Assembly (NCBI RefSeq): GCF_910592395.1
Contig: NC_088320.1
Location: 3,224,001-3,288,000 of the forward strand
Length of the DNA stretch: 64,000 nucleotides
Direction: 5' to 3'
Source of the DNA: Lineus longissimus
Lineage: Eukaryota; Nemertea; Pilidiophora; Heteronemertea; Lineidae
The notes under the pieces: model-generated
What the model saw: the letters and a program-made list of their open reading frames with translations, nothing else
Databases searched by the model: none
Told to the model about the DNA's origin: nothing
Part shown: piece by piece, positions 1-64,000 of the stretch
Numbering within the stretch: the first letter of the stretch is position 1
How the letters are laid out: every line of letters starts with the position of its first letter
Made by a program: the position numbers and the translations under genes

Positions 1-1332
1 AATATCAGTGTAATAATTGCTCGCTATAAGCTAGGTGATTGCGCCCCTAGGCTAAACCAACTAACAGCTCGACTGCCCCGGAGCTCAAACTTTAATGTGA
101 GTTAGTTGTAATCTTACTCTCTACATACCAAAGTGATTTATCTAGGAATACCGTTGAACTTCACTGAAAACTAATGATGTGTTGATGAGTTCAATGAATC
201 CTTCAATTCCTTTGACTTGTGGTTTTCTTCTTGGCGAACTGACGACGTCCGACAATGACCCTTCCATGTGGGTAGTTGTAAAACAAGAAACACAGAAACG
301 AAACAGAAACACAGAAACGCAGAAACGAAACGCAGAAACGAAAATCAAACGGGTTTTCATAAAAGTTGGAATCAAGCGGCACGCCGATACTTTCCTTGCC
401 CAATAGGTACCGTTGCGTAGAATAGTTTTTTGGCGAAATATTGCGCAAAGTCCAGTAAGCCAAGTACCAGGATCATTCTACAAATCCCGTCTGATGCAGC
501 ACTAAATGCAAGGTACGGTACCAGTACATGGGTGAATCATTTCGACGTTATGTGAGGCGTGAGAGACCAATTTTGGCGACTAGAATAGAGTAAAGTGTGG
601 GGGGGGGGGGGGCGGGCACTAGACTTGGACTTGGAGTAACTCAATCTTGCCTGCCCAGCTGCTGCCTTTAAATAGTCCCTTTAAATATCTGTTTATGTTA
701 ATGAGGTTGCAGTAGGGAAGTTCAGCCTAGTGTCGTGCACAGGCCATGGAATGTACAAAAGAACAGGACTCGCTATTCGAAGGACTATTTTCTATTTACG
801 CCGTGTAGTACATACATGTAGTGTATTGGCACGATCAAGGCCGGATGCTGCCAATCTGCGCACACGTTGATGAGGCTAAAAGGGGTATTGGGAAATGAGC
901 ATTCCTCCTTCCATTCCGACTGAATACCAGTTTTAGTTACACCCGCGTTCGCGGCCACAACCATGGCAACAAGATGGAGTCTGCAGACCAGAATTCGCCA
1001 CAAGACTGGTTTCTGCGTTTCGTTTCTGTGTTTCTGTGTTTCTGTTTCGTTTCTGTGTTTCTTGTTTTACAACTACCCCTTCCATGTACACCTGCAATGC
1101 ATTTCCATTTGTATGTAAATAGATCTATTTTTGGACGCAACTCAGTCCCTCACAAACTTGGGTCGATTTCGCCACAACAACGATGATTACTCGTAATTTC
1201 AGCGGGCATGACTACGGACATCCAGTGACGCAGCAAAAAGGAGGGACGGTACAGCCAGAGAAGAAGTAGCAACAACTCGCAAAACAGGATCATTGTTTGT
1301 TGAGGTTTTTTCTCTGCAAAATTTTTGCCAAA
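1..1332. other. PCTP upstream region; no gene
   Basis: No supported coding sequence. It holds a pair of inverted arms at 272-339 and 1009-1076, a 14-G run at 599-612, and the presumed promoter and 5' UTR of the PCTP-like gene. ORFs here overlap the repeat arms and carry no recognisable domain. Confidence 0.6.
272..1076. repeat. Inverted repeat pair built on a CAGAAACGAAA-type minisatellite
   Basis: The arm at 272-339 (starting GTAGTTGTAAAACAAGAAAC) is the near-perfect reverse complement of 1009-1076. Both arms are made of short CAGAAAC/GAAACG units. About 670 bp of unrelated sequence, including a poly-G run, separates them. This could be a non-autonomous fold-back element or two opposed minisatellites. 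I see no transposase and did not identify clear target-site duplications. Confidence 0.6.
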
Positions 1333-3554
1333 ATGAGTGCTTTAGGCTTCACTGATGCGGATTTTCAGTGTGCCTGTGAAGAACTTCACACCCCAAAGCT
1401 CACGGAGGAGTGGAGTTTTTTTACAGAATCACACGATATCAAAATTTATCGCAGTTATAATGAGGTTAGAATTTTGACAGTTGTTTATTTCTGAGGGCAG
1501 TGAGGCTGCTGCATGACAGCAGTGGCCAGTGCTGTCTCTACTAAGTCACTGTATATACATATCGTGCACAATCAGGCTTGGTGTTAGCATTGTGATGGCA
1601 TTAGTCTTAAAACGATGAAGAATAGGGCCTAACCTGCGCGTGCTGTGCCACACACCTTATAATGAATGTCAACGAGACGCTGCAACAAGGTCTAGGGATT
1701 GCATGATCGAGGAGGACGTGTCTCTACGTTCTTGACTAAAAAAAACGGATAAAAGACTTCTGAATCAGTTAATTGATTGATTTATTGAGAAGATCTATAC
1801 TGCATGGCCTTGGCCATTGGTGCAGCATTCAACCAAATATTTCTTAATTGCAGATTTCTGGCCTCTATTCCTACAAAGTTTACGGAGAATTAAGAGAAGT
1901 CTTACCAGAAGTGTGTTCAGATGTTTATATGGATTTGGAATACAGAAAAAAATGGGACAGCTATGTCAAAGGTATACGAAAGTTTTTTAAAACTCGTCGT
2001 TAGGCAATGTGCAGTTCATTCCTGTGCTATGCTTATTCTCTGTCCAATGAAGAATGTTAAAACGAATCTTCCTTGCAGTTAATTTACATTAAAAAATGTA
2101 TGATAATTAAGTTACAAGACATGTTAGAAATAGAGTGAAATCATTTGGTGAAGAAAATTGTAGCTTGTCTACTTTCAGATCTATATCAATTGGATCGAAG
2201 TGAAGAAACAGGAGGGAACAAGATCATCTATTGGAATGTGAATTATCCAATGATGATGTCAAACAGAGATGTATCTTTTTGGGTTTAGATATTTTGATAC
2301 AACCCAGGACGAGAGTGAAGCTACTTACTTGTCGAGAACAATTCTGAAAGTGCGTAATCAAATTCAAGTTTCATTGTACCTCCTGGTGGCAATGCCAGGA
2401 CAAAATTGTTGACTGGGTTTGACGGGTCTTATTTTTAAGGGACACTTTCTGTATGGCACATTTGGCCAAAGATTTATCAGAGTCCCTCCCTCACTCAGAC
2501 TGAGTAAACTTTGGAGGTAAAACCAACAATTTCCTCCTTGACCCATTCTAGTATGTTTACTCTAGAGAACTGCGTGTGGTAGACGACAATGATGGCAATA
2601 AAATTTGGGTGGTTCTCGCCAAAAGTGTTCCAGTTGCCAGTATTCCTAAGAAGTCTGGTGTGATACGGGTTGATGATTACTTACAGAGCTGTGCTTTGAC
2701 CACGAATAAAGCAGGAGGAACCAAAGGTGAAATTCACTACTAATTGATTTTGAAGAATCTCGTTCATGTAACATGTAACATGTAAGACCCCCACCAAGTG
2801 AGAAACACGAGAAGGTTGCAAGGAACTCTACCTCTGGCCAAATATTGAGTTGAGGCCAATAAACCCAATTGATGCCTAACTGTAGTGGCATGTGAACAAT
2901 GCTCATCCCACCGTGGATGAGGATTACTCCCTGGAAAATAGGGTGTAAGTAGAAGAAGAGGAATAACAAGCAATGATCTGCATCTATTATTATCACTGCA
3001 GTGATATGCATGTACAGATTCAGTCTTCTTCGTTTTTACAGCATTTATGAAGTACTATGACAATCCTGGTGGGATGATCCCAACATGGCTCATCAATTGG
3101 GGAGCAAAGGTAATTAATCGACTGCCTATTCTCTTTTTTTCAAATTGCAGCAAATTGGGATGCAATATCTGCGAAAAGCCAATGCACTCGAAATTTGCAG
3201 GAATGAAGCAGGCATTGCCAGGAAATTGCCGAAAATCCTAAGGCAGACCTAATGTTGAAGTTCTGATTTAGAGATTCTGAAACCAAGAATCTGCAGTAGA
3301 AATATATTGACATCAACAGGTCATGTCAGTCAGCACTTCTTGTTGAAATGTTCTTGTACAACAGGCAATGAAAGCTTGTGTGGTTATCGGAATTGTTTTG
3401 CAAGTCTCACCTATGAGCATATCTGCCCCTAAGAACTCATTTCATTTTTCAGACGGGTGTTCCATCGTTCCTCACCTCAATGCAAAAGGCGTGTCGAGGT
3501 TATGCGAAATACCTCAAGGAGAGAGAAGAAAAGGAACAGGCAGCAGGAAAATGA
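1333..3554 (+). CDS. PCTP: Phosphatidylcholine transfer protein (START domain, StarD2-like)
   Basis: Six exons join in frame: 1333-1464, 1854-1971, 2179-2270, 2552-2726, 3042-3109 and 3453-3554, giving 228 aa (human PCTP is 214 aa). All introns are GT-AG. The product is essentially one START domain, which binds a single phosphatidylcholine in a hydrophobic pocket and moves it between membranes in the cytosol. Diagnostic segments are the mid-domain MSNRDYVYSREL, SGVIRVDDYLQS, and the C-terminal YYDNPGGMIPTWLINWGAK followed by GVPSFLTSMQKACRGY. These match PCTP better than STARD7 or STARD10. The ATG at 1333 begins MSALGFTDADF and has an A at -3 (CAAAATG). There is no signal peptide or membrane segment. 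The C-terminus is a short charged KEREEKEQ tail. The gene converges on BMPR2. The family call is firm; the PCTP-versus-STARD7/10 split is likely. Confidence 0.88.
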
Positions 3555-4198
3555 TGAAGTGTATTTAGGAATGAAATCTTTGATTAATGTTGTTTTATGC
3601 AAGGGAGCCTTACCATGAGTACATTCGTAAATGTTTTGTCTGCATCGTCTGGGGCTCTGGAGCGCAAACTACTGGTTGGATTTCTTTCAAGTCATGTTTT
3701 TATAGATGCCCAATGATCACTCCAGGGATCACCTCAAAAAGTTATATTTTGTTTCTGGATATTTCTCATTTATAATTGGTGTAATGGTAGCATCATTCCT
3801 ACCAGCCCAGTCTAAAGGGAAATTCACAGAGAAATTCAAGTAGTGGTTTGTACGCCAGAGCCTGATGCAGACAAAACATTCACAAATGGAGTATAAGACA
3901 TTCCTTTCCATCAGTAGAAGCAAACCACGATCTCTAATAAGTAGTTCTGGATTCCCTTTTTACCCGTGTCACTTGATATTCATGGCATGTATTGTTATCT
4001 AGTGATTGAAGTATTTTGTAGATCATGGTATGGTGTTCAAGACCAATCTTTTCTAGTGTAAGTTTTTTTTCAATTCCTTTGGCTGTGAGTAGTCCCTGTA
4101 AACTATATAGCGATATGAAGCTAAACTAGAGCCTTTAGTCCAAACATGTAAATTGTTATAATCCATCCAGTGTATAAGTTTGTAGTCAGTATTGGTAA

Positions 4199-4281
4199 CA
4201 AAAAACATGGCCGCTGGAAGGAAATTTTGGAAAGTCCTTTTGAAAGCATGCAAAATTCCCTTCCAGCGGCCATGTTTTTTG
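4199..4281. repeat. Short hairpin with 31-bp arms
   Basis: 4199-4229 and 4251-4281 are inverted copies with a single mismatch around a 21-bp loop. The core is CATGGCCGCTGGAAGG. It looks like a very short fold-back element in the PCTP 3' flank. If transcribed it would form a stable stem-loop. Confidence 0.75.
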
Positions 4282-7049
4282 TTGTTGACGTTTTGAGAGG
4301 TGTCTGTACTACTACTGTTCAGAAAATTCGTGATATTTCTTTAATTAACTATTAAAATTATCGATTGTTTGTGTTGACATATTCATAATCTTTGTATCAC
4401 CCTTCACATAATAAACTTAATCTTTTATTCAAAAAATGTTTTAAAACATCTTAATTTGCCTTAAGTCGGTCTGGTTTTTGTTAGTTAGAATTCTGAGAAT
4501 TACATACTTTTATTTCTTCAAAATCAAGGTACTAAAATTTAATTTTTCAAAACATTTCTATCTGAGCATTTGCTGCAATGATCGGTCCAATATCACTTTA
4601 GATTTCAGGAAAATCTCCACTAATAAAAAAGTGTGAGCCAAAAAACGTGGTCTGTAAGGTCTTTGGTCTGCGTGGCTGGTCACAATTGAGTTTTTGCTAT
4701 TACTATTAGCTATGCAATTTATCAATCGCGGAGATTGTTCATTTATTGGAACAGACAACTCGAAACAAAACGATTTTACCAGCTTATTCTGGTCTCAACC
4801 TCAAATATGTATCTTTGGTCAATTGCAAATATTTTATTCCTTTCGGTATCGGTTACAACTTATCTCATATGATCCTGAACCTCAAGAATGTTGGGACAGT
4901 CAGAACATAGGCACTCTTTATATTTACAGGTTTTCATGTATTTACAGTAGTTTTAGGCAAATAAAGTGTCAAGTTTTAAAAAAAACCATTTGCTGTGTGT
5001 TCTGTGAGGAGCTCCATCCATGGACATCATTTCGATGTATTGTTTTGTTGCTTAAACTTCAAACATCAAGATCGAAGATATAGAAAACTGCAGCGATATG
5101 ATGTTACACATTCAACCATCCGTCCTCATGTTATGGAAGATTGAGAGCAAGTGATTAGAACTGTGGAATCGCTGCCGAACATACACATACCCTTAATTGA
5201 ATACCCTTGCTTAATGCTTCTTCAGAAGCTACTTGATATTGGCCTGCAGATCAATATCAGTCACACCATGAAAAGGATATGTGACCTAATGTCGCATTTG
5301 GGGCATGTGGTCTTGGGGATGAGAGATGACCCCCAGGCCTCGGCCACAGCTCATATGCAACCAATAAAGTGATGGATTAGTTTTCCCATCCGGGCATAGG
5401 TCGTCCATGGTCTTCTACCTTCTGTGAACTCATTCTATTGGCTTGCCTCCATGTTAACCTCCCAATAAAGAGAGCAGCTGCCTCTATTTGCCTCCACGAC
5501 AGCTGAATGGACTTCACCTTGCCATAAAGTATGTACTTTATACAAATAAACACAAAGAGTCTTGTTTAAGCAGCAATTTTATTGCCAAACTCTACTCGAA
5601 TATAGGAGGATGTTACACATCCTACAGTACAAGTAGTTAGTTACAATGAGTAAAATTTTCCCTATAACAGACATAAATATCATCTAGTGAACTCAATGCC
5701 TTGAACTTAACCCTTATCTTCCATGTTTCAGACAATTGGGCCAAAATCATTTTTTCGGGACTCAACAGTGACCTTAAAATATTTGCCCTTGCCCTCCTAT
5801 GTAGATCAATGGTGCAAGATTTGAACAGATTCATAAAATTTGAGGGGGTCACTGAGAATGACTAGTATCTTCTTTGTTCCCCCCACCATCAACCCACCCA
5901 ATGCTGTCCCAGACACTGACACACATGAGTTTCTGAACAGTACTTTTCCAAAAAGAACCAGGATGTTCTTTTCACAGCATTTTGCAACATTTTTTAAAGC
6001 ACAGATCTTTGTTTTTACTTACTCACATACAACAAGGCAGCAGTCGACATTTCAATCACCAAATATTCTTAACCTAGACATCTAATTGGCCACACAAGAA
6101 TAAATTGTACTCCCAGGTACAACAATTTCAAACCCAAAATCAAGCCTCATGTCAGAGTTGGGCGTCAGACTAAATGCAGACAGAACTGCATGATAGCACT
6201 CTTCACATTAGCAGACTGCTGTTTACACATAATCATCTATCAACCCACATCAATAATACAGGGTATCTCAGAATGAACGAAAGGTCACATATAGCAGATC
6301 TTAAGTTCAGTCACTGGAAAGTAACAACGACATTGAAAGTCTAGCACCTATGAATTGCCTCAATTTCAAAGGCAATACAATTTTCTCGTCATATGAGTAT
6401 TTCTCATATCAGTCAAGTGTTCCAAGGACACTTTAAAATACATAAACCATTTCCTAGCGAAACAATAGGCAACCGTGATATATAAACTACTGTTTTTACA
6501 TTGCACACACCTTGAGTGTGAACATGATGCATGCAAAAAGGGTGGTTCATAGAATTCTGACCAGCTATTTATGTCGCACTAAACTACATTTTACATGTGT
6601 AGTACCACCAATTCTCTTTTCATGGCCACAATGACCCACCCTCTTGCTCTGTACCAAACTTTGAAGATCAGATCTGTGACCTTGGAAGCACCTCGCAAGC
6701 AATGAAATAACTGAAGAATTGTAGAAGTTCTATCTCCCATTACAACTTAAAAGAGTGTTACCTAGTTGTAATGATTTCTCATAGGAAAACTGTCATCACA
6801 TCAACTGACACTTATGGAAGTTTCAACCAGTATCTTCTACCCACCCCCCTCAAGACAAGCATCACCAACCTTGCCTTGTTGATCCTAAGGGTTAAAACAT
6901 TATTGGTTAGTGAATCTTAAAGACTTTTCCAATACTGTTAAAATACTCTTAATGGAGAAGTAAAATTCCTTAGGTAGGAAATAGCTAACTTTCTTCAATG
7001 ATAACAACAAGATGCAGTTGCATTAAGCCCCATAACTCTTGATTCTTGT

Positions 7050-7280
7050 CATATGTGACCCGCTCTACCAAAACTAGGCGCTTGTCGCATCTGAACTTGA
7101 CAGGTTGATACAGACTTGTTGTTCATTTCCCTATTGTAGACCTTTTGTGAAATTTATTACAAACTGATTTGGTTACATTTCACCAAAGGTCTACAATAGG
7201 GAAATGAACAACAAGTCTGTATCACCCTGTCAAGTTCAGATGCGACAAGCGCCTAGTTTTGGTAGAGCGGGTCACATATG
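7050..7280. mobile_element. Fold-back (MITE-like) element, about 104-bp arms
   Basis: 7050-7153 and 7177-7280 are almost perfect reverse complements separated by about 23 bp. The outer ends read CATATGTGACCCGCTCTACC. The element lies in the probable BMPR2 3' UTR or intergenic DNA. It has no coding capacity. The high arm identity implies recent insertion or gene conversion between arms. Superfamily is not assignable from this sequence. Confidence 0.75.
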
Positions 7281-7993
7281 CACCTGCCCCACCCCTCCCC
7301 TAGGCCTACATACACAAAACGCATAATTGACCATCACACACATTAATGGTCATCATAATTGCACTATTAAAGCTACATAATATGAACAGGACAAGATCTT
7401 GATACATTTCATAGGTTTTATGACGAAATCAACTTTAAAAAATTGGTGTGAAAAAAAGCCCAACCAAACGTTCAAAGATCATGAACGACATCACAAAAGT
7501 GATACATTAATGTGTAAAACTCACCAACAAAAATCAGCTACTTGCACAGTGTAGCATTTTTACAGCAGCACATATCACCAGGACAACCACTCTGGTTGCT
7601 GTTGAAACAAAATTGGAACAATTAGCAGTACAATATACTCTCGCGTGTATTGAAGCACATTATCTAATTTTACCGATACCTTGAGTATGGACATCATTTT
7701 AAAAAGCTCCCCCTACATGCATTTCAGAGCACAAAATAAGTCTACGATGATGCTATGAATTTGTCATTATTTTATTTAGCCATATTCCCCATCAACACAA
7801 ATCCCAGCCAGATTTTGCCAAATGCTAGGATCCAAAAATCATGTCCAACCCAATAGAGTATCATGACTAGTAGTAGCACATGTAACAGCCTAACGTCTAT
7901 GAGAGCATCAGTTTGACTGATAAGTTGATACTGTAAATCAGCTTACGTATATTTCTGGCCACACTAAACACGTATTTTATACAGATCTCTCAA

Positions 7994-10900
7994 TCAGCAT
8001 GTGTAATCCGCCGCCTTTAAGGCACTGATATCAATGTCACCACTGTTGAATTGCTGTAAAGAGATACTCGACTTTGTAGTCAGATAATCAGTCTTAGCCT
8101 TGCCAAGCGTTTCCCGGCAACTATCGGTCATCATACGATCGTCGTAGAGTGAGAAACGTCCCGGTCGCATCATATACGGTGTTTTAACACGTCGTTTAAT
8201 CTGCTGGCCTGACTTTAATTCCTCTACTGAAACATTGTTCGCATTGCCAACATCAGTGGGAGTACTTTGAGTACTATTAACTACACCGTCAGATTTTAAA
8301 TCATTCTGCGTATAATTATGTCCATTTAGTGAAAGAGAGCTCGGCCTCCTTTGGAGCAAGCCGTTTTCAAATTCTTCAGATTCTGACGAAGCGGATTCAG
8401 ATCGCGAACTACCAACACTAGAACTATTCAATTTCACTACCGCGGCATGTCCATTGTTCACGCTACGTAATTTTGCGACGCCAACTTCAGCAACACCAAG
8501 ACGACCTTCATGCGACCTCAGGAGATTAATATTAGTCGCGTCGTCATCATTACGGTTGTCACGCAACTGTAAATCCAACGGCCGCACGACAGGGCTACCA
8601 TTCATCAAACAAACTTTTGTTGCAACTGTCTTATACTCGGCTTCATTTAGCAGGTTACACTTCTCAGGGTTGTAGCACGGTTCAACCCGAGGAGGTGGCA
8701 CCGTTGCCTGCAGTGGCTGTTTCACAGCATCACTCCCTGTGTCCTTTTTCCAATACCCACCCAAGAACCCCCGAATAATTGGGTTACGCACAAACAGATT
8801 AAACTTTCCCTTTTCCTTTAGTTTCTTCATTTTTGATCGTGATTTTGTCTGCGAGGAGCCATGTTTGTGTGACTGCCCATTTCCAGGGACATTTGCCTGT
8901 TTCGGACGAACGACCATCGGCTCCGCGGAAACTCTATTTTGAACATACGGGATAGGAGGGTTATTTGTTCGATTCTGATTCAGGATATCGTGCTGAACGA
9001 GTGACGAATCCAAATTGTCTGTAATCGAATCGAAAATGTGATCCATGTTTTGAGTACTAGAGGCCTGCGAGATGCCTCCTTCAACGAGGGTATTTCCTTT
9101 AATTTGTAACTCTTCATCGCTACGCTTATGAGTGTTACGCTCGACAGTCGGATTCCGACCCTGATGGGGTTGTAACGATTGATTAGCACGGTTCGATTTT
9201 GCATAACCGATATTACGATTCGCTTTTGTGTAGACTTCTGGTTCCGACGGTGACATTGTCAGAGTTGTTTCAGTGGTTGACGTAGAGACGCTATGATCGT
9301 TCATATTATGGAAACGATGATAAGTTGGATACGAAGACGAAATGTTGTACTCCTCAACGTTGGGCAGCATTCTTGAACGTTCAGTTTGTGCAAGGTTACC
9401 ATTCCTGTCTGTGGTCGTCGTTTCATCCTGACTAGGGGGTGCACTCTGACTAGTGATATTACGCTGCATGATGGTAGAGTCGGGTAAACCGCCACACTGT
9501 AGGATAGTTGGCGTCACACCTGTGAAAGAAACAAACATTTAATTGACCTGGCCGCTCAGATATGGGAACAATGGACCTTTAGGTATTAAACTACACCAAC
9601 GGCACCAAGACATTCTCGGCCATCTTTAAGTTTACAGCCACTGGTACACAGCGGCTCCTCCTGCTTACCCTTATGTTTGACGGCTTCCCACAGATTCGTC
9701 ATCTCCAAGATGCGCTCCTCCACACACATGGCAGTCAGACGAGCCTCGGCGTCCTGATCCCAACAATCTTCGATTGTTTCCTTCAGGGCGCGAATAGCCT
9801 GCAGAGAAAGAACAAGTTTAGAGCATTAAAAGGCGTTTTTTGGTCAGTTAACACTATCCTATTGCTGATGGTTTTGTCACCGACACTCGTTGGATGAAAG
9901 TGCAAACAATTCCCCGAGTCAGAACACTTTAGCCTGTTGACATTTCTAGGTAGGTTCAATGGGCTACTCAATACAGTTCTGCTACTGCTTCATTGCATAT
10001 CAAAATTTCTTTTTCGGAACATTCCATACATCTCCTGTGTAAAGTAGACCAGACAGTGCTGTCATCTCTCAACAAACAAATAAACTAATGCTACCTGGTG
10101 AGTATCCTTCCAGACATCCGGGAAAACCGGGCGAACCTTCTTCCTCGATACCATCAGCTGCATTTCTTCCAAAGTTGGATGTGCTCCTAACTCGTGTTGG
10201 AAGGGCAGTGAGTGTTCCGGCACTGGCATACCTGGCAAGATGAAAGGAAAAAGTAATAATCAGGCTGTTTTCACTAGATTTCAGCCACTACAAATATTCC
10301 ATACTATTTTTAACAGGCTAACAACAATCACCAATGTCTGATGGAGGCACCTGCGATGACTACTGCAATCAAAAGTTTTTGTCGCATGTGAACCTGATTA
10401 CAGTATGCAGGTCGCAGCAAGAACAGGGTGCTTCAGGACCTCAGAGGTATAGCCATGCCTCCTAACCTTTCACAGCTTTAGCACAACCTGTTGCTTCAAT
10501 GAGTATTTTTCCGATGATGAACTCCAACTTTCCCTTACCTTGATATAAATCTGAACAGCGACTGGCTATTTCCCATATGACGAGGCCAAGAGCGTAGACA
10601 TCTATCTGCTTCAGAGATGATTCACAGTCACGCAGGTTAACAGCACCGTCTAGCACCTCGGGGGCCATGTAACGCAGTGTGCCCACCTAAAACAGATAAG
10701 CAAGTTAAACTGTTCTTTTCTCACAGTGAGAATATTCCTCAAAAGCCTATTTTGTCGGCTGTGAAAGTGATTCTCCTGATTTCCAGTTAGGCTCCAACCT
10801 ACGGTTGCTCTTTGATACTCACATCAATGAGTGACACTTGCTCCTCGTCTTGACCACGATACAACCTCGTCCCCGCGAGCTTCATGGCAAAGCCAAGGTC

Positions 10901-13900
10901 ACATATCACACACGAGAGATCAGCTCGGATTAGGATGTTTCTTGTGTTGAAGTCTCGATGAGCTACCACAGGTTTTACATTATCTGAAAGACATGAAAGA
11001 TATAAATAGTTTACTCGCAATGCGCCCTGCAAAAGAAGAATTTGGTCTCGGCACAAATGTTCCCTTTGACCTCAAGTATCTGTGAAATGAAACCCCAGCC
11101 TTCATTTATCTTATACCTGTAACCAATCTTGATAAGATCTACTACGTATGAAACTGAGACTAAAAGGTTGAAATGTTGGCTTAATTTACAAACTCAGTGC
11201 AGGATTTAATCAAGAAATATGAGAGACGCCACATGTGTGTCAGATTAAACCAGGTGGATCGCTCTAATAATGAAATTTATAAGAGTTTTCTTCCTAGTGA
11301 TTTTGTTTCAAAGAGGATATCTAAAACATCCGTTCTCAACCTAGTCACTCCGTGCATTACTGTAAGCTGCACGGTTTTCACAGGGGTTTAAATTTTAATG
11401 AATTTGCAAATGTAACTTTTTGCGAACATATTTTTGACTTGGAAAAAAGAAATAAGAATCTCGTAATCCACCAAAGTTGAATTTGTGAAAGTCAACTTTT
11501 TAAGAAATGTATTGGTTTACAGCATGTCTCAACTCACCTCCTTTTTTGAAGTCAGTATGCAACTGTGCCAACCCACAGGCAATAGAGTGACACATTCGGC
11601 ACAGTATCAACCAATCGAGTGTGTTGTGCTTCAGATAATCGATCAACGAACCTTCGGGGCAGAGTTGCAAAACCACCAAATACTGTGTAGCGCCATCTGG
11701 TAACACACGTTCTGTTGCGCCGTAAAACTTCAATAAGTTGTCGTGCTCCATGAAAGGTAACGAATACACGTCCCTTTCATTGATGAAATAAGACCGCTGA
11801 CTAGCGTTGAATATTTTCACTGCGACTTCTTTTTCGCCAAGTTTTCCTTTCCATATTTCCCCGTAGCGACCTTTTTGGATCAGCGAGTCTATTTTTAGCT
11901 GGTCTAGTTCGTAGCTGGGGCTAGGTGGCGCTTCTACAAGGCTGAGTGAGTCTGGTGGTGGTTTGTGTGAGCTGATCCAAAGACGGTAAACCAGGAAGCT
12001 AAATGCACTTATGATGGCTACACTGATGACTGAAGACATTGCGATTATTATCGTGTTCCTCCTATAGTTTGGATCTTAAACAAGAAGAAAATACGTAAGA
12101 AAGTGTCCCATTTTACTTTCAGAAATTAACAGAACTTTTACTACAACTTTCATTTGTTTATACTCATTGACATTTGACTGACTTCAGTTTCAATGATCAT
12201 TTATTCAATAACACATCGTACATGTAAGCCCAATGATAGAAATTCACTCGAGACTAAACGTTACTACAACACTGTAGGCCTACCGTAACCAATGTACCGC
12301 CCTCGGGTGCACCTCAGGACAAAAATATATCTTTTTCTCCTTCACTCAATGAGATTAGACCCGCGCTGCATGCACCATACCACATTCATTCAACAGATCC
12401 AGCTAATCCTCCTTCTCAGCAAATGTCATCATAAGAGAACCTATTGATGTTGTATCGTCTGTCAGTGACTGGTATAATGACCACCGAGCTCGTATGACCA
12501 CAAAAAGTTACCCGGCTTCCAATATATAGCTAATCACACATCAAATGTTGGCCCTGCATGGTAGCAAATGTCAACATTTTGAGTTCAACTTCATTACCCC
12601 GGCTTCCCAACTTTTCTCAACTTGGCCCTGCCGCAGCTAAAGAGTGGTTTGGAAGACAAAAACAGGCTGAAGATCAATTTTCTCCGCATAACTACAGCGG
12701 ATGAAGCTGTTGGTGGTATTCTGTAGGCCCTTTGCCAAGCAAAAGCACCCAAAGACTTCATGTGCCTGATAATATCATTTTAAAGTGAGGGGGTAAAGAT
12801 AACTAATGACACATGAATGAAGCACTTGCAAACGAAAAGAAGCTGTTTACAGAAGCTGTAACAGTCATAGGTGACCAAAGCAGATAATAGCAACAGAAAC
12901 CAAATACACATACATGCACTTGTACCTGGTGTCGGTCTTGGTACAAACGTTGCGTCGTCAGATGGCTCGTAAATATCCGTGACGTTCACGTTACACATGT
13001 CTCCAGCACAGCAACAGAATTTGGTGTTGTTCCTCATCTGAGGGCGATCGTTCATGCAGTCTTTCTTGTCGCAGTAGGACGGGTCAGAGTGGTCCCAACA
13101 TCCTAAAAATTATATGATATGAACATGATAATATAAATTTATTAATAAGGGTTAATATTGTGAGATCGTGCGCAGGCGCAGATCAAAGGAGGTACACCAG
13201 GCGCCGCCAAGACTGCTCATTCGACAAAACAAACTTGGATCCAGCTCAGCGGACAAAACAGGTGCAAAAGAGTAAGACATGGGGAAAATACATTGTCAAT
13301 GTCATCCTATTCTGCTGAAGTTTAAAATAAATTGTCATAAATGTGCCATCTTGGTTGAACCCAAATAAAAATATTCATCAAAATCAGGCCATCTCTGCTG
13401 ATACACAATGGTTGATTGACACACCAGTGGCAAAAACATTTTGTTTGGCTGGTTTAACCAGATAACTGGAATTGGGCCAAGGGAGAAAAAACAGGGTAAA
13501 TGACTTTCAGCATATCGGGATAGAGTCTGTATTGATTACACTAGCTATATTACTGTGCGTGCAGAGTGCAGAGTGCAGTACATAGGATGAACCGGAGGTG
13601 GTGGCAAAATGTTGTAACTACGGGTATTGCGTAGTATAGTCGTCATTTTGTAGATTTTATATCGGGTGAATGGGTGACCTGGGGCTGCAGCTGCTGCAAT
13701 GTGTAACAAGAATATCTCTGGTCTGCAGATAAAACTGCCAATATAGTCATATATCTGGGTTTTGATAGTGGCAGATTCAAGGTGGATTCTTCAAAGTTTG
13801 TCTCAATAGAGAGGTTTATTCACAAATATATTCAGACAGCATTTTCATAATTCATGATGTGAATCAGTGAAGCAGGAAAATTTTCTTTTGATACAAGTTT

Positions 13901-16900
13901 TAGCCAACAGGTTGCTCTGAGAAAATATCTTTTCTCTTCAGAAAATTTCCTTCATGATAATATCGAAACATAAGATATAAGACATGTAAGATAGTGAGCT
14001 ATAAGTCACCAAACGGAATCTCCCTGAAGCACCTTGCCACATCCAACACTACGTCTCTAGCGGTCTCATCAATATTCTTTAGCAATGAATCAGTCACAGC
14101 ACTGAGTCAGGATTGAGTTAGCCAGAAACAGAGTGCCCCCCCCCCCCCTCTAGGCCATGTAGAACACTTTTTCTATTGACAAAATATTTCCAAAGTTAGG
14201 GCTCTGTTGGAAGACAGGCCATAAAAATAAATTTCATACTATTGATTGTAAGTAGATATGCGCACTGCCGCAGGTAGACTGGCGCACGGTTCTTTTAAAA
14301 CAACAACATTGAGTAGACTACTGAGTGCAAGAAAGTTAGTGCAACAGATTTTAAACTCGAGGTTTCGTGTGAATGTTTTGTCTCACATGAACTTTACCAT
14401 GTTTACAGTTATTCCTTCCACACAATACGATAGGCCACAATCACCATTGACTCCATGTATAAACACAGTTTGTAAAATATAGTGATTATTTCATGCATTA
14501 TGAACAATGTTGAATCTATATCATAATACTATAAGGCGGCTCGCTAAAGTGCCATTTGGGGGTCGTGTTTCGTCTCGAAATTTTGCACGTTTGCAGGTGA
14601 TATGTTATCCTGATGCAACGTCATGTTTATTTTCGGAAATTTACTTCAGCGGAGCAGTAATGAGGGATTTTTAATCGGACACGGTCAATTCTCCTTACCA
14701 CTCACGGAAGCCAAGCCATTGCTGTTTAGTATGCAGGGGATTAATGAATCACCTGCACTCCCTGTGGGGTGACTAACACAACCTGTTGAACGGCTGGCTG
14801 TAGGGGGGTGATTGGAACAGCCTGTACACGTGTTGACCTGCTGAACCAAGGTTAATGTTATTTTCAATCCACGATTGTAGGTCACCTGATCTTCGAGATT
14901 TCGCGGGGAAAGAAATTGTAAACAAACGTATGTGTGCAGTTCAAATGTAAACAAAAATGTATTTTTGGTACTTTCGGTTGCTGGAATTGGGTTTTCCCGC
15001 AGTAAGGAGCTGGGGTCAAATTGGTGGTCTATTGTTTATGGGTGCTGTGTTAGCCAGACTGAGCTAACCCGTGATAATGAAGGTTACCATGGTATGGTTA
15101 TGTGCTCACCACAGCTCTCAATACTTGATCTGAAGAGGTGCGCTGAACCTGAAATGGCCTTATCAGGGAGCTGCTCACGGTGCTGAACTTCTAGCTTGCC
15201 TGTCGAGTAAGTGCCTTGCCCGAGACCTGGCTACATGTAGGAGGAGCACGCATTTTAAAGTTATAGTAGTGATAGTGCAATTGGTTCGAGCTATTTGGAG
15301 GCCGACATGTGAAGGCCTATCTGCATGGGTACTCCTTCTTCTCTGTATAAAAAGGCGCATATTGCTGACTAAGGAACGAGGCATTGCCTCATCATCTCTA
15401 TCGGACCAACTGATATACTTTTATATGCACGCATACAGCACCACAGCTAGGTCCGAGTCTGTGGACAAATGGTTGGTTTAATTTGTCTCTTCGATATGGC
15501 TCCTTTGATATTGCATTAGATGTTTATTGCAATTAATCTATTCAAGGTATAGCCCATTTGAACCTGCCTGCGCCACGGGTACAATGCTAGTATTTATATA
15601 ATCTTCATAAAGCCACCATTCTGTGAACAATATTTTTTGATAAATAATGACTGTGGTGAAAGCAGCCACGAACAGAACATTGTGGTCCTACCAGGAACAG
15701 ATAAGCGTGCTATTGTTTCTGATCCTTCATGTAACTTGGAATCAGGATGGAGTGAGTTGTATTGCAATGTAAAATCCCTTCCTCAGGTGCATCAACCTGA
15801 TGTAGGCCTATACTCATCTCTCTGAAAAGTAGTGAACCACATGTAGGCCTAATATGAGATAACATCAAGGCTGAAAAAAGTCGGCTGACTCTTTCACTTC
15901 AGAAACCACACATAAAATAATACATGCAGCTGAAACATGAACAACAGCCTGCTGGCTCAGAGACATTCACTGGTGAGCAAACGTTCAAATCCTGATGACT
16001 GTGATAACCATGGGCAAAGGGTACATTCAATCAATATGTCTGGAGCCAGACATCATTCCACATTCCCTTCAGTGTTTACGATCTCCATAAATGTATAATG
16101 AATATGCACGTTCTTTTTTAGTGAGTCCATGGAAGTGTATGACGAGGACTCATTCTATGATTACTGTGATCGAAGGAAGGAGATCAAGGACAAGGATGCA
16201 TAAGTGGCTATGATTCAGGAACACGCACCCAACTACATGTCAATGAACTCTACTGTAAACCATGTGTCAGTATTTTTTTTCTCGCAGATTTTTAATTCAA
16301 GAACATTTCATGCAATCCATTAAAATTGTGAAATTTTCTCATCGTATATATCTAAATGATTGAAATGGTGCAAACATTGGGGTTTGGTTGAGAGCTTAAT
16401 AGGTCACTCGGTTTTTCAACAGCATGACAGCAGACTGAGAACCCTGATCATAAACTACAATGTTATGAGGAAACATAAAAGAGCTAAATCAATCAACCTG
16501 GGGGGTCTTTCAAATTACCTTGTTTCAATATGGCGTCGGTGTTTGTCGTCAGGTCTGTCTGCCACAGCGTGTAGCATTTATTCTTCTTCACAGCGCATTT
16601 GATCGTTTTCCTATCTGGCTGTACCTCACCGGACTTATCCAACATTTTCATGGAAAGGCTTGCAGCAGCTTCCTCAATGTAGACCGCCTCGCCCTCATTC
16701 CCATTGCCCCGGAGGATTATGTCATCGTGATATGCACAAAATGTGAAGTTAGTGGCAGTGACTTCATGAGCTGAAAATATAGTAGAATTCATATCAGGAG
16801 GGAAACTATCAGGTAGAATTTATGTCAGGCAGAAAGTCAAGAATAAGATCCAGGTTGGCTGGGTAGACTGGAGAAATCTACAATTTACGAACCTTTTTTT

Positions 16901-17683
16901 AGTTACCATTTACCATGCAATCAGAGTTATTCTTATTCACCTTAGACAGGAAAAAAAAGTACTCAGAAAGTTAAGGTCAAACTCAAACTAAAGTTTATAA
17001 AATGTACTGTACTGTCCAGAAGTGACATCCCATACCATGTAATTCTCAATCTGACACACCATTACATTCAACAGGCACACGCTGGAGTTACTCAGAGTTA
17101 CGTCACACCGCAGAACAATGAATGCGAAATACAGTCCAGTCCAGAATAACATCCCATTTGATGATGCGCACAGCATTATCAACAAAGCACAAACATTCGG
17201 TTGGGTACAAATATGAAAATACAGAGCTCGGTTGTTTAAATCACACTCAGGTATCCACAAACCAAATCATATCAGGTAAACCACAAAGGTAAGGGTTGGG
17301 TTCCCGTTGTGCATGGGGTCAGGGTTAATCCCAGTGACGACTAGCTGCTTCATATCCCACCCAGCAGCAGCCAAAACAACCTTCTGTTCAACCTCATCAT
17401 GCATACATGCAGAGCGCCTCGCCAAAACCATTTACAATGAAAGAGTGAGCAACGCCGTAATGTTGCGAAGGAAATGTGATGTTTATTCTGGACAGTACTG
17501 CACTTTGATCTACTGTATTTTTGTATACACCGCAACAGAAGCCCACTTTTGAAGCATAAATTTGTGACATCGGCAGAAGATAGGTGGAAATAACAATACG
17601 GGACAATCAGCATACTTACTCAGAATGCATCCAATGGCAACGAAGATGATGGTATTGCCCAGGATAATGCTATGAAGCTCCAT
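7994..17683 (-). CDS. BMPR2: BMP type II receptor serine/threonine kinase (BMPR2-like)
   Basis: Nine exons join in frame: 17683-17620, 16770-16519, 13102-12926, 12074-11538, 10983-10823, 10686-10539, 10231-10095, 9798-9597 and 9519-7994, giving 1067 aa (human BMPR2 is 1038 aa). Order: signal peptide (about residues 1-22); cysteine-rich three-finger ectodomain including KQGCW and a CCC...C cluster ([10 protein letters not shown]); one transmembrane helix (about 172-194); kinase domain with [13 protein letters not shown] Lys251, HRDFNTRN Asp354 and [19 protein letters not shown]; then an unusually long tail of about 510 aa, mostly in one exon. The long tail and its KRVKTPY motif near the C-terminus are specific to BMPR2 and exclude ACVR2, TGFBR2 and AMHR2. 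At the cell surface it binds BMPs and phosphorylates type I receptors. Odd point: the activation segment reads DLG, not DFG (372-374). The ATG is set by the signal peptide. Confidence 0.95.
13103..16518. other. Large BMPR2 intron (between ectodomain exons 2 and 3); no gene
   Basis: This is a 3.4-kb intron. It holds a 13-C run at 14136-14148 and AT-rich DNA. Several ORFs of 60-90 codons on both strands lack any recognisable domain and probably arose by chance. Confidence 0.6.
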
Positions 17684-20172
17684 TTTGAAAGAAGACCACT
17701 TTTATTTTCTCAACTCTCAAAACATGGCGGACCAACGACAGAAAACTCCCGATAAACTTCTCCAAATTTTCGGCCTCCTGATGGCTATTTTGCCTATAGT
17801 ACGCCGATATCGAGGGCGGATATATCCTCAGAATATAATTTTGCCCATTGTCATTAATTATCCGTCTTGGTTGACTGATTTTGCATTGTTTTCAAGACAC
17901 AAAAATCTGAGTTTCACGCCGCAGTCGGCGAACTCAAAGCTGTCTACTTAATAGGGTGAATTCACTATTTTTGAGGGAACGTTATATTGTATATGCCTCA
18001 AATGTCGAAAAAATACTCCTAAAATTTTTAAAAAATCAGTTTATTTGTTTTTTATCAGTAAGAATATCTTCATCAATGTGTTTTAACTTTAATTTATCGG
18101 TTATGCGCTTGTAAGAAAACCTTTATTCTGAAATCGGATAACCTATTTCCCTTGGTAAATAATGGAATATCCAGTCTGGCTAGTCCATGTGTAGTTGAAA
18201 TGTCTACCATCAGATGGCAATACTGTACTGTGATCAATGTTTTTTGCACCGTCCTATATAAACCCCATCAACCCCTTTATTAGACCAAATCTGTATGCAA
18301 CGCTTCCCCTATCATTTTCATAAAGGGATTGCATGAAGTCAGAACACCTGACCTGAAGAGACAGCAGATACTGCAACAACCACACCATAATATGCTGCCA
18401 AAACCATGCAGACCTGATAATACAGCATGCAACAACAATCAATAGCAAGTTACAACCAGAACTAGAAAGGATCTTCAATTCGTGCCAAAAGGATGTCTGC
18501 ACCGTGCAACGTGCCATAGCGCCCAAAGTCCAAACAATGCATTCTTATCAGTTTTAGCTGATAAGAATGGAGTAATTGATTTAATTCGATTAACGACAAT
18601 GTTTTGACGGCCAACGGGTCTACTCGATAGACTATGCCAGTGTTCGCTGCGCCATCAATCATACCACGTGATTGTGATAATATTCGAAGAAATAAAAAAA
18701 CGGGTCATAAAAAAATCGATGTTGACTATCGTTAGGAAAGAACATTTACCCCTACCTAAGGATGATGTTTGGCATAAACGACGGAGAGCAATCCAACGAA
18801 TCTTTAACGAAGACCCAGGGCCAAGGGGACTGTAGAGTCCGATGCAGTCCATTTCGTTCCCCTTATCGTCCTTCCTCGGCGACATAACGAGGCCGGTCCA
18901 CTGCGTCCGGATTGTAGGGGGCTGAGCCTCTCCTGACTCAGAATCTTAGGAGGGACGCCTTTTCAAGGGGGGCGCATTTAAAACTTCTACACAGGCCTCC
19001 TGGTTATAACCATCTTAATCAGACCCATTTGGTATGAATGTGAATGATAACATGCATGTCACCCTGCAACATCGTCATCATGAGGACATCCGGAGGAATA
19101 AACCAGGGGGGTTAAGGACTAAGATAACTAAGTAAGAAAAGATCGTGGAAATGAGTCGAGAAACACAACATTTTAACAATAACAACTGTTTTATATGAGC
19201 TGCAAGCTTACATAACTGAAGAGAAGGGGGAATACACAATCAGTTTATTCATTCTTGTGACATGTGCTCTGTTGGTATAATCGGCAGAAGCATTTAAAAA
19301 AAACTGACATCATCTCTTGAGAATATATTTTTTTCAAATTCAAACCCTGCCTTTATATAGCATTTCAGATTGTTTAAGGATTTATTTGTAGTATCAAGTG
19401 TATACAGGAAGATGTGCATGTGCACAGCGTTCAAAAAGGAGTGAAGGTGTCAAGGAACGTCTGGCCTGGCCAAGTATCAGTCAGTGATAGAGAGGGTGTC
19501 TACCGAGTGAGGGTCCACTGAAATACCAACATCACACTGCAATAGACCAGTAATCAGAAATATACAGAAATACAAAAATGGATAATGAAACACAAATGGA
19601 TAATAAAGCTTTCAAAGCTAGGGGTAACATATTGAATCATGATTGAACCCACTGATCGAACTCTTTAATGGTCAGACAAGAACATAAAACTTCTCAAAAA
19701 AACTTTCCTTTAAAAACGTATATCATAAAACATGTAAAAGTTGCAAGTCAGAATAAAGATTATTCAAGTAAAAAGTTTCAAATTTACTTTTAATGGGTGT
19801 TCAAACAATTCACAGATTCCTTATCTATGGCACCAGATATTTAGTCTTCGGTGGGCTGGATTTACTTAACATTCCTGTTGTTGTTGTCACCAATCACATT
19901 TCACATTCAGTGTTTTCCTTGAACTGCGCATGCTCGGGCACTGGGGGGCGGAGCTACAAATCTGAACTCGAACAGGGCGGTGAAAGTCGAAAAGTTGAAA
20001 AAATCGCTCGGCGGTTCCAGTTCCCTTTAATTTGAACGTGTTGGACCGACTGTAATTTTTTCCTAACTATGACAAAATGTCTCTCATCTGGATTAAACCC
20101 TGCAAATCCTTTTAATGCCCCCTAGTGGCAGTGATAGAAACACAACAAGATGACCTAACAGGGATCACAGTC
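17684..20172. other. BMPR2 upstream region and LMLN 3' flank
   Basis: No coding exon is supported. The BMPR2 promoter and 5' UTR should lie just above 17683. A minus-strand AATAAA (TTTATT at 19244-19249) could end LMLN transcripts. A perfect 12-bp-arm hairpin is at 18540-18569. Confidence 0.5.
18540..18569. repeat. Perfect 12-bp palindromic hairpin
   Basis: The arms CATTCTTATCAG and CTGATAAGAATG flank a 6-nt loop. It contains a GATAAG core on both strands, so it could act as paired GATA-factor sites upstream of BMPR2. It could equally be a chance palindrome. Confidence 0.5.
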
Positions 20173-23100
20173 TCAAGACAAAGCAACGGCTGCTATTAAC
20201 ATTATAACTAATAAAGATGCCACTAGGTGGCTCTGTGTACTAGCACATGGAATTGCTGGCTCTACGATATCTGTTCTTGTCAGCGGTGGATCTTGTTCTT
20301 TTGGACACTCCATGCCATCTCCCTGAAATGAGTAATCGTCATCAAATATCAAATTCACCAAACAAGATTTCTATAAAGGCCTTGCTTAAAAAGCCTGAGG
20401 TGATGAAATGAGGGGCTGGCTCAACAGTTTACACTGCAAGCAGTTGTCAGTGTCCAGTTGATGTACTTCAGTCATGGCATGTTCCGAGATGATTTGAGGA
20501 ATTCCTTCAATTGCAGACTTATTTTTCGTGTTGTAGTTGCAAGTATTTGCCCCTCATTGCATTCTGCGCACATCATACATACTGGTGTTGTCAAAATGAC
20601 AACCATTTGACCTTATGGGATGTTCCGTTAATCACCTTGCAAATTTCCTGACAACTGGGGCATATTATTTCTCCGCTGTGAAGATATCCCATGCTGATGG
20701 CCTTGATTTGTAGCACCTGACCTTCTTTATAACAAGGGTACTCCCGACCCTCAACGATAAGAGAGAGGCCTTTATCACTGCACGAATGCTGAAAATAGAT
20801 TTTGGATTTCAGGAATATGCTAGATTCACGAAAATGAAAATCGCCAAAAAAAATTGTTATTGAGAAGACGGTAGGAAAGTTGAAATCGGCCAAATAAAAA
20901 TAGATAATTTTATCTGAATAAAAAAAGGGCAGAAATTTTTCAGTTGTATTTTTTCTACTATGAGATGAGCCACAGACACAGACTCCTTATCACGAGATAT
21001 GCCTCACCATGTAACAGCCACTCCCCCAATGCTGCACTTTATGCGTCCTATCACACTTCATGAGGACCCATGGTGCCGACTGCTGTATACAAACTGAATT
21101 ATTACCATAGCTCTCTAATGCATAGTTTGAGTATTTGTCTGAAAGATGAAATAAATCAGTGGTGAGATGTCTTCATTACGACCAGTTATCTTTACTCTTC
21201 TTGTAAGTCGTCATAAAAATCTCGGTCCCGAAGGTGCCGAGTTACGCGAGTTCTACCGTAGTGTAGTACATGTGACTTGTCCATCTGGAAATCTGCCAGA
21301 AAACTGGGATCTGCAAAAAAACTTTGGTTTCAGTTTATAAAGATAACCCTTACCAGGTGAATTCTCGTTCTCCATACACTTTGAAGCTCTGATGACAACG
21401 TCACCTCTCTTCCAGCTAAACTCCTTAAAACAAATAAAGAAAACTTAAATTTCGTGACATATACACATCCGCTACATGATCGCATCACACTTCTTACTGC
21501 CATTGAATAATGGCAAGTACTTTCAGTTGCCCCGCTGATGAGAGAGCGGTGTCCATATGGTGCCACATAGTCAGAGGCGCAGGTTCATCTCAGGCTATGG
21601 GATATTATTACGATGATCTCAGATGGCCGACTTCCAGGGAAACCACTACCCCCAATCAGAATAGCTGTGGCTACTTGACCGAAAAGACGCTACTACCATC
21701 TACCGTCTAAGAACAGGCCACTGTGGCCTACGTGGGCATCTTAAACGTATAGGAGTAAGAGACACAGCAGAATGCCAATGCCAGACAGCAGTGCAAACAC
21801 CAACGCACATCCTACAGGACTGTCCCCTGTGCCAGGATTTACGAAATAGATTCTGGCCTAAGGACACGAAGGTCGAAGAAAAACTGTGGGGAACACAGCC
21901 GGACCTTCGGGCGACAAGCCGCTTCATCTCCGCCACAGGACTGAGGTTATAGTACTTAGGCAGGTTGAACGCTGAAGAAGAAGAAGATGGCCGACTGACC
22001 AATTAGCTTATCTTTTTCATCGTCAACATACCTGTATGTATGGGCAGTAATCAGCCAACTCCACTGAGCCACCATATCTTCCAGCTAAAACGTCGGATAC
22101 ATCGGGAAGACTTGAAAAATACTGCAATATGAGGATACATGGTAAGTATCAAGTGATACTGTCACATTTCAAAAAGCAGAAGATCTTCTCGAGTTTCAAC
22201 CTACAGAACATCACTATCATTTACAGCGCTAAATATCTCCAAACTGACCTTCATAACCACAGATATTTTTATCTATCACCTTTTCATATGATTTTTATAT
22301 AACATATTACCACTGCTTCACTGGAACCTACCTGATACTGAGGTTCTAAATCCTTATCAAACTCTATCAGGTTACATAATGCTACGGCCTCCCTGGTATC
22401 AGTACATTCTGTCTTGAGACCATCGTTATACTTAATTTGCTGGCAGTACGGATGAATTGATCGCTCACTGGAAGATATCATATCAAAATCATGTTATTTC
22501 GCTTGTTAAGCACATCTCCATGGCACCGCAGTTATAGAGGACAAGCAAGGAAGCAAGAAATCGAACAGAGATCGAAATATCATATTTACGTATGTTTATG
22601 TTTCTCCATCCAGTAAAGACAGCTATTATTCACAAACCCACAGCCGAGATTTCGCCCCCAAGACAACGGTTCTGCAGAATCGTAATTGGGTTTATACCAC
22701 CTAAAACAGAAAAGGATTGATGGTAGTAAATCTATTTCAAAATCAATGATGATGGTAGCTAGAATTCTATTTGCTGTTACCAGTTCTGGGGTGTTGGCAG
22801 AGGCGATAAGTAGACACAGGTTGATAAGGGGTTGTCTAGCTTCTAGCTTTGACCATACAAGGACCTATTTTCGAATAACGAGTTTCACTTGCCATATTAA
22901 CAACCACACCTGATACAGTGATAACTAGCAACACATACAAATGATTCATGGAATGATTCAACAATGGATGGTGATCTTACCCGCTGTCCTCCATTAAAGC
23001 CAATGTGATCCGAGATATTGACGGATTCTGTGTGTAAGTTCCCGTCATTGCTTCATTCTGGAATAGGAATACAATATATTCAAAACAGCTGCAATGCGAA

Positions 23101-26100
23101 AAACTCTGAAATCTTTTTCGTGTAAAAATCTTGTCCTTGATCAGCTCTCTCACTCAATCATTCTAAGATCCACAGGGAGTTGAGACACAGAGCTTTCTAT
23201 CTGAAATCTGAAATCTGCATCGGAAAAAAAAGTCGGAAATTTACATCCCTCGACATCTGGCCTGGCAGTACATCCTTTAAGATAATTACCTCAAAAACCC
23301 TCTTTTCCCAGTGAGTCAACGCTGTTCCCACAATTCCCTGATCTTCTAGCTCAGCGCCTTCTAATGTTGAGCAATTGAAATGATTACGGACTTCTTCCTG
23401 AAACACATTAGATTACAAGACAGTGCAGGCTTCCATTTCGACCACACACTAATTAGTGGTGTGGATGCGTCGTGCTCAAGACATGAGGAATTCGTAAAAG
23501 TGACCAAGGTGACAAATAGTGTATTATCTGAGTCTAAGAAGTGAGCATTGAATTTCCTTACAAAAAAAGTAACAAAATTTATACATTTGAACTGGCACAT
23601 ACCACTACTTTTGGTGTAACCACCATATGAACATATTTATCCACTGTGCCCCCTCGCACAAGCCAATCCTTTCTTCTAACCAGCTTGATAATATTTTCAC
23701 CCCATTGGTACAAAGACAACCTGGAAAAACAATTGATATTAAACATTCTATATTATGAATGGCAGCTGATATGTTTAACCAAAGATTGTTGGTATTTCCT
23801 AGGTTTGATTTTAACTGAAGCAAAAACAATATAACTTGAACTGATGACGTCAACTGGAAAAAAAATCGCCTCGTTCTTTGATCAAATCTGATCCTATCTA
23901 CTCGATTTCAGCTTTTTAGTAGGCATAAAATTCATTGAAATCGAGCCCATATAATTATTATGCAGACAAATTTCCAAAGTTGCGTCGGGACGGAACTTGA
24001 GCATAATGATTCTTAGGCAAGTGAAGTGGTACCGTAACGGTGTAAGCGCCTATTAATGTCAGATATGTCAAATCTCCGCCGATCGGAAAGTTGGGTCCTG
24101 AGATTCGTGCTTTTTTTAATGGTGTGGAGAACGCTGCTGCCAGCGTCAGAAATCAGGAGAAATGGGCAGTTCACCTGAAACGTACGTTTTGTTGTACAAT
24201 GGTTTTCCGCTAGATCCCAATCTGGGTGTGAGTGGTTTGCCATCTTTGTCTCGAAAGAATGCGTACAGTCCTGCAGAGAAACCCTGAAGAGACAAAAGCA
24301 GCCAATTACTGAATGTATGCTGCTTCTGTTCTGAAAATTTAATGCATTTTTCCATTTAGCTTTTATAAGAAGTTCGTCAGGGCTGCAAATGTCAGTGGGG
24401 AGGGGGACAGCACACATCATTTAATACCCATGGCCTAAGCTCTACTTACCAAAGCGTGGAGTATCTCGTGTTTGATTGTGGCAGCTATCTGGGTGAGATC
24501 ATGAAACTTTGTCGATATAGAATTTGGGCAAATATTCACATAACCAGCTACTGGTCTGAAAAGACAAAAAAGTTGCGATCAAGTGACATTGTCCAAGGTA
24601 GAGTAAGGTGACATTGCCTATTCGATAACCCTCCTTAAAAGATCACAGTAAAAACCTACCTATCAAGAGCACCTTCCAATTGGCAGTAAGCAGCATAAGC
24701 GACCGTGGTACCGTATCCACATCTCTTGGTTGTTTTTGTAGAGACATACAATATGAAGTCAGCATTGCGCACGCCTGGTCCAGATGTACCATTTGTATAG
24801 CATGAACCAGATGGCGGAGGAGAACACATCCGACAGACCTGAAAAGAAACTTCAGTTTCAGGATGGGTGGTATGATCTGATGTTAAAGGCATTAGACTCG
24901 TGAATAATTCAGACATAGTTGGTTCAATACAAGACACTGACACATCGTGTGCTATTGGTCAATTCACTCAATTACCAAGACCACTGAGTGAAACATATAT
25001 AACTGATTCTTTGTACCGGATCAACAGGTGCCTCTTCCAAAACAACTTTTTAAAAATTGATCCCCCCACACTTGTGACCTTTGGCAAGACACTTTGCCTC
25101 CCTAGCCATCCTTTGAATGAGAAAACTGATATTTCTTTGTATCCGTTGCCTATGTCGCGAAAACAGATCTCACTTACATCTAAATGATCTTCCGGCACCC
25201 TGATCTCCCCACACATTGTCATAGGAGAACATCCATCACTGCAGTAATGGTACGGGTCATCATTTTTGTAGCGAATGTAGCTGGTTTCACATTGTCTGCA
25301 AGAAAAACCAACATAGATACCGATAGACCGTTATGACAGGTAAGTTCAAGTACACAAAAGCCTCAAATGTTCATTTTAATTGAAAGCCATTTTGGTATTT
25401 GGTGTTGAGGCAGTTCAAGTTGAAATTTTATTCAGGTTGTGGTGGGACAACTTCACCAGAAACGACTCATTTTCTTCTTGGCCTCAAAAGTTCTTTGGTT
25501 TTAGTTTACTCATGCCTTACCTAACTAATTTTAATGGTTGAACAGTCTGTCTCACTTGAAGAGTTTTTTCCCAAAACAAAACAGCCTCTGGCATAATTTC
25601 TTCCTGAAATAAATAATACATTCTTTGAACAAATACATTTATGTTATGTTTCTAACCTTTACTGCAAATTGCACATCAAATCCCTAATAGCAATGGAAGA
25701 TGATAGCCTCATGTAAATAGCTTATGACGTAATAGAGGTAGTGGATCCTATTATGGTCTGTGTCGGATTGCCACTGCATAGGAGGACTCTCCACTTCACA
25801 AAATCCATTCAAATTTGAATCCCCCTCCCCGCAGTCGCCTGGCATAGTTCAAAGTAGCCGACAAGTTATCACTTGGAGAAATAAATTGCTGGATGGTACA
25901 GCTCTAGACTATCAAAACAACTGATTGATTGATGCATCAGGCATGTCATCACCATTCATGGCATGTATGAAGAACTGTACCTTTATAAATTTGAACTTTT
26001 CTTTGGAGAGATCTTGTAAACTTTTATCATAGACAAGATGTATTCTTAGATTCTGCGATATACTGCGCTTCCTCAGGATGTGAGATGGCTCTATGTGGAC

Positions 26101-26708
26101 ATTGTGAAGCACCTAAAACATTAAAAGTATGCTGCATTCTTTATCAGTTACTAAAATCAATTCGAGGGGTTGAGACGGGTACCAGGTTGAGACAGACATT
26201 CGCTCAAAATGACTGACTCACTGAGGCCAACAACACACATCAGTCTCATATTTTTATCTAGTACCACTACCAATATTTAAGATAGGCGGAATCGTTTTTG
26301 GTTGGAATAGAAGAAAGGCAGCACTGCAAGTTGCGTGTAATTTGACTACAAATGTACATGGACGATAGAATAGGAACTTCGACGCTGAAGGACAAATTCA
26401 AATTCAATTTTCATTATAAAAAACATTTATTTGAACACTTTCATTTTGAAGTGTAACAGTACAATTGAAATAAACATGTGTAACACTAACAGTACAATTG
26501 AAATAAACATTAATATTTGAACACTTCAAAATGAAAGTGTTCAAATAAATGTTTTTATAATGAACCTAAAGGTAGATGTCTACAATAGGATTGTGTACAT
26601 TACCTCATGTGGCTTAGGTAATCGGTGGAAACAATTATGTCCATCTGTGGAGGCAAGTTTATCCAAAATATAGAGAAATATGAAAAGAAAATTATCAAAA
26701 CTCCCCAT
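20173..26708 (-). CDS. LMLN: Leishmanolysin-like zinc metallopeptidase (invadolysin, M8 family)
   Basis: Seventeen exons join in frame: 26708-26604, 26112-25981, 25603-25521, 25295-25178, 24838-24660, 24555-24450, 24283-24186, 23720-23603, 23397-23290, 23057-22981, 22700-22590, 22467-22332, 22121-22032, 21423-21354, 21138-21008, 20788-20636 and 20322-20173, giving 654 aa, close to human LMLN. The first exon encodes a hydrophobic signal-like segment. The metzincin zinc site is HEILH (residues 235-239) in [20 protein letters not shown]. The third ligand is His342 in LTHWEKR, followed by the Met-turn region ITLALMED. Many cysteines lie in the C-terminal half. The protein ends with a hydrophobic stretch after a small-residue region (CASTQS), suggesting a GPI anchor. 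Family members cleave extracellular and lamin-type substrates and affect cell migration and mitosis. A truncated LINE sits in one intron. ATPSCKMT lies just upstream in the same orientation. Confidence 0.93.
21633..21984 (+). mobile_element. 5'-truncated LINE (non-LTR retrotransposon) with target-site duplications
   Basis: A plus-strand frame from 21671 to the stop at 21950-21952 encodes 93 residues with the post-RNase H signature of I/Jockey-type LINEs: [14 protein letters not shown], then C-x-C...H-x-x-x-x-C ([18 protein letters not shown]). After the stop come about 30 bp and a (GAA)n tail. The insertion is bounded by identical 12-bp copies of AGATGGCCGACT at 21621-21632 and 21985-21996. 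This is a dead 5'-truncated copy in the LMLN intron, antisense to LMLN. Confidence 0.85.
26410..26564. mobile_element. Fold-back MITE, 44-bp arms
   Basis: 26410-26454 and 26521-26564 are near-perfect inverted copies (TTCATTATAAAAAACATTTA at the left end). Inside, a 23-bp AACAGTACAATTGAAATAAA unit occurs twice in direct orientation. The element lies in LMLN intron 1, about 40 bp from exon 1. It has no coding capacity. Confidence 0.7.
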
Positions 26709-27099
26709 TTTCACGATTTGTCACATCCTCAATATACACGCAACTCACCAGCATTCGTAATTTCACAATAGATTAGTAGATGGCAGCACCAGACGGTATA
26801 CAATAGATTAGTAGATGGCAGCACCAGACGGTCAGCCGGGACATCTACAGTGTGGTACAATATCATGTCCCACTGTTTCCCTGCTCCTATAGAGACAACA
26901 TGAAGTTTGAATAATCATTGTCAATCTGCAAGCTCTTCTTATGTACGAAGTTCGTTTATCAAGATTGACCAATGTGTCTGGCACGGCGCCGGCATCCTGA
27001 CCAGGCCTTGCAGGCACCTTTTAGTTGCCACAAAACAAAATGAAGTTTCAATTGGCATAAATGAATTTATTTTCTTCTTATCAAGCAGAACAATAATTG
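26709..27099. other. LMLN upstream / ATPSCKMT 3' flank
   Basis: A 391-bp gap between the ATPSCKMT stop and the LMLN start codon, presumably the LMLN promoter. It holds a 35-bp unit duplicated in tandem (26766-26800 and from 26801). No gene is seen. Confidence 0.5.
26766..26832. repeat. 35-bp tandem duplication
   Basis: Starting CAATAGATTAGTAGATGGCA, the unit occurs twice back to back with a 35-bp period, about 60-125 bp upstream of the LMLN start codon. Any binding site it contains would be doubled in the promoter. Confidence 0.8.
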
Positions 27100-28674
27100 T
27101 CAATGTTTATTCTGCTTCTCAATTGTCCAAACTTTGTCAACTTTCCTTCTCAGCTTTGATTGTCCATTCAAAGTATCATTGTCTTTTGTTGAGCGCTCAT
27201 AAAGCCACACTGTATCAATTCCAGCGTTTATCTCATTTGTAGGGTGCCAAGATTTAAAAGGAAATCGACAAGCTACAATGTGGCCATCTGCACAAAGTTC
27301 TTTCTTCAACTTTTCTTCAAGAGGTTCCATCTGAAATCAAAACAATAAATCGGGTCAATTATTTGAAACCATTTAAGTGATCTTTTCCCACTCTTCAAAA
27401 ATTCGCTAAAGTCAAATGGGTCAAAGAAGAGAGGCCAAGGTGAGAAGAACGTGACCCATGTCGTAATGAAAACACATAACAGTTATCCTAACAATGACGG
27501 TGGTGCATAGAAGGTGACTCCTTGGTATTTACTATCGCAAATTGGCCTGATGAGTGATGACAAGTCACAACCAAAATGCTCATATCATAACCAGACTTTA
27601 AGTATTGCTACTTACCATTTGCTCAACTCCAAATATTACAACATTATCATACTTTGACGGATCAATCTGGAAATGAATGGAACAATGAAATAAAGGCCAT
27701 TACAATTAAAGGCCAATGTTTCCTCCTCAAAAAGCTAGAAAACAAAAATTCAGTGAGTTTTGACAATTTCACTGATGAAATCTTGAGATCATAGATAGTT
27801 TATTGTGGAAAAAAATACAAAATCTTTGCTGGGATATATCATCAATTTGTCTTTCATACTTGTACAGTTATTTAAATAAGACAGATGTACAGTTGGATAT
27901 AAGCACCTTGTCAATATCTAATTTTCAAATGATCACGCTCTGTCTCACCTTCCATAAATCCCTCCGGACAAACTTTGTCTGTTTATTAACCCCTTCTCTC
28001 CAAGCGCTGATCCGAGAATACCATACCAGCCAAGGGTTGAGCTCAACACCAGTTGCTCTAAATCCCATTTTGGCTGCTTCTATTACCTGGAATGACGATA
28101 TGACAATTAGAATTACAATATACAATATCATCATATGTGTTACATGAGCACATAGACACCAGGACCATGCAGCCACCTGGGCATTACTCTCATCGATAAT
28201 CAACTCTCTTGAAAAAGTTGTTTCGACTGAACAGTGAGGAATGTTTTTAAGTGTTAGATGTCAAAGATCTAAGCAGGGATTGAACTCCTGCCACTTGACC
28301 TAGTAATCGAGCATATTTTATACTGCCTCTTCACTTGGCTTAAGACACTGGTCCCCTGTACCACGGACCAGTATGAGTAATATAAATTACTGCCCTACCC
28401 TTGGCGATCCGATTTTACTCACGATCCGTCCATCTCCACTGCCAAGATCAATAAAAGTCCCAGATCTCCCCTTCAGCATCTTCATCACATTCTCTACTTG
28501 CTTCGTTGTGGCTGGCACATATGGAAGACAGATTTTCCTCAAGGCTGGCAAGACAAATGGTGTTGTGACTGCATAGATTGTGCCAAATAATGCACCAGAA
28601 ACCCCCAAAATCGTCCAACCAGTCCTTGTCATGCGTCGATTACCAGTGTTTGTGGAAAATCCATTGTCTGACAT
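27100..28674 (-). CDS. ATPSCKMT: ATP synthase c-subunit lysine N-methyltransferase (FAM173B)
   Basis: Four exons join in frame: 28674-28423, 28086-27949, 27666-27616 and 27330-27100, giving 223 aa (human 233). An N-terminal membrane segment (about residues 20-45) is followed by [20 protein letters not shown], the family's pre-methyltransferase signature. The Rossmann SAM motif is [11 protein letters not shown], then [17 protein letters not shown] and [17 protein letters not shown], and ACRFPFKSW near the C-terminus. The closest alternative, FAM173A (ANTKMT), is less similar in the [13 protein letters not shown] stretch. The enzyme sits in the inner mitochondrial membrane and trimethylates a lysine of the ATP synthase c-ring subunit. 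It shares a divergent promoter region with MyD88. The exon 1 donor gives GRIV-IEAAK, matching the family. Confidence 0.93.
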
Positions 28675-29245
28675 TGTAATCTGCTAATTTTTTTCAGCAG
28701 GCTGTAGTTAGTTTAGATAAAATTCATGACAAAACAAGTTATTTTGACAAATTCCAAAATTTTCATTTCATGGGCGCAGCCATCTTGAAACAACTTCGTC
28801 CATAAGAAAACCAAATCAAACAAATCTTGCTTTTCGATAGAATAAGTGATTTTTAACATAGCACAGTTTGACTGAAAAACATTAAAAAACAAACAAATTT
28901 CAAGCCACCAAAGTTAGAGGACCCCATCAACATTTTCATCAGCAATTTCATCCAAGGAATTTCATCAACAGTTTACACCTTCCCGGGATTTCCACACTCT
29001 ATTTTTAGACCAATGAGTATTCTGGGGAATCCGGCCCGGGGAATCCCCACAAACAAGGAAGTGCAAAAAAGTACATTTTATGACATGTAAGGCAATATTT
29101 CTTCGTAACTCTTCGTTATTTCAGGAAGGGGTGATCTGCTCCACGTTGTTCATCACACAGGAAAGTAACAAACTTGGGAAGAGGCACAAGTGACAAAACC
29201 CTACACAAAACCAACATAATATTGACGTTTCTTCACACCATCGCC
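28675..29245. promoter_or_regulatory. Divergent ATPSCKMT/MyD88 promoter region with three kappaB-like sites
   Basis: 571 bp separate the two start codons. Three matches to the NF-kappaB pattern GGGRNWYYCC lie within 65 bp: GGGATTTCCA (28985-28994), GGGGAATCCG (29024-29033, one mismatch) and the palindromic GGGGAATCCCC (29038-29048). A CCAAT sequence is near 29010. The sites are 197-261 bp upstream of the MyD88 ATG. No gene lies in this interval. Confidence 0.55.
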
Positions 29246-32117
29246 ATGGCTTCATCAAATCCAATATCTGATGAGGAATTCAAAGAACTTTTGAGGAGTG
29301 CTCCTGTCCACTGCATCAACTACGCAACACGAGCAAGACTATCACTATTCCTTAATCCTCCGCGCACCATTCCGGCTCGATGTGGGTATTTACCTGATTG
29401 GCGCGGTGTTGCTGAGCTCAGAGACTTCCAATACCAACAGATCCAAAATTTTCAACTGTCTCCAGATCCAACTGCAAGATTATTGGATGAATATGAGTTT
29501 GCGGAAAGTCAGGACAATTCAGTGCAATCTTTGTTAGATATTCTGAAAACTTTAGATCGATTTGATATCCTTGATGACTTGAAGGGGGACATAGGTAAGT
29601 CTATAATTAAACCTCAATTTTTGGGAGTTTGTATTAAAAAACCCTTTATATTAGATGATAGTTTCATAAGAAGATATAAAATACTTGCACTGATTATTTA
29701 TTTAAAACAGTGGTTTGAGTACTAGTATCTTTAGCAGAACCTAGACTTTCAGCACTTGAACAAAACAAAGTAGCTTTGCTGAATATGGCTCAAAAATGCA
29801 TTGATGCAGGAAACATTGATACAGAAATATCAATTGGTCTGCTCTCAGTTTTGTGTGTAGGCTACTCTCAGTTTCACCACATCACTTTTTCAGAGAGAGA
29901 TGTAATGAAGTACCGGCGAACACAGCAAAGAGTGCAAGACCCGACAGGTATAAAAATCTGGCACTTTCCCTAGAGTAACCCGTGGACAATAGATAGTCCA
30001 GGTTGCATTGGGCTGAGCTTGCTGTTCAAATGTAAAATTGCTTCTGCATTGTTGTGAGCTGGTGTATTGGGGTCCCATTCGTTGGACAGCTAATGTGCCT
30101 ACAAATATTGATACTTATGTGACAGTGTCTTAATCAAGCACGCCTCAGTGATGTGCTGAATTTGAATTATTTCCTTGGACATAGTGACCGGTAGTTAACT
30201 CCATGTCTTCTATATTTTCAGTCACATCAAATCAGCCTGATCCAATACCTTTTCACAATGATTTCCTGGTACCCGAGGACAGATACATCGTCGTTGATGA
30301 CTGTAAGTTTACATTGAAGGGTCATATTGATGAATTTTGATTATAAATTAGTTGGCAGTGCTACATGTAAGATCGCTTTGTGTGCCAAAATGTGAGAAGA
30401 TGAGGAGAAACTGATGTCAAAATGTGTCCTCAAATCAATGCTGAGTGGGTTATTCGAATTCCCATCTGTAAAATTTTTACATCCTGGTTAAGCCCACTAT
30501 CCTAAACTTGATACGTGGACGTGATCAATACTGATCATATGATTTGGAAATTATTGCAAATTTCTATAAAATGAGGGGGCGTTTTCATCCAGAATTATCA
30601 GTCCTACATTGGGTTTCTCATCATGACTTCTGAGTAATTCTCGACTGGTATAAAAACGATATCGTTGGCAAAATAATTGTGACTTTTAGTGTAAAGTTTC
30701 CTGTCTGTTCATACAGAGGAGCGAAATATAATGTGTCTCTCTAATTTTTCAGCGGAGGACAATGTGACTATATTTGATGCATTTGTCTGTTATACGAAAG
30801 ACCCCTCTGCAACTAATGATAGAGAATTCGTAAAAGAGATGGTCCGTGTTCTTGAGGGCCAGTTTGGCTTGAAACTCTACATCATGGAGCGAGATCTTCT
30901 CCCAGGTACCAATGAACTGTGTGTCTCAGCTGCTCTTATTGAGAAAAGGTAGGTGGTGTTGCTTCATCCATCGAGTGTTTACTCTGGTTCGATTGTGTGT
31001 TACTGCTGGTTTCAGTTTGCACCAGTTATAGCCCTGTGATCCATCTTGTGTTGGAGGCTTTGGAGTCTGGCTGAGACTGTTTGTTTTATCTTTTGCTCAG
31101 GAGCCTACACCATTCATGTTTATTTTAATATTTTTTCATGATCATGTATGTATCCATCACTTTAATTTTCAGATGCAAACGAACAATCTTGGTGATATCA
31201 CGGGCATACCTACAAAGTCCAGAATGCGAGGTGCACACACGGTCTGCCCTCTGCTTTTCACCTAGTAAGTATGAGACTCAACGCAGGTGATCCTCATATG
31301 CTCCTGACCACATGTCTTCTAACATGTCAGATACATATACAGTTTGTAAGACGTGAGTGTGAGAGAGTTTGACAAAACTTGTGTTGCATGGACATGATAA
31401 GTGTCGCTCTTGTCCACGAATGCCAGGTGTACGAAAAATGGAAATATGTGTGCGTTACGCTTATGGTTTGACCCAACCCCCTCCCCCTGTAATCTGAGTC
31501 TTTAGTTTGTGGTCGTTTTGCTTTCAGCATGTCACAATAAGAAAATATTGCCCATCTTTATTGAGCGGAACGTCAAAGCTCCGTCAGTCCTTCGGCCGAT
31601 GAATGCCGTTGATATGACGATGAATGACAAGCAGATTATCGAATGGTCGTGGAAGCGTATCTCTGCTGCGCTGAAAATGCCGCTGATTTTGACGATGGAA
31701 GACAAGAGGGATGAAAAGAAGCTTGAAACAATCAGTTTCAAACTACGTGAACAACCCAAGTTGGATAGTTTGGAGAGAATGAATTGACAACTTCAGACGA
31801 GCGACTTGGGCACAATTGGACAGTGTCAGAAGTAGCAATTCATCTGACGTGTGACATTCAATTTTTCAGCTGCTCGAAAGAAAATTATGCCGATTCGAAT
31901 TGAGAAGGATTGTGCAATTCCCAAGGTGTTGCGCCCGCTAACTATCTTAGACTATACGCGCGAGGACTTGGAAGAGTGGTTCTGGCCAAGTGTGGCCAAA
32001 CATTTAAAGAAGGAGTTCCCAACGTTCAGACAGGACAGCGTCATTGATAGTAGCCTCAGCAGTCTGACTTATAAGCTGCCAGATCTGCCTTCAGGGGATT
32101 TTGCGTTGTTCAAATGA
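29246..32117 (+). CDS. MYD88: MyD88 adaptor with two alternative TIR-domain terminal exons
   Basis: Common exons 29246-29594, 29738-29947, 30222-30302, 30753-30948 and 31173-31264 are followed by either 31528-31787 (395 aa) or 31870-32117 (391 aa). The death domain fills residues about 15-115 (RLSLFLNPP, DWRGVAELRDF, DPTARLLDEYE). An intermediate segment follows, then the TIR domain from about residue 218 (IFDAFVCYTKD box 1; ERDLLPGTNELCVSAALIEKR BB loop/box 2; alternate C-terminal half). MyD88 links Toll/IL-1 receptors through TIR-TIR contact to IRAK kinases through death-domain assembly, ending in NF-kappaB activation. The start at 29246 has a good context (CGCCATGG); an upstream in-frame extension lacks ATG. 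Exon 2 has a tandem TTTAGCAG acceptor, so one alanine may be optional. AATAAA at 32648-32653 is the probable poly(A) signal for both forms. Confidence 0.95.
31528..31787 (+). CDS. MYD88: MyD88 alternative terminal exon 6a (variant TIR C-terminal half)
   Basis: The exon begins after CTTTCAG in the same phase as exon 6b and runs to TGA at 31785-31787. It encodes NKKILPIFIE, VLRPMNAVDMT and IIEWSWKRISAAL. Aligned to 6b it keeps KKI-PI-IE, P-VLRP, D-T and EW-W, roughly 30% identity, so it is an old duplicate. Box 3 reads SW where most MyD88 proteins have FW. No AATAAA lies between 6a and 6b, so a 6a transcript probably reads through 6b as 3' UTR. Confidence 0.85.
31870..32117 (+). CDS. MYD88: MyD88 alternative terminal exon 6b (canonical-like TIR C-terminal half)
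   Basis: The exon begins after TTTTTCAG and ends at TGA 32115-32117. It encodes RKKIMPIRIE, VLRPLTILDYT and LEEWFWPSVAKHL. This keeps the DYT and box 3 FW residues found in vertebrate MyD88, so it is the likely ancestral copy. It can replace 6a without changing frame because exon 5 ends in phase 1 for both. Confidence 0.9.
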
Positions 32118-32861
32118 TGATTGAGTGTCCAGGGATAATGCCAGGCTGACACTATTCATAAGCAATAATTGTATCACTTAACCGTACATGTGCATGTATT
32201 GTATTTGAGGCATTTTCGAGTAGAAACTGATGCTGCGCTGATGGCAATGGTTGTCAAACACCACACGAGTGGAGCTCCCACTTTGCCAAAAATCTCGGGC
32301 TGCCACCTTAGCTTAGCCTTTGGCCTAATTTAGCTCCACTCTTGCTGTGTTTGGCGAGACAAGCAACACTTCACATTTGGTATAAATTATTCTCGAAAAG
32401 AAGTGATGTTTCTGGAAATGCTTTGTAAAAATTATAAGTGCTATTCTCCAGATGTTAGGTTTAAGTGGGGTAAACTTAGGCAAGAAAGGGTGGTGTAATT
32501 ATAGTCCCATGCCAGTACAATTGTAGACTGGGTGTACAAGTACTACTTGCTCTTTTCAACACTGTTGGCGCTATACTTTACTCGCATGTTCTGCTTTTCT
32601 GTATGTAATGCTTCCTGCAGGAAAGGATTATTCCAAGGTGCTTGACTAATAAAAATAAGATTTTATTGAATACACGTGCAGTTTAGTGTTATTCTCTTTA
32701 GAGTACTGTATCAAAATAGTCAAATTTTCAGAAAGTCGAACTAGATATTTTTGCAATTCACAAGACTTCACAAAAACGTTTTTAAAAATGATAACAACTT
32801 CTTCTGTACACTTTCTAGCAGATGTATGTTGTGTCTGTGCTGGGCTCGACTCCAGCTACTC

Positions 32862-33232
32862 CTTATGCAAGTATCAATTCGTGTCTTGTACCCCCCTCCT
32901 CAAGGGTACGACACCTTATCACCCTTTAACGACATCTTAAGGCTCAAGCATCACCCTTTTTTCACCAATGCTACTTTTTCTTTCGTCAAGACATCACCAT
33001 CAACAATATATCAGTTATCACCGTCATATAAAGTAACCGAACTAATTTTACTGGGTAAGGCTGTATGTTCGACAAGACATCGACACATTAGCATCCTTAT
33101 TCTTTCCAGCTTCGCCAAATTTTCACTAAAGGAAAAATAAATACTACTCAAGCATCGGCAAAGATTAGTGGTGATAGCTTAACTACCCTTGAGGAGGGGG
33201 GGTACAAGAAACGAATTGATACTTGCATTAAG
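32862..33232. repeat. Inverted repeat with about 48-bp arms
   Basis: 32862-32908 and 33184-33232 are inverted copies (left arm CTTATGCAAGTATCAATTCG, containing a GTACCCCCCTCCTCAAGGGTA stretch) around about 275 bp. The structure fits a small TIR or fold-back element. The interior shows no transposase. Confidence 0.65.
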
Positions 33233-33251
33233 ATAAACCACCAGACAAACT

Positions 33252-33606
33252 GGCCAGACACAAGGGCACACCTTAGATTGAGGACACTCCCTTTGCCAAC
33301 CATTTCAATAAGCTATATGTAATCCACTGAGGCACTGTTGACTTGGCCATGAGGCCTGGTATGCAGCTGTCCCAGTTACTGTACATGTAGGCTGTAATGG
33401 GATTGGAACTGGACTGAAATGGACTTCACTGGGCCATTCCAGTCTTGCCCGGGCAGCTCCAATCTTGCCAGGCCAGATTGTACAAGACACAAGGGCACAT
33501 ACCAAGGCACATACTACCTTTGCCAACCAGACAGCCATGACCTGGTCAGTAGGCTAATCAACTACAAGGCACTGTCGACTTGGCCATAAGGCCTGGCATA
33601 GCCTAC
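33252..33606. repeat. Imperfect direct duplication (about 230-bp spacing)
   Basis: Blocks around 33252-33370 and 33480-33606 share GACACAAGGGCACA, CTTTGCCAACCA, GAGGCACTGT-GACTTGGCCAT and AGGCCTGG-AT in the same order. It looks like a diverged tandem duplication next to the inverted repeat. Confidence 0.55.
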
Positions 33607-34859
33607 AGCTGTACAATTGCAGCACCAGGAATTTGGTGTTGCTGATAAGGACAGAGATCTTTTGCTAAAGAGCTTGTGCTATCGCTCTTCGTGGTTGCTC
33701 TTGTTACCTCAGAGAATCTTCGGATCGCCAAGATTTGAAGTGCCTAGGTCTTACGGTTACAAAATGCCCGATTTTGTCCACGGATGGATGGATGGATGGA
33801 AGGAAGGAAGGACGGACACCATTCGAATACCTATTGCCTTGGACAAGCTCCGCTGACTTTGCCTGCCGAGCTAAAAATCTAAGAATTGTTCATCATTTAC
33901 GTAGTTTATTCAGCATATGACGATGCCTCATGAACATAGATTACATGATTCATGAGGTTTTATTGATTACATGATCTAGTAATAATCTCATTCACGCTAC
34001 GGATTGCACATACATAACGGAGTGCCTCAAACTATTGTGCTGTGTATCCATGAAGTATTCAAATCCTACAGCGCAAGTGGCAAACTCCGGGTTAAAAAGA
34101 CATTTGTGACATCAGTTCACAATGTTAAAGCTCAAATAAAACAGAATCTCACGATTGCCTCGGACTTGGATTAAGATTACGCACTGAGAAGTTCTCATGA
34201 CAAATGTAGTGTAGACGCCATGAACGGCTGGTTAAAGATGGCCTGTGTAAAAGGCCTATATTACATGGTCACAAGTCGGGCACTCCAACGACGTCACTAT
34301 GTTTCCTGCACATGAAAATGTTGATGTACTTTTAATCCATGCTTTCAAACACTGTTTGTGTCCAATTACACTAATAACAACACCTGCGTACATTTCAGTG
34401 CCAAGCTATAAAACCTCACAGATGAGTACGAGTACGTCTAGAAGTGCCTTCACTGATCATGCTGTAAGTAACCAGACAAGATACCAAACACAGAACCACA
34501 TTTTTTAAGCTCAGTATCAGCTGTAATTCCTCATTGGGGAAAAAGATTGATGGTTTACCAGTTTTAGAACTTCCCCCAGTTGGGAAATGACCAATGGAAG
34601 TACACAACACAGTAAACTGACAAATGCACATTAAGTGTGCCACAGACTAGCACTAAAAATTGCAGAGACATGCAATATTCATCACATGAAACAAAACTTG
34701 GTAGTCATCATTGCGACATGGGACAGATATCAAACCAGTTGAATCATATCGCATATTGCCCGAAGACTTAAGTCATGCACACCAATATTCTGTGATAAAC
34801 ATCGCCTGTCTATGGTAGTAACCCATCATTCATCATATTGGAGATTTTACAATTTGAGA

Positions 34860-34882
34860 CCCCCCCCCCCCCCCCCCCCCCC
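34860..34882. repeat. Poly-C tract (23 bp)
   Basis: An uninterrupted run of 23 C. A second C14 run followed by (AC)n begins at 35749. Runs this long often vary in length and are prone to assembly error. Confidence 0.9.
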
Positions 34883-36596
34883 GATGTATCAAGGCAAGAG
34901 AGTACGAATACTGAAAAAGACACACAAGGACAGCACCAAAAGTCTCATTATGTACAAGAATGCAACATAAAAACTCAACACAATCCCATTCAAATATTTT
35001 TTTACATCTTACTACACAGTGGTGCTCCATTAGGGTCACAATTTACATGTATCTCTTTCCTGATCAGCGCCATCTAGTGCTTCAATGCTGAAGCATTGGT
35101 GTGGAAATGGAGGCCAGTCCACCACTCCACCGCAAGATCTACAACTGAAGATATTTTAGGTTAAGCTTAGATTTATAGTGTTGTGACCGCATCAGAGCAC
35201 CATACTCTACAATGTGTTCTTAGCTGTAGAAAAAAGAACTCTACATATACACAGCCCTAATTTCTAATTTAAACGTGGTTTGTGATAATCATCATCAAAG
35301 ATTTTCCCCATGTGCCCATCAATGATTCTCTGTCAAATATTGTTGCCTCTGTATACTTCTAAAAGTACACCTAAACATCAATAATAATAATAAATATAAA
35401 ACAATGTATTTACAGATGACAATGTACATCATCAGGCATACAGTCAAATGTTTTTTAAGAAAGATAACAAGATAATGATCTGGGCGCCTGACCTCACCTC
35501 GCTGTGGCAAATTAACACATACCTTACAAGATACAAAGGTCGCACAAAATGAGCAATATTTTGGAAGTGTGGAGAAATAAGTGTTCCTATACCCAATAAA
35601 GAACAGGACAAAAGCCACTTATATAATCATCAAAATGCATTGGAATTCTGTGTCCTTCAACCCAGCATTTTCCATCCCAAAAAGTACAACTGTCTTAATG
35701 CTTTTGTTCAAAGAAACATACAAACACAGCTGGAGAGTTGTATCCTAGCCCCCCCCCCCCCCACACACACACCCAATCATGACCCTCAAGGAATATCAAC
35801 CTGAATGAATCAAATCGCACATTTGAGTGTGTACTGCAAGTTCGCCTAAGTTATGCAAATGTTAACTACATATATAAAATGAAATCCTAATTTCTCACAA
35901 CTTTCCAAACAGACAAGACATCCAGGCCGTGAGAAGTCAGTAACAGATATGAAGGAGCTGGACTCCTCTGTTTTTTGTTCAAACCATCATCTGTGCGTAT
36001 GATATTTCACTGCAAAAGCGCCCGTAAACCACCTATCTAAACTACTGTGACTCAAAGTCCGAATTGCAATCGATCTGCTTTTGTTATCCCCTCTGGTGTC
36101 AAGATTGCAATCGGCTTAATACCGCTGACAGCTCTTAAATTCGAGAATTTCAAAGTTTAGAATATACATGTGTGGATCGGAGTACATTAGTTCATAATGG
36201 AATAATTATTTCTGTCCTAGTTTTAACCCGTGTTTTATATATAATATAACAAATATAAAAGTTAGCATGCACTTATTTTGTGATTAAAAGTTTCTCATGG
36301 AAACTCGCATTCAGATTTAAGTAATTTCTTCATCAAAGACTATAAACATTTAGGATAATTTTGAGAAAATACTTGGCCCGTACTTATGAGGTTAACTGAG
36401 TTCCTGAATAGTGGGTGGTTCTTGGATGATCAAATAATGTTCATGTATGTTTACAATCGTTTTGTGCATATTTTTGGATGCATATCTGGAGTGCCCCCTA
36501 TACAGAAATGCTGTTTTATCATCAATTGCCAGCCTACGTAGCATTTTCTTTTCAAACTGCAAAAATTTGGTGGTCTACAGAAATCCTTTCAATCGT

Positions 36597-41231
<4,635 letters not shown>

Positions 41232-41861
41232 TTTGTCTTTTCCGTAGTAGGTCAGCGGGTATCCGGTCCCTTCGCTCCCTGACCATTTCGCCCCCAGTCG
41301 TTTCGCTCCAAATCGAAGTCTTGAAGATGTCAAAGTGCAAATCGGAAGTACTTGTGTGTGTCAAATTGACCGACTAATGTATGTTTGCATACTCTCCGAA
41401 GATAGTCACAACCCTACAAATTGTATTTTGCTTCATCGTAAAACAGCCACCCTGACCTCCTGACCTTGGATTGAGCTAACTTCTCTCTGACATGCATGAC
41501 CTGGTCTGAGCTAGCATCTCACAATTTTCGGGAAGACATTCACAGCCGTACGTGTCTCTCCCACAGCAGTCACCTGGGCCTGCTGTCTTGGACTGACCTA
41601 ACATCTCCGTCACTGTACACCAGGGCCTATGCCTTTAGGCTGAGCTATCATCTCACCATGCTTGCAAATGCCGAGCTACCCTGACGAAAAAGATATAATG
41701 GATTCACAAAGACTCATTGCCAATACTGCGTTGCCACAGGCCCGTTCGCGTGTTGTATGCTTGTATGTCTATTCGTGTGTAAACGCGTGCATGCCTATTC
41801 GATTGGTCGTCCTCTGTACAGTCGTGGACAACCATGATTGCCGAAGACCAAACGGAACGAT

Positions 41862-41939
41862 CAGTGTCGCCATCTGTGAAACGAAAGTAGTACTAGAGCA
41901 GGTACTAGCAGAGCCATCTACAGGACGTCTATGTAACTA
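41862..41939 (+). repeat. Interspersed repeat copy 1 (GTCGCCATCTGTGAAACGAA family)
   Basis: The copy runs from AGTGTCGCCATCTGTGAAAC to GAGCCATCTACAGGACGTCT and TATGTAACT. Further copies are at 42112-42170 (inverted), 42690-42768 and 47194-47271. Confidence 0.8.
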
Positions 41940-42111
41940 AAAGTTATATTGGTCACCTCATCCTGAACGAACGGAAAGAAGTTTAAAGTGCTATGAATGT
42001 TAACATATCAATTAATCACTATCAAACATTCATCACTAAATAAAGAGATTACATCTCTCGTAGAACAGTGTCCTCAGTTGGATGGGACTAAGCAATATCG
42101 TTTCGAGCCTG

Positions 42112-42170
42112 ATGCCATTTAGTTACATAGACGTCCTGTAGATGGCTCTACTAGTACCTGCTCTGGTACA
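42112..42170 (-). repeat. Interspersed repeat copy 2 (inverted, partial)
   Basis: The reverse complement matches the 3' part of copy 1: GTACCAGAGCAGGTACTAGT followed by AGAGCCATCTACAGGACGTC. Confidence 0.8.
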
Positions 42171-42482
42171 ATCTTGACACTAGAGGCGCTTATTTCGTTC
42201 CTGACAACGCAAAATTTTTAATTTCGGCACTGGGGCGAGTTTCGCTCTAGTACCACATCTCGCGTCACAAATGGCTACTGACCGGACTGGACCAGGGCCA
42301 TTCACAAAGACTCATAGCCAATACTGCGTTGCCAGAGGCCTGTTCGTGTGTAATGCTGGTAGGCCTGTTCGATTGGTCATCGTCTGTACAGTCGTTGAGG
42401 ACAACCATCATTACCGAAGACCACATAGGCTATATGAGATCTTGGAAGCCATGGTTATTTTGGCATTTCCCAAGGCCTAGGT

Positions 42483-42768
42483 GTTCTATCCAATCCGCGT
42501 TAGCCGGTCACGTGATTTTTGTGATTGCGCAGTTCAAATGGTGAACAAATGCACTGTGATAGGGCCTGGGTTAGCATGCACTGCGCAAAACCTGTCAGAT
42601 TCCCTATGAAATTCCCGGGAAAATCCATATCCATATTTGGCAAGTGTGTACCACCTGACCTGCTAACGCGGATTGGATATAACAACTTCAGTGTCGCCAT
42701 CTGTGAAACGAAAGTGGTACTAGAATAGGTACTAGTGAAGCCATCTACAGGACGTCTATGTAACTTAT
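42483..42768 (+). mobile_element. Interspersed repeat copy 3 with inverted ends
   Basis: GTTCTATCCAATCCGCGTTA (starting about 42483) is the inverted partner of GCTAACGCGGATTGGATATA (starting about 42662), giving a MITE-like unit of about 200 bp. It is directly followed by the 79-bp GTCGCCATCTGTGAAACGAA repeat at 42690-42768. The block before it (42299-42370) repeats 41700-41770 (CATTCACAAAGACTCA and CAATACTGCGTTGCCA). Confidence 0.65.
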
Positions 42769-44104
42769 TATTAGGTCACCTCATCCTTGTTCTGTCACTT
42801 GTTCGTTTGCTTCTATTCCAAGTTCTTACCCTGCAATCTGGACAATCAGACCCACATAGTGTTTTAACGTTTAGAGAGCAGCTGAGGTCTTTCACATGTT
42901 TAGTCGCAGCATGGTGAATACAATGTTTAAGTGTGTTGATCATTCCAAGGCCCTCAGGCCAGGGCTAAGGTCTTTTGTATGTTGACGTAACATAAATATT
43001 TCGATACATCATGTACATTGCACATTTTCATAGGCCACAATCTGACAATGAGCTTTTGTGGAATATCGGAATGGGGAGGGGAGGGATAAAGCCTTAAAGG
43101 CAGATTGGTCGGGTGTGGTCCTCATATATTCCTCAGAAGAGGTGATCCAGGAAAATCACCGACTATGGTTGTGCGAGGGATGAGGACAAAACAAACCGAG
43201 CATGAAGTGATATCAATAAGTTTATTTTAGGGGGTATTTACAAAAACTATGGTACAAGATTTTAAAAAAAACAACACGAGACAGGCCAATGCAATGCTGC
43301 AAGTTATCGTCAGTCAATGAATGACTCTACAGCCAGTTGTAAGGTTGACTCCTGACTCCAAACACACATCAACAGCAGGTTTCCATCCAAAAAACACAAA
43401 ATGTACTTCAGAGCACTGAAGTTAACCGTGTTACAGTGGATTCTGTTAACAGTATTTCACTGCACATATATTCGAAATGATATAGCTCTACTACTACCAG
43501 ATAGCCTGAACCCAAACTGAGATCAGTTGCAAAATATACACCCAATTATCAGTCATATCTTAATCAAATTTAAGCACCGGACTTCATAGAATAGATTCTA
43601 AAACATACATTTGTACATACAGGTACCTCACCAAGTACATGTACAGTGGGGCCTCAGTGCTCTAAGGAAGAGGCCAATTGATTTTAGCCTCCACTTGACA
43701 TTTTTTGGGAAAATGTGCCTTGCGACGGCAGAGGTGATCAATGGGAGAGGCTTCACTGTACATTTTCTGGCAGTTCATCTAAAAGGCGACATTGACAGCA
43801 CAGATTTGTTTAAAACGATTCCAAGGCACATTCTAATTCATTGGAAAAATCGTAATTCTGCCAGAGTACTGATCAATGTGTGAGTAATGTCACCAAGTCA
43901 CCAATAACTATCATATTTCAAATGTGGGTGACCATTGATAATAGATGTGGATAGCTCTAACTGAAGACTTCCAAATGGCACTATTTTTGCCACTATTGAT
44001 TCTATTCTTAGTTTTCTCAAAAAGACCACAAGCCTCAAAAGACCACAAGTCCCATCACAGTTTTTGATTAAGAACGTGTTCATCGACAAATCACAGGCTA
44101 TGTA

Positions 44105-47100
44105 CTATAACTGGGGCTGGTTGCTGAGTTGGCTGTTGACGCGTCTTAAGATCGTGAGTACCACTTCCCTCAAGCTCTGAAATAAGAAAAAAATCAAACT
44201 GGAAATACTCTGTAATGTAATAACCATTTTATAAACGAAGGTACCGTGGTGAATTCTGTTCTCCAAGTTACTTCATCCTGTGACCCTTGATTACTAATGT
44301 CTTTGTTAAATGATATACCTTCACAGCTACATACCTGTGGTTTGCAGTATTCCTCTAACCAGCTGAAGACACATCCAGAAAGTTCTGCAAAGTTGGCAAC
44401 TGATATTGTGGCGTTGAAACTCTGGAACAGGCCATCCATAACCTGTTGAAACTGTAAGGACAAAAGGAGAGATGTCATTAAAATTCTGAATGCATCAATG
44501 GATCAACTGGACCCCAATCAAAAAGAGCATGGTCACTGCTGTTATCAAGTCAAATTTCATGACAACAGATGTTTTTGAACGAAAGTTTTATATCAAAATC
44601 ACCAGAAACATGTATTGTAAGCTTATGTTGCAGTCTAATTTTCAAGCAAATGAAGGAATTCAAGTTTCCAGAGTCACTGTCATCAGCACCTCTGAAGGAT
44701 CAATTTCAGTTTAGGTCCTCAGCCAGGATCAAACTTGGAGCCCACTAGTAAATTTAGTGGTTCACCGTCTCCGAACAGCAAGAAGTTGGCAACTGTGCTA
44801 AAGTGGCGATTCCACAGTAGCAAAAAGTGTACACATTGAAACTCACCACCTGAAATTTGACTTCATCGGAGACCTGATTCTGCCCCGAGACAGGGGTATT
44901 TTTGTGTGCTTTCACGATGTGTTCATAATTCCTGTAAAATAAAATGAACATCATAACAAAGACAAAATGGTAGTTCCATCTCAAAGACAACAATGACTGA
45001 CCTTGTCCAACCCAACACCATTTGTTGAAGAGGAGTTAGATGGCTGAATTTTCATCGATCGTCCTAAACACAATAACCTAAATTGACTATTTGTTGAAAA
45101 TTTCACCAAAATCGGTATTCACTTACGCTTTCATGATTGTTAATGCCATGACTTCTTTCCGCAAGGAATCTAGTTCCTCTTCCTGTTTTTTCTTCTGTTG
45201 GATGAGAAACTGAATGTAGTCGATTGCTAAAAAGTAGAAGAATGCATTGAGAGGTCATCTAGTCCAAATTGGTGCGACTTATTGGGTGGAATGCTGCCAT
45301 TTATAGGACGATCGCAATGAAGGAAAATATTGCAGAGTTACATGAGATGCATTGCATGAGGGCTGAAGAGCATCACTGCCATAGACATATTAGATGATAG
45401 TGTACATGTCATACTTTTAACTGATCCTAATCTGGCTTCAGTATTGGCCCAGTAATGTCGCCTTCCACCAGATATGCTGAAAGAGAACGAACCTCTCTCG
45501 ATACATGTCCAAGAGTACTCACATTTTTGTAGAACAGTCGCTTTGCTGATTTTTGCATTACTCAGGCCATCATCTTTCTGAAATGTTGGCACAAGCGTTT
45601 GTAGGTCATCATATCCTTTCTGAAAAGAAATAATTTTGTAATGAGTCAGTTGTAGGCAGGGAAAAACTGTCCAATTTATACATGCTGATAGTGATATTAA
45701 CTCGAAGGTACAGTATTCCATCCATTTGACGAGTCAAAACATGATGGGTCTGCCCTCCTCTACTGACAATACCATTGCGAATGACAGTCAGGGTATACTC
45801 TATCCATCCATTGAACTAATGCACAATGAACAAATCTGTTTCTGGAGTGAACAGTATTGACCTTTATTGCATCTCGTCTTTTCTGCTCAGCATGTGTATG
45901 TGCCTCCCGTCTCCGCTCTTTATAACTCAGGTTGTATTTACTGTCACTGTCATCCTCTTCATCTGAAAAAGCAAGGAAACTTTTCAGCAGGAAGCAAAAC
46001 TAGTCCACCTACATGTACCATTGAACTTCAAGTAGAACTTTCCATTGCGGACGCCTCTCTATTAGGAACACCCTCTCTATTGAGGACATCGCATTTGGTC
46101 CCATACTGGTATTTCCATTGAATATTATTATATCATTTCAAAAAAATGCGGAGCTCACATCAGGAAAGACAACTGGAGTGCCTGAATGGCCCCAGTGCAT
46201 GGCAGGATGCCACAAGGCCTGTGGCGATCATGACAACAAATAAACTGTATTTATACCTGAATTTTGTGCAGATGATGCACTGGATGCACTAATTCCATGT
46301 ATGGAGCCAGTACTACTAGCCCTTGAGAAGGAGAAAACTTGGGACGAGGTTGGACTGGTTGCCTCCAATTTCATCTCCTGAGACGAACCTTCCATAATCT
46401 GTTCAGCAGCTGCGAAGCTAACCTAGAGCAAAGATTATCAACATATTATAGAGTTGTTTGAATTGAATTGAATTGTTTAAATTGAATTGTTGATTGAAGT
46501 GTTCAGGAACTGTGCGTCCGTCTGTTGACACAAAATTTTATAGACAATTTCGAAAGTGCGTTTAGGCATCTTTTATTGTGAAGATCTAAAGAGATGGTTT
46601 GTTGCTCTGACCCTGGAATTGGACTAGGTGGTACCGGCTTATCTGGCATGCCAAAACGGCAAAACTGCCAAAAAAGGCCTATCGCCATCAACACCATACA
46701 TTTACATGTTAACACTCACAAACGCAATGAAGAAGTACCTTTGGCTTTGCCACGATCTATTCTACTATCACTCTGAATCAGGGCAGAATAGTTAATATTA
46801 TTGAGATCAATTATGTTTTTGGAGCTTGCATTTACAACATTCTTATGTTGAATGCATTATGCATTATGCATGCATTTCACGTACATAATAAGATCGTCGA
46901 CATTTTTAGTTTGTTTTCAAATCACTTTTTCACATGGTAGAGAGGGTTTTCCATTCAATCATTGCGACAATCACATACCTCATGTACGTCTACGGCACAT
47001 AAACGAGACTACAAAACCAACACCAACATGTAAAAAAGGTTTTATTCTTGTTTTTCACCTGATTGCTTTGTTGATGGATCCAGTCGGAATCCTGATCATT

Positions 47101-47109
47101 CGCCGCCAT
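44105..47109 (-). CDS. MLX: Max-like protein X (bHLH-ZIP transcription factor)
   Basis: Eight exons join in frame: 47109-47059, 46422-46257, 45962-45862, 45619-45523, 45226-45127, 44931-44847, 44451-44335 and 44176-44105, giving 262 aa, within the range of vertebrate MLX isoforms. A serine-rich N-terminus leads to an acidic patch (DEEDDSDS), the basic region and helix 1 (YKERRREAHTHAEQKRRDAI), helix 2 (KISKATVLQKSIDYIQFL), then a zipper (KKKQEEELDSLRKEV). The C-terminal DCD-type dimerisation domain contains KANYEHIVKAHKNTP, QVSDEVKFQV and FQSFNATISVANFAELSGCV. MLX dimerises with MondoA/ChREBP and MAD proteins and binds E-box and carbohydrate-response elements in the nucleus. The last residue of exon 4 joins to give QKSIDY; human has QKTIDY. 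The gene is head-to-head with the kinesin gene. Confidence 0.95.
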
Positions 47110-47165
47110 CTTTAGCCGCCAGATGGCAATGTGGAAAAACATTTTGCATCTTTTGTGGACCACCT

Positions 47166-47271
47166 GCTAACGTGGATAGGATATAACAACGATCAGTGTC
47201 GCCATCTGTGACACGAAAGTGGTACTAGAGCAGGTACCAGTAAAGCCATCTACAGGACGTCTGTGTAACCA
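47166..47271 (+). repeat. Interspersed repeat copy 4
   Basis: It matches 42662-42768: CTAACGTGGATAGGATATAA, then CAGTGTCGCCATCTGTGACA, ending in CATCTACAGGACGTCTGTGT. It lies 60-160 bp upstream of the MLX start codon. Confidence 0.8.
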
Positions 47272-47522
47272 TGACGGAGCCTATTTGACGCTGCAGCCTG
47301 GAACCGAGGCCGTATCGAAGGTGGCGAGGTTGATGCAAAGGTGCCTGTTGCTGTCCGACTCCCAATGAAGTCGTTTTTGACGTAATTTTCTGGTCGCAAA
47401 CAAGTCCACCCTGTGGCCTAATGTCATGTCAACAAAATATAAAACTGCCTATGTTTAATCTCAGTTACGTAATATACGGCTTGTGACTATTGTTATGACG
47501 GCGTTGATAATCCTCGTGTGAC

Positions 47523-47537
47523 GTAGCCCGTAGCAAC
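47523..47537 (+). promoter_or_regulatory. RFX X-box (GTAGCC CGT AGCAAC)
   Basis: The site matches the X-box consensus GTNRCC(N0-3)RGYAAC exactly, with a 3-nt spacer. It is 126 bp upstream of the kinesin ATG, within the usual distance for ciliary-gene X-boxes. RFX factors turn on ciliary genes. One match could be chance; binding is not shown. Confidence 0.5.
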
Positions 47538-47662
47538 GGGACCCCATTACGATTGTTTAAACATGGCGGATATTTGATGCTGTAATAGTGTATGAGGGAT
47601 AACTGTGCTGGTGAGTGACATATCTTAGCCTGCTTCAGTGCTTGTGGATAAAGGCAGAAAAA

Positions 47663-50600
47663 ATGACAGAAGAAAACGTTAAAGTGGCAGTCCGTGTGAG
47701 GCCTTTCATATCCTTTTATTAAAAAAAACTTTTGTTGATCTCAATAATCAATGACATTTCTGTCAAAATCCATGAAATCTTCATTCATAGGCCTATCTTC
47801 AATCTTGGTCACTCAATCAGTCAATGATAGCGTGTGATTGATGATACTGCAATGTAGTTTACACATTCCATTTGGCATCCTAAAGGTTGACCATACTCCA
47901 TAGGCACTGTCATTTTTATATTTAAAAGCAATACTAGAACTAACAATGGAGATTTTGAAGCCGACAGAGACTTGTTTGTACTCTATCCAAACAAATTTCA
48001 ACCACCAAAGCCAAAGTCAAAATTGGGGGAGGGGCAAAATGGTACTGTATTGTATTAGTATTAAAAATCTTTGGGCTAAAATCATGGTCAAAAGCTACGC
48101 CCATGCATTCCAGTCAGACATTCAGGTATTTCTCACTTGTTCATGAAAACCAAACCTTTCCTTAACCATTCATACAATGGCCGTGAACGCCAACGGAATG
48201 CGACGCTTATCATGGACATGAACGGGTCTAATACCACAATCAAAGATCCAGAGAATATGAAGGAAGATGGGAGGAAGTTCACTTTTGATTACAGTTACTG
48301 GTCACATGATGGGTGTAAGGAGCGGTCTGATGGATACTGGGAGGCGGACCCCAAACATGCTAACGGAAAGAAGTTCTGTGACCAGGTAAGGCCGTGACGA
48401 TGCTGTTGAATAAAATGTAGTTGCATGCAATTTCTTTTCCAATTGATAGCGCCCTGTAGAAACTATTTAACTTTAAGAATAGCTCAGATTTAACATCATG
48501 AGAGCCAAAACTGACAAAATTGATGTTAAGCTATTGCCCTGAATGCTCTATTTTGGGACTGACAACTGTCCTTAATTGAGAGGTGCCCTGTTTAGAGAGG
48601 TCAAATTGAATGGATACAACTAATTTGGGACCAAAGCTAGTGTCCTTGATGAGAGGTTGTACTTTATAGAGAGGTGTCCGCCAGTGGAGGTTCCACCTGT
48701 ATTTTCATCTTTTTTCAGAAACGGGTCATGGACGATCTTGGGGCCGGCGTCCTGAAGAACGCCTGGGAAGGATACAACTCCACCTTATTTGCATACGGTC
48801 AGACAGGATCTGGGAAGAGTTGGTCCATGGTTGGCTATGGGGTAAACAAGGGAATCGTCCCCATGTTTTGTGAGCAGATTTTTGTCGGCATCGATGCGAA
48901 GAAGGCTGCAGGAGAAAAGATAGAGTTTGAGGTAAGCTTTGCATATTTGGAATGGAATTTGGAAAAGTCTAGATGACATGTTATCATTCTGAAAGCTGCA
49001 TGTCAAAGTGAGCTGTCAATTATGTCCAATTAGATTACCCTCGTTGCTAAATCTGCATAGAAACAGACACACTATTTCTAGTATGAAATGACATTTAGTT
49101 TTATATTTTCAGGTGTCTTTTAGTATGTTGGAGATTTATAATGAGAATGTGCGAGATTTGCTGAACCCTGCCAAAAGTCGTGGCGGGTTAAGAGTCAGGC
49201 AGCATCCCAAGAAAGGATTTTATGGCAAGTATAATGTATATCATCTTATAGCCATCAGAAATAATTCAATTTCCAGCACATATAAATGAGCTGGTCTTCA
49301 AAGATAGGATCAGGTTTGGGATACCTAAGGTCACGTCAACCAATTAGGGTCAAAAGAAGATAACACATTCAGCTTTAGCTTATAATTATGCTTTGCTTAG
49401 TAATAAACGTCAACATTTCAAAATCGCTGCTCCGTTGCTTTGACCTCAATGAAGGACAAGTTGTTTCCTCAATGTGATGGGCCAGTGTCACTTTCCATTG
49501 TATCTAATAGGACAGTTACTCACTTACAGATGATTGTCTGAACTGGCATTATCATATGGGCACTGTTTTAGTCAATCTGAACGTCAGACCAAAATATATT
49601 GTATACATGTACTTTGCTCAATAAAAGTTATTGAAACTATCATCTTGCTCGTTTCACTCAGCTGAGGGATTAAGAGTGGCCGCTGTCAGTAGTTACAAGG
49701 AAATAGAGGCCAAGATGGAAGAGGGAACCACTAACCGGACGGTGGCCTCGACGAACATGAACGCCACGAGTAGCCGTGCTCACACAATCGTCGGTATCAC
49801 GTTTGTGCAGAAGTTCAAGAACGCAGCTGGGGAGGAAACTGCTAAGACCGCTGTGGTCAACTTGGTGGATTTGGCTGGAAGGTAATGCTAATTCCCAACC
49901 TGGGTGATAGGGGCTAGCAAATTGACATAAAATACAACCTGTACTAACATAATCGAGGATAAAAACCAACTCTGAGTAAGAATCTGCTGGCTTATTGTTC
50001 AATTGGTTCTAAGGACAAGGGCCTGTCCCACTTTTTGTAGGACTAGACAGTGCTCCACCACAGGTCATCTTCCCAGGCAAGCCTGGTACCCATACACCTG
50101 GGTGAACGGACTAAAAGACTATGTCAGTACAAAGACACCCATGTTGCTATCATTAACCAACTTCATTAACCCCATGTCTTCCTTGATAGTGAAAGAGCCT
50201 CTAAAACTGGCGCAACTGGGGATCGCCTTCGTGAAGGCTCCATGATCAACATGTCCTTGTCGACGCTCGGTAACTGTATCGCAGCCCTAGCTGACCAGGC
50301 TGGTGGCAAACGGGTCAAAGGTATTGACGGGATTCAGTTTGCATGGTGTTCTGTTTGCCTGGGTGATTACTTGCATGTGTTCACGTATTCTCTCTGTCAT
50401 TGTCACATCAGTGACCTGCATCTCGCAGAATTTTTTAGAATAATTTGGATCTTGAAAAGATATTGGAATCGCATGCTTATCACATCTTATTGTGAGAAAA
50501 ACAGTTTCGACCAAAGCAAGGTAAAACTGTCTATTTTACATGTGTGTCACTTCTTCTTACTTCTTCACTGCACTTGTCTGTTTTAGTGAGCGGGCAGAGA

Positions 50601-53600
50601 GCACAGGCGCCACTGGTGACCGTCTTAAAGAGGGCGCTGCTATCAACCAGTCTCTGTCCACGCTGGGAAATGTAATATCCGCTCTTGCAGATCAGTCATC
50701 TGGCAAAAATGTCAAAGGTAAATATTGTGGCCATAAATATTTCCCGGTTTACCTTACTCTGGTAATTGATCCTATGCATCTAGAGAAACTGTATATTATC
50801 GTCTGCCCGTGAGTATTTTTAAAGAGGTGAATACGTTACATCGTATAAATTTCAATGCCTGTCCTTTTCCAGTGCCCTATCGTGACTCCGTCCTGACAAA
50901 ACTGCTGAAGAATGCTTTGGGTGGAAACAGCAAGACAATTATGGTAAGATAACTAGAACAGTATCTTTGGCCTTTTGCCGCGTGTCATTCTGAAACAACT
51001 TTGTTACAATCTTCCATTGTTTAATGGAATATGTAAAAGCTTCGTTTTGACCACTGATGACTTGGTGAGAACAGTAAACATCTTGGGTTGGTATAAAGTA
51101 TGTCAAAAGAACGTAAGAAATTTGAATTCGATTTTCAGATTGCAGCTGTGAGTCCTGCTGACATCAACTACGATGAATCTCTGGGAACACTGCGATACGG
51201 TAGGTTACGTTTAAAGGAGTTATGGTATTATTTGTTCAATGAGTTTGTTCTCCTCCTGTGTCATTAGTATTAAAGCGAGTAACTGACAAGGTACTAAGTT
51301 ACCTTTTTATAGGTGTAGCATCGTAGTTTCCTTTGCATGGTCAAGTAAATTTGTAATTGTTGTCTGCAGCTGACAGAGCAAAACAAATCAAGACGAAAGC
51401 CTCCGTCAATGAAGATCCGACAGAAAAGTTGATCCGAGAGTTAAAGGAGGAGAACGATGCACTGAAAGCGATGCTGGAAGGCGGCGGTGCAATGGTCATG
51501 ATGAAGGGTGGAGATGGAGATGTTGATGATATGACAGATGCAGGTGAGAGCTCCCGAGATTGAAATAAGCAGAGAAAATATGAAGTGTGTTTTATAAATT
51601 TGAATTTGCGGGAGGTTGATTGTGTAAAATATCTTCGCAGCGTTGGCTGTCTTGGACATGCGAGATATATTACATCATTACCAGGAGCAGGAACATGAGT
51701 TTGTTTGGCTGTGTTTGATCTTGTGTTTCAATGGACCGTTGTATATTTTCCAGAGCGTGAGGCTTACAAGAAACAGATGGAGGAGGAGTATCATGCCCTG
51801 GTCGAGGAGAATCAGCGTGAGATGGAGGAGATGAAGAAAACATTTGAAGAGAAGTTGGCAGCAAGTCATTCATCTGGACAGGTGGGTTTCAATTTTGGAG
51901 TCGACAGTGGGCTTTGCCCTGGAGATTTGATCTTGTTCTCTTGGTGCAGGAAGGTCAACCTAAACTTTCAGTGATAACCAATGAACCATTGCAGAAGTTT
52001 CGCCATTCTTACTTTCTTCGTATTTTCTTCAGTCTGACTTGTTGGAAGAACAACTGAAAAAAAAGAAGACCGTACCGCATATCTCCAACTTGAACTTTGA
52101 CCCCCAGTTGTCTGGCCATATCGTACACTTTGCTGAGGGGAGCAGGCGGATCACAGGCAAGAGAAGTGATGATAGCAACGACATTGTGTTGATGGGACCA
52201 AGGTTAGTAAGGACACTGAAGTGAAAACCTGGCTGTATATTCTGCGTCAAAGAAAATCTAATGGAAATTACAGCTGCTGATTCATTGATGTTTTTTAAAT
52301 TTTCAGTATGCAAGAAGACCATGCTACTCTTGTGAATGAGAAGGGTGTTCTGTTTGTAGAACCTTCAAGCTCCTCCGCCAAGGTGACACACAACGGTGTC
52401 CCGATTACTGAGAAGACCACATTAAAACACAACGATCGCCTCGTCTTTGGCACAAGTCAAATGTACGTCATCATCAATCCAAAGGAGCGGGATAGCTCAA
52501 AGAAGACGTATCCGGACATAACGTATGAGATGGCTTCAGAGGAGATTGCAGCCAACTCTGGTTTTGATATGAAAACCGAGAATAAATCAAAGGGTGAGAA
52601 TTGATCCTTTCGAAAGTTGAGCCCACAACCTGATACCTCCTGTTGATGAGCCTAGCTCCAAGGCTCAGAGGTCCAGGCGGTTTGTTAGTCTGATCCAGTG
52701 AAAGCTGACCATACTCCCTTAGCTTGACAAAAACGAGAAGCTTTTCTAATTCAGGCTATATTTGTTTCAGAGGAAATGTTACTACAAGAGGACTTGGTTG
52801 AAATGCTGCCAGCAGTGGAGGAGGCAAATGCAATCAGTGTTGAGCTCGACAAACGCAAGAAGTTCGAAGTGATGATTGTCTCTCCTGAGGCACGGGGTGA
52901 TCTCAAGGGAAGGAGTGAGGTGTTCGTCAAGACGATTGACATCGACACCGGCCACGAGTGGTTGTGGCCACGACATAAATTCTTCAACCGGAAATACGTG
53001 ATGCAGGAGATGTACCAGAATTATACGGAGGGAGAGGATTGGGAATTGCCACCGGTTGGTATCAGTTATGATTGCGTGATAACTTGGATTAACGGACCAA
53101 GATTAATCAGTCAACTCTTGTTTCAAGAACTGCACTGTTCCAATCAACAGAGTGTCATTACTGATCGACATCACATATTTTGGCAATTTCTGTGTTCTGC
53201 ATAGGCAACATCATAAAAAGAAATTGCAAGTTTTTCCTTATTCTTCAGGAAAAGGATCCATTCGGCGAGGACCCTGACGCCGAGGTCCATATCGGCAGTG
53301 TGAAGATCTGGTTACAGCCACTGTCCTACAAGATCGAGTTACGAGAACAACTAGAGATAACAGACTTCAAGGCCAATGAAGTGGGATTACTGAATGTAGG
53401 TTCATTCTTGTTAAGCCTTCCCCCTGGAAGTGTAGTTCACTTCAGTATTCAAGAAGATCAGAGCATCTGTGCACCTTCAGTAAAGCGAAGATGCTCAAGG
53501 CAACATGTTGTAGGTCAGAGCCTGCCTCTAAGTCTTATTTTCGCATCTGAAGGTTCAGTACCTTGTGTTTTAAGTGAGATCAAAAACCTTTTAACATCTT

Positions 53601-56548
53601 TGCAAAATAGATCAATGCATGCTCCAGCTGCTCAGAGCAGTATGCCATACCATGTATGCAAGACATGAGATATTTAATAGGCGACTCGGAACGGCCTTGC
53701 AGATGTACGCAATACCACATTGGAGCAAATGCCAACAATGGGAAGAGGTTGATTTCACATCGTATAAAAATTTCTCAATATTTTAGGTCGAGGTCATCCC
53801 ATGTGATGCTAAAGGGAAGGAGTACACGGAGCAAGATGATGTTTTCCTTGAGGATCCTCTTGAACTTATTGGTACCGACTGTAACTTTGTTGTGAAATTA
53901 AATAGTGCCAGGGGCTTGCCTAATAAATACACTGTAAGTAAATCAAAGATCATCTTATCAGGCTGTTTAGGTGGTAGAGCCCAATTTTGTCATCATTTCA
54001 TGATCAAGTTTTCTGTACTTACCTTGTTTCAATGCTTCCATACTTCAGGCTGTTTATGCCAAGTATCTGTTCTACTTGGACGATGAGTATTCAACGACAG
54101 GAAAGATTGACAACACAACCAATCCAGACTGGATCCATAAAAAGGTCTTCAGCTATAATCCGGCTACACATGAGGTGAATGATACTTTGATTTGATAGAA
54201 GGGTGTTTGGTAAAATACAAAGTTTATTGAAATGCCAGTGGGGCCAACTTTATAGCAAATTGCAGTTTAACCTTGTCATTCCTTAGTATTAGTCGACCTC
54301 ATGACCATGTCCTTGTCAGTGCTATGGCATCTCTCTTCGTGGCAATCAGCAAGTTTGGTCACTGACCTTAAATCATTATTCACTTGGGTATCTGATAAAA
54401 AGCCACCAATTAGAATTGTCTCATTCTGTATTTCCAGCTAGTCAAATACCTCTCCAACAGTGGCATTATGGTTCAAATATGGGGCCGCCACAAACCGCCG
54501 AAAGGTGCCAAGGCAAGTGGCAGTACCAAGCAGATCCTTCAGTCACAAACCAGCAAGGGAACCATTGCCACTACTGAGAAACATGTTGATGCGGATAAGA
54601 TAAAACTGGCGATGGAGGTCAAGATGCTGCAGAAAAGGCAGGAGAAACTGGAACAGAAATTGGTAAGAACGACTTGTTTTTTTAATCATATCATGCAATA
54701 GCATCCCGCGAAGTTACTATTTATAGCTCACAAGGTCATTTGCATAAGATATTGATGACGTTTTAGTCACGTGACAGGCGGACATCGACACTTATTTCTA
54801 CGCATTTGAGCTTATTTCAAAGTCAATTATCTTTGACCCTGCATTGTTTTTAGCATGAATGATACCATAGAGTCAGAGAGAGAAATATTCAGAACAATTA
54901 TGTAGTATTTCCAACACTCGGACATGTGCCAGATTGAATCTAACTGCCCTAGTTAGAAAGCCTGAATCCATTACGAAACCGCATTATTTGTCCGACATTG
55001 CCTGTAATTCAGCGATGGGGAAATAGAGGGCAGCAGCTGCAGTGACGTCATCTTCACGGAATGCTATTGATCTCGAAGAGAAGTTCATTTGAAATGAGTG
55101 CTGGTTGCAAGATGTATAACCTTGTATTATGCATTGCCAGGAACAGAAAAGACGATCTAAGTCACTTTATAAACTTTGTTCAGAAATACACTGTCTTTAC
55201 ATAAGGCGTGACCTACATACGGTCTCACTCCACAGTTACAACTCAAAACCCGCATCCGTGGTCTCATTTTAGGGTTTTCCCCAGATTTCCTGGTGGCACA
55301 GTCTCACTCCACAGTTGGGACTCTTGGGGATACTATACACAAGACAACTCTTAATTGCTGTGAGCTTGATTGCACTGTTGTATTGGTTTCCTCTGTACAT
55401 GATAGTACATGGTAGTGTGCACAGGTACATTTTGTGCTGCTGTACATGTAAATGTGTACTACTGGTACTATTATCAACAAGTTCTTTAAATCGGCGACTG
55501 TCTTTCTCTTCCAGGCCTGGTTCAGAAAGATGGTGGAGATATCGGACCAGTACAAAAAGAAACGCATCTCCCTGTCCGTGATCAAGGGCGTCCTGGAGGC
55601 CCACTCCCAGGATCAGGCCGAGAAGTGTATGGCACTCATTCCCAAGGAAGCAGGTAAATAGGTAAATAGTTCTATTGCCATGGTTACCAATGTTGTTTTT
55701 CCGAGTACGTGAGCATGATATTTTTAATGTCATTTGGAAATGTTGTTTGTGGCTGTGTTATTTCCTGTCCTGGTTGGTACTGTAATACCACCAATTTCAA
55801 ACTTCGCAAAGAACAAAAATTCTTGCATAAACTTCATGGGTTACTGTAGAGCGTCAAGAAAAAAGGAGTTGTAATAGTTGATATTCTTGCTTCTGGAATA
55901 AAGTTTTTTGTAGTCTACCAACGTTGTCCTCCTTCCATTCGCAGATGATGACGATGACCATGACAACAAATCTCCAAAGAAAGGTGAGATAGTTTACGTT
56001 ATTTTCAAAAGTTTCAATTTAGCTTTAGATATCAGTGTTTTTAGTATTGGCTTCACATTCAGCTTTTAGGAGTTACCTTGTTGACACTTGAAACTTAACT
56101 GAGGGTTTGGTCCCTTTAAATATATACTGGTTAACGGTAGATTTGCCAGAATCTGTTATCCGTGGTTTTTAAGGGGGTCAAAGACACACATTTTGGTTCC
56201 TTAATGTCCTCAATTTCGACATCCTCAATGAATACTGGCAAGTCTACTGTGGTACAAGTATATGAATTTGAATCACCGCCATGAAGATGGGGATACAAAT
56301 CATTTTGCTCAAAAGAATGAACATGTTTAGTACATTGAAGTGAGGGTAGGTGGCTCTGATGGTCAGAATAACTGGTATGGGGTTAATATTTCATGGGTTC
56401 TTAACTTAAGCTATTGGTTTATCACTAATCTCCTTTTATCATGACAGGATGGTTAATTGAATTATAATAATGACAAGTTGTCTAGGTGATTAACTCTGTT
56501 GAAGGCGCTAGTGGATTATTTACCACAGGACACCCCTCTGAAGGAGTG

Positions 56549-56579
<31 letters not shown>

Positions 56580-56677
56580 AAAACATTTTTATAGCACTTA
56601 ACGTTGTTAAAACTTCTAAGCGCTTTACAATTTATAATAAAACATAACATTAATACATGATAGAATAAAAGTCATTA

Positions 56678-56723
<46 letters not shown>

Positions 56724-59282
56724 GTGCAAAGGATTCAAAAGAATTTCTTAAAAATATGAGTTTTTAGTGCAGTTTTACACGGCTTTACTGACTTTCCTGG
56801 TTTTATTGCCGCTATGGCAATACTACACTTGGCTCTGTATCAGCCTGCTGACTATTGTTAATTGTAAAAGCAATCTTTAATTTTTCTCTCAACTTGATGG
56901 GGAAAGATTCCTATGACACCCATGTATCTTATGATGAGAAAATGATTTTCTCGTCCATCTCTTTGAAGATGATCTCGTGTAATCTTAAACTGAAAATATT
57001 TGCGGGAGACAAATTAATGATATTGTGTGCTGGATTCTGAGATTCTTTACAATGTGAGAATCTTCATGGCTGTGAAATATTACGACTCATTTATCAGTGT
57101 TTGAAAGCTGTGGTGTTGGAAAGGTTACTGCAGCATGGATTTGTCGGGGGAGACTTCATAATAGATAAATCTATGATGGATGTCTTTTGGTATATGTATC
57201 AATCCTTTGAAAATTGAATCTGTACGAAGAGGTTTAATGGATTTTTTCTGATATCCAAATTGTGCACTATTTGGGCTGAAAAGTGTTGAAATGAGCACTT
57301 GTTGCAAGACAATCCTTGGCTTTATTGCTTCATAGCTTGCTTGCACTATTTCTGTTTAGTTGCCTGTCAAGTCAAGTCTGTATTGGCTTGATTAGGCCAA
57401 TGTGACAAGTGAGAGCCAGGGACACAGCCAAGATCAACAGTTCGATCGCTAAGACTGTGCCCCTGCCCATTTGTTATGGCCGTGAGAAGTATCAATTTGT
57501 CATCTAGCTCATAACCATTATCAGTGAGAAGACGCTTGGCTGGGTGGAAAGACGCGTTGCCGCATATCTTGATTAACCATGAAACTCTTCAAATACAGAC
57601 TTGACTTGGTAACCTATAGACCCTTCCTCGGTGATGGACTAATAGGCCCCTCCTCCTTTTCAGCCTTGAAGTCTAGAAAGCACTCTTCCTCATCCAGTAG
57701 TAGCTCGTCTAGTGATAGCGATTCCGATTCTGAAAAAAAGAAAAATAAACCGAAAAAGAGTAAAAAGCCCAAGACTGAAAGTCAGGACTCAAGTCCGAAA
57801 AAGCCTAAAAAAATCAAGGTTAAGAGTGCAGAGTCGAGTCCAGAGAAGGAAAATAAGAAATCTTCTACTTGCATGCTTTTGTAACAGATTGGTGTCCATG
57901 TCTGTTGAGGGTAGAGATTTTTGTTGCATGGCAATGTGATAATTATCCATACGTTGTGTGACAAATCATCACTTGTCTGTGAGTAGATTTGGTCATTGCT
58001 GGGTTTGACAAGTATTGCAGGTCACAGTATGAGTGTGACTGTGGAGCCAGTGTGTTCGTTATAACAAATTGACATTCTATTGAAGTGCGTGTAATTTTGT
58101 GTTAGAATATACATGTATGTGTTTTGGAACTGTCTTGTTACATGGAAATTGTTCACTTGTTCAGATGTTTACCACAATTTCAGGAGGCGAAAAAACTGCC
58201 TATACGTATATTCAAGTCAATCAATAGAATTTCAAAGAATTGTACCTGTTGGTAAATCTTTTTGTCAACGACCTAGTTGGTAATGTTTTCACTAAGTTTC
58301 ATGCTTATACATTTACCTGTGTATCTGATGGACTTCTCTGGACTGGTTTTGATGTAGGGCGCCGATTGCAACATTTGCCATTCAAAGGCCTCCACTGATA
58401 TCAACACCCTGCTTTATTTGTTGTCCCGTCTTTATTGAGATCATTCCATTATAGAAAGTAGCTCTGCTTTTGCTGCAATTTACCATATCATACAATTCCC
58501 TACAACTTTAATTGCAATTTCTTCTTTATACCATCAAGTCTTTTTCTCATTGTTTCCTTTATACTTGATTCTATTCTAACATCTTTATTGATTGATGGAA
58601 TACGATATATTTCTTGTTTGATATTTGGTTAAAGTTACTGCCGACTTTCATTGAATTGATGAACTAGGTATGACTGCAATATTTTGTTCTAATTATCCTC
58701 CTCTCTTAATCTTTTTTTTACCAATGCTGCATCTTTGGTTGCTATGGTAACTAATCAGGTCATAAAGAAGTAAAAAAATGTGTTCTAAAAGACCCTCAAA
58801 ATCCTGGGAACACGGGAACCCCTGAAAGTAATGTGACACCTTCAAATCATCAATCTCTTGCAACGAAACGACGGGTGTCCTTTCAAGCAAGGGGCGAACT
58901 TCTAAATTTGTCCTCCATGGGCCCCCACCAAAGTGTATCAAGTTTAAGTTCCGCAAGCAGGTCTTGCTCAACTTGTTCATTAAGTTCACGGCAATCAGAG
59001 TCCTCTGTCGTTCCCAAATGTGACGCCACAGGTCAAGTCAAAGTTATAACAAACGAAATGTACAATTATCCCGATTTAATTGCCCATTCGAGCCATTCCG
59101 GTGAAGTCTGTCAGACACCATCTGACACGTTACCTCGTCCAAGGCGCCGATCTCGTGCTAATTCTATCTATTCCTGGGTCCCAGGTGAGAAGGACCCAAG
59201 TTCTTTGCAGCGGCGGAAGTCCACGGGTACGATTCAGACCAGCAGCAAGTCAGCCAGTTCTCGCACATGTATTTTGTTGTAG
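47663..59282 (+). CDS. Kinesin-3 motor, KIF28/KLP-6-like, with CaaX C-termini
   Basis: Twenty coding positions: 47663-47707, 48176-48385, 48719-48931, 49113-49224, 49662-49881, then 50190-50320 or 50587-50717, then 50873-50943, 51139-51199, 51370-51543, 51754-51881, 52033-52202, 52307-52593, 52771-53054, 53249-53395, 53787-53933, 54049-54174, 54438-54662, 55515-55653, 55945-55983, then 57664-57884 (1049 aa) or 58759-59282 (1150 aa). The N-terminal motor domain has P-loop GQTGSGKS (112-119), switch I NATSSRAH and switch II DLAGSE; a neck and short coiled coil follow. An FHA domain (about 475-580: [28 protein letters not shown]) is followed by a [20 protein letters not shown] region, a C2-like segment ([10 protein letters not shown]) and another coiled coil. 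No PH or PX domain is seen, which points to KIF28/KLP-6 rather than KIF1, KIF13 or KIF16B. C. elegans KLP-6 is ciliary; vertebrate KIF28 is linked to mitochondria. Confidence 0.85.
47708..48175 (+). other. U12-type AT-AC intron of the kinesin gene
   Basis: The intron starts ATATCCTTTT, the U12 5' splice-site consensus, and ends CATAC|AATGG. The U12 branch-point consensus TTCCTTAAC lies at 48158-48166, about 10 nt before the terminal AC. Splicing at these points gives [15 protein letters not shown], the expected kinesin start. No GT-AG alternative gives that junction. Confidence 0.9.
49225..49661 (+). other. GC-AG intron of the kinesin gene
   Basis: The donor is TATG|GCAAGT, with GC in place of GT; the acceptor is CACTCAG|CTGAG. 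The junction gives KKGFYAEGLRV in frame. No GT donor at this point preserves frame and motif. Confidence 0.8.
50190..50320 (+). CDS. Kinesin mutually exclusive exon 6a (switch II/alpha4)
   Basis: A 131-nt exon entering in phase 2 and leaving in phase 1. It encodes [20 protein letters not shown] followed by [16 protein letters not shown]. Loop 11, helix alpha4 and loop 12 of the motor lie here, the main microtubule contact. Differences from 6b include GSMINM for GAAINQ and NCIAAL for NVISAL. Confidence 0.88.
50587..50717 (+). CDS. Kinesin mutually exclusive exon 6b (switch II/alpha4)
   Basis: A 131-nt exon of the same length and phases as 6a, 266 bp downstream. It encodes [20 protein letters not shown] followed by [16 protein letters not shown], closer to the usual kinesin-3 sequence. 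Because 131 is not a multiple of 3, using both exons or neither shifts the frame, so exactly one must be chosen. Confidence 0.92.
56540..56722 (+). mobile_element. Probable retroelement fragment: (ATT)n, AAGCGCTTTACAA core, 43-A tail
   Basis: In the kinesin intron, an ATT microsatellite (about 56558-56580) is followed by TATAGCACTTAACG...TAAGCGCTTTACAA and then an uninterrupted 43-A run at 56680-56722. The order fits an inserted SINE or LINE tail. No target-site duplication was found. Confidence 0.45.
57664..57884 (+). CDS. Kinesin alternative terminal exon 20a, ending CMLL
   Basis: Encodes a Ser run, then Asp/Ser and Lys/Pro-rich sequence, ending KKSSTCMLL and stop. CMLL is a CaaX box with final Leu, the type used by geranylgeranyltransferase I. 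The lysine-rich stretch before it could act as a second membrane signal. It enters in phase 1 from exon 19. Confidence 0.85.
58759..59282 (+). CDS. Kinesin alternative terminal exon 20b, ending CILL
   Basis: After an AATCAG acceptor the exon is open in the same phase as 20a for 174 codons, ending SSRTCILL and stop. CILL is again a CaaL prenylation box. The body is Ser/Arg-rich with three basophilic kinase motifs: [14 protein letters not shown] and QRRKST. Its only shared feature with 20a is the terminal CaaL box and Ser-richness. Confidence 0.82.
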
Positions 59283-60973
59283 CCGATCGGAACCAGTGGA
59301 TATTGAAGGCACATTTTGCCTCTTCAAAAGAATCCTAATCAAAATGCTCAGGTTGTTGCAAAATCAATCAATAATCTTTTTAGATTCAGGGGAAGGTGCA
59401 GTGATGTTCAGAAGAAACCTTGTCTGGCTGGCACACTATCCCAATCGCATCTCTAGGAGCACATTTCTTTCTAAGGAGGGGTGTGTGAATGCTGATGATG
59501 ATATATACACCTATCGAACTGAAGAGTATGAAATGTGTTTCAGAAGCGTGTCTATTGTTGTGTGACAAACAAACAAGGGTGCTTCTGGACAGAATGGCAC
59601 CATTTGTAGGGATTTTTATTTGTTGATATACAAATTACAATGTATTCTAGTCCAGGGACCGTAAGTTACATTAAACGAAGAAAATACAGTTTTTGAAGGT
59701 TGCTAATTTAGATCCGAGATTACGTCCAAGGTTTATGAGGAGAGCATTTGATTTTTTCTTATAGCTTTCGCTTGAAAAGTAACAATCAAATTTTTAAACT
59801 ATTGCATTTTTACTTTTGATGTTCGGTCTACTTTTCATCCAGCAGGGAGCCATTGATAATCAACCAGTCACAGTCACAAATTTATTACATCATCCCCATA
59901 GACCATTGTTGGTCTCTTTGGTGTTATGTTGTATTCACTTGAAAATTATCATCAAATGTATCAGAGTTTGTTGTAGAAATGCGTGTTCCTTGGTCTTTGA
60001 AAGTTTTGTCTAGTGATGTTATGTTTTACATACAAATGATACTTCAGTAATTAAAAAGTGGGCCATCTTTGTTCATTTTTATCCAAGTAATTATGCTATG
60101 GAACTATGTACTTGAAATACTGTTGCATTTTTGCACTTAAAAAGGCATCCTATAGTCTTTTTAGAAGTTAATTCACCGTTTTATGCATCATGTATAGATA
60201 GATGTATGTACTTAACATGGTTCCAAATATAGTATTACTTTTGTAGGCAGTTTTTGCTGACGTGACGAAATGCATAAATTGAAATTCCTTCTGGCTGTGT
60301 GTTGTGTGAAATCTCCTTATTCCGTCAGGTTCTCCTGAAGTGGGAAATAGTAAGGCAAGTCGGGAATCGGGATATGTGACTTTATTATGCACAAAACATC
60401 TCGCCTGCAACTGACTGTCTTTCGCGCCAGGCTCTGAGAGAATGTATCACTCCGCGCTCCTCATCACCCAGCCAGAATCTTATGTCGCTGTCCCAATTGT
60501 TATATTTTAACTGTTACAAACCTCACTATACTCTTTAAAATGTATTTCATGCGCTCTGATTGGCCAGAAAAATGTTTTATTACTTCTGATTGGTCTACAT
60601 AATTGTAATACTCCTCTTAATTGATTGATGTCCAGGTACACAATTTCTTCTTCTACTAAATGTATATAGTATTACTAAATCCGTCCAATTTGTTGAGTAT
60701 GACTGTCAGATGGCTTAACTCTTTCGTTTGTGTCATCATAAAATTGTTGGTGTATTTCTGTCCTATTCATACTTAATTGGTAAAAAGTAAAAAGTGTGTC
60801 TTTATATACCTCCTCTTTTGTTATCATGCAAACTTCAACTTTATAAAAAGTGAACACTTTTAACTTGCATTTTGATTTCATTCCAATTCTCCAAGATATT
60901 TTTTCTTCCAATAAAGACTTATATAATGCATGCAATGTCTTGTTATCGTTTCTCCTGGTTGGGTAATCACATA

Positions 60974-61185
60974 AGACAGTGGTCTCGTACTTCAGAAGAA
61001 TATGAGAATGGTTGGGCCATTACACAAGATTGTGGTCACATACTCCAGTTGGATATGACAGTGCCTGTGCCATCAGCGGAGACAGTGATCACATACTACT
61101 GTAGGAACTGCCAGTGGTTGTGCTATCAGATGAGATTGTGGTCACAAACAGCTGTGATAGTCATTAGGATTCTGCCTGGCCTCTC
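60974..61185. repeat. 53-bp degenerate tandem repeat, about 4 copies
   Basis: Copies begin with AGACAGTGGTCTC, AGATTGTGGTCAC, AGACAGTGATCAC and AGATTGTGGTCAC at 60974, 61027, 61080 and 61133, an exact 53-bp period. An ORF through this stretch is explained by the repeat. Confidence 0.8.
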
Positions 61186-61304
61186 AGGTCTATTGAATTA
61201 TACGCACATCGTTCTTAATCTTGACCCGATTGTGACATCAAATCGATCAAATGGTACTTTCAAAGATACAACCCAAACTATCTTCGAACTGTCTTCTGTG
61301 ACAC

Positions 61305-61424
61305 TGGGTGATATGAATAAACACTAGTAAATGCTTTTACTTCTATGTTGTACAGAAATGCCTAGTGTAAATGTACGTGAAGTTTTAAGTAAAAGCATTT
61401 CCTGGTCTTTATTCATATCACCCA
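61305..61424. repeat. Imperfect hairpin, about 37-bp arms
   Basis: 61305-61343 (TGGGTGATATGAATAAACAC) is the imperfect inverse of 61388-61424 (ends TTTATTCATATCACCCA). A fold-back element whose arms each carry an AATAAA on one strand. Confidence 0.7.
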
Positions 61425-64000
61425 TTGTAAGATGTTTAAATGCCAAAGGTGACAAGCCGTACATAGAACTACTACTGTGATTTGTGGCACAATTGGGTGA
61501 TATTGATCTAGAGGCTCCAATGATAAATAATCAAAACCCTGAAGCCAAATTTCCTTCAATATACATCCTTTGGTTTTTTATTTGTTAACACATAAAGTTA
61601 CATGTACATGGAACAAAAATGGCAGTTTTACACAAATATAAATAAATACTTATATTGACCCTTTGGCTACTAAAAATCAACGGGCTTCTTACATAGAAGC
61701 CCAAGTCTGTATACGAAAAATGCTGCAAATTATCTGCAAAATGTCTAATGTATAAAAGTAGTCTTCTACATACAAAAATGACTTGGTTTAAAGTGTGAGC
61801 ATACTGGTTTAACGGCACGTTGAGATTTGTAGATGAACGTTTTTGTTCCAGTAACCTGCAACCAATTGGCAGGCACCTCGATTCAAGAACACCTACAAAA
61901 TCTCTGACATGTCTAATGCATAAACCTGAATCCCACAATAATGCAATATACCGAGCATAAAAATACCTCATAATCGATACCAACAATGTTTTTAATGCAT
62001 CTAATTCCCTAGACAAAACTATCTCGCAATATACATGAATTTTTTTTTCTTTTGCACCTTTTTGGAAATGATAATATCTCATAAAAGCCTCAGGAGGATT
62101 ACACTCGACAACACTAACGAAGCACTCAGGAACTCATTAATTAGTTACTAATTAACAAGTGTTGTGGAAGAATATATCCACCGGTATTGAGAAATAAACG
62201 TCTAACAAACTGTATACCACAAAATACATGAAATAGAAGTTCATTTCTACGTTAAAATGTTTGTGCAACAATTTAAAAAAATTTAGATATTGAGCAGATT
62301 TGGTTTGGAGGGTTAATTTTTCTTCCGTCTACAGAGAAATTTCTGGACACACACTGGCATTTAGCTCTAATTAGCTCAAGGTATTAACAAGGTTTATGGC
62401 AATGACCAGTAGTGGAGCGAGCGAATTTAGTGCTAGATAGATCCGTGCAGCATGATGAGATTCTGGCTGTTACACGAGACGATCCTCCCACTGGCCTAAT
62501 GCTATAGATAATATTGGCATCAAAGCAGGAAAATGGGAAACTTTGATTTTCTGATGCCATTTACCAGAAATTTCGCGTCACACTAAACTTGCTCTAGACC
62601 ACTGTACCATTGTTGTGTAACCCAATAACTCAACTTTTCATATCAGGAGGATTAACTTTCGGTGAGGTGTGTTCGAATCATGCAATAGCCCATTAATCTC
62701 GCAAGGATTTATATCAATTATCAGTGGGCGCCATAAAAGAATTAGGAATTAACAAGAGACAAGATTTTCAAGCATTCAACCCAAGCGTTTAAAAACGAGT
62801 GCAACGCCTAGAGGTTTCAACGTTTGATCAGAAATTCAATATCTCCGGTTTGTCACCAATTCCTTTAGTTCTCCAGAGTTCCTGGCCTGGTTGGCTAGCC
62901 TGGTAAACCCACTTGGTATTCAACCCGCACAAGCTCTCCTGATAGAGTTTCTTGTCTCGCCACCCACTCGTATTTTCATTCGATTCATCTTCGTGGAATC
63001 GTTATCAAATTATTCTGATCAGGTTGACTAAACCCTTTGGGTGAATGCAAGATTCAAATCTATGTATTGCAGCCGTTGAAGTGTCATCATTCTAAAACAC
63101 TTAGATAGGAGAGGGTACATGTAGATCGCTACATGTATGGTTGTACAGTTTTTGTTCTTGGACTTATATAGAAGCCACGCTATTAACTTCAGCAGAGAAT
63201 TTACTGACCTTTTATTTTACTGGTTCTTTCGTTGAAAAAGCCTCGCTTCTTAAACCAACAGCTCTGTCTTCACAAAGAGAAAATATGTATACGTATACAT
63301 GCAACGACATGGATTTTGCAACCAAAATTAAAGGGGGGCTATATATAGGCAGAAGGTATATGGATTCAAATTGGTCATCTTTGGGAGGCTACAATGCACA
63401 GTTAGGAGCCATAGTGATGTTTGATCCACTAATGTATTTCTCGTTAAAGTGTGACTAGTTTTGATGTACTGCCAGGTTGGAGAGACCCCTATTAGTGAAT
63501 TACTGTAACTAACCTGGCCTAACTGGTTCCTGCCTATAGACTCCCCTCAACTTAAAAGTCTGAAATTGAGATTCATTGGAACGGAATGCCTTTCGAGATA
63601 GTGGCAAGACAGCAGAAAGGACGAAATACTGATGGTAGAAAACCTGACTGATAAAAGCATCCCTCTGCAACAGGGCACCACAGACTTTCTAAAAGACCTG
63701 CAACAACTGAACCAGGCTTCTCACCAGACTTTCATAAGAAAATGATGAAAATTGGGAGAGGAGGGGTTATATAAAACGATCTCAAGTCAATTTCACCTGC
63801 GGGTCAATTCTAGATTTCATGCTTCAAAAGACACGTTCAGGTGATGAAAAGCCTGCTGAACTAGTGCTAGACAAAGCCAGCTTCCACACATGACGTACAA
63901 GATTGATAGGCTAATTACATTGAACAACATCAAAACACTGAAGACCATCTGCAGGTGAATGGGCGACTTTTTGTTCTCTCGGGTAGGTTTACGGATTAGG

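What the first reader, a model, noticed from the sequence alone, without database searches (positions are those of the whole stretch)
57664..59282. A kinesin-3 with two alternative tails, each ending in a CaaL prenylation box
Seen: two phase-matched terminal exons end in CMLL-stop and CILL-stop. The two tails otherwise differ, so the shared CaaL ending looks selected. Known: Cys-a-a-Leu at a C-terminus is a GGTase-I signal; CENP-E and CENP-F are farnesylated, but I know of no prenylated kinesin-3. Inference: a lipid tail would let this FHA kinesin bind membrane directly in place of a PH domain, and tail choice (Lys-rich 20a or phosphorylatable 20b) would set which membrane or when.
Basis: partly seen in the sequence, partly recalled or inferred. 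Interest (0 to 1): 0.9.

Follow-up and report, generated by a model that had tools for sequence, protein, structure and literature searches.

The report
Kinesin-3 (KIF28) with conserved lipid-anchor tails
A ribbon-worm motor protein of the KIF28/KLP-6 family has alternative tail ends that each carry a signal for attaching a lipid, and most KIF28 relatives found in other animals end in the same signal, so these motors are probably lipid-anchored, perhaps for delivery into cilia.

Summary
The window is Lineus longissimus DNA with a KIF28/KLP-6 gene (47663-59282) and two phase-matched ends, SSTCMLL-stop and SRTCILL-stop. No transcript model with the CMLL end was seen, but that end resembles mollusc KIF28 tails.

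The box is a family trait: 170 of 226 retrieved homologues end in CaaX. In the window's clade X is L/M/I in 69 of 69, never Q; elsewhere it is Q in 85 of 101. Of 29 genera with both kinds, 29 and 27 follow this. Serine lies three residues before the cysteine in 169 of 170, the high-affinity PDE6-delta ciliary-cargo code described for INPP5E (PMC5512577, passages). Nematode KLP-6, a ciliary motor, lacks the box (0 of 8). Sixteen homologues end instead where an intron seems read through, without a box.

Prediction: prenylated, perhaps PDE6-delta/Arl3-sorted kinesin-3s. My searches showed no paper saying so. Prenylation is untested; no vertebrate KIF28 appeared in the lists.

The parts
47663..59282 (+). 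KIF28/KLP-6 kinesin-3 gene, 20 coding exons (model)
   Evidence: open frame over all splice combinations tried; Pfam Kinesin, FHA, KIF1B in RefSeq P0001; best PDB match is KLP-6 7wrg, E 4e-227
55515..55653 (+). exon 18; reading through its donor would give PKEAGK-stop, an end without a CaaX box
   Evidence: sequence GCAG|GTAAATAG; homologues ending at the same place; AATAAA at 55897 in the intron. No Lineus transcript seen
55945..55983 (+). exon 19, common upstream partner of the tails (phase 1)
57664..57884 (+). tail 20a, Ser/Lys-rich, ends [12 protein letters not shown]
   Evidence: open frame, acceptor, codon use +0.282, resemblance to mollusc tails; no transcript model seen
58759..59184 (+).
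   Evidence: open and with an AG acceptor but intron-like codon use and skipped in RefSeq X2
59185..59282 (+). tail 20b as in RefSeq isoform X2, ends [12 protein letters not shown]
   Evidence: P0001 protein, acceptor CCCAG|GTGAG, codon use +0.288
57861..57884 (+). S-x-x-C-a-a-X box of 20a (SSTCMLL) with stop
   Evidence: Ser at -7 in 169 of 170 CaaX homologues
59259..59282 (+). S-x-x-C-a-a-X box of 20b (SRTCILL) with stop

Best explanation
The gene is the nemertean member of the KIF28/KLP-6 branch of kinesin-3, and most of that branch consists of lipid-anchored motors. Shown by sequence: a conserved C-terminal Ser-x-x-Cys-a-a-X box, which both Lineus ends keep although their linkers differ; X = L/M/I in one old paralogue and mostly Q outside it; homologues with another end that lacks the box. 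Inferred: prenyltransferases modify the cysteine (GGTase-I and/or FTase for CaaL/M, FTase for CaaQ); the lipid and basic linker hold this otherwise monomeric, autoinhibited motor on membrane; and the fixed Ser three before the Cys makes the prenylated tail a high-affinity PDE6-delta cargo that Arl3 releases in the cilium, which fits the ciliary role of KLP-6. Choosing 20a, 20b or the read-through end would tune linker charge or remove the anchor, as in formin INF2. Confidence by step: selected CaaX box 0.97; prenylated in vivo 0.88; both Lineus tails used 0.75; PDE6-delta/cilium use 0.5.
For: 170 of 226 homologues end in CaaX; Cys at -4 in 112 of 140 non-redundant proteins not chosen by tail, at most 3.6% at the other 29 of the last 30 positions. 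Clade A X: L50, M18, I1, Q0; rest: Q85, S5, M5, L4, F1, V1; 29 genera in 7 phyla have both, A is L or M in 29, B is Q in 27; clade A has 100/99 support in a careful tree of body columns. Ser at -7 in 169 of 170. Lineus paralogue ends ETSAACVIQ. Exons matching FTase beta, GGTase-I beta and RabGGTase beta are in the genome. Ser at -3 of the prenylated Cys bonds Glu88 of PDE6-delta and marks high-affinity ciliary cargo (PMC5512577, passages); Ser -3 cargo includes geranylgeranyl types (PMC9857354, passages). KLP-6 moves in cilia (PMC12646758, passages).
Against: No lipid was shown on any KIF28. Nematode KLP-6 is ciliary without the box (0 of 8), so the lipid is not needed for ciliary work there. 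Ser-to-Lys at -3 did not keep NIM1K or UBL3 out of cilia (PMC9857354). The -1 residue is mostly Ala (100 of 170), Val or Thr, not the Ile or Met of INPP5E and GRK1. 56 of 226 homologues lack the box: 16 read-through, 8 nematode, 32 fragments, partial models or other ends. PDE6D was not found or excluded in this genome: the search did not complete. A mammalian study linked KLP6 to mitochondria (PMC8077471, passages).
Confidence: 0.7

Rival explanations
1. Generic membrane anchor: the prenyl group and basic linker dock the motor on some other membrane (vesicle, plasma membrane, mitochondrion); Ser -3 serves another end, such as a phosphorylation switch next to the lipid.
For: Basic tails; INF2-type precedent for an ER anchor (PMC11589041, passage); mammalian KLP6 linked to mitochondria (PMC8077471, passages).
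Against: An invariant Ser at one exact place without conserved flanks is what a binding pocket would ask for; the family's best-known member works in cilia.
Confidence: 0.3
2. The prenyl group mainly makes a protein-protein contact, as farnesyl does for CENP-E at the fibrous corona, not a membrane contact.
For: CENP-E precedent, also CaaQ (PMC10630089, passages); would suit the CaaQ paralogue.
Against: No conserved partner surface next to the box: linkers are free apart from Ser -7.
Confidence: 0.12
3. Only one Lineus end is real: 20a (or the 5' part of 20b) is an open frame that is not spliced in.
For: No transcript model with 20a in view; no canonical poly(A) signal after it; 58759-59184 has intron-like codon use.
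Against: 20a has a good acceptor, coding-type codon use, low chance of being open, a mollusc-like end and its own S-x-x-C-a-a-L box.
Confidence: 0.2
4. The CaaL endings are chance.
For: None found.
Against: Conserved Cys -4 and Ser -7 with free linkers, and a last residue that follows the paralogue.
Confidence: 0.01

Closest known systems
KLP-6 (C. elegans) and KIF28/KIF28P, kinesin-3
   Same: Motor, FHA, MBS/KIF1B and tail domain layout; KLP-6 is the best PDB match.
   Different: Nematode KLP-6 lacks the CaaX box (0 of 8 nematode proteins); the papers seen do not mention a lipid on it.
CENP-E (kinesin-7)
   Same: A kinesin with a C-terminal CaaX box (CKTQ) that is farnesylated (PMC10630089, passages).
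   Different: Another kinesin family, works at kinetochores; no alternative ends described in the passages seen.
KinesinCaaX of Trypanosoma brucei
   Same: Farnesylated kinesin, C-terminal CVIM (PMC3206815, passages).
   Different: Reported only from kinetoplastids, not a kinesin-3.
Formin INF2 (CAAX and non-CAAX isoforms)
   Same: Alternative splicing gives a farnesylated and a cytosolic end (PMC11589041, passage).
   Different: An actin formin; in Lineus both drawn ends keep the box and the box-less end is only inferred.
INPP5E, GRK1, RPGR, Rab28: prenylated PDE6-delta cargo
   Same: Ser at -3 of the prenylated Cys in INPP5E and GRK1 (PMC5512577, passages); RPGR ex1-19 carries a CAAX box and binds PDE6D (PMC8037643, passages); Rab28 acts in the neurons marked by klp-6 (PMC7043889, passages).
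   Different: None of these is a motor.

Membership tests
KIF28/KLP-6 kinesin-3 | Kinesin motor, FHA and KIF1B (MBS) domains | tested here: met
   Pfam scan of P0001: Kinesin 2.5e-97, FHA 2.4e-09, KIF1B 5.4e-05, above cut-offs
KIF28/KLP-6 kinesin-3 | Overall homology to KLP-6 including the tail (MATH) part | tested here: met
   7wrg matches residues 7-851 of P0001, E 4.2e-227, far above KIF1A; sequence only, no fold compared
KIF28/KLP-6 kinesin-3 | No PH domain | tested here: met
   none in the Pfam scan at E up to 0.01
CaaX prenylation substrate | Cys-aliphatic-aliphatic-X at the very C-terminus | tested here: met
   CMLL and CILL; 170 of 226 homologues
CaaX prenylation substrate | CaaX prenyltransferases in the genome | tested here: met
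   exons matching FTase beta (C3) and GGTase-I beta (C2)
CaaX prenylation substrate | Lipid on the cysteine | not testable with these tools
   needs labelling or mass spectrometry
High-affinity PDE6-delta ciliary cargo | Ser three residues before the prenylated Cys | tested here: met
   169 of 170 CaaX homologues, both Lineus ends and the Lineus paralogue
High-affinity PDE6-delta ciliary cargo | Hydrophobic residue just before the Cys | tested here: inconclusive
   Ala 100, Val 29, Thr 21, Ser 7, Ile 5, Leu 3, Met 2, Phe 2, Cys 1 of 170; Thr in both Lineus ends
High-affinity PDE6-delta ciliary cargo | PDE6D gene present in Lineus | not tested
   search sent five times, never answered
High-affinity PDE6-delta ciliary cargo | Nanomolar binding and Arl3 release | not testable with these tools
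   bench assay
Alternatively spliced CaaX ends (INF2-like) | Transcripts for each end in the same species | tested here: inconclusive
   CILL end in the RefSeq X2 model; CMLL end not seen; P0051/P0057 show box and no box on 99.7% identical bodies, species of P0057 unnamed

The most novel reading that the evidence does not exclude
KIF28 kinesins are lipidated motors that are themselves delivered as cargo: prenylated on an ancient S-x-x-C-a-a-X tail, taken up by PDE6-delta and released by Arl3 inside cilia, where the lipid docks the monomeric motor on ciliary membrane. Two paralogues older than the bilaterian-cnidarian split carry different prenyl classes (CaaL/M and CaaQ), and alternative 3' processing makes an unlipidated form. 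Nematodes dropped the lipid, so work on KLP-6 could not see it.
Probability: 0.42. Interest if true: 0.87.

Novelty: new variant of a known kind. Interest (0 to 1): 0.74.

Why it matters
The prenylated kinesins that I met in the papers are CENP-E and a kinetoplastid kinesin; a whole animal branch of kinesin-3 with a fixed prenylation box would be a new way to couple a transport motor to membrane. It bears on an open point in print: full-length KLP-6 is monomeric in vitro and is thought to need other factors or an unidentified way to dimerise (PMC10945585, abstract and passages; PMC12646758, passages). The Ser -3 rule gives a sharp, cheap prediction (PDE6-delta/Arl3 cargo), and the L-versus-Q pair asks what the two prenyl groups do on similar motors. 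Medical reach is limited: human KIF28P is classed as a pseudogene (PMC12646758).

Tried and rejected
Rejected: chance; the box as a Lineus novelty; spider P0048/P0050 as two ends of one gene (the pair is absent from the list of pairs above 78% identity, so they look like paralogues).

Not settled: vertebrate KIF28 tails. One search listed all of its 117 hits; searches listed 120 of 347 and 120 of 7877. No vertebrate name was among the rows listed; the box may be present, changed or lost there. I had no set of other kinesin-3 C-termini as an outside control; the control is other positions of the same tails. Against a clean split: the quick tree of 228 rows gave clade A 0.21 support and left Trichoplax outside, and on the 140-row tree Q against not-Q needs 7 changes and box against no box 21. 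The careful tree used 49 of 228 rows chosen by hand. Clade counts come from the tree; 'the rest' there is all outside A and need not be a clade. Row sets: 226 database proteins, none dropped from the 170 of 226; 140 non-redundant rows out of 191 of at least 860 aa. The pattern for read-through ends gave 17; I removed P0182, a partial Nematostella protein. The loose pattern C-x-x-x counted one more end (P0116, CEQR), left out of the 170.

Paper searches: 10 of 10 used. KIF28 with prenylation: 0 papers. klp-6 with prenyl: 2, of which I opened one. Kinesin, CaaX and related terms: 11 of 11 listed. Searches listed only 15 of 148, 20 of 5712 and 12 of 366. The library lacks most subscription papers, Tanaka 2011 among them, so absence from print is not proven.

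Recalled, from no call: that EukProt code Nk52 (P0095) is an ichthyosporean (a taxonomy look-up of the name I recalled gave nothing) and Opistho-2 (P0117) a filasterean. That 'lgn' and 'jgi' contigs of the read-through proteins (2.6-5.0 kb) are RNA is inferred from their shortness.

Full report
What the sequence shows. A model of 20 coding exons on the + strand (47663-59282) reads without an internal stop; exon 19 ends in phase 1, and both 57664 and 58759 continue the frame, to C-M-L-L-stop and C-I-L-L-stop. The RefSeq model 'kinesin-like protein KIF28 isoform X2 [Lineus longissimus]' (P0001) is 100% identical over the part searched, and its contig length, 16,850,461, equals that of the window's contig C13, so the window is bootlace-worm DNA.

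Which tails are real. I saw the protein, not reads. The stretch 58759-59184 is open but has intron-like codon use, while 20a and the X2 part of 20b have codon use like the rest of the gene. 20a has no transcript model in view; its end, [11 protein letters not shown], resembles mollusc KIF28 ends. No AATAAA or ATTAAA separates 20a from 20b, so alternative 3' splice sites in one long last exon are as likely as two last exons.

The box across the family. Three protein searches gave 226 homologues (the second and third lists were capped). 170 of 226 end in Cys-a-a-X. Among 140 non-redundant proteins not chosen by their tails, 112 have Cys at -4; at the other 29 of the last 30 positions Cys is at most 3.6%. 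By named taxon (125 of 167): annelids 7 of 7, nemerteans 3 of 3, Lingula 3 of 3, echinoderms 19 of 20, hemichordates 6 of 7, cephalochordates 3 of 3, cnidarians 10 of 13, flatworms 3 of 3, priapulid 1 of 1, ctenophore 1 of 1, molluscs 51 of 68, arthropods 13 of 20, tunicates 3 of 5, placozoan 1 of 2, sponges 1 of 2, rotifer 0 of 1, nematodes 0 of 8. Some rows are partial models. P0095, EukProt code Nk52, recalled as an ichthyosporean, ends CNIQ, so the box may predate animals.

Two paralogues, two endings. In a careful tree from body columns (49 hand-picked rows, 887 columns) the window gene's clade has 100/99 support and includes anthozoan and placozoan proteins; Q against not-Q needs 4 changes. 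Over all rows (quick tree, clade A support 0.21, Trichoplax outside), clade A ends in L50, M18, I1 and never Q; the rest end in Q85, S5, M5, L4, F1, V1. Of 29 genera with a box in both, clade A is L or M in 29 and the other protein Q in 27; the exceptions are Apostichopus (S) and Glandiceps (L). Lineus itself has the pair: the paralogue's gene lies at C16:3341866-3355136, and its last exon ends ETSAACVIQ-stop. Human GGTase-I modifies CaaL/I/M but not CaaS/Q in yeast (PMC11152559, passages), so the paralogues should differ in the lipid they can take, although CaaL can be farnesylated too.

A longer motif. Ser lies at -7, three before the Cys, in 169 of 170 boxes and in 111 of 112 non-redundant ones, against 10.4% Ser in the same tails; the exception is Mytilus P0004. 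Both Lineus ends ([16 protein letters not shown]) obey it although their linkers are unrelated. This place is known: the Ser at -3 of INPP5E bonds to Glu88 of PDE6-delta, residues -1 and -3 set the affinity, and high-affinity cargo is released by Arl3 in cilia (PMC5512577, passages). Ser -3 is common among PDE6D cargo of both prenyl types (12 of 25), although Ser-to-Lys mutants of NIM1K and UBL3 still entered cilia (PMC9857354, passages). KLP-6 carries polycystins in cilia (PMC12646758, passages). I therefore favour the ciliary-cargo reading, at about even odds.

Ends without the box. 56 of 226 lack it. Sixteen stop 3-5 residues after the homologue of exon 18 (KGK, KGRKQ, EGK, EGN and the like), as expected if that donor is read through; five are RefSeq isoforms (Liolophura X2, Physella X3, Mercenaria X2, Pollicipes X2, Eriocheir X2) and eight are unnamed contigs of 2.6-5.0 kb that look like RNA. 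P0051 (Argopecten, CILL) and P0057 (unnamed, EKGK-stop) are 99.7% identical over 932 residues. In Lineus the same read-through would give PKEAGK-stop, with AATAAA at 55897. An anchor on/off choice like that of INF2 (PMC11589041, passage) may thus be old. Nematode KLP-6, used in the two KLP-6 papers that I opened, lacks the box (0 of 8), and both papers used C-terminal tags.

How it most likely works. Shown elsewhere: KLP-6 is an autoinhibited monomer (PMC9314371, passages and section 7). Inferred: FTase or GGTase-I, for whose beta subunits this genome has matching exons, lipidates the tail; PDE6-delta carries it and Arl3 releases it to ciliary membrane, or it docks on another membrane; crowding there favours activation. 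Tail choice tunes linker charge (20a +12, 20b +11, X2 form +4) or drops the lipid. Whether Lineus has PDE6D was not learnt: the search did not complete.

What is known. CENP-E and trypanosome KinesinCaaX are prenylated kinesins of other kinds (passages). The searches showed no report of a prenylated kinesin-3 or of a box in KIF28, within capped lists. Each ingredient is known and the combination appears new: 'new variant of a known kind'. Main gaps: no wet test, no vertebrate tail, no transcript of 20a, no outside control set of kinesin-3 tails.

Noticed in passing
50190-50320 and 50587-50717: Two 131-base exons of the motor (switch II to loop 12: [30 protein letters not shown]... and [30 protein letters not shown]...) with the same phases look mutually exclusive. 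RefSeq X2 uses the second; 213 of 228 proteins are nearer to the second, 7 to the first, 8 tie; the first has coding-type codon use (+0.323).
   Followed up: partly
47708-48175: First intron looks like a minor (U12) AT-AC intron: donor ATATCCTTTT, branch-like TTCCTTAAC, acceptor AC. RefSeq X2 starts at a later Met (MDMNG) and so lacks exon 1 ([15 protein letters not shown]), whose homologue opens the Lineus paralogue P0137.
   Followed up: partly
49225: The intron after exon 4 has a GC donor (GCAAGT).
   Followed up: no
P0012 (Babylonia isoform X2), P0021 (Littorina isoform X2); no window coordinates: Caenogastropod clade A proteins show no CaaX (0 of 7, some partial); two end in related cysteine clusters (LCCCKKKL, CLCCRKGKL), perhaps an S-acylation anchor in place of prenylation.
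   Followed up: partly
L012 and L032 (contig C11, about 10.23-10.26 Mb): Exons 46-81% identical to parts of the KIF28 paralogue lie on C11; another kinesin-3 gene, its type not worked out.
   Followed up: no
56551-56580 and 56682-56722: An (ATT)n repeat and a run of about 40 A in intron 19, upstream of the alternative ends.
   Followed up: no
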